Position numbers and translations under genes: made by a program. Of a DNA stretch of 64,000 nucleotides, positions 1 to 64,000 are shown piece after piece (the stretch's first letter is position 1; every line of letters starts with the position of its first letter). The DNA comes from Nymphaea colorata. Lineage: Eukaryota > Streptophyta > Magnoliopsida > Nymphaeales > Nymphaeaceae. Under the pieces are notes generated by a model. The model was not told where the DNA came from. It was given only the letters and a program-made list of their open reading frames with translations, and did not search any database. The stretch spans positions 12,662,716 to 12,726,715 of the forward strand of contig NC_045142.1 of NCBI RefSeq assembly GCF_008831285.2, given 5' to 3'.

Positions 1-1378
1 AAAATGAATTAACTCTATGATTCTCTTGTAGATGTACTCCACCAAATTCCCTTTACCAGCAGGAATATCATTCTCCTTATTGTTTAACAACATTCTTGCT
101 ACAGGTTTCACATTTGAACCTAAATTTGACATATAAAAATCATATCATCTCCCAACAAAAACTTTCGGATTCACCAAATCTGGACTGAATGCAAGAGTCC
201 CATCACCATATTCATGAATCCTAACACATTATCGTCACAAACACCGAGCAAGAATCCCGGAAATTCAAGAACTTATGTGATGTTTAGAAGAGTTGTAGGT
301 CTGTCATCTTCAGACACATCACCAATCCACGTCAAGCGGCATCAACGTGCTAGACCTGACTAGAAAGCAAGAATTTTATTGGCAGACATAGTGAATCAAA
401 ATTTTTTGATTCTCTCTCTCTCTCTCTCTTTTTCTCTCTCTCTCCCGTTCGTTCTCAGAGAAGGCGAAGAAGGAACCAATGAACTGTCCGACAAGGAAGG
501 CAGTTAACGGTAACAATGGAAAAATATGTGGGAAAATTTCATTGAGGAGGCAATAGTTAGTGCGTAAGTCCTATTAGGAACCTCACTTTCCTTTATATCA
601 AAATCTATGACTTCGGCTCAAAGTCTCAGTATGAAATTCAAGTATTATGTTGTAAATCAAAATTTTCAACTTTATCATTTTGCTTTTCAAACTTTACTTG
701 GTAATGTCCCCGTATTATTTGGTAGGTGATGCTCATACTCAATTAAAATTTACTAACTTGCTTTGTGACATTTCATATGTATGTAATTAAACATGAAACA
801 AAAATGTTTATATATATATTTGCATTCCTTAACATGTAATGAGTCTTAATAAGCCAACTCTTGTTTGTTTGTTGGTAGGTAGGTAGCTTTGTTCATGTCC
901 AGGACAGACGATCCAAAGTAAATGACAAGATGGTAAGGATAGAAACATAAGAAGTGTTTGTTAAACATGATTGTTTAGAAAACATTCTCAAGTAATTGCT
1001 AAAAGAAAATCATATTATTTACATTTAGCTCCATACCTCCAGTTGATGTAAATTCAATTACAACGTTCATATTGAAAACCTACATTGATGCTTAAAGTAA
1101 TTTAAAATGTCATCAAAACAAAGTTCATGGAGGCATTACATTATACAACTGATCCACTTACATGAAAATCCTTGATTCACACGATTTGAATGTTTGGAAT
1201 CAACTTCAAACATGTGATATGTCTTGTAATAGCATTAGACATCTCAGTCCCTCCATGAACTTTGACCGTGACATTCATATCAGTTTGGTAGCTAGCTGTT
1301 GGTTCAAGTTCGTAGGTGCCAAACTTTTGCTATTGCTGATGCATGTTATGACCCTGAGACAAGGGAGTAGCCTTAGTT
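1..1378. other. AT-rich DNA without a recognisable gene
   Basis: No reading frame here resembles a known protein; the only ORF of more than 100 codons nearby (from 1162) is low in conserved motifs and overlaps the MITE at 1379. A TC microsatellite occupies 411-444. I see no RNA gene. Confidence 0.6.
411..444. repeat. TC microsatellite
   Basis: Mostly uninterrupted CT/TC dinucleotides with one short T-run break. It is a simple repeat with no evident gene next to it. Confidence 0.9.
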
Positions 1379-1579
1379 GGCTGTTTGGCAATGGGAACTG
1401 TAATAAACTGTTCTATGAATCTACCCTAAAGATTGGTAAGATTCATACACAACATTGTAACATAATGTTTTATGAATCAACTTTAACCTTTGGACATATT
1501 TATGGAACATTTGAATCTGCTTTGATCTTTTGGGTAGATTTGTGAAACAGTTTGTTGCTATTCCCACTGCCAAATAGCC
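1379..1579. mobile_element. MITE with long terminal inverted repeats
   Basis: The left end reads GGCTGTTTGGCAATGGGAA. The reverse complement of the right end reads GGCTATTTGGCAGTGGGAA, so about 17 of 19 positions match. The interior is partly self-complementary as well (CTATGAATCTACCC near 1420 against GGGTAGATTTGTG near 1530), giving a foldback shape. There is no coding capacity. The target-site duplication is unclear, so the superfamily (Tourist-like or hAT-like) is open. Confidence 0.6.
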
Positions 1580-1950
1580 CTTTGGGTTTCATACCACATA
1601 CGAGCAAGTAACTCTCCTAGATTGGGAGTGGTTTCCACAAGTACAACTAAAAAAAAAAACATTAGACAAATGTGTCAAAAATCAACACAACAATTCAAAC
1701 CACTTGCTATATCATAAGTAGTTTAAGAATGGTAAAAGTATCAATATGATGTCTTAAATGGCATGCAATTTCTATATGGTTGGATCTACTTCATGAAAAT
1801 AATTACAACAATCTACTTCAAGCGTGCAGCTAGTGAGAAAAGAAGGTATTGCAAAACATGTCAAGTTGAAGACCTTAGATTGAGTCCCAATTTTTAGTTG
1901 TAAAGCTTAGGGTCTTCAGGGGGACATTATTTTTATATGACTTTAATTAA

Positions 1951-2156
1951 GGGGTGTTTGATGGTTTGAAATTTTGATTCAAGGACAAAAATTCCAGAAT
2001 CATAATTCATCCTCAAACTGAAATGGAATCAACATTCCAGGTTTTAATTTCCTAATTAAGGAACAAAATATCTCGTTTGTTTAAAAATTCAAATTTCTTA
2101 AAAAATGAGCATTTTGATTCTAAAATTTCATGATTCTAGGTATAAATAAACGCCCC
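1951..2156. mobile_element. Tourist-like (PIF/Harbinger) MITE
   Basis: A 206-bp non-coding element flanked by the 3-bp direct repeat TAA (1948-1950 and 2157-2159), the target-site duplication typical of PIF/Harbinger elements. The left end is GGGGTGTTTGATGG and the reverse complement of the right end is GGGGCGTTTATTTA, an imperfect terminal inverted repeat. The interior is AT-rich with runs of imperfect self-complementarity. Confidence 0.7.
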
Positions 2157-3683
2157 TAATGTAATGAACATCATTTCAATAATCCACATGATGATTGTGG
2201 TCAGCGAGAATGTAACGTGAAACTTGTCAACTTGATGGCCTTGGATAAAGTATCAATTTCATCATTCGCAGGACTTGTGAGGCAGCGTTTTGATCACACT
2301 TCAAAACGGCATTTTGAGGCAGAACGTTGTCTTGCTTCCAAAGCAGTGTTTATAGATTGTTTGGCTAACATGAAAACCAGGTTTTCTCAAAAATGAGTTT
2401 TTTAAAAACTTGGTTTTCAAAAGGGATTGAATAATCTAATCTCCCTCAGATTATTAATAAAAAATGTGTTCTAGGTGCGCCATCCAAACATACATACCAA
2501 TTTTCAAAAACAATTACAAAACTACTTTGTCACACAACTGAAATTTTCAATCAGTTTTTTTGGTGTCATCGCAAGAAGCACCATTTTTTTTTCTCTTTCA
2601 ATTATCCTTGTACTCGAGAAAATTCCGCACAAATTGCCAAATAATATGCTAGAAGACGATTAGAACTTATAAAACACAAACCCTCTAAAATTCAATCAGC
2701 TTTTTTAAATGTAGCTGAGGCGATGTTTGGAAGCTTGCGTTCAAGTGAAGATAGAGCTTTGAGGCCTTAGTAAAACATGCGCTTGAAGTTCACGAAATTG
2801 CCAAATGCTGGAAAGATAAAAGCGTTGCTTCCAAGTAATGCCCAAAAGAGCTGCATAATAAACCAGAAGGCATTTTGTAAACATTTTACACTATTTGTCA
2901 TTCCAAAAGTTTTAGTGTTTTTTCTTCTTGATTGACCAGATATTGTCTATTTATGTATATAATAATCAATGTTGTAATTTCACACTCAGATACTCAGATA
3001 CTGGTTCGAGTGGCATGCAGCGTAAGCTCCAACCTAAGCTCTGGCGCTGCACTGAACCTAGACAACTATGGTAATAATGCCTGAAAAACAATAATTCTAA
3101 AGGCTTAAATAGAAAAATGTAATAGGCAAGCAGTCACACTTCAATAGCTCATCTTCTATCTGACGATGGCTGAGAAACACACACCAATAGCTCATCTTCT
3201 ATCTCACTCAAATTTGTTGGCATTATTGAGTGTGATTGAAATAGATGTTTATATATTTATCGGCCCCTTAGCGATATAATACAGTTGTATATTGTAGTTA
3301 TCTTTTAAAATCAATCTAAATGTTTAAATTATTTTTTAAATTAAAAACAAGAAAATAAGTCGGTATAGGCTGATGTGTATTGACCGATAATTCATACCGG
3401 TGACCAAACAGATATGATATTGATACCGACACGACAAAAATCAAGATTGGCTTCATCCGTAACTTATTCATTTCATACATAATTTTTGTATATATTTGGT
3501 ACTTGTCTGAATCACATGTATAATTCATAATCCCACTATATAGCTTGATATTACATTCTGATGAGAGCCATTTTGGTTATCACGATTTACTTAATAAAAG
3601 TTCAAGTCCCAACTGGAATTTCGGATCTGAAGGGCAGTTTGTTTTGGTTCTTATCGATCCACATGAACAGCATGTCTGTCCCA
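2157..3683. other. AT-rich DNA, no gene recognised
   Basis: Short ORFs only, none with a recognisable motif. The stretch immediately upstream of the PMT exons (3540-3680) was checked for the preceding PMT exon and nothing convincing was found. Confidence 0.5.
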
Positions 3684-4760
<1,077 letters not shown>

Positions 4761-5104
4761 ACCACTAAAGGAAATGCAGCATCAACTGCAGGGTTTACTT
4801 ATCCAGATTATACCGGAGGGTTTCTGGAAGATGAAGAAACCCTTCATTCATATTGAATTCCATCTGCGACCAAAAATTTGTCGACCTGTGTATTACCCGA
4901 TCGACTTTCCAGATGTGCCATTCTGCTGTATAGAACAACTTACGCAGTTGTATGTCAGTTTGCTTCAGCAGCATTTGCCTCTTACATATATACATTTATA
5001 GAGCGAGTCTTCAATAGGTTGTTTACTTCCATGAGGTTGGCCTTTTCATTTTTAAACTTTTTTTGCTTTTGATTGTCAGCAATTTGTTGGTCAATAAAAA
5101 GAGC

Positions 5105-5345
5105 CACTACTTTATTTTGAAGGGGGATATACCCCAAAGGGGCGGAAGCCTCTCCCTCTATGCCCAAAAGTCCAGGGCTGTTTCATGACCTAGGTAGACC
5201 GGTAGTATACCCGTCAACTAGAGTATTGCACTACTACCACTTGTAGTATAGAGGAGTAGCACCCATAGGAATCAAACTCTGATGAACGAGCTCTCATTGA
5301 CTAAGCAGCTCCACAAGCTATGCTATTCCCCTTGGGGCCTACTTT
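5105..5345 (-). mobile_element. Probable tRNA-derived SINE
   Basis: On the minus strand the sequence from about 5345 downwards contains an A-box-like stretch (GAGCTGCTTAGTC) and about 30 bases later a B-box-like AGTTTGATTCC, the internal RNA polymerase III promoter arrangement of tRNA-derived SINEs. The body then runs to about 5105. No terminal duplication could be fixed. It could be an unrelated repeat with chance boxes. Confidence 0.45.
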
Positions 5346-5365
5346 ATTTAAAAGGCAAAAACTAA

Positions 5366-5528
5366 GGCCATATTTATTTTTAATGTAGCAACATATTCAC
5401 AATATTAAAATTCTGGGTTCATCTACAGGATTTTAAATTTACAAGATAAAAAAATTTGATATTGGATCTATAAATGTCAAACCTTGTGGGCCTTAAGTAT
5501 AATAACTGAAATGCTATCAAACAGCCTC
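5366..5528. mobile_element. Possible Tourist-like MITE
   Basis: The segment is bracketed by TAA (5363-5365 and 5529-5531). The right end, reverse-complemented, begins GAGGCTGTTTGATAG, typical of plant Tourist-like elements. The left end (GGCCATATTTATT) matches only loosely, so this is a tentative call. Confidence 0.4.
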
Positions 5529-6073
5529 TAAGCAATGTAATAAAATCAAGTTTCATCTTGCATTGGGATCGAACAACATACAGCCGCTCAAAAGATTCTT
5601 TAAATAGTAAACTAACCCATATCGACCCTCATAGGCCATGGATTCTGCCCCTGCGGGCAATTAAGAGAGTCACCACACCAACTGCATATTTGAATTTTTG
5701 TATCGGCTTCACTTTCAATAACAATTGTTAAAAGAAAACGTGCTAAAAGAATACTTTCCCTTAAATTTTGATTTCAAGAAAACTTGTACTTTCCAGAACT
5801 GCCTTTTACGTGAAAGGGTGGTTTCTATTTTAAGTGAAGTTTTTTAAAATTTACATGTAAACTTAATTTTTTTTTTTTGAGGGGGAGCCAGGGTGCCTGC
5901 GGGTGGCAAGGAGAAAATGCAGTCCTAACCAAGGTAGATTTATATTGCACCAAGCAGTAGCCATCACCCAAGGTTGCGAGCACCATATGCAAAACATTGG
6001 TTGTGATTCTCCAGCTTAATATTGCAGCATGTTGCATTAGAAGAAAATAATTTAATTTTTAATTTACACATCC

Positions 6074-6098
6074 ATATATATATATATATATATATATC

Positions 6099-6132
<34 letters not shown>
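6074..6132. repeat. (TA)n(GA)n microsatellite
   Basis: A TA tract with one TC interruption passes into GA repeats. Confidence 0.9.
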
Positions 6133-6154
6133 TAGAGAGAGAAATAAGGAAGGA

Positions 6155-6870
6155 ACATTGTATAACTAACAACAAGACTCCTAACAAGAAGTTAGGAGCT
6201 TGCAGAGGAGTACAAACCATCAGAAAAAGACACAACTAAGAGAAAACACGCGCACTGAGACGAGGAACAGGTTCTAAAGACTCCAAGGAAGCCTATTTTA
6301 GAAGCCCAATGTCAACTATGTACGAAACAAAAAAATTTCTCATGAATACGAGATTAATTAGAGGGTTCCTAGAAATAAACCTATAAATTCTCAAACTCAC
6401 CATTTTTGCTTTCTTGTTCTCTCTCTTCTTCTCTGCTGCTTTGTTGTGTTGCTTGTTGCAGGTTCAAAGTCCCAAGCTAATGCTGTATTGTCCGAAACTC
6501 AATCAGAAAACTGATAGGCTGAGTCACTGGTATGGAGGCCGTACGACGCTGCCATGGAGCCAGGCCATGAGAAAGGACGAGATGGCTGCTGCCGCCACTA
6601 GCAGGCGGGAGCAAATGCATCAATACCAGCCCTCCTGCCCCGACCCTTCTCCTGCTGTGCGTTCCATTACCCAGCTTTCTCCTTCGGTCATCTGACGAAA
6701 TGCTTCTGATGGTCTTCTCTTTTGTCTGTCAAACGAGAAGCGTCTGTTAGTCTTCTTCTTCGGCCTTCACATGATGCTTCTGTGGTGGAGGAGGTAAATA
6801 GCAGATACTTTTACCAAATGCAGGAAAAGGAGCAACAATTGAAGGGCAAAAGGCACTGCCTTCCTTCCAC
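6155..6870 (-). repeat. Dispersed repeat R4, minus-oriented copy
   Basis: The reverse complement of this stretch matches 33,640-34,180. Anchors are the block encoding CTCCTAACxxxTTGTTAGGAG (6170-6200 against 34,110-34,135), the GAGAAGGGTCGG block (6640s against 33,820s) and the GTGCCTTTTGCCCTTCAATT block (6850s against 33,660s). A short further piece lies at about 8600-8710. The ORF here (6414-6695) has no recognisable domain and is probably incidental. The element type is undetermined; a solo LTR is possible. Confidence 0.65.
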
Positions 6871-7151
6871 CAAGGTATTCCAGTTCAGATATGCGTGTGT
6901 CATCATTTTGTGTTTCTCGCTCGAGAACCTTAGCCTCATCCAATGGTGGTCACCTGCATACTCCGCCCAGCACTTTAGGTTCTAGAAAAACATGGTATTC
7001 TTGGAACACAACGTTCTTACCAAACACCTTTTAAGGCAAACTTCCTTCTACTCAAATAACACTTTATTTCTTTTCATGTGAATTTTCAGAGTTAATGAGA
7101 AGAGATAGACGATGACATATTTGTCTTAATAGTTGGTTATTAACATGTGTG

Positions 7152-7152
<1 letters not shown>

Positions 7153-7194
<42 letters not shown>
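7153..7194. repeat. (TG)n(TA)n microsatellite
   Basis: GT repeats followed by AT repeats, with one AC interruption. Confidence 0.85.
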
Positions 7195-7195
<1 letters not shown>

Positions 7196-7327
7196 ACCAG
7201 TTGCTTTCACTCTTATACAACATCTTCAGGTGCATCATAATGACAACTTTAGTAGATTAATGAATAATAATAAGACATTTAGACTTTTAGGTTAGACTCG
7301 CATCAACTTTGTTGCATTTTTAGATTA

Positions 7328-8470
7328 ACAAAGGAGGATCTCTTAATATCAACTATCTAACCAACTTAAGGAATAATGATAAACACCAACTAGAAAAAGA
7401 TAGAGGAGCTATCTGGCACATGGTGTATTTATAAGCTATTTTAGCCAAGTGCAAATTGGTAATACCGAAGCAAATCACAAGTTCATAACTGACCCATGTC
7501 AAGCAATCATTGACCCGTCACATGTCCTATAGACCCTTATTCTCAAACTTTGAAGAAAAGAGTCTTCATTGCCATAAAATAGAGGCTATGTTGAATAGCA
7601 TCTTGAGGGGCTCAACATGGATCCCTTCACTGACTTGGTATAGAAGCAAAAAATTTTCTCTCTACACTGCCTGTAAATTGCACATATCACTGCTTTACTT
7701 ACTACTACCACTGTTTCTCAAACTAAAAGCTCTTCACCTAGCCTGCCATCTATCCATTTGCCATCAGGCAGTGCAGCGTAAACAACATGGACAGAACGTA
7801 GTCTGTGAACAGAGGTTTAGGAGCTGTCCTGAAGCCATTGCCACCAAAGAGAATACAGGTGAAGGAAGCCATCTGGAATAAATTCGAGGAAGCTGTTTCC
7901 AACAAAGCCAGTCATGAAGAGAAGGTTACAAGACAGAGTTCAAATTCACCATTTAAAACGTGGAAGGTTTCAGATAGTGGAGATGGGAAAGGAAGATAGG
8001 AGCAACATTGGATATTTTAGTTAGACATTCTTTTCTATAAACCTAGTCTTCTTCTATGGATTCTTGTAACTATGAAAGTTCTGGTTGTAGACCCACCAAA
8101 GAATATGAGCAACTCTTTCCTCCCAAAATTTCTTTTGCAAGTTCTTGTAGAAAGGCAGTCTTACTATAGTTTGTATAATGCTGAAATGGAACCGACGACA
8201 TAGCATAGCCCAGTGTTTTACATACTCCGAGTTGTTTTCCTCTGTAATATCTTTTCAGTTGATTGGCCGGATATGTCATTCTACTTCAGCAGAATACTTT
8301 ATATATCTTATACTCAATCATGGAGATGGAAATTGCATGAGAACAGTTCCCAGTAGTGATTGGATATTTTTTCCTAAAACTTGTGCTTAATATTAATAGC
8401 TGCAAATGTACTTTTCTCTTGGTCTTCTCTCAAGTCTCAAGTACATCTGGATCTTGCTTATCCGGCATAC
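7328..8470 (+). repeat. Repeat block X, copy 1 (plus)
   Basis: First of five copies in the window. The others are 24,386-25,450 (-), 35,100-35,845 (+), 51,840-52,860 (-) and 58,895-59,345 (+). The copies share an upstream AT-rich leader, a conserved middle (CCCTTCACTGACTTGG and the following TC-rich stretch), the X reading frame and a 3' tail. I do not recognise the sequence as a known transposon: no LTR, TIR or polymerase motif is seen. It travels with the SDR relics, which suggests it was an exon or neighbour in the ancestral duplicated locus. Confidence 0.8.
7805..7999 (+). CDS. Unrecognised small ORF X, copy 1
   Basis: A 64-residue frame beginning MNRGLGAVLKPLPPKRIQVK, followed by an AIWNKFEEAVSNKAS segment and a FKTWKVSDSGDGKGR end. 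The frame may start upstream at a codon matching the MDRTQSVNRGLG start of other copies. Versions of the same frame stay open in copies at 24,849-25,082, 52,306-52,539 and 59,152-59,376, differing mainly by substitutions. It is basic and hydrophilic, with no membrane segment or known motif. It may be the last exon of an unrecognised gene. Coding status is inferred only from frame retention. Confidence 0.4.
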   Translation: MNRGLGAVLKPLPPKRIQVKEAIWNKFEEAVSNKASHEEKVTRQSSNSPFKTWKVSDSGDGKGR

Positions 8471-9384
8471 CGGGATGGAATGTCTTGCAGCTTCATTGGG
8501 TTGGAAACGTGTGAAGAAGAATAGTCTTGTTGCCATTTGGCTGAAGGCAGAAGTGAATTGGTTACTAATTGGTTTGGCCTTGTTTGGTTGGGGAGGGGGG
8601 GGGATTTGCTCTTTTGTACTTAGGGTTTTTAGGTACTTAGTTTTGTTTGGTTGTACAGCAGTGTTTTTAGTACCTCTGTAAGCTCCTAACTTATCGATAG
8701 GAGTCATGTTACTCAGGGGCGAAGCAGGGATTTTCCTTAGGGGTGGGCCGACAGTCCAACCTTTGGATCTGGGTATGGCCAAATTGAATTCAACTCTAAA
8801 AAATACATTGTGCACTTAAAAAATTATATATATTTTAATGTAAAATATTTTTTTTTCATTTGCCAAGGTGGGGCCATGGCCTAGGCGGCCCCCCCCTGAT
8901 GTTACTAATGTTGATATACAACAATCTCTCTCTCTCTCTCTCTAGCTACAATCTTAGCATGAACTTGCAGATTGCCTATTGCTGGCACTCGTCACACACA
9001 GAAGCAAGTGGTGCATGCATCCACTACTCATCTGTAATAGCAACTTTAAACCCAAATTCAAATTGCATAGATTGAAGATGATCCGGATACAACTCACCAC
9101 AATCAGGCAACGAAAGAGTAAAATTAAGAATAAGGCATGTGCACACACACACAAACACAAAAGCCGATTCTTAAAATTAAGGGCTTAAATTCAATTGCAA
9201 CTCTGAAACATACAGGTTCATTTCCCCAGTACTTTAGATTCTAGCATAAGGATGACAATAAAACCGTGTGGAACTGCACCCTGCACATGTATAAGAATTG
9301 TGCATTTAAGGGTCGTTTGGCTGCAGGAACTGCAGGGGTGGAATTAGAATTTTTTTTTCATGGGCCATTAAATATATAATTAAC
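8471..9384. other. Non-coding stretch with repeat fragments
   Basis: Contains a fragment of repeat R4 (about 8600-8710), a short TC microsatellite (8923-8943) and a segment beginning AGGGGCGAAGCAGGGA at about 8716 that looks like a transposon end, though no matching opposite end is seen. No gene is supported. Confidence 0.5.
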
Positions 9385-11989
9385 AAATGGCTTATTTCCA
9401 TGAAGCGGAGCTTAAGGAGTGCTTGGCTGAGTGGGAAGCGTCGGGGTTTCGAGTTACGGGCTCTGTTGCCAACGTATCTTCGCGTCGGGAAAGGGAGAAA
9501 TTGATGGAGGAGGTCGCATGGGCTTTTGATGGAAAGCTCAACATCCTTGTATGTTTTTCTTCTTGTTCTCCTTGTCCTCCACTTTTTATCAAAGAACATA
9601 GCGTTGCAAATTTCTGTTTGCCTTGTCAGAACTACTTTTTATTTTCTGCTTTCTTTTGGGCCTTCCTTTTTTCACTCTGATATTTGATCGTTCACTTTCT
9701 AAATCTTCCTATTGTCATACGTGTTTTTCAACTTCTCGATTTCTTGGTTGTTTATAGTTATGCGTTCAGACAGTATCATGTTAGCTGGTGTTTATTGATC
9801 TGAGACAGCTCGAATGCATTCGATCGGTTCACCATGGATGACGGGAAATGTGAATTGAGACCATAGTCTTAATTTTCCTTGATTCTCTTTGTTTTTTAAG
9901 CATTTCCTATTTTTTCGTACTTTCGAGTTAAAATGAAAAGAAAGTCAATGGGACACGCCATGCAGCAATGGTCTTTCGACTCTTTTGTCTATAGCGTGGG
10001 TAGACATAGGAAGCATGGCAATTTCTGGAGTTCTCCAGCACTGGTAGGCATATAGCAGTTTACAGGACAAGGGTAACAAGAAGTGTGAATGAAGCAATTT
10101 GTTCTTCTTGTCCTTTTCCTGGAATGTCGCGCCATTGAAGCTCTTTGCTAGCTTTATTTAAGCTCCATAATGTGTTTGTTGTCTTCATGTGATCAAATTC
10201 GATGGGCATCAGAAACTCTGTTTCCTGTCCATGCTTTGATGTGCTGTTGTGAGTTACAAGATTTAGTTTAGATTCTAGAATATTGGAGAACCTTTTCTGT
10301 ACCAAAACTTCTAATATTCAGTTTATTTTATCTTATTTTCTTTAAGCAGGTAAACAATGTTGGGACAAATATAAGCAAGCCAACTGTGGAATATACAGCG
10401 GAGGATTTTTCATTTTTAATGTCGACCAACTTAGAATCTGCTTTCCATCTCTGCCAACTTAGAATTTGCTGGCGTTGTCGCTCTAAGTTCTGGTTCCATC
10501 TATGCGGCAAGTAAAGGTTAGTGGTTTTTCTATTCATGATTGTGATTTTTTTTTTCTTCCAAACCAAGTATTTGATGCGGTATACCATGAGCTAATTTAC
10601 ATTTTTTACATTATGCCTCAGCTGCCCTGAACCAGCTTGCAAAAATTTTTTGCTTGTAAGTGGGCAAAGGACAATATCCGTACCAACTCTGTTTCCCCTT
10701 GGTATATAGAGACATCGCTCACTGAAAATGTAAAGCTTGCTGTCTCCCTGATGTTCCATTGTTTTCTCAAAAAAAGTCGTTTGACTCGTAGCCACAAATA
10801 CACAATCTTTTTGAAAATAACATGATAGGCAACGAAAAATAAAATAAAAAAACGAAAAAAAGGAAAATCACGATATTTGAATAAAAATTATAAATCAATT
10901 TAACACGATTTTTTGCCCCTTTTTTTTCAACTTTTGTTTTGTTGTTTTGTTTCCTCTTGTTTTAGGTATTCAAGGGACCTCCTAAATGCAACATAATGTT
11001 CGTTGTTGTTTGTCATTTCTATAATTTTAAGTAGATGTGTTTGTTATGCCTTTTTATTAGGTTCTCATTTTTTGTATTTTGATCTAACATTTTGATTTTT
11101 TTATTTTTTTTAAATCTCCTAGATTTCTCTTAGATTTTCTCAAAAATTACAACTTTGCCGAGAAGTACCTAAGAAAAACCTTGCTGATACAAACCCAAGA
11201 ATGATGTTCGTGGCTATGATTTGACTATTACAGTTTAGTGTATGTAAAGCAGTTTGGTTGATGACGCCTGCTGAAATTGCAGATGTCCGTGTAATTTTTC
11301 TCTACCATGTAAATTTCGATTCTGTCTTTGTATTAAGTATCCTTCAACACCAAATGGACATACAGAGAATATTTACATTATGTTCTATTGGGCTAGTAAG
11401 CTTCTATTTGGGGCATTTCTTAGCAATATGCAAGATTATTGTGTTAGGGCTATGGAACAAATATTCAATATTCAGTTTCGTCCATCACGCTGGCTATTTG
11501 ACATGATACGTGGTTTGAAAGCTGACGATGCTACTCATGAAAGATCAAACTTATTTCCAGCCGTTTTATCAAATTTATGGGGCCAGTTTTTCTAATCTGA
11601 CTACAGTTTTCCATTATCCTAATAGGTGCATTTTCTATACAACTTTCTTGATATTCTAATAAAAGTTGATGCAAGAAACATGAAGCCATTGTTTAAGCAC
11701 ATATTTAATTCAAGGACTACCAAAAGGTCACATGTTTTTCCTTTTATGCATCCCGTTTATCTCTCCATGAATTACCAATACATTTTCTATTCTGGTTCAG
11801 TTGTTGAAAAACAAGGAGTTTACTGAAGAAGTGATCTCTCGCACTCCTTTACGACAAGTTGGAAATCCTCAGGAGGTCTCTTATTTGGTAGCATTTCTTT
11901 GCTTACCTGCTGCTTCATACATTACGGGTCAAGAAATCTGCGATGATGGAGGTATGACAGCAAATGGCTTATTTCCATGGAAGGATTAG
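9385..11989 (+). pseudogene. Tropinone-reductase-like SDR pseudogene, copy 1
   Basis: A short-chain dehydrogenase/reductase of the tropinone reductase-like family (NADPH-dependent ketone reductases of about 260-270 residues). Exon remnants: 9404-9548 ([20 protein letters not shown]... to FDGKLNIL), 10,350-10,516 ([20 protein letters not shown], then the catalytic YxxxK as SGSIYAASK), 10,622-10,729 (KWAKDNIRTNSVSPWYIETS) and 11,801-11,989 ([20 protein letters not shown] to GLFPWKD and stop). Splice borders are intact. The N-terminal TGxxxGIG cofactor-binding exon is missing. Exon 3 has lost about 20 codons before the YxxxK and shifted frame, and exon 4 has a frameshift in a T-run. The junction at 9385-9403 repeats the gene's own 3' end. 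Family is certain; the exact substrate cannot be told. It is certainly broken. Confidence 0.9.
9549..10349 (+). other. Intron 2 of SDR copy 1
   Basis: Begins GTATGT after the FDGKLNIL codons and ends TTTAAGCAG before VNNVG. It is matched base for base over most of its length by 44,432-45,236 in the second unit, so it serves as a marker of the duplication. No separate gene is seen inside. Confidence 0.7.
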
Positions 11990-12299
11990 TTACAACTTAC
12001 AACATTTTATCCTTCCATATTTGTGCTAATAAAGGTAATTTCATTAACTTAGCACTTGCATTTTTGTTTACGATGTGTAAGAATATGTGTTCCATATCTT
12101 CGCACAATGGATCTGATATGCAAGTACCATCAATATCTGTCTGGAGGAAGTCTTCATAACATTCTTGTGTTCTAGTTAAATGCATGTAAAGAATTTATAC
12201 TTCAAATCCTCTTTTGGGCTTTTGTGGATAGCCATTCATCTTGGTTAAAACATACAAAACACATTTCTAGTTGACAATTTAAGGGAGAAAACAGAAAGT

Positions 12300-12430
12300 G
12301 GATTGAAAGACTGTGTGTGGTGAGGGATTTCGAGGGGAAGGTGAGGGAAAATTTTACCATGCACGAAGAGAAAAGCTTATAAGTGGCTTCCTTGGTTTGA
12401 GAACGGAAGATGTCTTTGATGTGGTAAAAG
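12300..12430 (+). pseudogene. Unrecognised exon-like frame cut by the hAT MITE
   Basis: An open stretch reads GEGKFYHARREKLISGFLGL followed by RTEDVFDVVK up to the MITE insertion site. With one copy of the 8-bp duplication removed, the frame would continue at 13,235 for four codons and then meet TGA. Beyond the stop, codons resembling AIVRLEDKPGQLLPM follow. I do not recognise the family. The fragment has no partner in the second unit, where this region is deleted. Confidence 0.35.
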
Positions 12431-13226
12431 CTATGTCACACGGATACGGCAGAATGGTTCAAGTACCGGCGTCGACACGCCGACACGGGGATCCCGACAC
12501 GGCGATACGGCTGGATACGTTTTGGATCGGGTCTGGGTCAGACCCGATCCAAACCACTTTTATAACCGATTTTTTAACCCATTTTGTTTTACGCATTAAC
12601 ACTTACCCTCGATCGTCGACCTTCCTTTACCCTCGACGGCTTCCGCGGCAGGCTGGCAGCACAGTTCGGCAATGGCGGGCGACGGCGACGACCTCCGGCG
12701 ACTTCCGGTGGCGTCCGGCGGCAGCCGGCGACAGACAGGTAAGTGTTTCTTTTGTCTATTATTTTCGATATTAGAAGTTAGGGTTTCAACTTTTATTTGG
12801 GGATTTTTTAGATTGAGTATTTCTTGCCGATTTTGGGATGTTTTCGGTTTAGAATCATATTCTTCAATGCTATGTGTGATGTTTTATTTCACTGTTTCAT
12901 AAATTTTATGTTCATTATACGTTTTTTCCATCTTTTTTTTATGTTTAATGTATATTGGGCATTTCTTGCCGATTTGGGGATGTTTTGGTTTGAAGATTGG
13001 ACGGTTTAGAATCATATTTTTCATCTTATGTGCGATGTTTTATTTCACTGTTTCATAAATTTTATGTTCATTATACGTTTTTTCCATCTTTTTATCATTT
13101 TTATTTTTTTTGAATTTAATATTCGCCGTGTCCGCGTATCCTAAAATTTTGAAACTTGCCGTATCCCCGTACCCGTACCCGTACCCGTACCCACAGGATA
13201 CCCGTACCCGTATCCGTGTGACATAG
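12431..13226. mobile_element. hAT-type MITE (8-bp TSD)
   Basis: The left end CTATGTCACACGGATACGG and the reverse complement of the right end (CTATGTCACACGGATACGG) are the same over about 19 bp. They are flanked by the 8-bp direct repeat GGTAAAAG (12,423-12,430 and 13,227-13,234). An 8-bp duplication indicates the hAT superfamily. The 796-bp interior has a GC-rich part (about 12,640-12,740) and a CCCGTA hexamer array next to the right end, but no transposase. It interrupts a frame ending TEDVFDVVK, so it probably inserted in a former exon. Confidence 0.85.
13165..13215. repeat. CCCGTA subterminal repeat array
   Basis: Five or more near-perfect copies of the hexamer CCGTAC/CCCGTA sit just inside the right terminus of the hAT-type MITE. 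Subterminal short repeats are transposase-binding arrays in hAT elements, so this is a plausible binding region (inference). Confidence 0.6.
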
Positions 13227-13234
13227 GGTAAAAG

Positions 13235-14375
13235 AATTGATAGTTTGAGCGATTGTCAGACTGGAAGACAAGCCTGGGCAGCTTCTTCCCATGTTATTGT
13301 CGTTGACAAGTTAATTGCAGCTGCATTTTTCTTTCGGTATATATGATGGATGTCCATCTCCAGTTCTTATGGTTCAACCACATATATTTGGTTACAACCA
13401 CTTTACATCTGAAAATTCACAAATAACTGCCTAAGCAACAGAATAATTCACGAACGAATTATCCTCAACAGGAAACCATTAAAATATATTTAAAAAGAAC
13501 CTTTTACCTCTAATAAGAAAGGGAACTTCTGTGAGAGTTTTTTCTTAATCCACATTTTTAATTCTGGTCTCTCCACGATTTCACTTTTTTCTTTTTAGAT
13601 GTGATTGTAGTGATAAAAGGCAAAGAGAGAGAGGTGACGTGGTGGAGAGATCAACGTGAAATTTCCTCTTTTTGAAGAAATTCTCTTTTTGTTTAAGGGT
13701 AAAATAGTTGTTTTAATATATTGTGAACATTTTTCATCTATGAAGTGTGTATTTGTATTTATAAACTTAGGCAATTATCCGTAATCTTGAAAACAGTAGG
13801 GAGTCCTTTATGAGTACATTGTTATGTAAGTTTCCCTCTATTTGGATGCTTACTCGTTTATTGCCTCTTTTGACACATTTGCTGAGTTCCCAGATTGTGC
13901 AATATTCTCCTGAACTTGCTTTTTCCTCTTCCGTTATTGTTTGGGCTAGTGCCTTTGCTCGTTTGCTCTATGAATCCTCTGTTCTCCAGAAATGAAATGC
14001 AGATCCAAGAGAACCCTTTCTTACTAGGCAGGGGATAAGGTAGGGTCACAGGGGAGCGGAAAAGGGACAACTTACCCCTCCATGACATGTTTTCCCAGAA
14101 GGAGTGAAGGTTCTAGCTTGGTTCATAATGTTTTCCACTGTTTAATCTTTGTTATGCTAGTTATATATTACCATTCATTTCATAGAATTCCTTAGATTTC
14201 TTGTCACTATTTCTCGAGATGGCATCACAGTAATCGCAGCACTGCTGGGATTTCTAGCTTCCTTATATAACGTGGTTGGAGAATCCAAGTTATTCTTCTT
14301 AGCTGCTAGCCTTTCTTTTTGTAACGTGAAATTCAAAGTTTTATCTTCAAATTGTACGTGCAATATAAGCAGGAT
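13235..14375. other. Non-coding stretch, no gene recognised
   Basis: Short ORFs only. This region is absent from the second copy of the large duplication, which jumps from the equivalent of about 11,672 to about 14,375. Confidence 0.5.
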
Positions 14376-15774
14376 CACGTAGATTGAGATTCACATTTTT
14401 CCTAGTGATTTAGTTCTGTAGCATTTTGAGACCAGATGGATGGTGGCGACTGCGAGGCAGAAGGCTTATCACATTGGAAGTCAAAGTGCTTCATGTAACA
14501 GTTCAATGGCGTGGACAGCAACAACAGATGGCTGATTATGTTCGTGGTTTCTTCACCTAGATCTTGTACCCTTCTCGTTCATGTAACTTGGGGACAATCT
14601 CTCTTTTGCCTCTGTGGGCAAAATAATCCGTCTCTGCAACACACAACAGGTTAGGATGCTGCTGTCCGTAGCACAACAGTCTCGAATTTTGTGCTTTTCG
14701 TAAGTGATGATCCATAATTTTGTGCTTTTCGTAAGTGACAAGGCTTTGAAAATTTGGAGATAGTAAAGCAGGTATCATATATATAGGCCGGCGACTTTCC
14801 CCATTTGCATAGGAGAAGAGTAGTGTTTGCCCAAGAAGATTGGGAGGAGAAATCGAGAAAACACGTACGCAAAAAAAACACAACAAAGATAGGGAGTGGA
14901 GATATTTGGAAATTATTTTAAAAGAGTGTCCTTTTTAGTCTTTTAATTTTATTGATTTTTGTTGTTTTTACAAAAAAGTTTATTTATTAATTATGAACAT
15001 TTTCGTCTTTTATTTCGTGCACCCGTATGATGTACACCCGCTTCGAAAGATATCGCCGGATGAAAGTGAATGTGTTCATATGTTCATAAATGCTCACACA
15101 AAAAGAAAAAAAGCAACAAAGATACACATGAACCAAAATAACTTTGACGGCAAAATGGAAGGGAGCCACATTCTTTTTGCTCTAATGGTTGTTAGCTCTT
15201 GGCGCAAAAAAGCTAGGGGTGGGCATCGGGCTGGCATCGGGCTGGCCTGATGTTCGAAACTCGGGCCCGATACTTGAAACCTGGGCCTGGCTTGGCCCCG
15301 GCCCGGACTGGCTATAATAAAAAAAATTTGAATGCAAAATATATTTTTAATAATAAAACATATATTTTTTAATAATAAAAAATATTTGTTTAAAAGTTAT
15401 CCAACTGGATTGGGCCCCAGTTGGGCCGATCTGGGTCTGCCCATCGAGCCCGGGATGGCAGGCCCAGCGCCGTCTACCGTCAGCTGAAGGAAAGCCTAAA
15501 TTTGCTATTGTCTAGGAGACACATGGGACATTAAAGTTAGTACAAACTAAAAACTGTCAATGATAGCTTTGTGGATGGCAACTACTGCGACGAATCCAGA
15601 ACAAAAAAAAGTGTGGTCTAGTAATTATGAAAATAATATAAAATAGAATGCCATGGATAAAAAGGATAAATGAATGATAATTTCTTATAGAACTGGAAAT
15701 GTTCTCATGAAATATAGATTAGATACCTCATGAACCCTGAACGATATATATTTCATTTCAATTAACAAAAGATT
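14376..15774. repeat. Duplicated non-coding segment (copy 1)
   Basis: Collinear with about 45,886-47,299. It includes a GC-rich stretch at 15,210-15,300 and 15,400-15,480 (GGGCCC-rich) separated by an AT-rich TTTTTAATAATAAAA tract, present in both copies. No gene is recognised. Confidence 0.6.
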
Positions 15775-16380
15775 TTTGAATTTCCGGACTTTGTATATAA
15801 CAAGCGGTGACGATAATCATGAAATTCGGCCCTGTCAAAAAATATCAAAGTAGACCAACCAAATAAACCAAGAGGGAAGGGTGACATTACCACGTAATTG
15901 TATCACGCAAAATCTGCAAATATAGCTAAGCACAAACCAAAATCATGCCCTCCATATATGGGTAGCACCTTTGATAGACTCAAAGTAAAATCATAACCGC
16001 AGTGATCCACTGTTTCCAAGACCCTTAAAGCCATCCACAACGAACAGGTAAATAGATGAGGCCCTCTGATGGTGGGTCCAATAACAGTAGCAAAACCAAG
16101 GAACACAATCTCGAAGGGATGAGCATATTCTGAAGTTAATTCAAAAGGTGTTACCAGAAGAAGAAATTCTCAACTCCCTATCAGCTATCTAATTGCAAAA
16201 AGAAAAAAATGAGCACATATATAAATTGGTTCACAAGTTCTGGCTGAGGGTACCAGGGAGGAAGTGGAAGAGTGGTTCGCAGATCCATGTATTTAAAGAC
16301 CAGATAAGAGACCAACATTATTGGAAGGTTCACACAGAAATGGTATACCATTAGCATTGTCATCCACTTCACCAGGGCAG
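15775..16380 (-). pseudogene. SMO2: Sterol 4-alpha-methyl oxidase 2 pseudogene, copy 1
   Basis: C-4 methylsterol oxidase type 2 (fatty-acid-hydroxylase superfamily; ER-membrane di-iron enzyme of phytosterol synthesis). Minus-strand exon from 16,380 after CAG: VYHFCVNLPIMLVSYLVFKY, then LPLPPW. Exon from about 16,158 to 15,949: TSEYAHPFEIVFLGFATVIG through LRVLETVDHCGYDF to LPIYGG. Exon from 15,831: AEFHDYRHRLLYTKSGN. These match SMO2 blocks in order. The exon that should carry the first two histidine boxes (HxxxH and HxxHH) is missing between the first two exons. The third box is damaged (HDYRH for HDYHH). The intron after LPIYGG would need a GC donor. The 5' exons are not found. Identification is confident; non-functional. 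Confidence 0.88.
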
Positions 16381-16390
16381 CTGCACAATT

Positions 16391-16914
16391 AGCTTTCTTT
16401 TGAAGAGTAAAATGAATGAGGACATCAAACAGCCAAATAATCCTGAAACTTCACTAGAATAAACTAACCTGAAATTTTTAGTCCAAGTGAAAAGAAAAAA
16501 TGAATCTTGCTCTTGGCACTTGTACTTTTCTTAATTATGAGCTAATAAACCAATGAAAATTTAGACTTATCTTTTGAGTATAATTTTAAATATAGGTCTC
16601 ATATTTTTAAATTTTCTCATATGAATCTGGGCTTTCAAATGACAACTCTCTGCCCTTTTTTCATTAGAAAAACCATCAAAATTAAAGACACTTATTTTTT
16701 TCAGTAAAACTGAACACATTTAAAGTTTTAATATTGCTAGATGCACTGAGCGCTTTTCTTTATATATATATATTTTTTATGTTTACTGAAGGGAAACTGC
16801 CTTGGGCATAAAACTTTCAAGGACATGCCCTTAGTTCTAGTTTACTTGGGGGTCTCTGTGAACCTATGATACATCTTTCAACTTTAGTGTTGTGTTTTCT
16901 TTTGTTTGAAGTCC
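16391..16914. other. AT-rich DNA upstream of the SMO2 relic
   Basis: The expected 5' SMO2 exons were looked for on the minus strand and not found. From about 16,537 the sequence has no counterpart in the second unit. Confidence 0.5.
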
Positions 16915-17005
16915 AAAGGAATCGGCAACTACAGGATTTGAACCTCAAATCCTTGAGGGTAAGCTACCTCGCCATCCGGTTGCACTATGCAACTTGAGGC
17001 AAGTG
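16915..17005 (-). mobile_element. Probable tRNA-derived SINE head
   Basis: Read on the minus strand: a tRNA-like segment with GGATGGCGAGGTAGCTTACC followed by the B-box-like GAGGTTCAAATCC (about 16,945-16,957). This is the spacing of a tRNA-derived RNA polymerase III promoter. The body and tail were not delimited. Confidence 0.45.
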
Positions 17006-18479
17006 AATACCAAAGTACATCTTTACCCTTTAAGGTTGATTTCCTAAAAGCAACTACTTTTTTGCAGGCAAATCCATTCCCACAGGGACAATGCCATTCA
17101 AACCTCTCCCTCCTAGCCGTCCGCACCCTATCCTTGTTGTCCAGACAGGGGATGTTGTTCTTCATGCTCTTGGGACATAAGGGGAACATATCGACGCTCC
17201 TCCTAACCCGGCCACTCTCCCATCTCTTCCACCCTCCTTTCCCGGTGTCTCTTTGGCCAAATTGTCAGCCTCACCGGGTCCAAACTCTCCGAAAAAAAAT
17301 TCGTTTGTCATTGTCCCATTCTCGTCGAGGAGTCCGACCATCCCGGACATCGATGAATAACTTAGAAACGGCGATGGTGGCGGCGACAGCAGCGGCAACA
17401 GGTAGGTGATTCGGTTGGTTTTCTGACATCCAGGGTGAGATTCATGAGGGGCGGAGAGGATACGCAGGTAGAGGGCGTCGTGAAGGAGCTGCTGTTGAAG
17501 AATGCTATCCACCATTGATCCCCGATCTTTTTCGCTAAACCTTACTTTCAAATTAGTGTTCGCAACGTTAATCTAAGTTAAAAAAAGGTGAAGAATGAAC
17601 TTAAAGCAGTTTAAAAAGACAAAGATTAAAGGAAATATAACTAATATGGTGGAAACGATTGTAAATATTTCCAATCATTTTTGTAAGTTTTGGTGCATCA
17701 TTTTCACAGTTGTACTTTTCAATATTATGGTTTTAATGTTGAAAGTGATTGAGGGGCACCCTTTGCATGTTTCTAGTTGAGAATTGAAAACGACTGAATC
17801 GGAGCCTTTGAGGGGGTTGGCACAATAGACGGGGTAGGGCCAGGTAGGCAGCTTGTTCTCGTTTAAAAATTTTCATCCATCAATTCTCTATGCTGCAAAA
17901 GTGTGGTCACCCATGCTGGTGGGGGCAGCACCTCGAGGCGCCAAAAGCGGACACTATACTTTAAGGGGATGAGAGGTTGGGTGGGATAATTGACTCTCTT
18001 ATGGGCAGTAGAAAGAATTATTGATTTGGAGGAAAGAAAAAAAAACATGCATTTAATTCTCACCAAGTTAGAGTTTTTAGCTATAGATGCCAAGAAACCA
18101 TTGCATTTTCTCCATTCTACTTCAACACCTTTCGCTTGAAGTTTGCTCCAAATCTATTGTGTGGAAACAAGCGATCTTGTTAGTATATTTCCAGATTTTC
18201 ACATCTCGGGACAAAGACATATTGGTTTGCAGACTTTCTATTATGTGTGGGGTTCCTGTCCACCCTTCTATCAATGCCCTCATGTCTTCTTCTGAGCATC
18301 TCCTTCACACTTCTGCCAATCTCATTCTCACTTAAACCATAACAGTTTCCTGAGACCTGCTTAATTAGGAACTCATTCTTCCAATGATCATTCCAACATT
18401 TCACTAATTATCCATTACCGACTGCCAGCAAAGATCTCTCCTCACTTTTTTCCATGCTGCCCAAACATCTTTCCATACA
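17006..18479. other. Stretch specific to unit 1, no gene recognised
   Basis: Part of a 1.8-kb segment (about 16,537-18,354) absent from the second unit. It holds a GC-richer patch at 17,090-17,410 with open frames on both strands; none shows a family motif. Whether it was inserted here or deleted there is unresolved. Confidence 0.45.
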
Positions 18480-18719
18480 GTTGCGTTTGATTTCTACGGA
18501 TCTCAAGTCTAAAGGGAACTGAAATCAACGGTAGTTGAAATTCACAACTTTAACAAACTATGGATTTTATCATCAAACTCCCAACATTGATCTCAAATCC
18601 AAGCTACATTGTGAAAAAAATGGATTGGTGTCCGATCTAAAGGGGTCGGACCTCAAAACCATGGATCTGAGATCAACATGTCACCGTAGATCTGAGGTCT
18701 GTAGTAATCAAGTGTAACC
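18480..18719. mobile_element. MITE with about 27-bp TIRs, copy 1
   Basis: The left end GTTGCGTTTGATTTCTACGG is matched by the reverse complement of the right end, GGTTACACTTGATTACTACA, followed in both by GA.CTCA. It is collinear with 48,276-48,513 in unit 2, so it was present before the segmental duplication. It is non-coding. The duplication at the insertion site is degenerate (TA/TAA-like), suggesting Tourist or Stowaway kinship. Confidence 0.6.
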
Positions 18720-19489
18720 TAAAGAAGAGGAACATTACACTTTAAAATTTCCTCTCATACACCCTTCTCTGCAAATATTTAACTTTCTATATGACTAACC
18801 ATCAACCCCCTCCTGAAATAGGACACCTGGCTAAAAATCCAAATTAGCCACGTCTCCTTATTCTAACGCATTGCTCCAATAGAGGCAATGATAGCATTTT
18901 CAAGAGAGGGGATGAGGTTTTTGCTTGCCCTCCGCATCTCCCTACAAAAAGTTGTTCATAATTGTTTCCATTATTTTCATAACTTTATGTGGATATTTAA
19001 GTACAAGCATCTAATAACGAAAGAATGCCACCATAACAACCTTGATTAGATGTAACTTTCTAGCATTTAGAACAGTTTATCCTTTTCACAGGCATAAGTT
19101 GCTCTACATTTTGAGGATCATAGGGTCCCCAGCTCACATTTAAAAAAGCGCGGCTAAGAGGAATTCCCGGGTACCTCGTAGGAGACCTTTCATCTATCCC
19201 ATATAATTTCCAAGCCTACCAGCATCCATATCAGGCAAACATTTTTATGATGATTAATTCACATCTCTGCATAACATTGAAACTGCTATAATAACCTTAA
19301 ACGGCCTCAATGACCTCTTGTCAGCTTTCAGAGACACCAACACATAATCAATACATAATGTTAAGATGACACTTGCAGCTCTTCTATATAATCTCGACGC
19401 TTTTATATGCATTTCCATTGTTTCATCATGCAACTTTTAGCTAAAAAATTTTCATGACTGTTAGAAACAAGTATGGGGACAAGGGATCT

Positions 19490-20400
19490 TCTTACCTCAA
19501 TCCATGTTTGTTCTCGAAGTAATTACTCCTCAACCCATTAACGAGAACTTTGTAGAAAGCATTTTCAACACGTCATGACCTTGCCAATCCATTCAATGTG
19601 AAATCTCATATGCTTCATGGCTGCAATTAGGAAATTCCAATTTAGATAATCATATGCTTTAGCGAAATCTATTTTCCAACATACACTTGGCGACTTACCT
19701 CTGACCAATGAACAAACCATTTTGTGTGCAGGTAGAAAGCAATGGTGACTATTCCTACTTGCCAAGAAAGCTCCTTGTTGTGCTGAGATAATTTTTCCAA
19801 CAATCCATTCATTATTACTAAATGAATTTTAGAATACTAATTTTTTAAGCTATAGGCTTATAGTTGGAGATATGAATGAGAGATCTGATGTAGGAATCAA
19901 TACAAAGTGGTTCTTCTCCAGGTTTTTAACCAATTTGCCATTTCAACGAAGTCTCTTATTGCATTCGAGACATCTTCACCAACTATAGTTCAATGTTTCT
20001 AACAAAAATAATTTAGGAACTCATTCGATCTTGAAGCACCATTAGTCTTTGCCCCAAAAACTTCGGAACTTCCCTTGAATTGCTTGGAAGTGTTTCTGCT
20101 GAATCACGATTTTTATAAAACTTCTTGAAATGTCCATAATAAGCCCACTAAATTTTCTCTTGATTATAAAGCTTCCTTCATCTATCTCAATACTAGAAAT
20201 ATCCTTCTTCAACCTTCTCTTCTTCAGCATGTTATGGAAAAAACCACTGTTCTCATCTTCTAATTTTGACCACAATGCCCTAACTTTCTAGGACCAATAT
20301 TCTTCTTCTATTAGTGCTTCCATGAGTGAAAATCTAGTTTGTAACTCTTTTTACATGTCATTCAACAGGATCCATTTCATGACAATAATGCAATTCCTCT
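19490..20400 (-). pseudogene. LINE (non-LTR retrotransposon) relic, minus
   Basis: Minus-strand fragments read WSKLEDENSGFFHNMLKKRR and ISSIEIDEGSFIIKR (20,275-20,042), the linker between endonuclease and reverse transcriptase in plant L1-type LINEs. Further on come SAQQGAFLASR, MVCSLVRGKSPSVCWKIDFA, KAYDYLNWNFL and MKHMRFHIEWIGKVM (19,800-19,565), reverse transcriptase blocks. Frame breaks lie between them and the YxDD box is not visible, so this is a dead fragment. An inverted relative lies at 62,560-63,300. Confidence 0.8.
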
Positions 20401-20984
20401 AGCTCCCTTTGCAAATACTGGACGTCTAACTTTAGTACTATTTCTACCCCAAATTTTCTCCCATTTGTTGACCAGGTCTGAGTGGATCCAACTCTAATAT
20501 CCTAAGACCCAATTTATCAGAAATTCAGCCCCTTCAAAGTCATACTACTTTATGCATTTATGAAAACCCAAGCAGAAGTGGGCCTGAAATTGATTTAATT
20601 TTAGGAAGCCATAACTCTTAGCTTAGAGCTCCGATTTAGGCATATAATAGTTCGTTGAAAAGCCCTAGATATTCTCTGTCTAAATCCAAAATTCATTCCA
20701 ATCAGCCTTCCAAATTTGCCATGCCTTGCAGACTATTTCTGTAGTTTTCTATAGAAAACTATTGCTTGAACCTTGGACTTCCACCTAAGGACTAGAAGCT
20801 TGAAAGATGTAGTTCTAGACCTTATTCTTGTGTTTCATTGATTAAAGAGTGGCAATTCATGCATTTAGATGTTTGGTATTGCATTTCATGACATTTTGGA
20901 GCACATATAATGTGTTGTTTAGTCTCTTTATGGGTCATTTGATAGCAAATAAACTTTGTGTTGTCTCATTAATCAACTGATCAA

Positions 20985-21345
20985 AAGACTGGGACAAGTT
21001 CATCAAACGCTATAACTATTGTTCAATGCACCTACTTTAATTTTTGGGATAGATTTATGGGGCACACACAAAGTGTTTTTATTGTCAAACTACTCGTTAG
21101 TATATTATGCTTTTGTCATTTTAGTGTCACTTTGCTTCTGTTGCTTTCATTGCATGTTAATTATGGACAAGTTGATCAAAGGCTAGAATTATCGTTCAAT
21201 GGACCTACTTTAATTTTTGGGATAGATTTATGAGATACACACAAAGTGTTCCTGTTGCCAAACTACCTGTTAGTGTATTCCGCTTTGTACTGTCACTTTC
21301 TTTGCTTCTAATGCTTCCATCTCATGTTAAGTATGGCGCCTTGCT
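20985..21345. repeat. Two-unit tandem repeat of about 180 bp
   Basis: Two direct units share the block CCTACTTTAATTTTTGGGAT and then ACACACAAAGTGTT, a CAAACTAC stretch and a GCTTC..ATGTTAA end. Related units occur in inverted orientation at about 61,090-61,640. Confidence 0.75.
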
Positions 21346-24300
21346 TATTTTAGTACATTTCATTGTTGGAACTTGATTTTCTACAGCTTTTAGAAGTTCC
21401 ATTTGTTTTTCTCCAAACTAAAGCCATTAGTCCCCTTTAGTAATAGAGGCAAGCATTTGCCTCTTTCGAATTTTACTTTCTGCTTTTGTAGGGAACCAAA
21501 AATTAGCTTGTGTTACAGAAGCCGTAACTTCAAGTCCCAAGCTTAGTTTTTCATGATCTATATGTCCCTGGAAAGCTTCAGATCATGTCCCATAGCTACC
21601 CCCAAAATTTTCTAGAAATGATGTTCATTTGGTTATCTCACTTTGTTTTAGCAAAACCTGTTTCCTTCGTTTCTGTAGAAAACTAAAATTCTCAGAACTT
21701 AGAAAATGTATTTCTCTTGTTTTAGAACTCCAAATTTTTATGATTTACATGTCCTTAGAAAGACACTATTTGTCTAATTTCTAACTACAAAATTTCAGCT
21801 AAAACCGAGCTCACTTGAAGGTTGTTTGCCCAAAATAGTACAATCTATTTTTTGCAAAGCCCTGAATTTTAGGATTCCTTAAAATCCAGAACTTGTATGA
21901 ACTTGTTTGACTTTCTCTCTTTTACTATAGGACTCCGATATGGTCTCAATTGCCTCCAACCAACCCTAGGGCCTGTCTAGAGCCAATATCCCAAATTTCA
22001 TTTCATTTGACCTTGTTTCCCTAGTTTTTATTGAAGTCAAACATGGATGTTGTGAACCAAGTTATTTTTCATTGCATGTCATATTTGTGTTCTTTTGGTG
22101 GCTCAATGAAGCATAAGATGCTATTGGGAACAACTTCATGTCATTGATGTGATATGAGGAAGCGTACACCAATATTCATTTGTTTAAGTTTTTATATTTT
22201 CTAAATAAATTATATTTTTTTTATTTTATTGAAATATTTCTATCTATATTTAATGGGCATGCATCATATAGTATTCATGCATATACACACACATTACTTT
22301 CCATTCACGTTAAGCACAAAGCATGTCTCAACAAAAATCAAGAAAGATGAATTCAATTTATGTATTTTGCCCATAGATGCAACATAAAAAGGTTCATCTC
22401 CTCTTAATTTCTCCAAGAAACACATTATTTTCCACATTTAGAGGCATGCAAGTTAGGGTTTTCCAAATTCTTAGTTAAATTTTATACATTCAAACATAAA
22501 AATGCTAGGTCATCCCCACATTTAGGATTTTATTTTAGCTCAGTCAGATGTGAGTCCACTAACCGGCCTCTTTAAGTCAATTGACCATCCCCTTTCTCTA
22601 GATTTGGCCATGTTATTTTCTACTTAAAAAATGGATTTTCAAAGATTCCCTGATTATCCACTTTAAGCCAAAGAAACTTTCATTTTTCCTCTAGTTAGTT
22701 AGGTTGTCCCCTTTAAGATGCAAAAATTGTTCTTGCATTCCTTCTCATTTAAATGCTTTTGTTTTCAAAATGAATTTCAAAGTTCCTACTAAATTTAGAT
22801 TTTAAATTTACGATTAGTTTTCCTCTTTGTATCAAACCTTACCCTGCCAGAGTCGACCCTTAGAATTGACCCTAGATCCAACTCTGAAGCAAGACTCAAC
22901 ATCAACATGCCTAGATCATAACTGTCTTCCAATTAGGACTGGACTTCAATGCCCCTTTAGCCTGATCCCAGACTTTATTTCTTTTAAAATCTAGGTTTAA
23001 CCATCTTTACATCTCTTTTCAAACATAATTTTTATGCCATCACTTTTCGAAACTCATGCATCATGTAGATTTAGGATGCACACATGAACCACATGATGAA
23101 AGGGTTTTCCTAAGAAAATTATGTGTATTTCTAAAATACTAGAGGTCTAATTAGGGTTTACAATTCTACTTGCTTATTGCATCATTTTCCTACAACAAGC
23201 CTATTTCAAATCAGCATGCATTCACATAGGCATTTCTAGGTCTATATTGAAACACATAGTTAATATTTAGGCATTGCTCAACCCTTGCTTTGGTTACTCC
23301 TGGTGAGGGCACCAGGAACAACTAAAGCTTGTACCGACAGGTTCGGTCCCATTTCCCAATTCTTTTATCCCATATTTTAAAATAGTGGCAGGTATATCTT
23401 TCCAAGTTTCCCATCATTTGCTGTCAAAATTTTTCATATATAAGCAAGTGTTGAGCACTCAGATCAATCTTTGCCCAGAACAATCTGAAGCTCTATTCTT
23501 GGGTCAAGGAAGGTGAGTTGAGTTCAAGTTTGGCTTACCCAAGCTTGACTTGTGCTCCAACAGCCCTACCTCCCTCAAGCTCAGCTAATGTGCTCCATTA
23601 AGAATAGTAAATTGTGATTTACATTAATATCATTCAAGAGCTAGGTAATCCCCACTTATTTCTGCTCACATCTAGCAGTTAAGGGAATTAAGTTTGTCAT
23701 TTTTGAAAATTGTGAATTTCTAAATCTGTTAATTTACTATTCAGAGATGTGGTAGAAAAGGTATTCAGAGATGCAATCCAGATGACTCAACAGATTGAGA
23801 AGGAAATCACGGGAAGAAAAGATATTGAGAGATAAAATCTAGTTGCCTCAGCAGATTGCAAATGAAATCATTACTCAGTTAGTCGTGTTGCCAAGTTGAT
23901 AGATGCTTTCAACAAGAAAGAGGCAAGTCAATCTGATGATCTTAGAGTGCTGATAAGTCCGACAAAAAAATCTCAAATACTAATGTTAAAAAATTTGTTG
24001 ATGACCATCATGGAAATCTTGTAACCAACTCTCCTCAAATAAAGGAGAGGCTTGAGTTGGCAGTCCACTATATTATGGAGAAGCTTGTCACATGGTATGG
24101 CATGGTGGAAGTACTTTTCTCATGTCCTTAGGTGATTCAATCCATGAAACCACGTAAATATGTTTCTCTTCTCTTTTCGAGCCTTCATTTTGCATCATTT
24201 GCATTTCATCAAGATTCATCCTTCGTAGTTGGTTGAGTTTCGCCAAAGTCTTTGTGTTTTCATTCCCATTCCTCGAGGCTTTTTGTTGTTCAATTCACTT

Positions 24301-24385
24301 TTTTTTTTCCAATAACTTGGATCTGAAATTCTATATGCTCATGGAATTCTGGATCTAATTGCTGATTGGCAATATTGGTTTATGC
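21346..24385. repeat. Duplicated non-coding segment (copy 1)
   Basis: From about 21,640 onwards this is collinear with 49,070-51,836. The copies differ by scattered substitutions and small indels. No conserved protein is recognised; a CTACTATATTATGGAG-containing stretch near 24,060 gives short frames only. The part 21,640-21,870 recurs in inverted form at 60,450-60,680. Confidence 0.65.
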
Positions 24386-25450
24386 TTACGTAATTATTTG
24401 TGAGGTATATGCCAATAAGCAAGATCCTGATGTACTTGAGACATGAGAAAAGACCAGGAGGAAAGTACATTTGTAGCTATTAGTATTAAGCAAATTTTCA
24501 GGAAAAAATATCCAATCAGTACTGAGAGCTCTTCTCATGCAATTTGCATCTCCATGATTGAGTATAAGATATATGAAGTATTCTGCTGAAGTGGAATAAT
24601 ATATCCAGCCAATCAACTAAAGATATTATGGAGGAAAACAACTCAGATACGTAAGCCACTGGGCTGTGTCATGTGGTTGGTTCCAGTTTCAGCATTATAC
24701 AAACTATAGTATGACTGCCCTTCTACAAGAACTTGGAAAAGAAATTTTGGGAGAAAAGAGTTGTTCATATTCTTTGCGGGGTCCTACTACCAGAACTTTC
24801 ATAGTTACAAGAGTCTAGAAGACTAAGTTTATAGAAAAGAATGTCCATCTAAAATATCCAATGCTGCTCCCGTCTTCCTCTCCCATCTCCAGCATCTGAA
24901 ACCTTCCACGTTTTAAATGGTGTATTGGAACTCTCTGTTGTAACCTTCTCATCATGACTGGCTTTGTTGGAAACAACGTCCTTGAATTTGTTCCAGATGA
25001 CTTCCTTCACCTGTATTCTCTTTGGTTGCAATGGCGTCAAGGCAGCTCCTAAACCTCTATTCACAGATTGCGTTCTGTCCATGTTGTTTACACTGCACTG
25101 CCTGATGGCAAATGGATAGATGGGAAGCCAGGTGAAGAGCTTTTAGTTTGAGAAATAGTAGAAGTAGTATGTAAAGCAGGGATGTGTGCAATTTACAGGC
25201 AGTGTAGAGAGAGAAAATTCTTTGCTTCTATACCAAGTCAGTGAAGGGATCCATGTTGAGCCCCTCAAGATGCTATTCAACATAACCTCTATTTTATGGC
25301 AATGAAGACTCTTTTCTTCAAAGTTTGACAATAAGGGGCTATAGGACATGTGACTGGACAATGATTGCTTGACATGGGTCAATTATGAACTTATGATTTG
25401 CTTTGGTATTACCAATTTCCACTTGGTTAAAACAGCTTATAAATACACCA
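24386..25450 (-). repeat. Repeat block X, copy 2 (minus)
   Basis: Reverse complement of copy 1 (7328-8470), and collinear in the same orientation with 51,840-52,860. With copy 3 at 35,100-35,845 it forms a head-to-head pair around the palindrome centred near 26,390. Confidence 0.85.
24849..25082 (-). CDS. Unrecognised small ORF X, copy 2
   Basis: A 77-residue frame starting MDRTQSVNRGLGAALTPLQP, continuing with KRIQVKEVIWNKFKDVVSNK and ending GRREQHWIF. It is longer than copy 1 at both ends. There is no known domain. Retention of one frame across four copies is the only argument that it codes. Confidence 0.4.
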   Translation of the reverse strand: MDRTQSVNRGLGAALTPLQPKRIQVKEVIWNKFKDVVSNKASHDEKVTTESSNTPFKTWKVSDAGDGRGRREQHWIF

Positions 25451-26221
25451 TGTACCATATAGCTCCTTTGTTTTTATCTAGTTGGTGTTTATCATTATTG
25501 CTTAAGTTGGTTAGATAGTTGATAGTAAGAGATCTTCTGTTGTTTTTTTTTCTTTGGTGTTTATAATCATTCATTAAATTGTTTGGTGTAATGCTATTTC
25601 TAACACCATAGTCATATGTAGACTAGCTTCCAACTTTCGATTTGCCTGCTTTTGCTCACATAGATCGCCTCATCCATCCTTTTGCATTTGCTGGTAGGTT
25701 CCAAGAGTTTTTAATCACCCAAAGCAGATTAAAAGATGCTGTTCAGTAGTGCTGATCGAACATGAAAATACTCTATTACAGTCTGGGACTCATTTGGAAG
25801 AGGAAAAGAAAATAGTAACTAAGAGAATTCACAAATTGATCTGCTAATGATTATGGAAATGAAGTGAATACTAAGTTCATCAGGCTTAATCAGTATAAAA
25901 AATTATGGTTATTAATGAGTTCAGGGTCGTAAAACAGTAAGAAAAGAAAACCAGAGCAATGGTATCTGATTCAGATGCAACAACTGTATCATTTTTCCAT
26001 CCATTCAATGTCAGGAAAACAGAAAGCCTCTCCTCATCCAAAAGCAAATTTGCTAAGAACAAGGCAAAGAGAGGGAAACAAAACAATGGAGAGATTCCTA
26101 CGTTACAGAAGGAGAGGGAAAGATATGTTTCACCGGAGAGATCAATCTCCCTTCTTCCACTCCACCTCTAAGCTCTAGGCTTACATGATATCTGCTTTCT
26201 TCAAACTGTTTTCCTATCTCA
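25451..26221. repeat. Left arm of large palindrome, unit 1
   Basis: Collinear with 52,860-53,905 of unit 2. Its reverse complement recurs in two pieces: 25,640-25,990 at 34,640-35,080, and 26,000-26,200 at 32,540-32,715. It lies between X copy 2 and the hairpin centre. The short frames (25,959-26,178) show no known motif. Confidence 0.7.
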
Positions 26222-26265
26222 TTTTCTGCAACTTATCAGACTGAACGCACAGAGGAGAATACTCC

Positions 26266-26299
<34 letters not shown>

Positions 26300-26556
26300 G
26301 GGACTTTGAAGATGGAGGAGGAGATCTCGGCACACACCTTTTATAGTGCTGTGAGTATGTGCGGTTCTCTTTCAAAAAAGAAAAAGGTCGAAGGAGCGGG
26401 CACATAAGGAAACCGCACATACTCACAACCCCATAAAAGGCGCATACCGAGATCTCCTCCTCTGCCTTCAAAGTCCCCGCCTCTCTCTTTCACACTCTTT
26501 CTCTCTCTCTTTGGGAGTACCCTCCTCTACTCGTTCAGTCTGATAAGTTGCAGAAA
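26222..26556. repeat. Hairpin at palindrome centre, unit 1
   Basis: The left arm runs from TTCTGCAACTTATCAGACTG (26,223) through a GA microsatellite (26,270-26,295) to GTATGTGCGGTT. The right arm is its reverse complement, ending CAGTCTGATAAGTTGCAGAA. Arms are about 140 bp with a loop of about 40 bp near 26,365-26,405. TATA-like stretches (TTTTATAG, CATAAAAGG) sit symmetrically in both arms, as expected if this was a divergent promoter region of two head-to-head genes (inference). Confidence 0.85.
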
Positions 26557-26628
26557 ACGAAGAACGGAGATATCTCTGAGTCCGACCACCCTCCCTTGTG
26601 TAAGAAATCAAAATGATGAAATAATTAA

Positions 26629-27406
26629 GGCCACGTTTGATGCGCGCAGATATTACTGTGCATGGGATGAAATTTACCGTTTTTGTACGGTTTTTCACAA
26701 GCATATCAAACGCAGGAAATTTTCCTCTGCAAAAACAGTACGACAAGGGTAACTTTACCCCGGAAAAAAGTCGGACCTTCAGAGGTCCGACTTTTTTCCG
26801 TGGATTTTTTTCCTGCCCATTAGGAAGGGCGACGGAGAAGAAGGGCGCTGTGAAAAGCCGAGAGGGAGCGCAAGACCTCTTCCGATGGCAACGCTGGCAC
26901 TGATGGATGCCAACACCAGCCGCATAAGGATAAGGGAGGGTGGAGGGAGGGCCGTATCCACTAATAGTGGAAGGGAGAGGAAAGAGGCAAGGGCCACTGC
27001 ACGGCGGCCCACACTTCACTCATTCTTCCTCTTCTTCCTCCTCCCCTCTCCTACCATATGCACACTGGAGTTGGGAGAGCTCAACGCAGCCCATTCGGTT
27101 GTATTTACCTCCGGCAAGCAGGGATCTGGCTCAGACGCGTCCCATGACCAGCCATATCCATGGCTTGGCAGCAGTGATGGCGGTGAGTGCGGTGTGGCTG
27201 TAAGGGGAGGTGAGGGATGTCCGGCTTCACCTTCTCCCCTCACCAAGACGACGAACACTGAATTTTTTACCTCGAAAAAGATTTCCAGGCCATCAAACAT
27301 GGCCTGAAAATGGAAGAAGGAAACTTTACCTTAGGTAAACTTACCCTGGATTTTTTCCCTTGAAAAAATCTTCCCTATGAAAAAATCCAGGCCATCAAAC
27401 GTGGCC
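26629..27406. mobile_element. PIF/Harbinger-type MITE nested in LTR
   Basis: The termini are GGCCACGTTTGATG and its exact reverse complement CATCAAACGTGGCC. They are flanked by TAA on both sides (26,626-26,628 and 27,407-27,409), where the intact sister LTR has a single TAA. That is a direct comparison of empty and filled site. The 778-bp interior is GC-rich in its middle, contains a short inner palindrome (GTCGGACCTTCAGAGGTCCGAC near 26,770-26,791) and has no transposase. A second copy of the terminal motif, CCATCAAACATGGCC, lies at 27,289-27,303, about 100 bp inside the end. Confidence 0.93.
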
Positions 27407-27501
27407 TAAAGGGACAAAAATTTTTAAAGTGGTTCAGCCAATAGGCCTACGTCCACTAGTCTATCATTTCTTGCTTGCCTTCTTTTGGTGGAGAGGCTCA
27501 T

Positions 27502-30500
27502 TTATATAGAGGAGTTACATAAGGGGTCTCTAGTTCCCAAGAGACATGACTTTTCATCTTTCAACATACATGACTTTTCATCCCTCAAGAGACATGACTT
27601 TTCATCTCTCAAGAGACATGTCTTTTCATTCCCTAAGGGACATGACTTTTCATCTTCCAACAGACATGACTTTTCATCTCTCAAGAGATATGACTTTTCA
27701 TCTCCCAAGTAATACACATTGAGAGCCTTCTTGGTGTTTCTGTTAACATCCCCCCGCAAGCTCAATGCTCCAACAATGAGATTGAGCTTGTTAATTATTT
27801 GATAATAGTGCTGCTTACTAAGTGGCTTAGTTAAAATATCAGCAACCTGATCTTTGGAAGAGATGTACTGAATTTTCAAATCTCCTTTAGCCAATTTTTC
27901 TCGAACAAAATGAAGGTCAATCTCTATGTGTTTGCTGCGACTATGATACACAGGATGAGCTGCAAGATAGGCTGCGCTGATGTTGTCGCACCATAATATG
28001 GGAGGTTGTGATTGATCAACACAAAGTTCTTTTAATAAAAATTGTAACCACATGATTTCAGCAGTAGTGTTGGCAATGGATCGATACTCAGCCTCAGTGC
28101 TAGAACGAGAGACAACTGACTGCTTTTTAGCACTCCATGAAACTAGATTGGATCCAATAAACACTGCATATCCACCTGTAGAGCGTCTATCATCAAGACA
28201 TCCTGCCCAATCTGCATCACTGTAAGCATTAACATTTAAAACTGAACTAGGTCTAATAACAAGGCCATAATCAATAGTGTGCTTCAAATATCTTAGGATT
28301 CTCTTTACGGCATCCCAATGGGCATCAGTAGGATGATGCATGTATTGACAAACTTTGTTGACAGCATAAGATATGTCTGGACGAGTCACAGTAGAGTATT
28401 GAAGAGCGCCAACAATGCTGCGATAAAGAGTTGGATCATAAAAATTTGATCCAGTTTGAGCAGATAAAGCAGGGGAGCATGCCATGGGAGTTGAAACTCC
28501 CTTAGCTCCAAGCATATTTGTTCTTTTGAGAAGTTCGAATATGTACTTCCTTTGAGATAATATTAGCTTATTGTCAATTCTTTTTGCTTCTATGCCCAAA
28601 AAGAAATGAAGCTCACCCAGATCTTTAATGGCGAACTCACTTTTGAATTGACAAATAATTTTATGAATATATTCTGGTGAGCTTCCTGTTATGATCATGT
28701 CATCCACATATACCAAAACATATAGAAGTATTTCTCTTTTTCTCAAAATAAAAAGAGATGAATCTGTTTGAGCCCCTTTAAAACCAAGATTTTGGAGGAA
28801 TAGACTAAGACGGGCAAACCATGCCCTAGGAGCCTGTTTTAAACCATATAAAGCACGTTCAAGCTTGCATACATGATTTGGGAAAGAATGATTTTGAAAT
28901 CCGGGTGGTTGAGCCATATAAACTTCTTCTGAAATAGATCCATATAGGAATGCATTTTGAATATCCAGCTGATGTATTTTCCATTTGTGACTAATAGAAA
29001 TAGTCAATACTGTTCGAATTGTAGTAGGCTTCACAACAGGACTGAAGGTTTCAGTATAGTCAATTCCTTCTTTTTGACTATATCCCTTGGCGACGAGTCT
29101 AGCCTTGTATCTTTCCAATGATCCATCTGCCTTTCGCTTGATTTTGAACACCCATTTACATCCTACAATGTGTTTGGCTTCTTTCTTTGGAACAAGTTTC
29201 CAAGTATTGTTTCGAATAAGAGCATCATATTCTTCTTGCATGGCCTTCCTCCAATTTTCATCTTCATATGCTTCCTTAAAACTTGAGGGTTCTTTGTCTT
29301 CAAGAAGAGTGGAGACAAGAGCTCTTGGAAGAGAGTGTTTGCTAGAAAAATATGTATGGAACTCATTGTATTTAGAATTAGGTTTGAAGATTCCCACTTG
29401 AGATCTAGTAGTCATAGGATGGACTCGTTCTTGATTTGGTTCATTTTCATTGGATTGGGTAGGCTCCTCATTTTCAAGAGTTTCAGGTTGAGATTCACTA
29501 TTTGTTTCAGACTGAAGTAAGGGTTCCTCTGAAGTTGTGGAGGTACTAGATGATGGTATTGTAGGGTTTGAGAACTGATATTCATGAGGGGAGGTTAAAA
29601 TTATGGCTTGGTTTTGAGTTTCTAGATCTTGAGTTCTAGTTTCTTGAGTATCAATAAAAGGAAATTTTTTCTCATTAAATTGGACATGTCTCGAAATATA
29701 GATTTTACGGGTTCGTACACCCAAACAATAATATCCTTTATGTTGAGGAGCATAACCCAAGAAAACACATCTTTCAGAACGGTAATCTAATTTATTTTTC
29801 TGATAAGCTCTTAAACAAGGAAAGCATTCACATCCAAAGATTTTGAGGAAGCCATAGTCAGGTTTCTCTTTGAACAATTTTTCCAAAGGAGAAGCAAAAT
29901 CAAGAATCTTGGTTGGCATTCGGTTAATCAAATATACAGCAGTACAAAAAGCATATGACCAAAAGTTCTTAGGAATATTACCTTCTGCCATTAGAGATAA
30001 ACCTGTTTCAACAATATGTTTATGTCTCCTTTCAGCTGCTCCATTTTGTTCAGGGGTATGAGGACATGATATTCTATGTCCAATCCCATTATCGACAAGA
30101 TATGATTGAAGCCCTTGAAATTCTCCTCCCCAATCTGAGTGAAAATATTTTATCTTGTGCCCAGTGAGATTTTCAGAAAGTGCCTTGAAAGCTTTAAAAA
30201 CATGACTGACATCTGATTTTTTTTTCATCAAATAAATCCAAGTATATCTTGAAAACGCATCCATAAAAATCACATAGTACTTAAAACCATTCACACTCTC
30301 CACTGGGGCTGGACCCCATACATCAGAATAAATGAGTTCAAGCGGGCGTTTCACCTTACTTGAAATAGCATTAAATGGAAGTTTATGACTCTTAGCCTTT
30401 TGACAAGCTTCACACAAATAATTTAAACAATCATCATAATAAGACAAATCATACTTGTTCAAAACCTTCTTAACAATGGAAAATGAAGGGTGACCAAGTC

Positions 30501-31044
30501 TTTTGTGCCACTGCCCAATAGTATGTCTTTCTCCAAGTTGTGCTTCCTTTTTTTTGCTACTAAGGTCTATCTTATATAGCCCATCACTGCTCGTTCCTTG
30601 ATGAAAAATTTTTCCCGTTTCCTGCTGCTTAACATAGCACATATTAGGATGAAACTCAAAATAGACTCCATTATCCTTAGAAAAACGTTGTACAGATAAC
30701 AAGTTTCTTGTTATTTTGGGCACATGAAGGAGATCATTTAAAACTAAATTTTGAGATGTCTTTGAAGAACCAATATGAAAAATTCCCAAACCTGATCCAT
30801 CTCCAATTTTTACTGCATCTCCACCTTTGTATTTGGCATGAATGGACAAGTTATTGATATCATTGGTGATGTGATGAGTCGCACCGGAGTCAGGATACCA
30901 ATTGTCATCTCCAATGTCTTGATTCAGAGTGCTAAAAGAAACTGCATGATATGCTTGAGGAGGCGTTGTCTCTTTTTCTTTAAGCAAGTTAGTATATGAC
31001 CAACAAAACTTTGCAAATGACCAACTTTTCCACATATTTGGCAC
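27502..31044 (-). CDS. Copia pol polyprotein, intact frame
   Basis: An 1180-residue frame. Protease: WYPDSGATHHIT (about residue 50). GAG-pre-integrase: WHKRLGHPSF with CEAC (about 180-215). Integrase core: D in YSDVWGP, D in FHSDWGGEF and E in EQNGAAERRHK, followed by the CVFLGYAPQHKGY block. Reverse transcriptase: KWVFKIKRKADGSLERYKAR, QLDIQNAFLYG and the YVDDM catalytic box. RNase H: YSDADWAGC, STEAEY, WCDN and DILTKPLSK. All catalytic residues expected for copia are present. The frame begins inside the zinc knuckle, in a different frame from gag. It does not stop before the LTR but runs about 245 bp into it, adding a tail of tandem DEKSCLLR-like octapeptides that ends GTRDPLCNSSI. It acts in the virus-like particle to copy and integrate the element. 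Confidence 0.95.
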   Translation of the reverse strand: MPNMWKSWSFAKFCWSYTNLLKEKETTPPQAYHAVSFSTLNQDIGDDNWYPDSGATHHITNDINNLSIHAKYKGGDAVKIGDGSGLGIFHIGSSKTSQNLVLNDLLHVPKITRNLLSVQRFSKDNGVYFEFHPNMCYVKQQETGKIFHQGTSSDGLYKIDLSSKKKEAQLGERHTIGQWHKRLGHPSFSIVKKVLNKYDLSYYDDCLNYLCEACQKAKSHKLPFNAISSKVKRPLELIYSDVWGPAPVESVNGFKYYVIFMDAFSRYTWIYLMKKKSDVSHVFKAFKALSENLTGHKIKYFHSDWGGEFQGLQSYLVDNGIGHRISCPHTPEQNGAAERRHKHIVETGLSLMAEGNIPKNFWSYAFCTAVYLINRMPTKILDFASPLEKLFKEKPDYGFLKIFGCECFPCLRAYQKNKLDYRSERCVFLGYAPQHKGYYCLGVRTRKIYISRHVQFNEKKFPFIDTQETRTQDLETQNQAIILTSPHEYQFSNPTIPSSSTSTTSEEPLLQSETNSESQPETLENEEPTQSNENEPNQERVHPMTTRSQVGIFKPNSKYNEFHTYFSSKHSLPRALVSTLLEDKEPSSFKEAYEDENWRKAMQEEYDALIRNNTWKLVPKKEAKHIVGCKWVFKIKRKADGSLERYKARLVAKGYSQKEGIDYTETFSPVVKPTTIRTVLTISISHKWKIHQLDIQNAFLYGSISEEVYMAQPPGFQNHSFPNHVCKLERALYGLKQAPRAWFARLSLFLQNLGFKGAQTDSSLFILRKREILLYVLVYVDDMIITGSSPEYIHKIICQFKSEFAIKDLGELHFFLGIEAKRIDNKLILSQRKYIFELLKRTNMLGAKGVSTPMACSPALSAQTGSNFYDPTLYRSIVGALQYSTVTRPDISYAVNKVCQYMHHPTDAHWDAVKRILRYLKHTIDYGLVIRPSSVLNVNAYSDADWAGCLDDRRSTGGYAVFIGSNLVSWSAKKQSVVSRSSTEAEYRSIANTTAEIMWLQFLLKELCVDQSQPPILWCDNISAAYLAAHPVYHSRSKHIEIDLHFVREKLAKGDLKIQYISSKDQVADILTKPLSKQHYYQIINKLNLIVGALSLRGDVNRNTKKALNVYYLGDEKSYLLRDEKSCLLEDEKSCPLGNEKTCLLRDEKSCLLRDEKSCMLKDEKSCLLGTRDPLCNSSI
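27542..27709. repeat. 24-bp tandem array in LTR (left copy)
   Basis: Seven units of 24 bp with consensus AGACATGACTTTTCATCTCTC plus AAG, differing by a few substitutions. On the minus strand the array lies in U3, upstream of the TATA box, the position where Tnt1-type elements carry transcriptional enhancer repeats (family knowledge). In translation it is an 8-residue repeat of the DEKSCLLR type at the end of pol. Confidence 0.95.
27749..27756 (-). promoter_or_regulatory. Polypurine tract of the young copia element
   Basis: On the minus strand the sequence CGGGGGGA lies immediately before the TGTTAACAG start of the 3' LTR. This is the standard place for the plus-strand primer of reverse transcription. 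Confidence 0.85.
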
Positions 31045-31892
31045 ACAAAACGATCACCTTTGTATTGATCACTTTTCCGGACTCCTCCTCTAGATTGATA
31101 GTTGTTTCTACCACGACCTCTGTAGTTGGTTTGGTTGTTGTAAACTTGTTTTGAGGCAATATTCGCAGCCGGCATAATAGATTCAAAAGTTTGAGAATCA
31201 TCTTCTTTTAAGTTGGCTTCTTGTATGAGTAGAAGCCCATGAAGTTCGTTCAAAGAGACAGGGTCCTTTCGAGTTTCCATACTGACTTTAAAAGCAAGAT
31301 ATTCACTTGGCAATCCTCTAAGAATTTGAAGAACAAGATCATCTTCATCAACAGGTTTGGATGCAATGGCTAATTGATGAGCAATAGATTTTGCTTTGTT
31401 TATATAAACATCCATAGAACTAGACCCCTTTTTCAAATCTTGAAACTGTGATTTTAACTGCATTATTCGAGCCCTAGATTGAGTGGCATATGACTGCCTA
31501 AGAGCGCTCCAAACCTCTAGAGAGGTTTTTAAACCAATAATTTGGGTATGTATTGCTTCAGATAGAGAGGACTTAATCCAACTCAAAAGTAGTTGATCAT
31601 TTCTCAACCATTCAATATATTCTGAACTAATTTCAGTTGTTCCACTTCTAAACATTGATGGAGCAGGTTTGCTTCCATCAATATATCCCATAAGACCAAA
31701 TGAGATCAAAATTGAAGTGAATTGAGATTCCCAAATAAGATAATTTTCAGCATTTAACTTGATGGTGAGGAAATGCTGTAAATTGCTTGGGCACTGAAGA
31801 GGAGAAGCAAGAAAATTCATACCCATATCAGAGTTGACTCCTGTATTTGATGATGCTTCTTGATTTGCCATGAGAATGAAACGCGACAACAA
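30924..31892 (-). CDS. Copia gag
   Basis: A 322-residue frame; the likely true start is the internal Met at 31,871 (MANQEASSNTG), as upstream residues are atypical. It contains the copia gag (UBN2/retrotran_gag) region: KLNAENYLIWESQFTSILIS, LLSWIKSSLSEAI, VWSALRQSYATQSRARIMQL, KSIAHQLAIASKPVDEDDLV and ILRGLPSEYLAFK. An RGRGRNNYQSRGG basic stretch and the first part of a zinc knuckle (CQICGKVGH) follow. After that the frame departs from the expected knuckle; the last Cys is found in the pol frame. Gag and pol overlap by about 120 bp and are 1 nt apart in frame. Confidence 0.93.
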   Translation of the reverse strand: MLSRFILMANQEASSNTGVNSDMGMNFLASPLQCPSNLQHFLTIKLNAENYLIWESQFTSILISFGLMGYIDGSKPAPSMFRSGTTEISSEYIEWLRNDQLLLSWIKSSLSEAIHTQIIGLKTSLEVWSALRQSYATQSRARIMQLKSQFQDLKKGSSSMDVYINKAKSIAHQLAIASKPVDEDDLVLQILRGLPSEYLAFKVSMETRKDPVSLNELHGLLLIQEANLKEDDSQTFESIMPAANIASKQVYNNQTNYRGRGRNNYQSRGGVRKSDQYKGDRFVCQICGKVGHLQSFVGHILTCLKKKRQRLLKHIMQFLLAL

Positions 31893-31933
31893 AAGATGTA
31901 ATCCTTAGGATCTAGCAGCAACACTAACAAGGA

Positions 31934-31951
31934 CCAGTGGCTCTGATACCA
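31934..31951 (-). promoter_or_regulatory. Primer-binding site, initiator tRNA-Met 3' end
   Basis: On the minus strand TGGTATCAGAGCCACTGG begins immediately after the 5' LTR. TGGTATCAGAGC is the complement of the plant initiator tRNA-Met 3' end, the usual primer for plant copia elements. Confidence 0.95.
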
Positions 31952-32320
31952 TGTAAGAAATCAAAATGAAGAAATAATTAAAGGGACAAAAATTTTTAAA
32001 GTGGTTCAGCCAATAGGCCTACGTCCACTAGTCTATCATTTCTTGCTTGCCTTCTTTTGGTGGAGAGACTCATTTATATAGAGGAGTTACATAAGGGGTC
32101 TCTAGTTCCCAAGAGACATGACTTTTCATCTTTCAACATACATGACTTTTCATCCCTCAAGAGACATGACTTTTCATCTCTCAAGAGACATGTCTTTTCA
32201 TTCCCTAAGGGACATGACTTTTCATCTTCCAACAGACATGACTTTTCATCTCTCAAGAGATATGACTTTTCATCTCCCAAGTAATACACATTGAGAGCCT
32301 TCTTGGTGTTTCTGTTAACA
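31952..32320 (-). repeat. 5' LTR of the young copia element
   Basis: 369 bp, uninterrupted. It contains the 24-bp x 7 array (32,114-32,281). A TATA box (minus-strand TATATAAAT, about 32,072-32,081) lies downstream of the array in transcription direction, so this LTR looks promoter-competent. Confidence 0.95.
32072..32081 (-). promoter_or_regulatory. LTR TATA box
   Basis: Minus-strand CTATATAAATG lies about 32 bp past the end of the 24-bp repeat array and about 120 bp before the LTR end. This is a likely transcription start region for the element. Confidence 0.65.
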
Positions 32321-32715
32321 CCTTGGTCCTTTTCTTAAACAGAAGCTGGAAACGAAGAAGTTGGATAGAGCTATTGTCCCCCTCTCATTTTATGTTTTCA
32401 TCTCTGTTGGTGTTTTGGAGTGCTGGGAGGTTGTTGACTGGCGCTGCTCGAAACCCGGAGTTTTAGATTATTTCTGAGATCAGAGAAGAGGCTCTTAGTT
32501 TTACGACGAGAAAACACTTTGAAGAAAAACGGATATCATGAAAGCCTCTAGCTTAGAGGTGGAGTGGTAGAAGGGAGATTGATCTTTCTGGGAAACATAT
32601 CTTTCCCTCTGTGTCTGTAACGTAGGAATCTCTCCATTGTTTTGTTTCTCGGTCTTTGCCTTGTTCTTAGCAAATTTGCTTTAGGATGAGGAGAGGCTTT
32701 CTATTTTCCCTGACA
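32321..32715. repeat. Right arm of palindrome, unit 1 (first piece)
   Basis: Reverse complement of about 53,440-53,880, and of the matching left-arm DNA at 26,000-26,200. Together with 26,400-26,598 it is the right arm of the palindrome, now split by the young copia element. Confidence 0.8.
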
Positions 32716-32719
32716 TTGA

Positions 32720-33060
32720 TCAAACAATCCAAAACTCATTGTATTGGATTCCTAGACCCAAAAAATGTTTATTTAATATTGAGGTACTGCCTGGGTGAGA
32801 GGCTGAGATACTCTTCCTTTTCGACTGTCTTTGGTGTTGTAAGCTACTTTGAGACTTAATTGAAATTATGAATACACCTTTCAAATTCACCGTAAGGTAG
32901 CATGACAGCGACCATGGCAACTCGAAATCAAAACTCTTTTCTCGTGTGCTGTCTTGCCACCCAATTGTGCTACGCCTCTTGGGGCTAATGTAATATTCAG
33001 AACTTAGCCAGGTTCTATATTTTCTTTCGATGTTAGCTCAAGTTTGGATCAAAACGCGAA
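32720..33060 (+). repeat. Dispersed repeat R3, copy 1
   Basis: Shared with 63,620-63,960 (+) and the reverse complement of 36,555-36,770. Anchors are ATTGGATTCCxAGACCC, TTTCAAATTCACCG and CTTAGCCAGGTTCTATATTTTC. No coding motif is seen. It sits at the end of the palindrome arm, here and after the inverted LINE segment, so it may mark a recurrent breakpoint. Confidence 0.7.
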
Positions 33061-33639
33061 GGAAAATATTTTGTCTCCTAAACTGCAAATGGGTTTTTCA
33101 GTGAGAAAAAGGCATGGATGGGTATGTCAAACACATGTAAGTGGGGATACTGGTTAGATATCATGTAATATACTAAATTTGGACTCCTCAACAAAGCTTG
33201 GTACCAAGTTTGAATCTGATTCATAACCAGAATTGTTCTGGGTACAAAATGTACCAAGTCAAAATTAATTGGATTTATAATACTTCCGGTTGGGTCATTG
33301 AAATCAGGTTGTTTGATGGCTGAAATAATTTTATAAACAACCATACTCGAAAACAGAGTTTCACAAAAAAAATAAAAATAAATAAAAGTTCAAATAGCAC
33401 AGGAGCTGGAGATGGCTGATCAGGTGCTCGAAGGGGAAGGTCGGTAAACGGGTAATCTTCTCAGCCAAATCTTAGCTGAACTGAATGGGGGAACAAAGAA
33501 GAGAAGGCGATGAAGCAGCAGCAGCAGCATCAACTATTGCTGAAGATGAAGATGCTGGGTGAAGGATGCCGGTGGCTGCCGTTGGACAAGGCTAAGGTAT
33601 ACCTGAAGTGGAACACCTTAGTCCCCTCAACTTCTCTTC
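33061..33639. other. No gene recognised
   Basis: Contains a short CAG-type triplet run (33,510-33,530) and frames such as LLKMKMLGEGCRWLPL (about 33,540) without a family match. Confidence 0.4.
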
Positions 33640-34180
33640 GATCGATTGAAGAAAGGCGGTGCCTTTTGCCCTTCAATTAGTGCTCATTTTCCTGCATTTG
33701 GTAAAATAATTGGCTCTTTACCTCCTCCACAAGAGAAGAATGTGTGGAGAAGACTACCAGATGCTTCGAAGGAGAAGTCCATCAGAAGAGAAGGCTGGAT
33801 GATGGAACGCGCAGTAGGAGAAGGGTCGGTGCAGGAGGGCTAGTGGAGCTGCATTTCCTCCCACCTGCTAGCCATGGCAGCAGCCATCCCATCCTTTCTC
33901 ATGGCCTGGCTCCTCGGCAGTGGCGTCCGACCTCAATACCAGCGATACAACCTATCAGTTTCGGTGTCGCACATGCCAAGGGGCACATCCGTTCGCTTCG
34001 CCGTCCGAAACTCCTTCAGAACCTGATCTTGATCCTAGTCTCAGTAGGCATGTTTTTGTCTTAGTTGTCTATTTTTGAATTTCCTTTTTTCTAGTGCTTT
34101 GTACTCCTCTGTAAACTCCTAACTACTTGTTAGGAGTCTTGTTGCTAGTTACACAAAATTAAGAGCTGATTTTCAGATGT
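33640..34180 (+). repeat. Dispersed repeat R4, plus-oriented copy
   Basis: Reverse-complementary to 6155-6870, as described there. It ends with the hairpin CTCCTAACTACTTGTTAGGAG (34,112-34,132). Open frames inside show no known domain. Confidence 0.65.
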
Positions 34181-34230
34181 GATCTCTTTTTTAGGTTCAA
34201 CTTTTTGTTGGACTTATGTTAATGTTATTT

Positions 34231-34262
34231 TCCTCTCTCTCTCTCTCTCTCTCTCTTTCTCT
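34231..34262. repeat. TC microsatellite
   Basis: A CT/TC run of about 30 bp, next to two short local direct repeats (AGAGGAGCAGAGAG at 34,292 and AAGAGCAGAGAG at 34,381). Confidence 0.85.
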
Positions 34263-34639
34263 ATGGATGTCTGAATTAAAAACTAAAAGGAGAAGAGGAG
34301 CAGAGAGCTCCAGACATGAGGAAAATAGAGCAACGTGATAATGAAGAATGGATTGTGAAAACAAAAAACTAAAGGGCGAAGAAGAGCAGAGAGTTCGGGA
34401 CAAGTGGAAAACAGATTGAAAAATATGCAAATAAAATGGCAGATCATACGATATGTCTTCTTTTTTATTTCCTTCATCTAGGAACTTCTCACAGAGGGCG
34501 GAAGGAAAAGCTGACCACAATGGTTTGCTTTAGAACAGGGACTTTTAAAGCTAATTCTATATGACATTGATAAAGGGGTCGTAAGAAGGTTGCAGTAACA
34601 TTAGTAGATGTGGGCACTTCAGATCAACACAATATGTGC

Positions 34640-35845
34640 TACTATTTTTACATCAAATGGATGGAAAAATGATACAGTTGATGCATTCGAATCAGATACC
34701 ATTGCTCTGGCTTTCTTTTCTTACTGTTTTATGATCCTGAACTCATTAATAACCACTATTTTTTATACTGATTAAGTCTGACGAACTTAGTATTCACTTC
34801 ATTTCCATAATCATTAGCAGATCAATTTTTGAATTCTCTTAGTTACTGTTTTCTTTTCCTCTGCCAAAAGAGTCTCAGACTGTAATAGAGTATTTTCATG
34901 TTCGATCAGCACAGCTGAACAACAACTTTTAAGCTGCTTTGGGTGATTAAAAACTTTTGGAACCACCAGCAAATGGAAAAGGATGGAGGAGTTGATCTAT
35001 GTGAGCAAAAGCAAGCAAATCGAAAGTTGGGAAACAAATTTTAGAAGAGGAAGCTAGTCTGCATATGACTATAGTGTCAGATATAGCATTACGCCAACCA
35101 ACTTAATGAATGATTATAAACGCCAAGGAGAAAAAACAAAGGAAGATCTTTTTCTGTCAACTATCTAACTAACAAACTACGAATGATATTAAACACCAAG
35201 TAGAAAAACAAAGGAAGATCTCTTACTATCAACTATCTCACCAACTTAAGGAATAATGATAAACACCAGCTAGAAAAAGGCAGAGGAGCTATCTGGTACA
35301 TGGTGTATTTATAAGCTGTTTTAGCCAAGTGGAAATTGGTAATACCGAAGCAAATCATAAGTTCATAACTGACCCATATCAAGCAATCATTGACCCGGCA
35401 CATGTCCTATAGACCCTTATTGTCAAACTTTGAAGAAAAGAGTCTTCATTGCCATAAAATAGAGACTACGTTGAATAGCATCTTCAAGGGCTCAACATGG
35501 ATCCCTTCACTGACTTGGCATACAAGCAAAGAATTTCCTCTCTCTACATTGCCTGTAAATTACACACATCATTGCTTTACTTACTACTACCACTGTTTCT
35601 CAAACTAAAATCTCTTCACCTGGCCTGCCATCTATCCATTTGCCATCAGGCAGTGCAACATATACAACATGGACTGAACGCAGTCTGCGAACAGAGGTTT
35701 AGGAGCTGCCCTAAAGCCAATGCCACCAAAGATAATACAGGTGAAGGAAGCAATCCTTGAACAAATTCAAGGAAGCTGTTTCCAACAAAGCCAGTCATGA
35801 TGAGAAGGTTACAACACAGAGTTCCAATTCACCATTTAAAACGTG
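34640..35845 (+). repeat. Palindrome right arm (second piece) with block X, copy 3
   Basis: 34,640-35,080 is the reverse complement of about 25,640-25,990. 35,100-35,845 is X in plus orientation, truncated after CACCATTTAAAACGTG where the other copies continue. The X frame here is broken (35,497-35,760 is in another frame), so this is the most decayed copy. Confidence 0.8.
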
Positions 35846-36500
35846 TAAAATTAAAAACCAGTAAAATCGACCAGAATCACTCCCCTAAGAGTTAAAAGCC
35901 ATGCTAAGTAAATGAAGCAAGCAAAGTGCAATAGTGGAAGAAAGTGACAGAGAATAGTGGTTATACCGTGGATGGCAAGACAAAAAAATTAATCTACTTC
36001 ACCCACCAATAAAATACGATTCATGAACCAACTTGTAATTCAAAACTAACAAATATACAAAACCTTCAACTTATAGAGTATGAAAGCCATTCTACCGGAG
36101 AAAAATATCATCAATCTATACATAATTTAACAATTTAACCACCAAGTCCAAACAAACAAAAGAAAAAAAAAGATCACTATTCATTGAAATCACAACAACA
36201 TATGAAAGGGTTCCAAAACACAAAGAGATGTAATTTCATGGTCAACATCTCAAAAAATGTCCTACGAGTACGTAAAAGTAAACAAAAATCTATGTTAAAT
36301 CAAACAAAGATGTATGGGTTCTCTAGTGTCACCCGACACCTGTGTTTCATATTCAAATCTGGGTCTAAGCCACCGGGTTGATGCGTGTGAAACTGGTTCA
36401 TATTCCCTACTTCCTACTAATTTGGGGAGCCGAACTATGGGAATTCATATGGCTTAGGTTCGAAACACATATTCAATAAATCCACCAAAATCAAATCTAT
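35846..36500. other. No gene recognised
   Basis: AT-rich single-copy-looking DNA following the truncation of X copy 3. No motif is seen. Confidence 0.45.
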
Positions 36501-36870
36501 ATTATTAAAAGTAAATCCTTTTTAGTATTCGAATTTTCTCTCAAGCTTTTGATCCAAACCTGAACTTACATCCAAAGAAAACATAGAAGCTGGCTAAGTT
36601 CTGAATATTACATGAAAGGTTTATTCATAATTTCACTCAGTCTCGAAGCAACTTAGAACTCCAAAGACAATGGAAAAGGAAGAGGATCTCAGCCCCTCAC
36701 CCGGGCAGTACCTCAATATTACATAAACATTTTTCGGGTCTCGGACTTCAATACAATGTGATTTGGATTGAGTTTTAACTGATTCGATCGCCTGGATAGT
36801 GAATCCTCTAATTTGGTTCGGATATGAAAATATCTGAGTTCCGGAACTCAAACCCGACCATTTACTACCC
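36500..36870 (-). repeat. Dispersed repeat R3, copy 2 (inverted)
   Basis: Reverse complement of R3 at 63,525-63,960. Shared anchors include the GAACTCAxATATCTTCATATCC region (complement near 36,820-36,850) and CTAGGTTCTATxTTTTC (near 36,580). It is longer at this end than copy 1. Confidence 0.7.
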
Positions 36871-36945
36871 TCGAGAAATGATACACCTGGCTTGCGTTCA
36901 GTTGACGCCTCTCACGGTCTCACCACTTCGTGGGAGCCGAGAGAG

Positions 36946-37920
<975 letters not shown>

Positions 37921-37922
37921 AC

Positions 37923-37952
37923 GGGTTATGGGCCCACCACGCTTCCGCTGCG
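37923..37952 (+). promoter_or_regulatory. Primer-binding site complementary to internal initiator tRNA-Met
   Basis: Two bases after the LTR lies GGGTTATGGGCCCACCAC, followed by GCTTCCGCTGCG. This is the complement of about 30 consecutive bases of plant initiator tRNA-Met, from the D-arm through the anticodon (CAU) loop. The standard plant site TGGTATCAGAGC is absent here. Priming from a cleaved tRNA half is known for Drosophila copia. The tRNA sequence is from memory. Confidence 0.85.
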
Positions 37953-39840
37953 TGTTTTCCCTTTGCATTCTATCTTCCCGCAAATGGAATAGGGCAGAAA
38001 CGTGGAAGAAGAGGGCACCGACGTGCCTGTTCCTTCCTTTGTTACAAAATGGCAATGGAAGCGTTGGTTTCTGTTGTAGTAGCATAGAAAGGAACAGGGA
38101 GAGGTGACGGACGTGCGTCTTGCCGGTGCCCACCCACTGTTTTGGGGCAGAATCCGTCGCCCTCCGTTGTGATGGAAGCCTCTGTGCTTTTGTTGCAGCG
38201 AGAGACAGAAAAGGGCAGACATGAGGAAAGGGAGCGACGACCTTCATCGCGTGGGCGATGGAAGCCGTCGGCTTCCGTTTCAGCCGCCCGAAGAAAGGGG
38301 AAAACAGAAAAAGGGAAAGGGACGACAGGGAGGAGCGGCGGTTTGGAGGGGTACCGGCCGGGAAAGGGCGACCACCGGCGACAACAATGTCGCCGGACGG
38401 GCTCATCAGGTCCGCTGGTGTCCACCCAAAGCCGCCGGTGTCTTCCCATTGCCGCTACTGCATCCACCTGACGAAAACAGAGGGGGTGGGAGAAAGGGCT
38501 TCGCCCGATTTCGCCACCCACCTTCAAAACAATACCGCTGGGGTCTTACCCGTCGCCGGACGGTGCCATGAGGCCCTACCGGTGCCCGCCCATGGCCCGC
38601 CGGAGGCGATTCCGCCGTTCGGCGTAGGGTAGGCGAGCGGCGGTTTCGTTTTCCCTGAAACCGCCCGCTAGGTCGAATGGGAGACGGTCGGGCGGAAGGT
38701 GGGGAGGCGGGTCGGACCCGGGTCGGGTCAATCTTGACCCGACCCGGATCCATAAACGTTTTAAAAAAAAAATCTCGTTGTGCCCGCTCTTCCGCCCGCT
38801 TTGATTTCAATTTTTTGGATCGGGTCGGGTTTGGTTGGACCTGATCCATATCCATTCAATCTGATTTTATAAACAGAACCGATTCGGTCCGTTTCAGAAC
38901 CGATTCGATCCGTTTCAAGACCGGTTCAGACATTTTGGGACTGATTCGGATTTTTTCTGGACCGATTCAGTTGATTTTCAGACCGGCTCATTCAGTTTCA
39001 GAACCGATTTGGGTCTTTTCAAAACGATTCAGAGTTGTTTGACACCGGTTCTTTCCCTTTTCTGACCGGTTCACCTAGTTTTCCACTGGTTCGGTCCATT
39101 TAGGACTGATACGGGACCGGTTCTAAGCTAGAGGAAGCTGGTATATGTGGTTGTATGCCCATTTAGGGTGTTTAATGGATTGGTTCGATCATTTTAGATC
39201 GATACGGTACCAATTCATTATGTTTTATGGAGCTTTAATAAACAATTTAGATAGTATTAAGTTGATTATGCAGAAATGATTCATGTGATTCGTGTATTTC
39301 ATTTTATATGTGTTATTATAACATATTCTTGTATCATGTTTTGTTTAGGATTATGCTAAAGTTAGTTTTATTGCATGATCATAAATTTTATACGATAACG
39401 CTAATGTAAAGAGCCTATGATTAGTTAAATCATGTCATACCTCACCAAAGTGACTACACATGATTTAAAGGCACATTAGTGTTTCATGTTGTATTTATTC
39501 TCATTTGAAGTAACATAATTACCCAAAGGTAGTGTGTTATGTTCAAGAGAATAAGTAGAGTAAAATAGGAAAATAGATCTTGATATAATTCTGTCATTTT
39601 ACACCCAAAGGTGTTATGCTTAACTATAGTTTGGATTTACATTTTCTAGTTTTACTAGATAAAGTTGAGACGGAATACATGTCCGTATTAGGTATATTAC
39701 CAAAGTAGTATCCTAATGACCCCGAGTATTTGTCTTGGAAATAGTAGACATAAAGAGCCTTTATTTGGTGTACTGTTCCATATGGTTTGTCTCATATAAT
39801 GCATGTCAACTTGTAGATGTCTTTTGTCGTCTGCAGTGCC
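37953..39840 (+). other. Long leader of the decayed copia element
   Basis: Nearly 1.9 kb between primer site and gag. 38,090-38,760 is strikingly GC-rich compared with the window, with overlapping open frames on both strands (38,042-38,632) that are low-complexity (Arg, Pro, Ser-rich) and match no domain I know. After it comes the degenerate ACCGATTCGG-type repeat and then AT-rich sequence. It may be an untranslated leader or captured host DNA. Confidence 0.6.
38870..39120. repeat. Degenerate ACCGATTCGGTCCGTTT repeat
   Basis: About ten imperfect units of 20-30 bp built on GAACCGATTCGGTCCGTTTC with CCGGTTC variants. Confidence 0.8.
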
Positions 39841-39851
39841 TGGATTTATTT

Positions 39852-40340
39852 ATTTTAATGGCTCAAATTCTATCCCTTTACTTGATGATTCAAATTATGC
39901 TGAATGGAAATAAAATGTTGTGTTTACATTGGGGTATATGGATCTAGATATGGCTTTGAGGCGACCTGAGCCACCATCTTTTACACCAGAAAGTACACAT
40001 AATGAAATAGTGTATTTTGACAAGTGGGAGCATTCTAACCGACTAAGCTTGTTGCTTTTGCCATCAAGGGTCGCTAAGAACATACGTGGTGCTATCCCAC
40101 CTTGTAGATCGGTGAGAGAGTTCTTGGATGCAGTTGAGGCTCAGTTTGTCAGTTCCCAGCATATGTTAGAAATGAGGAACATTGCTTCTCAATTGAATGA
40201 CATGAAGTTTACTATTTCTGAATCATTCTTGGTACTTTGACCTCTTTACCAGCTGAATACACTCCTTTTAAGATCAGTTACAACACACATAATACTGAAT
40301 CTGAATGGACATTCAAAGTGTGTTGAAGAGGAGGAAAGGA
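39852..40340 (+). pseudogene. Copia gag, decayed
   Basis: Frames encode FNGSNSIPLLDDSNYAEWK, a stop, then NVVFTLGYMDLDMALRRPEP, a KWEHSNRLSLLLLPSRVAKN segment and ISESFLVL before another stop. This is the N-terminal core of copia gag. No clean initiator frame is visible. Confidence 0.85.
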
Positions 40341-40346
40341 TGAAGG

Positions 40347-43300
40347 GTGAGAAGTTGCAAAGTGCACATGGTTTCTCACTCTAGGGCTGGTAAAGTTGGC
40401 ATAAAGAAACGTTTAATGAAAAGGAGTGCCAAGAAAAAGTCATCAAGTCAACCTGCTTCTCAAACTGCGCAGACTAACTTAGCTCCTATAAAGTGTTTCT
40501 TTTGCAAGAAAAAGGGGCATAAGAAGTCAGACTGCATCAAGTATAAGAATTGGTTAGAGAACAAAGGTAACATGTCATTTGTTTCACTTGAAAGTAATAT
40601 GTTACATGTTCCTATTAATAGCTGGTGGATTGACTCTGGTGCTACTGTGCATATTACCAATTCTTTACAGGACTTTCTGATCAAAAGGGAACCAACGCTA
40701 CATGAGAGGAGCATTTTCTCAAGAAACAAAATGCACTCACTTGTGAAGGCTGTAGGAGAATGCCAGATTAGGCTTGATACTGACTTTGTTTTGGATCTTC
40801 ATTATGTTTTCTTTGTTCCATCATATAGTAGAAACTTGATTTTTGTATCAAGACTGGACAAATTTGATTTCTGTTTAAAGTTTGAGAATTCAAAGATGTT
40901 CATTTATAAAGATCTTGTTGAAACTGGTTCTACTATTTTGTGTGATGGTTTATACAAGTTGAATGTGAAGATCCAATCTCCTGAATCGTTGGTTTCTAGT
41001 CATAATATAATTGGCAATAAGCGTAGTACCATAAAGGATGATTCATACATGCTATGGCACCGCCGTTTGGGTCATATATCTGAAAAGAGAATAAGGAGAC
41101 TCATAAATGAAGGGATCTTACGATCTCTTGATTTTACAGATAACGACATATGTGTAAATTGCATAAAGGCAAAGCAAACTAACATATATAAAGAAGGTGT
41201 CGAGGCAAAGGCAAAGCAAACTAACATATATGAAAAGTTAGGAATTGTTCACATAGATGTTTGTGGACCTTTTCCTCCTTGTTACACAGGCGAAAAGTAT
41301 TTTGTCACCTTTATAGATGACTATTCTCGGTATTTGTATCTCTACTTAATCTTTGAAAAATCTGATGTGTGTCAAGTTTTCAAGGACTATAAGAAAGAAG
41401 TAGAGAAACAAACCGATGGGGTTATCAAGATAGTCAGATCAGATAGAGGTGGTGAATATTATAGTAGGTTCACTGAGATGGGACAAAGGGATGAACTATT
41501 AGCACGATTTCTAAAGGAAGAAGGCATTGTGCCTCAATACAACATGCCAGGCAGTGCCTACTAAAATGGTGTGGCTGAAAGAAGAAATCGTACGCTTAAA
41601 GAAATGGTTTGAGCTATGTTAAATTACTCTACTCTCCCTCTAACATTGTGCGGTGAAGCTCTCAGGACAGCAGTGCATATCCAAAATAGGGTTTCTACTA
41701 AAGCTGTTCCTACAACTCCTTACGAGTTATGGATAGGTAGGAAACCTTCTCTTTCTTATATGCACATATGGGGATGTCCTGCTGAAGCTAAATTGTGTAA
41801 CCCATACATAAAAGCCTTTGATCCTAGAACAACCAGTGGTTTCTTTATTGGTTATCCAAAAAGATCGAAAGGTTATAGGTTTTATTGTCCATCTCATACA
41901 CCACATATTGTGGAAACAGATAAAGCTAAGTTCCTGGAAGATGGCTCATTTGGGTTAGATGCATTACAAAACATCACTTTTGAGGAAATACAGGATACTG
42001 AATGTAGACCTGATAAAGAGAATGTAAATGTGTATGATTATGATGTCTCTCATGATGACACGAATGCAAATCATACAGGCAATGCATCAAATCCAGATGA
42101 ATTACATATAGATCATACTGATGAACACGAACAGGATGTAGACATACAAATTGAAAATGATCAATTACCTGTTCATAGATCTGCAAGAGCCAGGAGATCT
42201 GCCATATCATCAAACTATGTGGTATACCTACAAGAGCCTAGTGATTTCATAGATGTTGATGATGATCCTTTCACATTCAATGAAGCCGTTGAAAGCAAAC
42301 AATACAGGTTCTGGATTAATGTCATGAAAGAAGAGCTTGACTCTATGGCTAAAAACCAGACATAGAGTCTTGTATCGTTGCCTAAAGGAGTAAAACCCGT
42401 AGGGTGTAAATGGGTCTATAAGACCAAGAGGGACTCTAAAGGCAATATAGAGAGATACAAAGCAAGATTAGTTGCTAAAGGATTTACACAAATGGAGGGC
42501 ATTGACTATAATGAGACATATTCACTTGTCTCTGCTAAAGAGTCAATGAGGATTGTCCTTGCACTTGTAGCTCATTTTGACTTAGAGCTACATCAGATGA
42601 ATGTGAAAACGGCTTTCTTGAATGGTGATTTGGATGAAGAGGTATATATGGATCAACCTCAAGGGTTTTCTGAGAGTGGTAAAGATCATTTGGTATGCAA
42701 ACTTAATAAAGCGATTTATGGACTTAAATAGGCCTCACGTCAATGGTACATTAAGTTTTCCGAAGTCATTACGACTTTTGGGTTTACAGAAAACATCATT
42801 GATCGATGTGTGTATCTTAAGATATGTGGGAGTAAGTTCATAATTTTGACTTTATATGTGGATGACATTTTGATTGCTTCAAATGATCTTCAATTGCTAA
42901 TAGAAACCAAACATTTTCTCGCATCTCATTTTGAGATGAAGGACATGGGTGAGGCTTCATTTGTTCTCGGCATTGAGATTCGTCGAGGCAGATCTAAATG
43001 TGTTTTAAGTCTCTCCCAATCAGCATACATCAATAAAGTTCTTAAGAGATATGGGATGGAGAATTGTTCTCCTATTTCGGCACCCATAGGTAAAGGGGAT
43101 AAATTGAGCATAAATGATTGTCCAAAGGACGAATTTGAAAAGGCACAAATGATCAACATTCCATATGCATCAGTGGTTGACAGCTTACAGTATGCGCAAA
43201 TTTGCAATAAGTCTGACATTTCCTTTGCTGTTGGGATGCTTGGTAGATTTCAATCTAATTCAGACATTTCACATTGGAAGGCCGTAAAGAGAGTCATGTG

Positions 43301-43827
43301 ATACTTGCAAGGGACAAAAGATTACATGTCGCAAGGTGGACCATTTAGAAGTGATTGACTATTCTGATGCCGATCTTGGAGGATGTACCGATAGTAGAAA
43401 GTTTACTACTGGTTTTGTTTTCCTTCTATCAGGAGGTGCCATCTTATAGGGGAGCAAAAAGTAGACTGTGACTGCTGCTCACACCATGAAAGCAAAATTC
43501 ATTGCATTATATGAGACTACATCGCAGGCAATTTGGATAAAGAACTTCATTTCACAGCTCAAGATAGTGGAATCTATTGAGAGTCCACTTAAGGTTCACA
43601 GTGATAATGAAGCTGCAGTGTCCTTTTCCAACAACAACAAAAGTACTACTTCTTGTAAGCATATGGAACTTAAGTATTTTGTTGTTAAGGAAAGGACAGA
43701 GAATCAACTAGTGTGTATTCAATACATTGGGACTACAGATATGGTTGCAGATCCTTTTACTAAAGTGCTAGCATCTGGTATGTCCTTTGAACATGTTAAG
43801 AGAATGAGTTTGTGTAGTTCAATGTAA
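40347..43827 (+). pseudogene. Copia pol polyprotein, decayed
   Basis: Zinc knuckle CFFCKKKGHKKSDC (CX2CX4HX4C, about 40,495). Protease SWWIDSGATVHIT (40,620). GAG-pre-integrase LWHRRLGHIS with CVNC (41,055-41,165). Integrase D in HIDVCGPF, D in VRSDRGGEY and E in NGVAERRNRTL, with a stop between SAY and NGV (41,562). RT: RYKARLVAKGFTQMEGIDYN, the YVDDI box (42,860) and a stop after AIYGLK (42,729). RNase H: YSDADLGGC, HSDNEAA and the MVADPFTKVL end. Internal stops appear at about 41,562, 41,609, 42,363, 42,729, 43,299, 43,447 and 43,462; most are explained by C-to-T or G-to-A changes. Compared with intact copia pols all domains are present and collinear. Confidence 0.93.
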
Positions 43828-44016
43828 ACACACTATTATGCAACATTTATGAATGTGATCACATACAGTTTGTTGATTCTCATTAAGTTTGTTGTCTATT
43901 TATTTTGTATTCTCATTTGTTTGTTGAGAAGTTTTGTAAGACAACAAGGTGGGACCTTGGAATGGATTTTAAGGCTAATCCATTCATTTTGTTTATCCTT
44001 GATATCGACTTGGACT

Positions 44017-44026
44017 AGTGGGAGAT
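44017..44026 (+). promoter_or_regulatory. Polypurine tract of the decayed copia element
   Basis: AGTGGGAGAT directly before the 3' LTR TGTTGGG, a common plant copia plus-strand primer sequence. Confidence 0.85.
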
Positions 44027-44421
44027 TGTTGGGATTTCTCCATCTAGATAGTCCTGCGTCGATACGGGTCCATATCCGTTTCGAACCCTAAGTATAAATA
44101 CTCGTGTCTTGTGATGGTGTGAGACACATCAAGTTTTTTCCGTCTGGGTAATCGGTCCCCTTAGCCATACGTGAATTGCCTGTCCCCATCACTGGGCTGC
44201 TATGGCTGAGGAGAGAAACCCATTGCCGCCGCCGCTAACTCCGCAGGGGAACGACTCTATGGGGACTGTAGCCGTTCTTCCCACAGCCGCCGACATTCAG
44301 TCGGCGGTCGCCTCTATAGGTTCTTCTTCCGCCCCTATGAAACACATGAATCATGAATGCTCATTTTCGATTTCTGCATTTTCGTTTGTGCGCTATCTAG
44401 ATTCCTAGCAAAGTTCCAACA
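44027..44421 (+). repeat. 3' LTR of the decayed copia element
   Basis: 395 bp; TATA box at 44,093-44,100. Here the LTR frame starting MAEERNPLPPPLTPQGNDSM stays open for 68 codons (44,202-44,408), because two small differences from the 5' LTR remove its stop. Confidence 0.95.
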
Positions 44422-45885
44422 CAACATCCTTGTATGTTTTTCTTCTTGTTCTCCTCGTCCTCCTCTTTTTATCGAAGAACATAGCATTGCGAATTTCTGT
44501 TTGCCTTGTCAGAACTACTTTTTATTTTCTGCTTTCTTTTGGGCCTTCCTTTTTTCACTCTGATATTTGATCGTTCACTTTCTAAATCTTCCTATTGTCA
44601 TATGTGTTTTCCAACTTCTCGATTTCTTGGTTGTTTTTGGATATGCATTCATACAGTATCATGTTAGCTGGTGTTTATTGATCTGAAACAGCTCAAATGC
44701 ATTCGATCGGTTGACCATGGACGATGGGAAATGTGAATTGAGACCTTAGTCTTAATTTTCCTTGATTCTCTTTGTTTTTTAAACATTTCCAATTTTCCCA
44801 TACTTTTGAGTTAAAATGAAAAGAAAGTCAATGGGACATGCCATGCAGCAATGGTCTTTCGACTCTTTTGTCTATAGTGTGCGTAGACATAAAAAGAATG
44901 GCAATTTCTGGAGTTCTCTGGCACTGGTAGGCATATAGCAGTTTACACGACAAGGGTAACATGAAGTGTGAATGAAGCAATTTGTTCTTCTTGTCCTTTT
45001 CCTGGAATGTCGCCATTGAAGCTCTTTGCGAGCTTTATTTAAGCTCCCTAATGTGTTTGTTGTCTTCATGTGATAAAATTCGATGGGCATCAGAAACTCG
45101 CTTCGTAGACGTGGTCCTGGCTTTGATGTACTGTTGTGAGTTATAAGATTAAGTTTAGATTCTAGAATATTGGAGAACCTTTTGTGTACCAAAACTTCTA
45201 ATATTCAGTTTATTTTATCCTTTTTTATTTAAGCAGGTAAATAATGTTGGGACAAATATAAGGAAGCCAATTGTGGAATATACAGTGGATGATTTTTCAT
45301 TTTTAATTTTCTCTTAGATTTTCTCGAAAAGAACAACTTTGCCGAGAAGTACCTAAGAAAAACCTTGCTGATAAAAAGTTAAAAACCCAAGAATGATGTT
45401 TGAGGCTATGATATGACTATAACAGTTTAGTGTATGTAGAGCAGTTTGGTTGATGATGCCTGCTAGATGTCCGTGTAATTTTTCTCTATTCAGAACTTTC
45501 TACCATGTAAATTTAGATTCTGTCTTTGTATTAAGTATCCTTCAACACCAAATGGACATACAGAGAATATTTACATTATGTTTTATTGGGCTGCTAAGCT
45601 TCTATTTGGGGCATTTCTTAGCAATATGCAAGTTTATTGTGTCAGGGATATGGAACAAATATTCAATATTCAGTTTTGTCCATCACGCTGGCTTTTTGAC
45701 ATGATACGTGGTTTGAAAGCTGACGATGCTACTCATGAACGATCAAACTTTTTTGCAGCCGTTTATCAAATTTACGGGGCTGGTTTTTCTAATCTGACTA
45801 CAGTTTTCCATTATGCTAATAGGTGCATTTTCTATTAAACTTTCTTGATATTCTAATAAAAGTTGATGAGCCAATGCTACTCACG
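44422..45885 (+). pseudogene. SDR pseudogene copy 2 (3' part) and intron remnants
   Basis: Continues from 37,523: the end of exon 2 (CAACATCCTT before GTATGT), intron 2, and exon 3 from 45,237 ([20 protein letters not shown] then SFL). A deletion joins it to sequence matching 11,112 onward. Exon 4, exon 5 and the catalytic YxxxK are gone. The remainder to 45,885 matches intron 4 of copy 1. Confidence 0.88.
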
Positions 45886-47299
45886 TAGATTGAGATTTAC
45901 ATTTTTCCTGGTGACTTAGTTCGTTAGCATTTTGAGACCAGATGGATGGTGGCGACTGCGAGGCAGAAGGCTTATCACATTGGAAGTCAAAGTGCTTCAT
46001 GTAACAGTTCAATGGCGTGGACAGCAACAACAGATGGCTAATTATGTTCGTGCTTTCTTCACCTAGATCTTGTACCCTTCTCGTTCATGTAACTTGGGGA
46101 TAGTCTCTCTTTTGCCTCTCAACGCAAAATAATCCGTCTCTGCAACACACAACAGGTTAGGATGCTGCTGTCCGTAGCACAATAGTCTCGAATTTTGTGC
46201 TTTTGGTAATTGATGAACCATAACTTCATCGGAGCTGGTGACAAGGCTTTGAAAATTTCGAGATAGTATAGCAGGTATCATATATATATATTGGCCGCGG
46301 ACTTTCCAAGGGAAGAGTAGTGTTTGCCCAAGAAGATTGGAAGGAGAAATGAGAAAACACATGTACGCCAAAAAAAAACAAAGATAGGGAGTGGAGATAT
46401 TTGGAAATTATTTTAAAAGAGTGTCCTTTTTAGTCTTTTAATTTTATTGATTTTTTTTTGTTTTTACAAAAAAAGTTTTGTTTTTTATTAATTAGGAACA
46501 TTTTCGTTATTAATTTCATGCGCCAGTATGATGTACACCCACTTCAAAGAAATCGCCTGCTGAAAATGAATGTGTTCATATGTTCATCTATGCTCACACA
46601 CACACAAAAAAAAAACAAAGGTACACATGAAGCAAAACAACTTTTCTTGCAGTACATAAATGAGGACGGCAAAATGAAAGGGAGCCACATTCTTTTTGCT
46701 CTATTGGTTGTTAGCTCTTCGTGCAAGAAGCTAGGAGCGGCCATAAGGCTGGCCTGATGTTTGAAAGTCGGGCCCGATTCTTGAAACCTAGGCCTGGCTT
46801 GGCCCCGGCTCGTTATAATAAAAAAACATTTTTCAAAAACAAATTTCTTTGAATACAAAATATATTTTTAATAATAAAACATATATTATTAATAAAAATA
46901 TATTTTTTAAATTATCCAACCTGGTTGGGCCCTATCGAGCCGATCCGGGTCGGCCCATGGAGCCCGGGACCCGGCCCAGCGTCGACCCACCCTTAGCTGA
47001 AGCTTGGTGCACAGAAAAGCCTAATTTTTCTATTGTCTCGGAGACACATGGGACTTCAAAGTTAGAAGAAACTAAAAACTGTCAATGATAGCTTTGTGGA
47101 AGGCAACTACTAGAATGAATCCAGAAAAAAAAAATGTGCGTGGTCTTGTAGTTATGAAAATAATATAAAATAGAATGCCATGGAAAAGCAGGACAAATGA
47201 ATCATAATTTCTTATAGAACTTGCAATGTTCTCATGAAATATAGATTAGATAACCCATGAACCCTGAATGATATATATTTCATTTCAATTAACAAAAGA
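45886..47299. repeat. Duplicated non-coding segment (copy 2)
   Basis: Collinear with 14,376-15,774, with the same GGGCCC-rich patches (46,745-46,815 and 46,920-46,990) and the AT-rich tract between them. No gene is recognised. Confidence 0.6.
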
Positions 47300-47898
47300 T
47301 TTTTGAATTCCCGGACTTTGTATATAACATGATGATAATCATGAAATTCGGCCCTGTCAAAAAATATCAAAGTAGACCAACCAAATAAACCAAGAGGGAA
47401 GGGTGACATTACCACGTAATTGTATCATGCAGCAAATATAGCTAAGCACAAACCAAAATCATGCCTTCCATATATGAGTAGCATCTTTGACAGATTCAAA
47501 GGCTAATCATAGCCGCAGTGAGCATCCACTGTTTTCAAGACCCTTAAAGCCATCCACAACGAACAGGTAAATAGATGAGGCCCTCTGATGGTGGGTCCAA
47601 TAACAGTAGCAAAACCAAGGAACACAATCTCGAAGGGATGAGCATACTCTGAAGTTAATTCAAAAGGTGTTACCAGAAGGATAAATTCTCTAATCCCTAT
47701 AAGATATCTAATTGCAAAAAGAAGAAATTAGCACATCTATAAAATGGTTCAGAAGTTTTGGCTAAGGGTACCAGGGAGGAAGTGGAAGAGTGGTTCGCAG
47801 ACCCATGTATTTAAACACCGGATAAGAGACCAACATTATTGGAAGGTTCACACAGAAATGGTATACCATTAGCATTGTCATGCACTTCACCAGGGCAG
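47300..47898 (-). pseudogene. SMO2: Sterol 4-alpha-methyl oxidase 2 pseudogene, copy 2
   Basis: Same exon relics as at 15,775-16,380 and lacking the same histidine-box exon, so that loss predates the duplication. Differences: the last exon reads AEFHDYHH, retaining the HxxHH box that copy 1 has mutated, but a small deletion then breaks the RLLYTKSGN frame. The GC-type donor after the LPIYGG position is shared. The first exon begins at 47,898 after CAG. Confidence 0.85.
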
Positions 47899-47949
47899 CT
47901 GCACAATTAGCTTTCTTTTGAAGAGTAAAATGAATGAGGACATCAGACA

Positions 47950-48155
47950 GTCAAATAATCCTGACACTTCACTAGAATAAACTAACCTGAAATTTTTAGT
48001 CCAAGTGAAAAGAAAAAATGAATCTTGCTCTTGGCACTTGTACTTTTCTTATCAAATAATCCTGAAACTTCACTAGAATAAACTAACCTGAAATTTTTAG
48101 TCCAAGTGAAAAGAAAAAATGAATCTTCCTCTTGGCACTTGTACTTTCCTTACCT
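47950..48155. repeat. Local tandem duplication of about 100 bp
   Basis: The stretch starting TCAAATAATCCTGA and ending CTTGTACTTTTCTTA occurs twice in a row (about 47,953-48,052 and 48,053-48,150). Unit 1 has one copy (16,435-16,537). The duplication sits exactly where unit 2 lacks the next 1.8 kb. Confidence 0.8.
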
Positions 48156-48275
48156 GCTTAATTAGGAACTCATTCTTCCAATGATCATTCCAATATTTCA
48201 CTAATTGTCCATTACCAACTGCCAGCAAAGATCTCTCCTCACTTTTTTCCATGCTGCCCAAACATCTTTCCATAT

Positions 48276-48513
48276 GGTTGCGTTTGATTTATGCGGATCT
48301 CAAGTCTAAGCGGAACTGAAATCAACGATAGTTGAAATTCACAATTTTAACAAACTATGGATATCATTAATCTCCCAACATTGATATCAAATCCAAGCTA
48401 CATTGTGGAAAACATGGATTGGTGTCCTATCTAAAGGGGTCGGACCTCAAAACCATGGACATGAGATCAACATGTCAACGTAGATCTAAGGTCTATAGTA
48501 ATCAAATGCAACC
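48276..48513. mobile_element. MITE with about 27-bp TIRs, copy 2
   Basis: Duplicate of 18,480-18,719; left end GGTTGCGTTTGATTTATGCG, right end complement GGTTGCATTTGATTACTATA. The termini are better conserved here and clarify the true end as GGTTGC. Confidence 0.65.
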
Positions 48514-51500
48514 TAAAGAAGAGGCATTCCGCTTTAAATTTTCCTCTCATACACTATTCTCTGCAAATATTTAACTCTCTATATGACTAACCATCAACCC
48601 CCTCCTGAAACAGCACACCTGGCTAAAAATCCAAATTAGCCACATGTACTTCTCTTGTCTCCTTCTTCTAACGCATTCCTCCAGTAGAGGCAATGATAGC
48701 ATTTTTAAGAGAGGGGATGAGATTTATGCTTGCCCTCCACATCTCCCTACAAAAAGTTGCTCATAATTGTTTCCATTTTTTTTAATAACTTTATGTGGAC
48801 ATTTAAGTACAAGCATCTAATAACCCGGGAATGCCAACATAACAACCTTGATTAGATGTAACTTTCAAGCATATAGAATAGTTTATCCTTCCCAGAGGCT
48901 TAACTTGCTCTACATTTTGAGGATCATAGGGTCCCAAGCTCACATTTAAACAAGCGCAGCTAAGGGGAATTCCCAGGTATCTCGTAAGAGACCTTTCATC
49001 TATCCCATATAATTTCCAAGCCTACCAGCATCCATATCAGGCAAACATTTTTATGATGGTTAACTCGCATCTCTCACTTTGTTTTAGCAGAACCTGTTTT
49101 CTATCGTTTCTGTAGAAACCCAAAATTCCCAGAACTTAGAAAACGTATTTCTCTTGTTCTAAAACTCCAATATGATTTACGTGTCCTTAGAAAGACACTA
49201 TTTGTCTAATTTCTAACTACAAAATTTCAGCTAAAACCGAGCTCATTTGATGGTTGTTTGCCCAAAATAGTACAATATATTTTTTGCAGAGCCCTGAATG
49301 TTAGGATTCATTAAAATCCAGAACTTTTATGAACTTATTTGACTCTCTCTTTTACTCTAGGACTCCAATATGGTCTCCATTGCCTCCAACCAACCCTAGG
49401 GCCTGTCTAGAGCTAATATCCCAAATTTCATTTCATTTGACTTTGTTTCCCTAGTTTTTATTGAAGTCAAACATGGATGTTGTGAACCAAGTTATTTTTC
49501 ATTGCATGTCATATTTGTGTTCTTTTGGTGGCTCAATGAAATCATAAGATCCTATTGGGAACAACTTCATGTCATTGATGTGATATGATGAAGCATACAC
49601 CAATATTTATTTGTTTATATTTTTATATCTTCCATATAAATCATATTCCTTGTATTTTATTGAAATATTTCTATCTATATTAAATAGGCATGCATCATAT
49701 AGTATTCATACATATACACACACATTACTTTCCATTCACGCTAAGCACAATGCACGTCCCAACAAAAATCAAGAAAGATGAATTCAATTTATGTCTTTTG
49801 CCCACAGATGCAACATAAAGAGGTTCATCTCCTCTTAATTTCTCCAAGAAAGGCATTATTTTTCAAATTTAGAGGCATGCAAGTTAAGGTTTTCTAAATT
49901 CATAGTTATATTTTATTCATTCAAACATCAAAATGTTAGTTCGTCCCCCAATTTAGGCTTTTATTTTAGCTCAGTTGGATTTGAGCCCACTAACCAACCT
50001 CTTTAAGTCAATCGACCAACCCCTTTCCCTAGATTTGTCCATGCTATTTTCTACTTAAAATGAATTTTCAAAGATTTCCTGATTATCCACTTTAAGCCAG
50101 AGAAACTTTCATTTTTCCTCTAATTAGTTAGGTTGTCCCCTTTAAGATGCAAGAATTGTTCTTGCATTCCTTCTCATTTAAATGCTTTAGTTTTCAAAAT
50201 GAATTTCAAAGTTCCTACTAAATTTAGATTTTAAATTTATGATTAATTTTCCTCTTTGTATCAAACCTTACCCTGCGAGAGTCGACCCTTAGAATTGACC
50301 CTGGATCCAACTCTGAAGCAAGACTCACCTTCAACATGCCTAGATTAGAATTGTCTTCCAATTACGGCTGGACTTCAATGCCCCTTTAGCCACATCCCAG
50401 ACTTTATTTCTGTTAAAATTTGGGTTTAACCATCTTTACATCTCTTTTCAAACATAATTTTTATGCCATCACTTTTCAAAAATCATGCATCATGTAGATT
50501 TAGGATGCACACATGAACCCCATGATGAAAGGGTTTTCCTAAGAATATTATGTGTATTTCTAAAATCCAAGATGTCTAATTAGGGTTTTCCAATTCTACT
50601 TGATTATTGCATCATTTTCCTACAACAAGCCTATTTCAAATCAGCATGCATTCATATAGGCATTTCTAGGTCTATATTGAAACACATAGTTAATATTTAG
50701 GCATTGCTCAACCCTTGCTTTGGTTATTCCTGGTGAGGGCACCAGGAATAGCTAAAGCTTGTACCCACAGGTCGGGTCCCATTTCCCATTTCTTTTATCC
50801 CATATTTTAAAACAGTGGCAGGTATATCTTTCCAAGTTACCCATCATTTGCTGTCAAAATTTTTCATATATAAACAAGTGTTCAGCACTCAGATCAATCT
50901 TTGCCCAGAACAATCTGAAGCTCTATTCTTGGGTCAAGGAAGGTGAGTTGAGTTCAAGTTTGGCTACCCAAGCTTGACTTGTGCTCCAACAGCCCTACCT
51001 CCCTGAAGCTCAGCTAATGTGCTCCATTAAGAATAGTAAATTGTGATTTACATTAATAGCATTCAAGAGCTAGGTAATCCCCACTTATTTCTGCTCACAT
51101 CTAGCAGTTAATGGAATTAAATTTGTTGTTTTTGAAAATTGTGAATTTCTAAAACTGTTAATTTACTATTCAGAGATGTGGTTGAAAAAGTTTTCAGAGA
51201 TGCAATGCAGATGACTCAACAGATTGAGAAGGAAATCATGGGAAGAAAAGATATTGATTGATAAAATCTAGTTGGCTCAGCAAATTGCAAATGAAATCAT
51301 TACTCAGTTAGTCATGTTGCCAAGAAAACATGTGTTAATTGGAGAAGTTGATAGATGCTTTCAACAAGAAAGAGGCAAGTCAATCTGATGATCTTGGAGT
51401 GCTGATAAATCCGACAAAAAAATCTCAAATACTAATGTTAAAAAATTTGTTGATGACCATCATGGAAATCTTGTAACCAACTCTCCTCAAATAAAGGAGA

Positions 51501-51836
51501 GGCTTGAGTTGGCAGTCCACTATATTATGGAGAAGCTTGTCACATGGTATGGCATGGTGGAAGTACTTTTCTCATGTCCTTAGGTGATTCAATCCATGAA
51601 ACCACATAAATATGTTTGTCTTCTCTTTTTGAGCCTTCATTTTGCATCATTTGCATTTCATCAAGATTCATCCTTCGTAGTTGGTTGAGATTCGCCAAAG
51701 TCTTTGTGTTTTCATTCCCATTCCTCGAGGCTTTTAGTTGTTCAATTCATTTTTTTTTTCCATTAACTTGGAGCTGAAATTCTATATGCTCATGGAATTC
51801 TGGATCTAGTTGCTGATTGGAAATATTGGTTTATGC
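48514..51836. repeat. Duplicated non-coding segment (copy 2)
   Basis: Collinear with 18,720-19,265 and then, after a junction at about 49,070, with 21,640-24,385. The LINE-bearing DNA between is missing here. No gene is recognised. Confidence 0.65.
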
Positions 51837-51839
51837 TTA

Positions 51840-52860
51840 CGCAATTATTTGTGAGGTATATGCCGATAAGCAAGATCCTGATTTACTTGAGACATGAGAG
51901 AAGACCAGGAGGAAAGTACATTTGTAGCTATTAGTATTAAGCAAATTGTCAGGAAAAAATATCCAATCAGTACTGGGAGCTCTTCTCATGCAATTTGCAT
52001 CTCCATGATTGAGTATAAGATATATGAAGTATTCTGCAGAAGTGGAATGATATATCCAGCCAATCAACTGAAGATATTATGGAGGAAAACAACTCAGATA
52101 CGAAAGCCACTAGGCTGTGTCATGTGGTTGGTTCCATTTTCAGCATTATACAAACTATAGTATGACTGCCCTTCTACAAGAACTTGGAAATGAAATTTTG
52201 GGAGAAAAGAGTTGCTCATATTCTTTGCGGGGTCCTACTACCAGAACTTTCATAGTTACAATACTCTAGAGAGGAAGACTAAAGTTTATAGAAAAGAATG
52301 TCTAACTAAAATATCCAATGCTGCTCCCATCTTCCCCTCCCATCTCCAGCATTTGATACCTTCCATGTTTTAAATGGTGTATTGGAACTCTCTGTTGTAA
52401 CCTTCTCATCATGACTGTCTTTGTTGGAAACAACGTCCTTGAATTTGTTCCAGATGGCTTCCTTCACCTGTATTCTCTTTGGTTGCAATGGTGTCAAGGC
52501 AGCTCCTAAACCTCTATTCATAGACTGCATTCTGTCCATGTTGTTTATGCTGCACTGCCTGATGGCAAATGGATAGATGGCAAGCCAGGTGAAGAGCTTT
52601 TAGTTTGAGAAATAGTGGAAGTAGTATGTAAAGCAGGCATGTGTGCAATTTACAGGCAGTGTAGAGAGAGAAAATTCTTTGCTTCTATACCAAGTCAGTG
52701 AAGCGATCCATGTTGAGCCCCTCAAGATGATATTCAACATAGCCTCTATTTTATGGCAATGAAGACTCTTTTCTTGAAAGTTTGACAATAAGGGTCTATA
52801 GGACATGTGACTGGACAATGATTGCTTAGACATGGGTCAATTATGAACTTATGATTTGCT
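51840..52860 (-). repeat. Repeat block X, copy 4 (minus)
   Basis: Collinear with copy 2. Its ORF (52,306-52,539, 77 residues, start MDRMQSMNRGLGAALTPLQP, end GRWEQHWIF) stays open. It lies head to head with copy 5 across the second palindrome. Confidence 0.85.
52306..52539 (-). CDS. Unrecognised small ORF X, copy 4
   Basis: The same 77-residue frame as at 24,849-25,082 with a handful of substitutions (for example KEAIWNKFKDVVSNKDSHDE) and no indels. No domain is recognised. Confidence 0.4.
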   Translation of the reverse strand: MDRMQSMNRGLGAALTPLQPKRIQVKEAIWNKFKDVVSNKDSHDEKVTTESSNTPFKTWKVSNAGDGRGRWEQHWIF

Positions 52861-53905
52861 TTGGTATTACCAATTTCTACTTGGTTAAAACAGCTTATAA
52901 ATACACCATGTACCATATAGCTCCTTTGTTTTTATCTAGTTGGTGTTTATCATTATTGTTTTTATCATGTACCATATAGATCTTCTGTTGTTTTTTTTTC
53001 TTTGGTGTTTATAATCATTCATTAAATTGTTTGGTGTAATGCTATTTCTAACACCATAGTCATATGTAGACTAGCTTCCAACTTTCGATTTGCCTGCTTT
53101 TGCTCACATAGATCGCCTCATCCATCCTTTTGCATTTGCTGGTAGGTTCCAAGAGTTTTTAATCACCCAAAGCAGATTAAAAGATGCTGTTCAGTAGTGC
53201 TGATCGAACATGAAAATACTCTATTACAGTCTGGGACTCATTTGGAAGAGGAAAAGAAAATAGTAACTAAGAGAATTCACAAATTGATCTGCTAATGATT
53301 ATGGAAATAAAGTGAATACTAAGTTCATCAGGCTTAATCAGTATAAAAAGTTATGGTTATTAATGAGTTCAGGGTCGTAAAACAGTAAGAAAAGAAAACC
53401 AGAGCAATGGTATCTGATTCAGATGCAACAACTGTATCATTTTTCCATCCATTCAATGTCAGGGAAAACAGAAAGCCTCTCCTCATCCAAAAGCAAATTT
53501 GCTAAGAACAAGGCAAAGAGAGGGAAGCAAAACAATGGAGAGATTCCTACGTTACAGAAGGAGAGGGAAAGATATGTTTTCCCGGGGAGATCATTCTCCC
53601 TTCTACCACTCCACCTCTAACCTCTAGGCTTACATGACATCTGCTTTCTTCAAACTGTTTTCCCATCATAAGACTAAGAGCCTCTTCTCCGATCACAGAA
53701 AGCAACTAAAACTCCGGATTTCGAGCGGCGCCGGTCAACAACCTCCAGGCTCTCCAAAAAACCAACAGAGATGAAAACAGAAAATGAGAGGAGGACGATA
53801 GATCGAGGCACGCAGAGTGCGCACTATCCAACTTCTTCACTTCAAGCTTATGTCTGAAGAAAGGACCGAGGGAGGACAGTCAGACTCGGACATATATCTG
53901 TTCTT
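52861..53905. repeat. Left arm of large palindrome, unit 2
   Basis: Collinear with 25,451-26,221. It keeps an extra part (53,660-53,880: GAGCCTCTTCTCCGATCACA to AGTCAGACTCGGACATATAT) that unit 1 lacks in its left arm but has in its right arm at 32,325-32,530. Confidence 0.7.
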
Positions 53906-54200
53906 CATTTTCTGCAACTTATCAGACTGAACGCAAAGAGGAGAATACTCCCAAAGAGAGAGAGAGAGAGAGAGAGGGAGAGGCGGGGACTTTGAAGACG
54001 GAGGAGGAGATCTCGGCACACGCCTTTTATAGTGCTGTGAGTATGTGCGGTTCTCTTTCAAAAAAGAAAAAGATCGAAGGAGCGGGCACATAAGGAAACC
54101 GCACATACTCACAACACTATAAAAGGCGCATACCGAGATCTCCTCCTCTGCCTTCAAAGTCCCCGCCTTGCTCTCTCACTCTCTTTCTCTCTCTCTTTGG
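53906..54200. repeat. Hairpin at palindrome centre, unit 2
   Basis: Same hairpin as at 26,222-26,556, with a nearly perfect inner stem: CGCCTTTTATAGTGCTGTGA and GTATGTGCGGTT pair with AACCGCACATAC and TCACAACACTATAAAAGGCG. The outer GA and TC microsatellites pair too. After 54,200 the arm is lost and unrelated sequence begins. Confidence 0.85.
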
Positions 54201-54795
54201 TATGGGATGGCTGTTGCCACGGCCTGAGCACAGAGAGAAGCAAACCAAAGGTGATCAGGAAAAAGACTGCAATCAAAGGGAGTTCGAGCCAATGTGCGGC
54301 CAGCTCCTTCACCAAGGCCACCTGTGCCAGACCAATAATCCAACTGAACTAAATAACATTGACAGCCAGTTCCACAGAATCCCAATTGAACCGAGCCGAG
54401 ATTTGGGGCTGTGTGTAGTTAGGATGCTCTCAGACAGCACCAGATTCAAGGTCATCGGAATTGCCGCTCCCTGGCTTCCATTGAAGATACCAGAGCGTGT
54501 TCTTCCAGGCCTGAGAGAGCTTCTCACTTCCACGCATTTTTTCTTTTTAACTATGTTGGGAAAAGCTTAAACCCACCACTTTATATAAAGCCTGTCACGT
54601 GCCCCTTGCGGGATTCCACGGGATTCTTTTTTGTTCCCGACAAAGTATTGGAATAGACTTAGGCCAATCTTAATGTCCACTTCATTCCACCTTTGGCTTC
54701 TCAGAAATGGGGGGGAATACATAGTTTGACAAAGTTGAGAGCATGCCACTCTTGTGCCCATTCATCATCTTCATGTATGTTTGTGTGTTCACGAG
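54201..54795. other. Unrecognised ORFs and intron-1-like fragment
   Basis: A 122-codon plus frame (54,202-54,570) overlaps minus frames; none has a motif I recognise, though the base composition is coding-like. 54,625-54,690 matches the end of SDR intron 1 of copy 2 (37,245-37,300), suggesting another rearranged SDR-locus fragment. Confidence 0.4.
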
Positions 54796-55515
54796 AGAGA
54801 GAGAGAAAAGCAAGAAATGTGGATAACTTGTTTTGCCTCAAAGAAAGCAGGCCACTTGTCGAGAGTATGGGAGTCATCGTGGTCAAAGATTGAGGACGTG
54901 GCTTTGATGGGGAGCTGACAATTTTCATCTGGGAAGAGAAGGTCAGAGGAGGATGCTGGATGAGTAGATGGTGGCCTGCACATTTTCTTCCTCTCCTACA
55001 AAATCTTAGCTCGGTTTTGAGGGAAGAAGCCATGGAGGGAGAAGTCGTGAGCGAGGGGGTTTTTATATCCTCATGATGAAGATTTGGCCCCGCCTCCTCC
55101 CCTTTTTTCCAACCTTTGTTCCCTGCTCCTATGTAAATCTTTAGTTAGTTTCCAAAAATTTAACATATGACCGCCCATAATTTACATATGGGCGGTCATA
55201 TGTTAAATTTTTGGAAACTAACTAAAGATTTACATAGGAGCGGAAACAAAGGCTGGAAAAAGGGGGAGGAGGCACACCTTCTTCCCTCAAAACTGAGCTA
55301 AGATTTACGTAGGAGAGGAAGAAAATGTGCAGGCCACCATCTCCTCCTCCAGCTTCCTCCTCTTACCTTGTCTTCCGAAATGAAAATCGTCAGCTCCCCA
55401 TCAAAGCCACGTCCTCCCTCTCCGACCACGATGACTCCCATACTCTCCACAAGTGGCTTGCTTTCTCTGAGGTAAAACAAGTTATCCACATTTCTTGCTT
55501 TCTTTTCATTGTATT
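54796..55515. repeat. Large inverted repeat of a gene fragment
   Basis: 54,796-55,020 is the reverse complement of 55,285-55,512 with several mismatches and indels. On the plus strand the right arm encodes MCRPPSPPPASSSYLVFRNE, QLPIKATSSLSDHDDSHTL and HKWLAFSEVKQVIHISCF. The left arm encodes the diverged version on the minus strand (CRPPSTHPASSSDLLFPDEN). The MC start with a Ser-rich stretch and KWxAFSEV resembles the N-terminus of plant MATE (DTX) transporters, a weak resemblance only. A perfect 53-bp inner stem (55,126-55,178 with 55,188-55,240) with a 9-nt loop lies at the centre. A transcript would fold into long double-stranded RNA. Confidence 0.85.
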
Positions 55516-56965
55516 AGACCTGACCAGGGTCTAAGTAGAAGAGGCCCCTTGTCTCTTTATGAGTCAAATTCAGTGAGTCGGATGTCTTACTCAATATAAC
55601 AGATTTGGGTCGGGTGGACTGATTAGGACACTGTAATAAACCCACCCAATTGAGTGATGATTTCAACAACAATTTAACCCATAGGTTAGTTCAAAGTTAG
55701 CTGCTAAAACACCAATTTCCAAGAAGCTAACAGATCTAATTTGTTTCCAAACACAAGTTTGTGATTCTGTGAATATGTCTTTTCTGATGAATGTGTGTTA
55801 ATGGAGGCTGTTTGAACTAGTGTGAGAAGAGCTGCCATTAGAAAATTGCATCTTTCTATTGTGTTTGAGGTTTTGTAGTTGAAGATTGAACTGAGAGATG
55901 TGATTTTCTCTCTTCTTAAAATGATGATTGGAGAGCAATGGAATCAGTCAGTGTCAGTTGGGAGCAATTGTGTGGTAGGAGCGAGCTTTGAAGCGAGTTT
56001 GCGAGACCTGTAGTGGCGAGCGAAGTGGACTACGTGAGCTGCATGAAGTAGGCTGCCTTGCTTATGTCTACAATATCAATGAACAGAAAGAAGCTACATG
56101 GATGATGTCACAAGAAGCAACACTGCACTTTCCTTGATTAATTCATTGTTTTTTAGTACTGTAGGACAGGAAAGGGTTACTTCTTAGGCCTTATTGAATA
56201 CTGTAATGGAATAACATGCTCTTAGAGATGAACTAAATAATCAATAATGAACAAGATGTTTAGATATTATGTACACATGCTTGCTAAGGATCAACCTGTA
56301 TCTTCTAAGTTCTATGTTGATCAGTTCTTTTCATGTGTTACTTTAAATATTATGCTATATTTGTTGGTTGATCTTGTGCCATTTGTTCGGTTCTACCTTC
56401 TCAAAATCAAACATGGCTTCTGCTATTTATGAGCATTACCAACTTCATGTACAATCATATCCTTGTAACATAAGCATGATGAGCTTCTTGGACAGTACTC
56501 ATCGCCTACCATCATGACATAAACACATGCATTACCAATTTCATGCACAATCATACCGTACCATCATCACATAAACACATGGATGATTGAATTCATGCAT
56601 ACCCATTCCATATCCTTGTCCTTTTCTCTTGTGTACAAGAAGAAAGTGAACCAGAATCTGAACTGCGCAGAATGGCCACTAGTGGTCCACTAGTCCATGG
56701 CTGTTCTCTATGTTGACTGTTAACAAGAAAGAGCGTTGGCATCTTTTCAATGCAGTGTAGGTAGAAAGGGAATTGGCATCTTTCCAAGAACAAGCATGAT
56801 AACTGTATTTTACTGTCACCCAAATCTCATTCTCTATGTTAATTAAGATATGTCCCATTTTCACGTTAGACTACTACTAAATATAATGCTATTTTTCCCT
56901 TCATTCAATGTTTACTATTAGGGTACAATTCCAACTGGGTTAGCATTTTTGCATCTAACATGTAC

Positions 56966-56969
<4 letters not shown>
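55516..56969. other. No gene recognised
   Basis: AT-rich DNA with short ORFs. Two near-identical stretches around CATGATGAGCTTCTTGG and CATCATCACATAAACACATG (56,470-56,580) form a small local repeat. Confidence 0.5.

Positions 56970-57024
<55 letters not shown>
56970..57024. repeat. TA microsatellite
   Basis: An uninterrupted run of about 27 TA units. Confidence 0.95.
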
Positions 57025-57027
<3 letters not shown>

Positions 57028-57198
57028 CCTGTTGTATTCTTGTATTCACAATTTTTAAGAATACATGAAGAGTTATGTTTAGCTTTCGCTTTTTATATTA
57101 TTGTTATATATTTGTTTATTCACACAAGTCAATTGTTTAAACTTATTTCATGTAACTAAATTGCTTGATCTTCTTGTACTTCTATTTGTTAAACTTAG

Positions 57199-58034
57199 AT
57201 GAGTAGCCACCATGACAAACTATAGTGGGATGAAGAGAAAGTGCAGTTTTTATTTGACATGATGTTAGAGCAAGCTAAGATTCCTGGAATGCAAACATCA
57301 GGTGGACTCAAAGAAACAACTATGAAGGTGGTTGAACAAAAAATGATGGAAGCATATGGCCCAATGTTTACATTAGAGAAGATTCGAAACAAGCTGAAAA
57401 GAGCAAAACCTGACTTACAAGTAATGAAAGAGATGCTTACTTCTTCAGGATTTGGGTGGGATCCAGATAAAAAAATTATACAAGCATATGATAATGTGTG
57501 GAAATAGTATAAACAAAAGTACCCAAATAGAAAAAAATATAAATTACCAGCAACATTGAAGTATTATGAGCATGCAATGGAAATTTGGGGGTCTTCCACT
57601 GCATTGGGTAACAATAGGAGTGGTGTAGATAATAGGACACTAGATGATGTACAAATAAATGTGAATGAACAATATGAGAATGATTTTCAGTTACCTGCTT
57701 CACCAATGGATAGCAATGCTCATACTCAGGCAGATACCTCTAACAACACGAGGGGAAACAAAAGAGCGAGAACCTCCACAATGATAAATGATGATACTTT
57801 TGAAACCATTGGTGAGTATATACGACAGCTTGTGAAAACCCAACCTACCTACAGCTATTTTGCATAAGAGTGGAGCAATTTTAAGAGATATGCATGCAAA
57901 AGGGGAAATAGATAATCATTTGTTTTTCATATCAGTCGATTTACTTTCTAATTTTGATAAAGCAAACACCTTTCTTATGATGCCACGTGAGTTGTAGGTT
58001 ACTTGGTTGAACATGCAGAATGGCTAAACGACAG
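57199..58034 (+). pseudogene. Myb/SANT-like domain gene, decayed
   Basis: Starts MSSHHDKL after an AG acceptor-like site, has a TAG before WDEEKVQFLFDMMLEQAKIP, and runs through AYGPMFTLEKIRNKLKRAKP to FGWDPDKKIIQAYDNVWK, then another TAG, YKQKYPNRKKYKLPATLKYY and EHAMEIWGSSTALG. This is the Myb_DNA-bind_3 pattern: a first helix ending in W, then the GxGWDP motif and a final K/Y-P-x-AxxL stretch. Such proteins act as DNA-binding partners of PIF/Harbinger transposases or as domesticated relatives. The tail has a Q/N-rich linker and a basic GNKRARTS stretch. After a frameshift near 57,866, a further HKSGAILRDMHAKGEIDN-like segment is seen. At least two stops and one frameshift; dead. No transposase ORF is found beside it. 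Confidence 0.75.
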
Positions 58035-58599
58035 GTAATGTTTGTAATTGAGCATCTTATGTGGAATGATTACGTTTCAAGTAAGATATTGATTGTGTAA
58101 CATTCTCATTATATTATATGTCATTTTCTTAATTATACTTGATTATTTTAATACTTAATAGTGGTAACCTAATTATTTTCATGTCTTTTTAATTTCTGAA
58201 ATGCAGAAACCAGACGGTGATGCCTCTTCTCAAGTATTACATGGCTTCGATGGGAAGAGTAGTGTGTAGGACAGAAGATGACTATATAGGAGCCATATTT
58301 TTATGTCAATCTAATCCAACATATAGCTTTGAACAGTTAAACATTTTAGACTATTTGTATTTTATAGTTTTACTTGATACAAGTGATTATATAGATGTTT
58401 GAACATTTTACAGTAATGATATTTTTGTTATATATATGCCTCTATTGAAAGAGCTGATTTTTTATATATCGTGTTATCGAATGTATTGATTTGCATATAA
58501 CATGTTGCTATGAATTTTATACTTGTTTTGATATAACCTGTTTAAAAAAAATAAGATATTTTTGTCATCATATAGCGGATAAAACAAATATAATAGCCA

Positions 58600-58770
58600 A
58601 AACTGATTAGAGAAGATACAAACATCGGATAGAACAGACAGTTCAAATAAAACATAAAAACAAACACCAAACAGGACAAACAGATCAGACAGAACAGAAA
58701 CAAACATCAGACAGAATGGACAGAACAAACAGAACAGACATATACAAAACAAACACCGAACAAGAAGAAT
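58600..58770. repeat. ACAGA-type minisatellite
   Basis: Degenerate tandem units of AACAGACAGAACAAACATC type, about 15-20 bp, purine-rich on the plus strand. On the minus strand it produces a spurious Cys/Phe/Leu-rich frame. Confidence 0.8.
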
Positions 58771-58894
58771 GCAATGTTTTGTTCCTAAAGTAATCAAACA
58801 GTGGATAAGGAACATCATTGTCCATGAGAACAGGATAGTAGTGTAATGGACAAGATGTCCTGTCTATCCTATCCTAATGGGCAACAATCAAATG

Positions 58895-59390
58895 ACATCT
58901 TATTGTCAAACTTTGAAAAAATGAGTCTTCATTGCCATAAAATTGAGGCTATGTTGAATAGCATCTTGAGGGGCTCAACATGGATCCCTTCACTGACTTG
59001 GTATAGAAGCAAAGAATTTTCTCTCTCTACACTACCTATAAATTGCACACATCACTACTTTACTTACTACTACCACTATTTCTCAAACTAAAAGCTCTTC
59101 ACCTGGCCTGCCATCTATCCATTTGCCATTAGGCAGTGCAGCGTAAACAACATGGACATAACACAGTTTGTGAATAGAGGTTTAGGAGCTGCCCTGAAGC
59201 CATTGCCACAAAAGAGAATACGGGTGAAGGAAGCCATCTGGAACAAATTCAAGGAAGCTATTTCCAACAAAGCCAGTCATGAGGAGAAGGTTACAACACA
59301 AAGATCGAATTCACCATTTAAAACGTGGAAGGGAAGGTTTGAGATGCTGGTGATGGGAAAGGAAGATGGGTGTTAAACAAAAATAGAGAG
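58895..59390 (+). repeat. Repeat block X, copy 5 (plus)
   Basis: Matches X from TTATTGTCAAACTTTGAA to AACGTGGAAGG. A short duplication (GGAAGGGAAGGTTTGAGATG) then alters the 3' end. It is followed by SDR copy 3, the same order as in units 1 and 2. Confidence 0.85.
59152..59376 (+). CDS. Unrecognised small ORF X, copy 5
   Basis: A 74-residue frame (MDITQFVNRGLGAALKPLPQ, KRIRVKEAIWNKFKEAISNK) with a changed C-terminus (GRFEMLVMGKEDGC) due to the local insertion. Function unknown. Confidence 0.35.
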   Translation: MDITQFVNRGLGAALKPLPQKRIRVKEAIWNKFKEAISNKASHEEKVTTQRSNSPFKTWKGRFEMLVMGKEDGC

Positions 59391-60210
59391 TGATGCTCAC
59401 CCGTGGATCACTTATTCAGTCAGCCAAGTGCCAAGCTAAAGTTGCGCAAAGTGATAAACTATGGCCAGATGATTATTGGACAAGACTACTCTAGAATTGA
59501 ATTCTATTGAAGTTGATAAAAATGCAACAAGGATATTGCTGACCTACCTTTTCTTCTATGGATGTTAATATTACAAGTTTCCTCATACTTGTTGATGATA
59601 TGAGAATCTCTTTTATCATCTTTTTCCTTTTTTTTTAATGAATAAAAATCAAGTGCTTAACAATAGACGTGCTCACAATGCCATTGTATAGTTATAGTAT
59701 GTCAATTTTCTTACAGCCGCAGGCCATAGTTTCTAATGGACCCACCCCTTTGATTATATCTATTCTATGATATGCATAGTAAGAAGAAAAATTATAACCA
59801 CGAACCTCACATAATAATGTGTTCATAACCAATTGTTAAGGTCCCGTGTTTTCAGCTGCTTCTATTCTGTCCATTATGCATGTGTGAGTTCCAAATGTCG
59901 ATTAATCTAAAGGCACATGAAAACTGAGAAAGAGAGAAGGATGCCAATTTTGACAATATCCAACAGCTCAAGATTTTCCGTAATCTAGGTCTTAGGCCAT
60001 TCAGAGAGGATCATTTTTGGAAACATGTTTTGCTGAAAATTAGCCACATGCTTGGTCATATTTTTCTCTATTGCTATGAGACATGACATTGAGAAGGCTC
60101 ACTTCATTCTTGCACTATTATTCAACAATGTGAGGATAGTTTGTACCTTATTACCGTTTTCAATATTCATGATTGTTCACAGTTCAACCACAGTTTACTA
60201 ACTTTTTTAA
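59391..60210. other. No exon recognised between X copy 5 and the SDR exon
   Basis: SDR exons 1-4 were looked for here on the plus strand and not found. The stretch is AT-rich and ends in a CTTTTTTAAG acceptor-like site. Confidence 0.5.
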
Positions 60211-60211
60211 G

Positions 60212-60405
60212 TTGAGGTTCTGAAAGACAAAGAGTATTCAGAAGAAGTGCTTTCTTGCACTCCTCTGCGTCGAATTGGAAAGCCTCAAGAAGTTTCTCCT
60301 TTGGTAGCATTCCTCTGCTTACCAGCTGCTTCTTACATTACTAGCCAAGTCATTGCAGTCGATAGAGGAATGACAATCAATGGCTTCTTTCCTTTGATGG
60401 ATTAA
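60212..60405 (+). pseudogene. SDR pseudogene copy 3, last exon only
   Basis: Open to its stop: [60 protein letters not shown] and MD. This is the C-terminal exon of the tropinone-reductase-like SDR, about 70% like 11,801-11,989. Substitutions at the usual ITGQ and DGG positions (ITSQ, DRG) suggest relaxed constraint. There are no upstream exons, so it cannot make an enzyme. Confidence 0.88.
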
Positions 60406-60769
60406 AGTATGAAGTTCTTTACAAATGGCTTAGCTTTTGATTTAAGGAATCCTAAAGTTCATGGCTTTGCAGAAAATAGGTTGCACTATTTTGGGCAAAC
60501 AACCTATCAAATGAGCTCAGTTTTAGCTGAAATTTTGGAGTTAGAAATTAGACAAATAGTGTCTTTCTAAGGACACCTAAATCATAAAAATTTGGAGTTC
60601 TAGAACAAGAGAAATACATTTTCTAAGTTACGGGAATTATGGGTTTTTACAGAAACGATAGAAAATAGGTTCTACTAAAACAAAGTGTGCGACAATCAAA
60701 CAAACATGATTTCCATAAAATTTTGTGGGTAGCTATCGAACATGATCTGAAGCTTTCCAGGGACATATA

Positions 60770-61415
60770 GATCATGAAAAACTACGCTTGGAACTTGAAG
60801 TTATGGCTTCTATAACACAAGCTAATTTTTGGTTCTCTGCAAAAGCAAAAAGTAGAACTCAAAAGGGGCGACTAGTTGCCTCTAATACTAAAGAGGACTA
60901 ATGGCTTTAGTTTGGAGAGAAAAATATATGACTTCTAAAAGCTGTAGGAAATCAGGTACCAACAATGAAATGTATGAAAATAAGCAAGACATCATACTTC
61001 ACATGCGATGAAAGCATTAGAAGCAAATAAAGTGACAGTAAAAAGACAAAAGCGGAATACACTAATAGGTAGTTTGGCAGCAGTAACACTTTGTGTGTAT
61101 CCCATGATTTCCTACAACTTTTAGAAGACATATATTTTTCTCTCCAAACTAAAGCCATTAGTCCTCTTTAGTATTAGAGGCAACTAGTCGCCCCTTTTGA
61201 GTTCTACTTTCTGCTTTTGCAGAGAACCAAAAATTAGCTTGTGTTATAGAAGCCATAACTTCAAGTTCTAACAATGAAATGTATAAAAATAAGCAAGGCG
61301 TCACACTTCACATGCGATGAAAGCATTAGAAGCAAATAAAGTGACAGTAAAAAGACAAAAGCGGAATACACTAACAGATAGTTTGGCAGCAGGAACACTT
61401 TGTGTGTATCCCATA
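60770..61415. repeat. Local inverted plus direct duplication
   Basis: 60,957-61,103 and 61,267-61,413 are direct repeats (both with AACAATGAAATGTAT.AAAATAAG and TGACAGTAAAAAGACAAAAG). 61,105-61,262 is the reverse complement of about 60,775-60,955 (CTCTCCAAACTAAAGCCATT against AATGGCTTTAGTTTGGAGAG). Unit 1 has one copy of each. Confidence 0.85.
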
Positions 61416-62469
61416 AATATATCCCAAAAATTAAAGTAGGTCCATTGAACAATAGTTCTAGTCTTTGATCAACTTGTCCATACTTAACATGCAATGAAAG
61501 CAAAGAAATTTATACTAAGAGGACAAAAGCAGAATGCACTAACTAGTAATTTGATAGCAGAAACAATTTGTGAGTATCCCATAAATCTATCTCAAAAATT
61601 AAAATAGGTGAATTGAACAATACTTCTAGCATTTGATGAACTTGTCCCAATCTTTTGATCAGTAGATTAATGAGACAATGCTAAGTTTATTTGCTATCAA
61701 GTGACTCATAAAGAGACTAAACAACACATTACATGTGCTCCAAATGTCATGAAATGTGATATCAAACATCTAAATGCATGAATTGCCACTCTTTAATCAA
61801 TGAAACACAAGAATAAGGTCTAGAACTACATCTTTCAAGGTCATAGTCCTAAGGTGGAGGTCCAAGGTTCATGCAATAGTTTTCTATAGATAACTACAGA
61901 AATAGTCAGCATGGTGTGGCAAATTTGGAAGACTGATTGGAATGAATTTTGGATTTAGAGAAAGAATGTCAAGGACTTTTCAACAAACTATTATATGCCT
62001 AAATTGTAGCTCTAAGCTAAAAGTTATGGCTTCCTAAAGTTAAACCAATTTTAAGCCTACTTCTGCTTGGCTCTTCATAAATGCAGAAAGTAGTATGACT
62101 TTGAAGGGGCAAACAGGGGGGCATGAGCTGGATCAACCCAGATCTTGTCTTCAAATTGGAGAAAATTTGGGCTAGAAAGAGTAGAGTCAAAGGTCCAGCA
62201 TTTACTAAAGGAGCTAGATGAATTGCAGAGTCGACATCAATGGATCCTGCTTCTGCTCGGGTCTTCCTAATGTGAAAAGTAGTCAAACTTTGAAAGGACA
62301 AATGGAGGACTCAATGGGTTGGTTTTCTTGGAAAATTGGGTTGAAGGAAACTAGAGTTGGATCGGTTCAGATTTTATCTTTAAATTGGAGCAAATTTGGG
62401 CCAGAAAGAGTAGAGGTAAAGGTCCAGCATTTTGTAGAAGGAGCTAGAGGAATTGCATTATTGTCATGA

Positions 62470-63400
62470 ATGGATCTTGTTGGATGACACGTAAAAAGAG
62501 TTACAAACTAGATTTTCACTCATGGAAGCACTAAGAGAAGAAGAATACTGGTCCTAGAAAGCTAGGGTATTGTGGTGGAAGTTAGAAGATGAGAACAATG
62601 GTTTTTTCCATAGCATGGTGAAGAAGAGGAGGTTAAAGAAGGATATTTCTAGTATTGAGATAGATGAAGGAAGCTTTATAATCAAGAGAAAATTTAGTGG
62701 GCTTATTTATGGACATTTCAAGAAGTTTTATGAAAATCATGATTCTGCAGGAACACTTCCAAGCAATTCATGGGAAGGTCTGAACTTTTTGGGGCAAAGA
62801 CTAACGGTGCTTCAAGATCAAATGAGTTCCTAAATGATTTTTGTTAGAAACATTGGACTATAGTTGGTGAAGATGTCTCGAATGAAATAAGAGACTTCTT
62901 TAAAAAGGCAAGTTAGTTAAAAAATTGGAGAACAACCACTTTGTAGTGATTCCTACATCAGAACCTCTCATTCATATCTCCAACTATAAGCCTATAGCTT
63001 TAAAAATTAGTATTCTAAAATTCATTTAGTGGGTGATGGTCTCAATAATGAATGGATTATTGGAAAAATTATCTCGGCACACCAAGGAGCTTTCTTGGCA
63101 AGTAGGAATAGTCATCATTTCTTTCTACCTTCACACAAAATGGTTTGTTCATTGGCCAGAGGTAAGTCACCAAGTGTATGTTCGAAACTAGATTTAGCTA
63201 AATCATATGATTTGCTAAATTGGAATTTCCTAATTGCAGCCATGAAGCATATGAGATTTCACATTTAATGGATTGGCAAGGTCATGACGTGTTGAAAATG
63301 CATTCTACAAAGTTCTCGTTAATGGGTAGAGGGGTAATTACTTCGAGAGCAAACATGGACTGAGGTAAGAAGATTCCTTGTCTTCATACTTGTTTCTAAT
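62470..63400 (+). pseudogene. LINE relic, plus-oriented
   Basis: Plus-strand frames read WWKLEDENNGFFHSMVKKRR, ISSIEIDEGSFIIKR and FKKFYENHDSAGTL (62,570-62,833), then NNEWIIGKIISAHQGAFLAS, MVCSLARGKSPSVCSKLDLA and LLNWNFLIAAMKHMRFH (63,029-63,268). They are the linker and first reverse transcriptase blocks of an L1-type LINE. A gap with frame breaks separates the two; the YxDD box is not seen. Confidence 0.82.
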
Positions 63401-63524
63401 TCCATACTTGTTTCGAATAGTTATGAAATTTTTTTACTAGAAGTTTCAGGGTGCAAAAATGGAAATGCATATAAGTAGTGTCGAGATTATATAGAAGAGC
63501 TGCAAGTGTCATCTTAGTAAATGG

Positions 63525-63995
63525 CCAGGTTTGAGTTTCGGAACTCACATATCTTCATATCCGAACCAAATCAGAGGATTCGGGTGATCGAATCAGCTAA
63601 AACTTAATTCAAATCTCATTATATTGGATTCCGAGACCCCAAAAACATTTATGTAATATTGAGGGTTAGCGACCGCCCAGGTTAGAGGTTGAGACTCTCT
63701 TCCTTTTCCACTTCCTTTGGAGTTCAAAGCTGCTTCGAGACTTGAGTGAAATTATGAATACACCTTTCAACTTCGGAGTAAAGTAGTATGACAGCGACCT
63801 TGACAACTCAAAATCCAAACTATTTTCTTGTGAGCTATCTTGCCACCAAGTTGCATCATGCTTCTTGGGCTAAGCTATTTGAATTATGTAATAGTCAAAA
63901 CTTAGCTAGGTTCTATATTTTCTTTGGATGTCAGGTTTGGAGCAAAAGCTTGAGAGAAAATTTGAACACTGAACAGGATTTACTTTTAATAATTT
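63525..63995 (+). repeat. Dispersed repeat R3, copy 3
   Basis: Longest of the three R3 copies, reaching nearly the window end. It begins right after the inverted LINE-bearing segment. It includes GTTTCGGAACTCACATATCT and CTTAGCTAGGTTCTATATTT. No open frame with a known motif; the right end may lie outside the window. Confidence 0.7.
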
Positions 63996-64000
63996 GATCA

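Follow-up and report, generated by a model that had tools for sequence, protein, structure and literature searches.

Drosophila copia and Ty5 are described as primed by half tRNAs (PMC5371799), and in copia, 1731, Ty5 and Osser priming starts at nucleotide 40 (PMC1181622). In a survey of 80 green-plant species, Osser, Bryco and part of Gymco-II had sites for half tRNA-Met and Bianca had sites for half tRNA-Ile; half-tRNA sites occurred in ~2% of the elements surveyed (PMC6317226). Nymphaea and Amborella are not named in its main text. Sites in the anticodon loop are also described in fungal copia and Helenus elements (PMC10886601).

Here we describe a site from the water lily Nymphaea colorata that is very probably, judging from sequence comparison, the primer-binding site (PBS) of a multi-copy Ty1/copia family primed by the 5' half of the initiator tRNA-Met (iMet). 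The closest described systems are Drosophila copia, 1731, yeast Ty5 and Osser (ICTV genus Hemivirus), which are likewise primed by a half tRNA with its end in the anticodon region. Compared with them by host and primer site, the water-lily family lives in a plant host of another group and has, in addition, 16 nt of D-arm complement that have drifted and stop at G9. Bryco and Gymco-II (REXdb) likewise are land-plant Ty1/copia groups with a half tRNA-Met PBS (PMC6317226). They belong to mosses and gymnosperms, whereas Nymphaea is an angiosperm, so that the separation is one of host. Bianca (REXdb) is, like the new family, an angiosperm Ty1/copia group with a half-tRNA primer, but uses tRNA-Ile and has two ORFs ~172 bp apart (PMC6317226), while the PBS in the water-lily element matches iMet exactly. 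Finally, in retroviruses the PBS is set by a stop at a modified base such as m1A58 (PMC13191261). The match in the water lily likewise ends at a position that is methylated in eukaryotic tRNAs; here, judging from sequence, the primer would be a half tRNA and the end lies at G9.

Searches of open-licence papers brought up no earlier flowering-plant family with a half tRNA-iMet primer. We read the family as a case of a known mechanism in a host group outside the published survey's list, with an unusual primer relic.

The element and its site beside the 5' LTR

The window, i.e., the whole stretch of DNA that was analysed, is 64,000 nt long and covers positions 12,662,716-12,726,715 of contig C5; genome-wide searches covered 407.8 Mb in 783 contigs. 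The element of interest (Table 1) has the marks of Ty1/copia: LTR ends TG...CA, a 5-bp target duplication and integrase 5' of the reverse transcriptase, with a polyprotein order of gag-pre-integrase, integrase and reverse transcriptase. The two LTRs differ by 12 mismatches in 394 aligned columns (K2P 0.031), and the pol region of this copy is interrupted by stop codons. In a second copy, L012, the counterpart of the gag remnant matches Retrotran_gag_2 (Pfam), and the target duplication is again 5 bp long (TGCTC). A scan of viral contigs for relatives of one reverse-transcriptase piece found none.

Table 1. Features of the Ty1/copia element in the window (positions counted from the first letter of the window)
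Feature	Position	Strand	Basis or remark
Ty1/copia element, whole	37524-44421	+	LTRs and domain order
Target-site duplication CAACA, 5' side	37519..37523	+	identical 5 nt at 44422-44426
5' LTR, TGTTGG...CCAACA, 397 nt	37524..37920	+	LTR pair comparison
2-nt spacer, AC in window copy	37921..37922	+	AT in remaining 38 of 39 family copies
PBS core, 15 nt, complement of iMet nt 26-40 (anticodon arm)	37923..37937	+
D-arm complement, iMet nt 11-25, uninterrupted in window copy	37938..37952	+
Leader without long element ORF	37953..39850 (3' limit approximate)	+	differs among copies
gag remnant	39914..40240	+	itself without Pfam match
gag-pre-integrase, Pol beta-barrel and integrase-core piece	40344..41564	+	domain match
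SH3-like piece (SH3_retrovirus)	41613..42365	+	domain match
Reverse transcriptase (RVT_2), two pieces, stop between	42366..43301	+	domain match
Purine-rich tract AGTGGGAGAT ahead of 3' LTR	44017..44026	+	by eye
3' LTR, 395 nt	44027..44421	+	LTR pair comparison
Target-site duplication CAACA, 3' side	44422..44426	+	identical to 37519..37523

The sequence around the element, at 36900-37522 and from 44427 onward, reads as an exon belonging to a gene for a short-chain dehydrogenase (adh_short, tropinone-reductase-like by eye) into which the element is inserted. A splice-donor-like GTATGT and a downstream stretch coding for VNNVGTN lie 3' of the 3' LTR.

The 30-mer GGGTTATGGGCCCACCACGCTTCCGCTGCG at 37923-37952 (+) begins 2 nt 3' of the 5' LTR, after the spacer AC. 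It is the exact complement of nucleotides 11-40 of the host iMet, just as the first-pass annotation had it: a 30-base complement to the internal part of the initiator tRNA-Met, two bases past the 5' LTR. The window contains no other match to it with three or fewer mismatches. No match appeared in 100 shuffles, and the chance expectation for a 30-nt match is ~1.6e-13. We take Sprinzl numbers to be larger by one than linear numbers from nucleotide 17 on, which makes nucleotides 26-40 of the core Sprinzl positions 27-41.

Genome-wide the 30-mer had 11 exact matches. Nine of them fell inside ARAGORN calls of tRNA-Met(CAT), so that the match to the host tRNA holds over all 30 bases; the other two were the window copy and one further element. 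The nine tRNA-Met loci are identical to one another over nucleotides 2-40. One of them (L005) is a copy beside an LTR-like end, leaving eight as gene-like. In the window itself ARAGORN called no tRNA genes; nothing informative came from an Rfam search of the window, a 19-mer scan of viral contigs or an 18-mer scan of genome contigs.

The window also contains a neighbouring copia on the minus strand (27407-32305), with two 300-nt repeats (27407-27706 and 31979-32278) that are 100% identical. Its PBS, at 31938-31951, matches 14 nt of the tRNA 3' end, and the contrast drawn earlier between this ordinary 3'-end site and the internal one holds. Tandem repeats of 24 bp occupy 32084-32305 and seem, by eye, also to be coding sequence in the last part of its long ORF. 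Nine inverted-repeat pairs (24904-26560 and 32526-35848; up to 552 nt, 84-94% complementary) were observed as well, seven of which flank the neighbouring copia with one arm on each side. Elsewhere in the window, at 47951-48152, there are two tandem 101-bp repeats, 97% identical.

Conservation of the core and drift of the D-arm complement

Family members were searched for with the LTR and 80 nt beyond it, PBS included, a query that carries a slight bias. From 198 candidates, 40 matches (88-100% identical) were scored, and all 40 were read; removal of the window's own 3' LTR left 39 5' ends. The anticodon-arm site followed the spacer in all 39, so that, as in a hemivirus-type PBS, the complement next to the 5' LTR is that of the iMet anticodon arm rather than of the tRNA 3' end. 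The standard 3'-end site TGGTATCAGAGC, a possibility that the first-pass annotation had raised for other family members, occurred at the PBS position in none of the 39. The spacer was AT in 38 copies and AC only in the window copy.

The core GGGTTATGGGCCCAC was exact in 30 of the 39 copies, had one change in eight and a 1-nt deletion in one. The longer match fared differently. The initial view of the 30 bases as a conserved long primer site has to be given up, since conservation is limited to the 15-nt core. The 16 nt beyond it have drifted, and just two copies, that of the window and L015 (the same as L007), have the 30-mer without interruption. By eye, a 2-nt insertion follows the core in 35 copies and is absent from L013 (the window copy), L015, L017 and L020.

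Genome-wide, the 15-mer core had 85 matches, all of which were retrieved, compared to 0 for the reversed control. Since L083 and L084 have identical 110 nt, 84 sites were distinct by sequence: 65 in the family, two at other LTR-like ends (L087 and L106), 10 of tRNA type and seven further iMet complements. The 65-copy set, chosen by an exact core and partly overlapping the 39-copy set, had between core and D-arm complement a 2-nt insertion in 57 copies, a 3-nt insertion in five and none in three. One of the five, L092, fits poorly, its tail being largely lost. The base immediately 3' of the core was A in 36, T in 23, C in four and G in two of the 65 copies; as a sign of renewal this variability is suggestive only, given LTR sites with a major-allele frequency of 0.52-0.63.

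The two other LTR-like ends are each followed by this 15-nt half-iMet core. In L087 (G000:C13:17388725-17391739) there is no insertion and the match also stops at G9; L106 (C10:6846165-6846679) has no D-arm tail.

The pairwise difference per column was 0.05 in the core, 0.22 in the tail and 0.14-0.16 in U5 just upstream (37892-37915). For the 28 closest of the 741 pairs, the values for core and tail were 0.05 and 0.20. The best LTR windows (0.02-0.07) are kept as well as the core, and core conservation by itself therefore does not show selection. Most 16-nt LTR windows ranged from 0.02 to 0.16, below the tail, while two indel-prone LTR stretches (0.25-0.35) are as variable as the tail or more so. 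The leader beyond ~37996 differed by more than 0.4 per column over all pairs.

Among the observations that argue for a half-tRNA primer are the presence of the core 2 nt past the LTR in every one of the 39 copies, the genome-wide excess of the 15-mer, and the contrast between core and tail. The known half-tRNA elements, moreover, start at this very nucleotide, 40 (PMC1181622). The suggestion that this plant family uses a cleaved 5' tRNA half stands in this form, with an anticodon-arm site throughout the family, an exact host iMet and a presumed cleavage.

We weighed two other origins of the site. A tRNA gene fragment or a chance likeness beside the LTR might be thought of because iMet genes exist in the genome; however, the match is antisense and at the same spot, with 2-nt spacing, in 39 of 39 copies, and together with the chance expectation given above the family survey refutes this idea, to which we assign practically no weight. 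Self-priming or the use of another primer, with an inherited tRNA likeness no longer in use, would have a parallel in TAR-lineage elements, which are predicted to self-prime (PMC6317226). The core, however, is kept while both of its neighbours, U5 and the tail, vary more, and we regard a disused site as very improbable.

The tail remains recognisable in most copies. Compared with the tRNA without gaps, its 16 nt had a mean of 12.5 matches, with at least 12 in 28 of 39 copies; in LTR control windows the mean was 6.4 and the maximum 11. The remaining 11 copies had 7-11 matches, and a 1-nt indel accounts for ten of these lower values. In gapped comparison every one of the 39 reached 11-16 matches (mean 13.8); here the control separates less sharply, with a mean of 10.3 and a maximum of 15, and 25 of the 39 scored above the best of 3,900 LTR control windows, while 14 did not.

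Such persistence in most copies could mean that the D-arm complement is a selected pairing, in which the D-arm half of the primer binds the RNA as well and so promotes annealing, without any copying of tRNA; Ty1 and Ty3 have bipartite sites of this type. Bipartite PBSs are known (PMC5371799). On the other hand, the tail varies some four times as much per column as the core, also among the closest pairs, and the 2-nt insertion breaks the D-arm duplex in 57 of the 65 copies. We consider selected pairing rather unlikely, and lean somewhat more, though tentatively and short of an even chance, toward the D-arm complement being a copy of the primer that is either old or renewed from time to time.

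The scatter of tail types across the element tree had been considered as proof of fresh copying, and was dropped. Tail class AC needed 13 changes on the element tree, compared to 12.9 in shuffles, and the tail retention index was 0.05 on the LTR-only tree and 0.18 on the leader-only tree (shuffled, 0.12). Control LTR halves were about equally unlinked to each other (0.16 and 0.20, with shuffled means of 0.14 and 0.12), which makes renewal indistinguishable from recombination; leader halves did track each other (0.47). Recombination or a weak signal may account for the mixing as well as renewal does.

The end of the match and tRNA copies beside other LTR-like ends

L015 matches the tRNA over 31 nt, and the match breaks off opposite G9. 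The window copy has a difference opposite G10, a T instead of C within a CpG. Opposite G9, the base that follows the tail was G in 31 and A in eight of the 39 copies, and never the tRNA-like C. In the 65-copy set it was G in 53, A in 10 and T in one, with the tRNA-like C in one copy (L101). The match thus ends at G9 in 39 of 39 and in 64 of 65 copies; since the copies share descent, this common end counts as a single datum.

We take plant iMet to carry m1G9 and m2G10. In eukaryotic tRNAs m1G is described at positions 9 and 37 (PMC6874348), and retroviral plus-strand strong-stop DNA is reported to terminate at tRNA modifications (PMC13191261). The end at G9 fits a stop of the reverse transcriptase while the primer is copied. 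The core, for its part, ends just short of position 26, which is m2,2G in the majority of eukaryotic tRNAs that have a G26:A44 pair (PMC7704012).

Besides the family, the genome contains longer iMet complements. Six of the seven further complements, as well as the tRNA-type loci L005 and L108, start at the CCA end (TGG...), while L081 starts elsewhere. L112 (also L005; G000:C6:24881941), for example, carries the complement of the entire tRNA, 75 nt, and deviates from it at a single position, opposite A58. In L108 (C10:18134268-18134782) the complement is 74 nt long and, relative to the tRNA gene variant of L002, has two differences, opposite A58 and G26. ARAGORN calls both L112 and L108 tRNA genes. 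L113 (also L103; C9:5420659) and an additional locus, L114 (C11:14598772), are also changed opposite A58, and the tRNA copy of L114 stops at A37. L111 (the same as L078) is unchanged there, as are L115 (the same as L083) and L116 (C12), two near-duplicates that were counted once. Among the six closest of the nine long complements starting at the CCA end, four were therefore changed opposite A58 and none opposite A59 or A60. The three more diverged complements lie outside this count: neither L055 nor L089 has a change at A58, and L097 is changed at A58 and at many other sites.

The sequences upstream of L112, L113, L115 and L108 are 83-86% alike and end exactly at the tRNA complement; that of L114 is 80% alike over ~100 nt. 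We read this upstream sequence as a probable LTR, but found no second LTR within 3 kb of L112. With this common upstream sequence, the three C changes opposite A58 may be one inherited event. The change in L108 is a G and is separate from them.

The tRNA copy in L112 continues into sequence homologous to L115 at a point ~1.3 kb further on (77-78%) and then, by eye, into reverse-transcriptase-like sequence, while that in L115 continues into protease-like sequence (by eye). Both loci look like internally deleted copies with the tRNA copy as the junction, with joins of tRNA to pol-like sequence as in an aberrant plus-strand jump. Judging by sequence, copying of a tRNA primer into LTR elements does seem to happen in this genome, though in a 3'-end family.

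These long copies with changes at A58, together with the common end at G9, are what favours copying in the half-tRNA family. They make plausible, rather than prove, the earlier suggestion that the tRNA itself was copied into the element. Counting against copying, the PBS of Ty1 and Ty3 is reported to be inherited without it (PMC7472051).

A possible course of priming and what it would mean

Under the half-tRNA reading, iMet would be cut in the 3' strand of the anticodon stem, leaving linear nucleotide 40 (C41 in Sprinzl numbering) with the 3' OH. Nucleotides 26-40 of the half-tRNA would anneal to the 15-nt core, and synthesis of the minus strand would proceed across the 2-nt spacer into U5. 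Plus-strand DNA might then copy the attached half-tRNA and halt before G9, where m1G9 would block it. In this way 31 nt of tRNA complement would have entered the family, the 15-nt core being the portion still kept.

It is conceivable, and put forward with still more reserve than the copying step itself, that in an early-diverging flowering plant a copia-type element renews its PBS by copying a modified half-tRNA, in contrast to the strict inheritance reported for Ty1, that the stop at m1G9 sets the 31 nt, and that LTR elements of this genome keep footprints of tRNA modification, seen as changes opposite A58 and G26 and as matches that end at A37 or at G9.

With a multi-copy family of this kind in the water lily, flowering plants would join the tRNA-Met list, which in the survey comprises algal, moss and some gymnosperm elements. 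The tail ending at G9 and the tRNA copies changed at A58 make primer copying by copia-type elements testable with a genome sequence and one tRNA modification map. If copying is true, integrated DNA would preserve a record of how the primer tRNA was modified.
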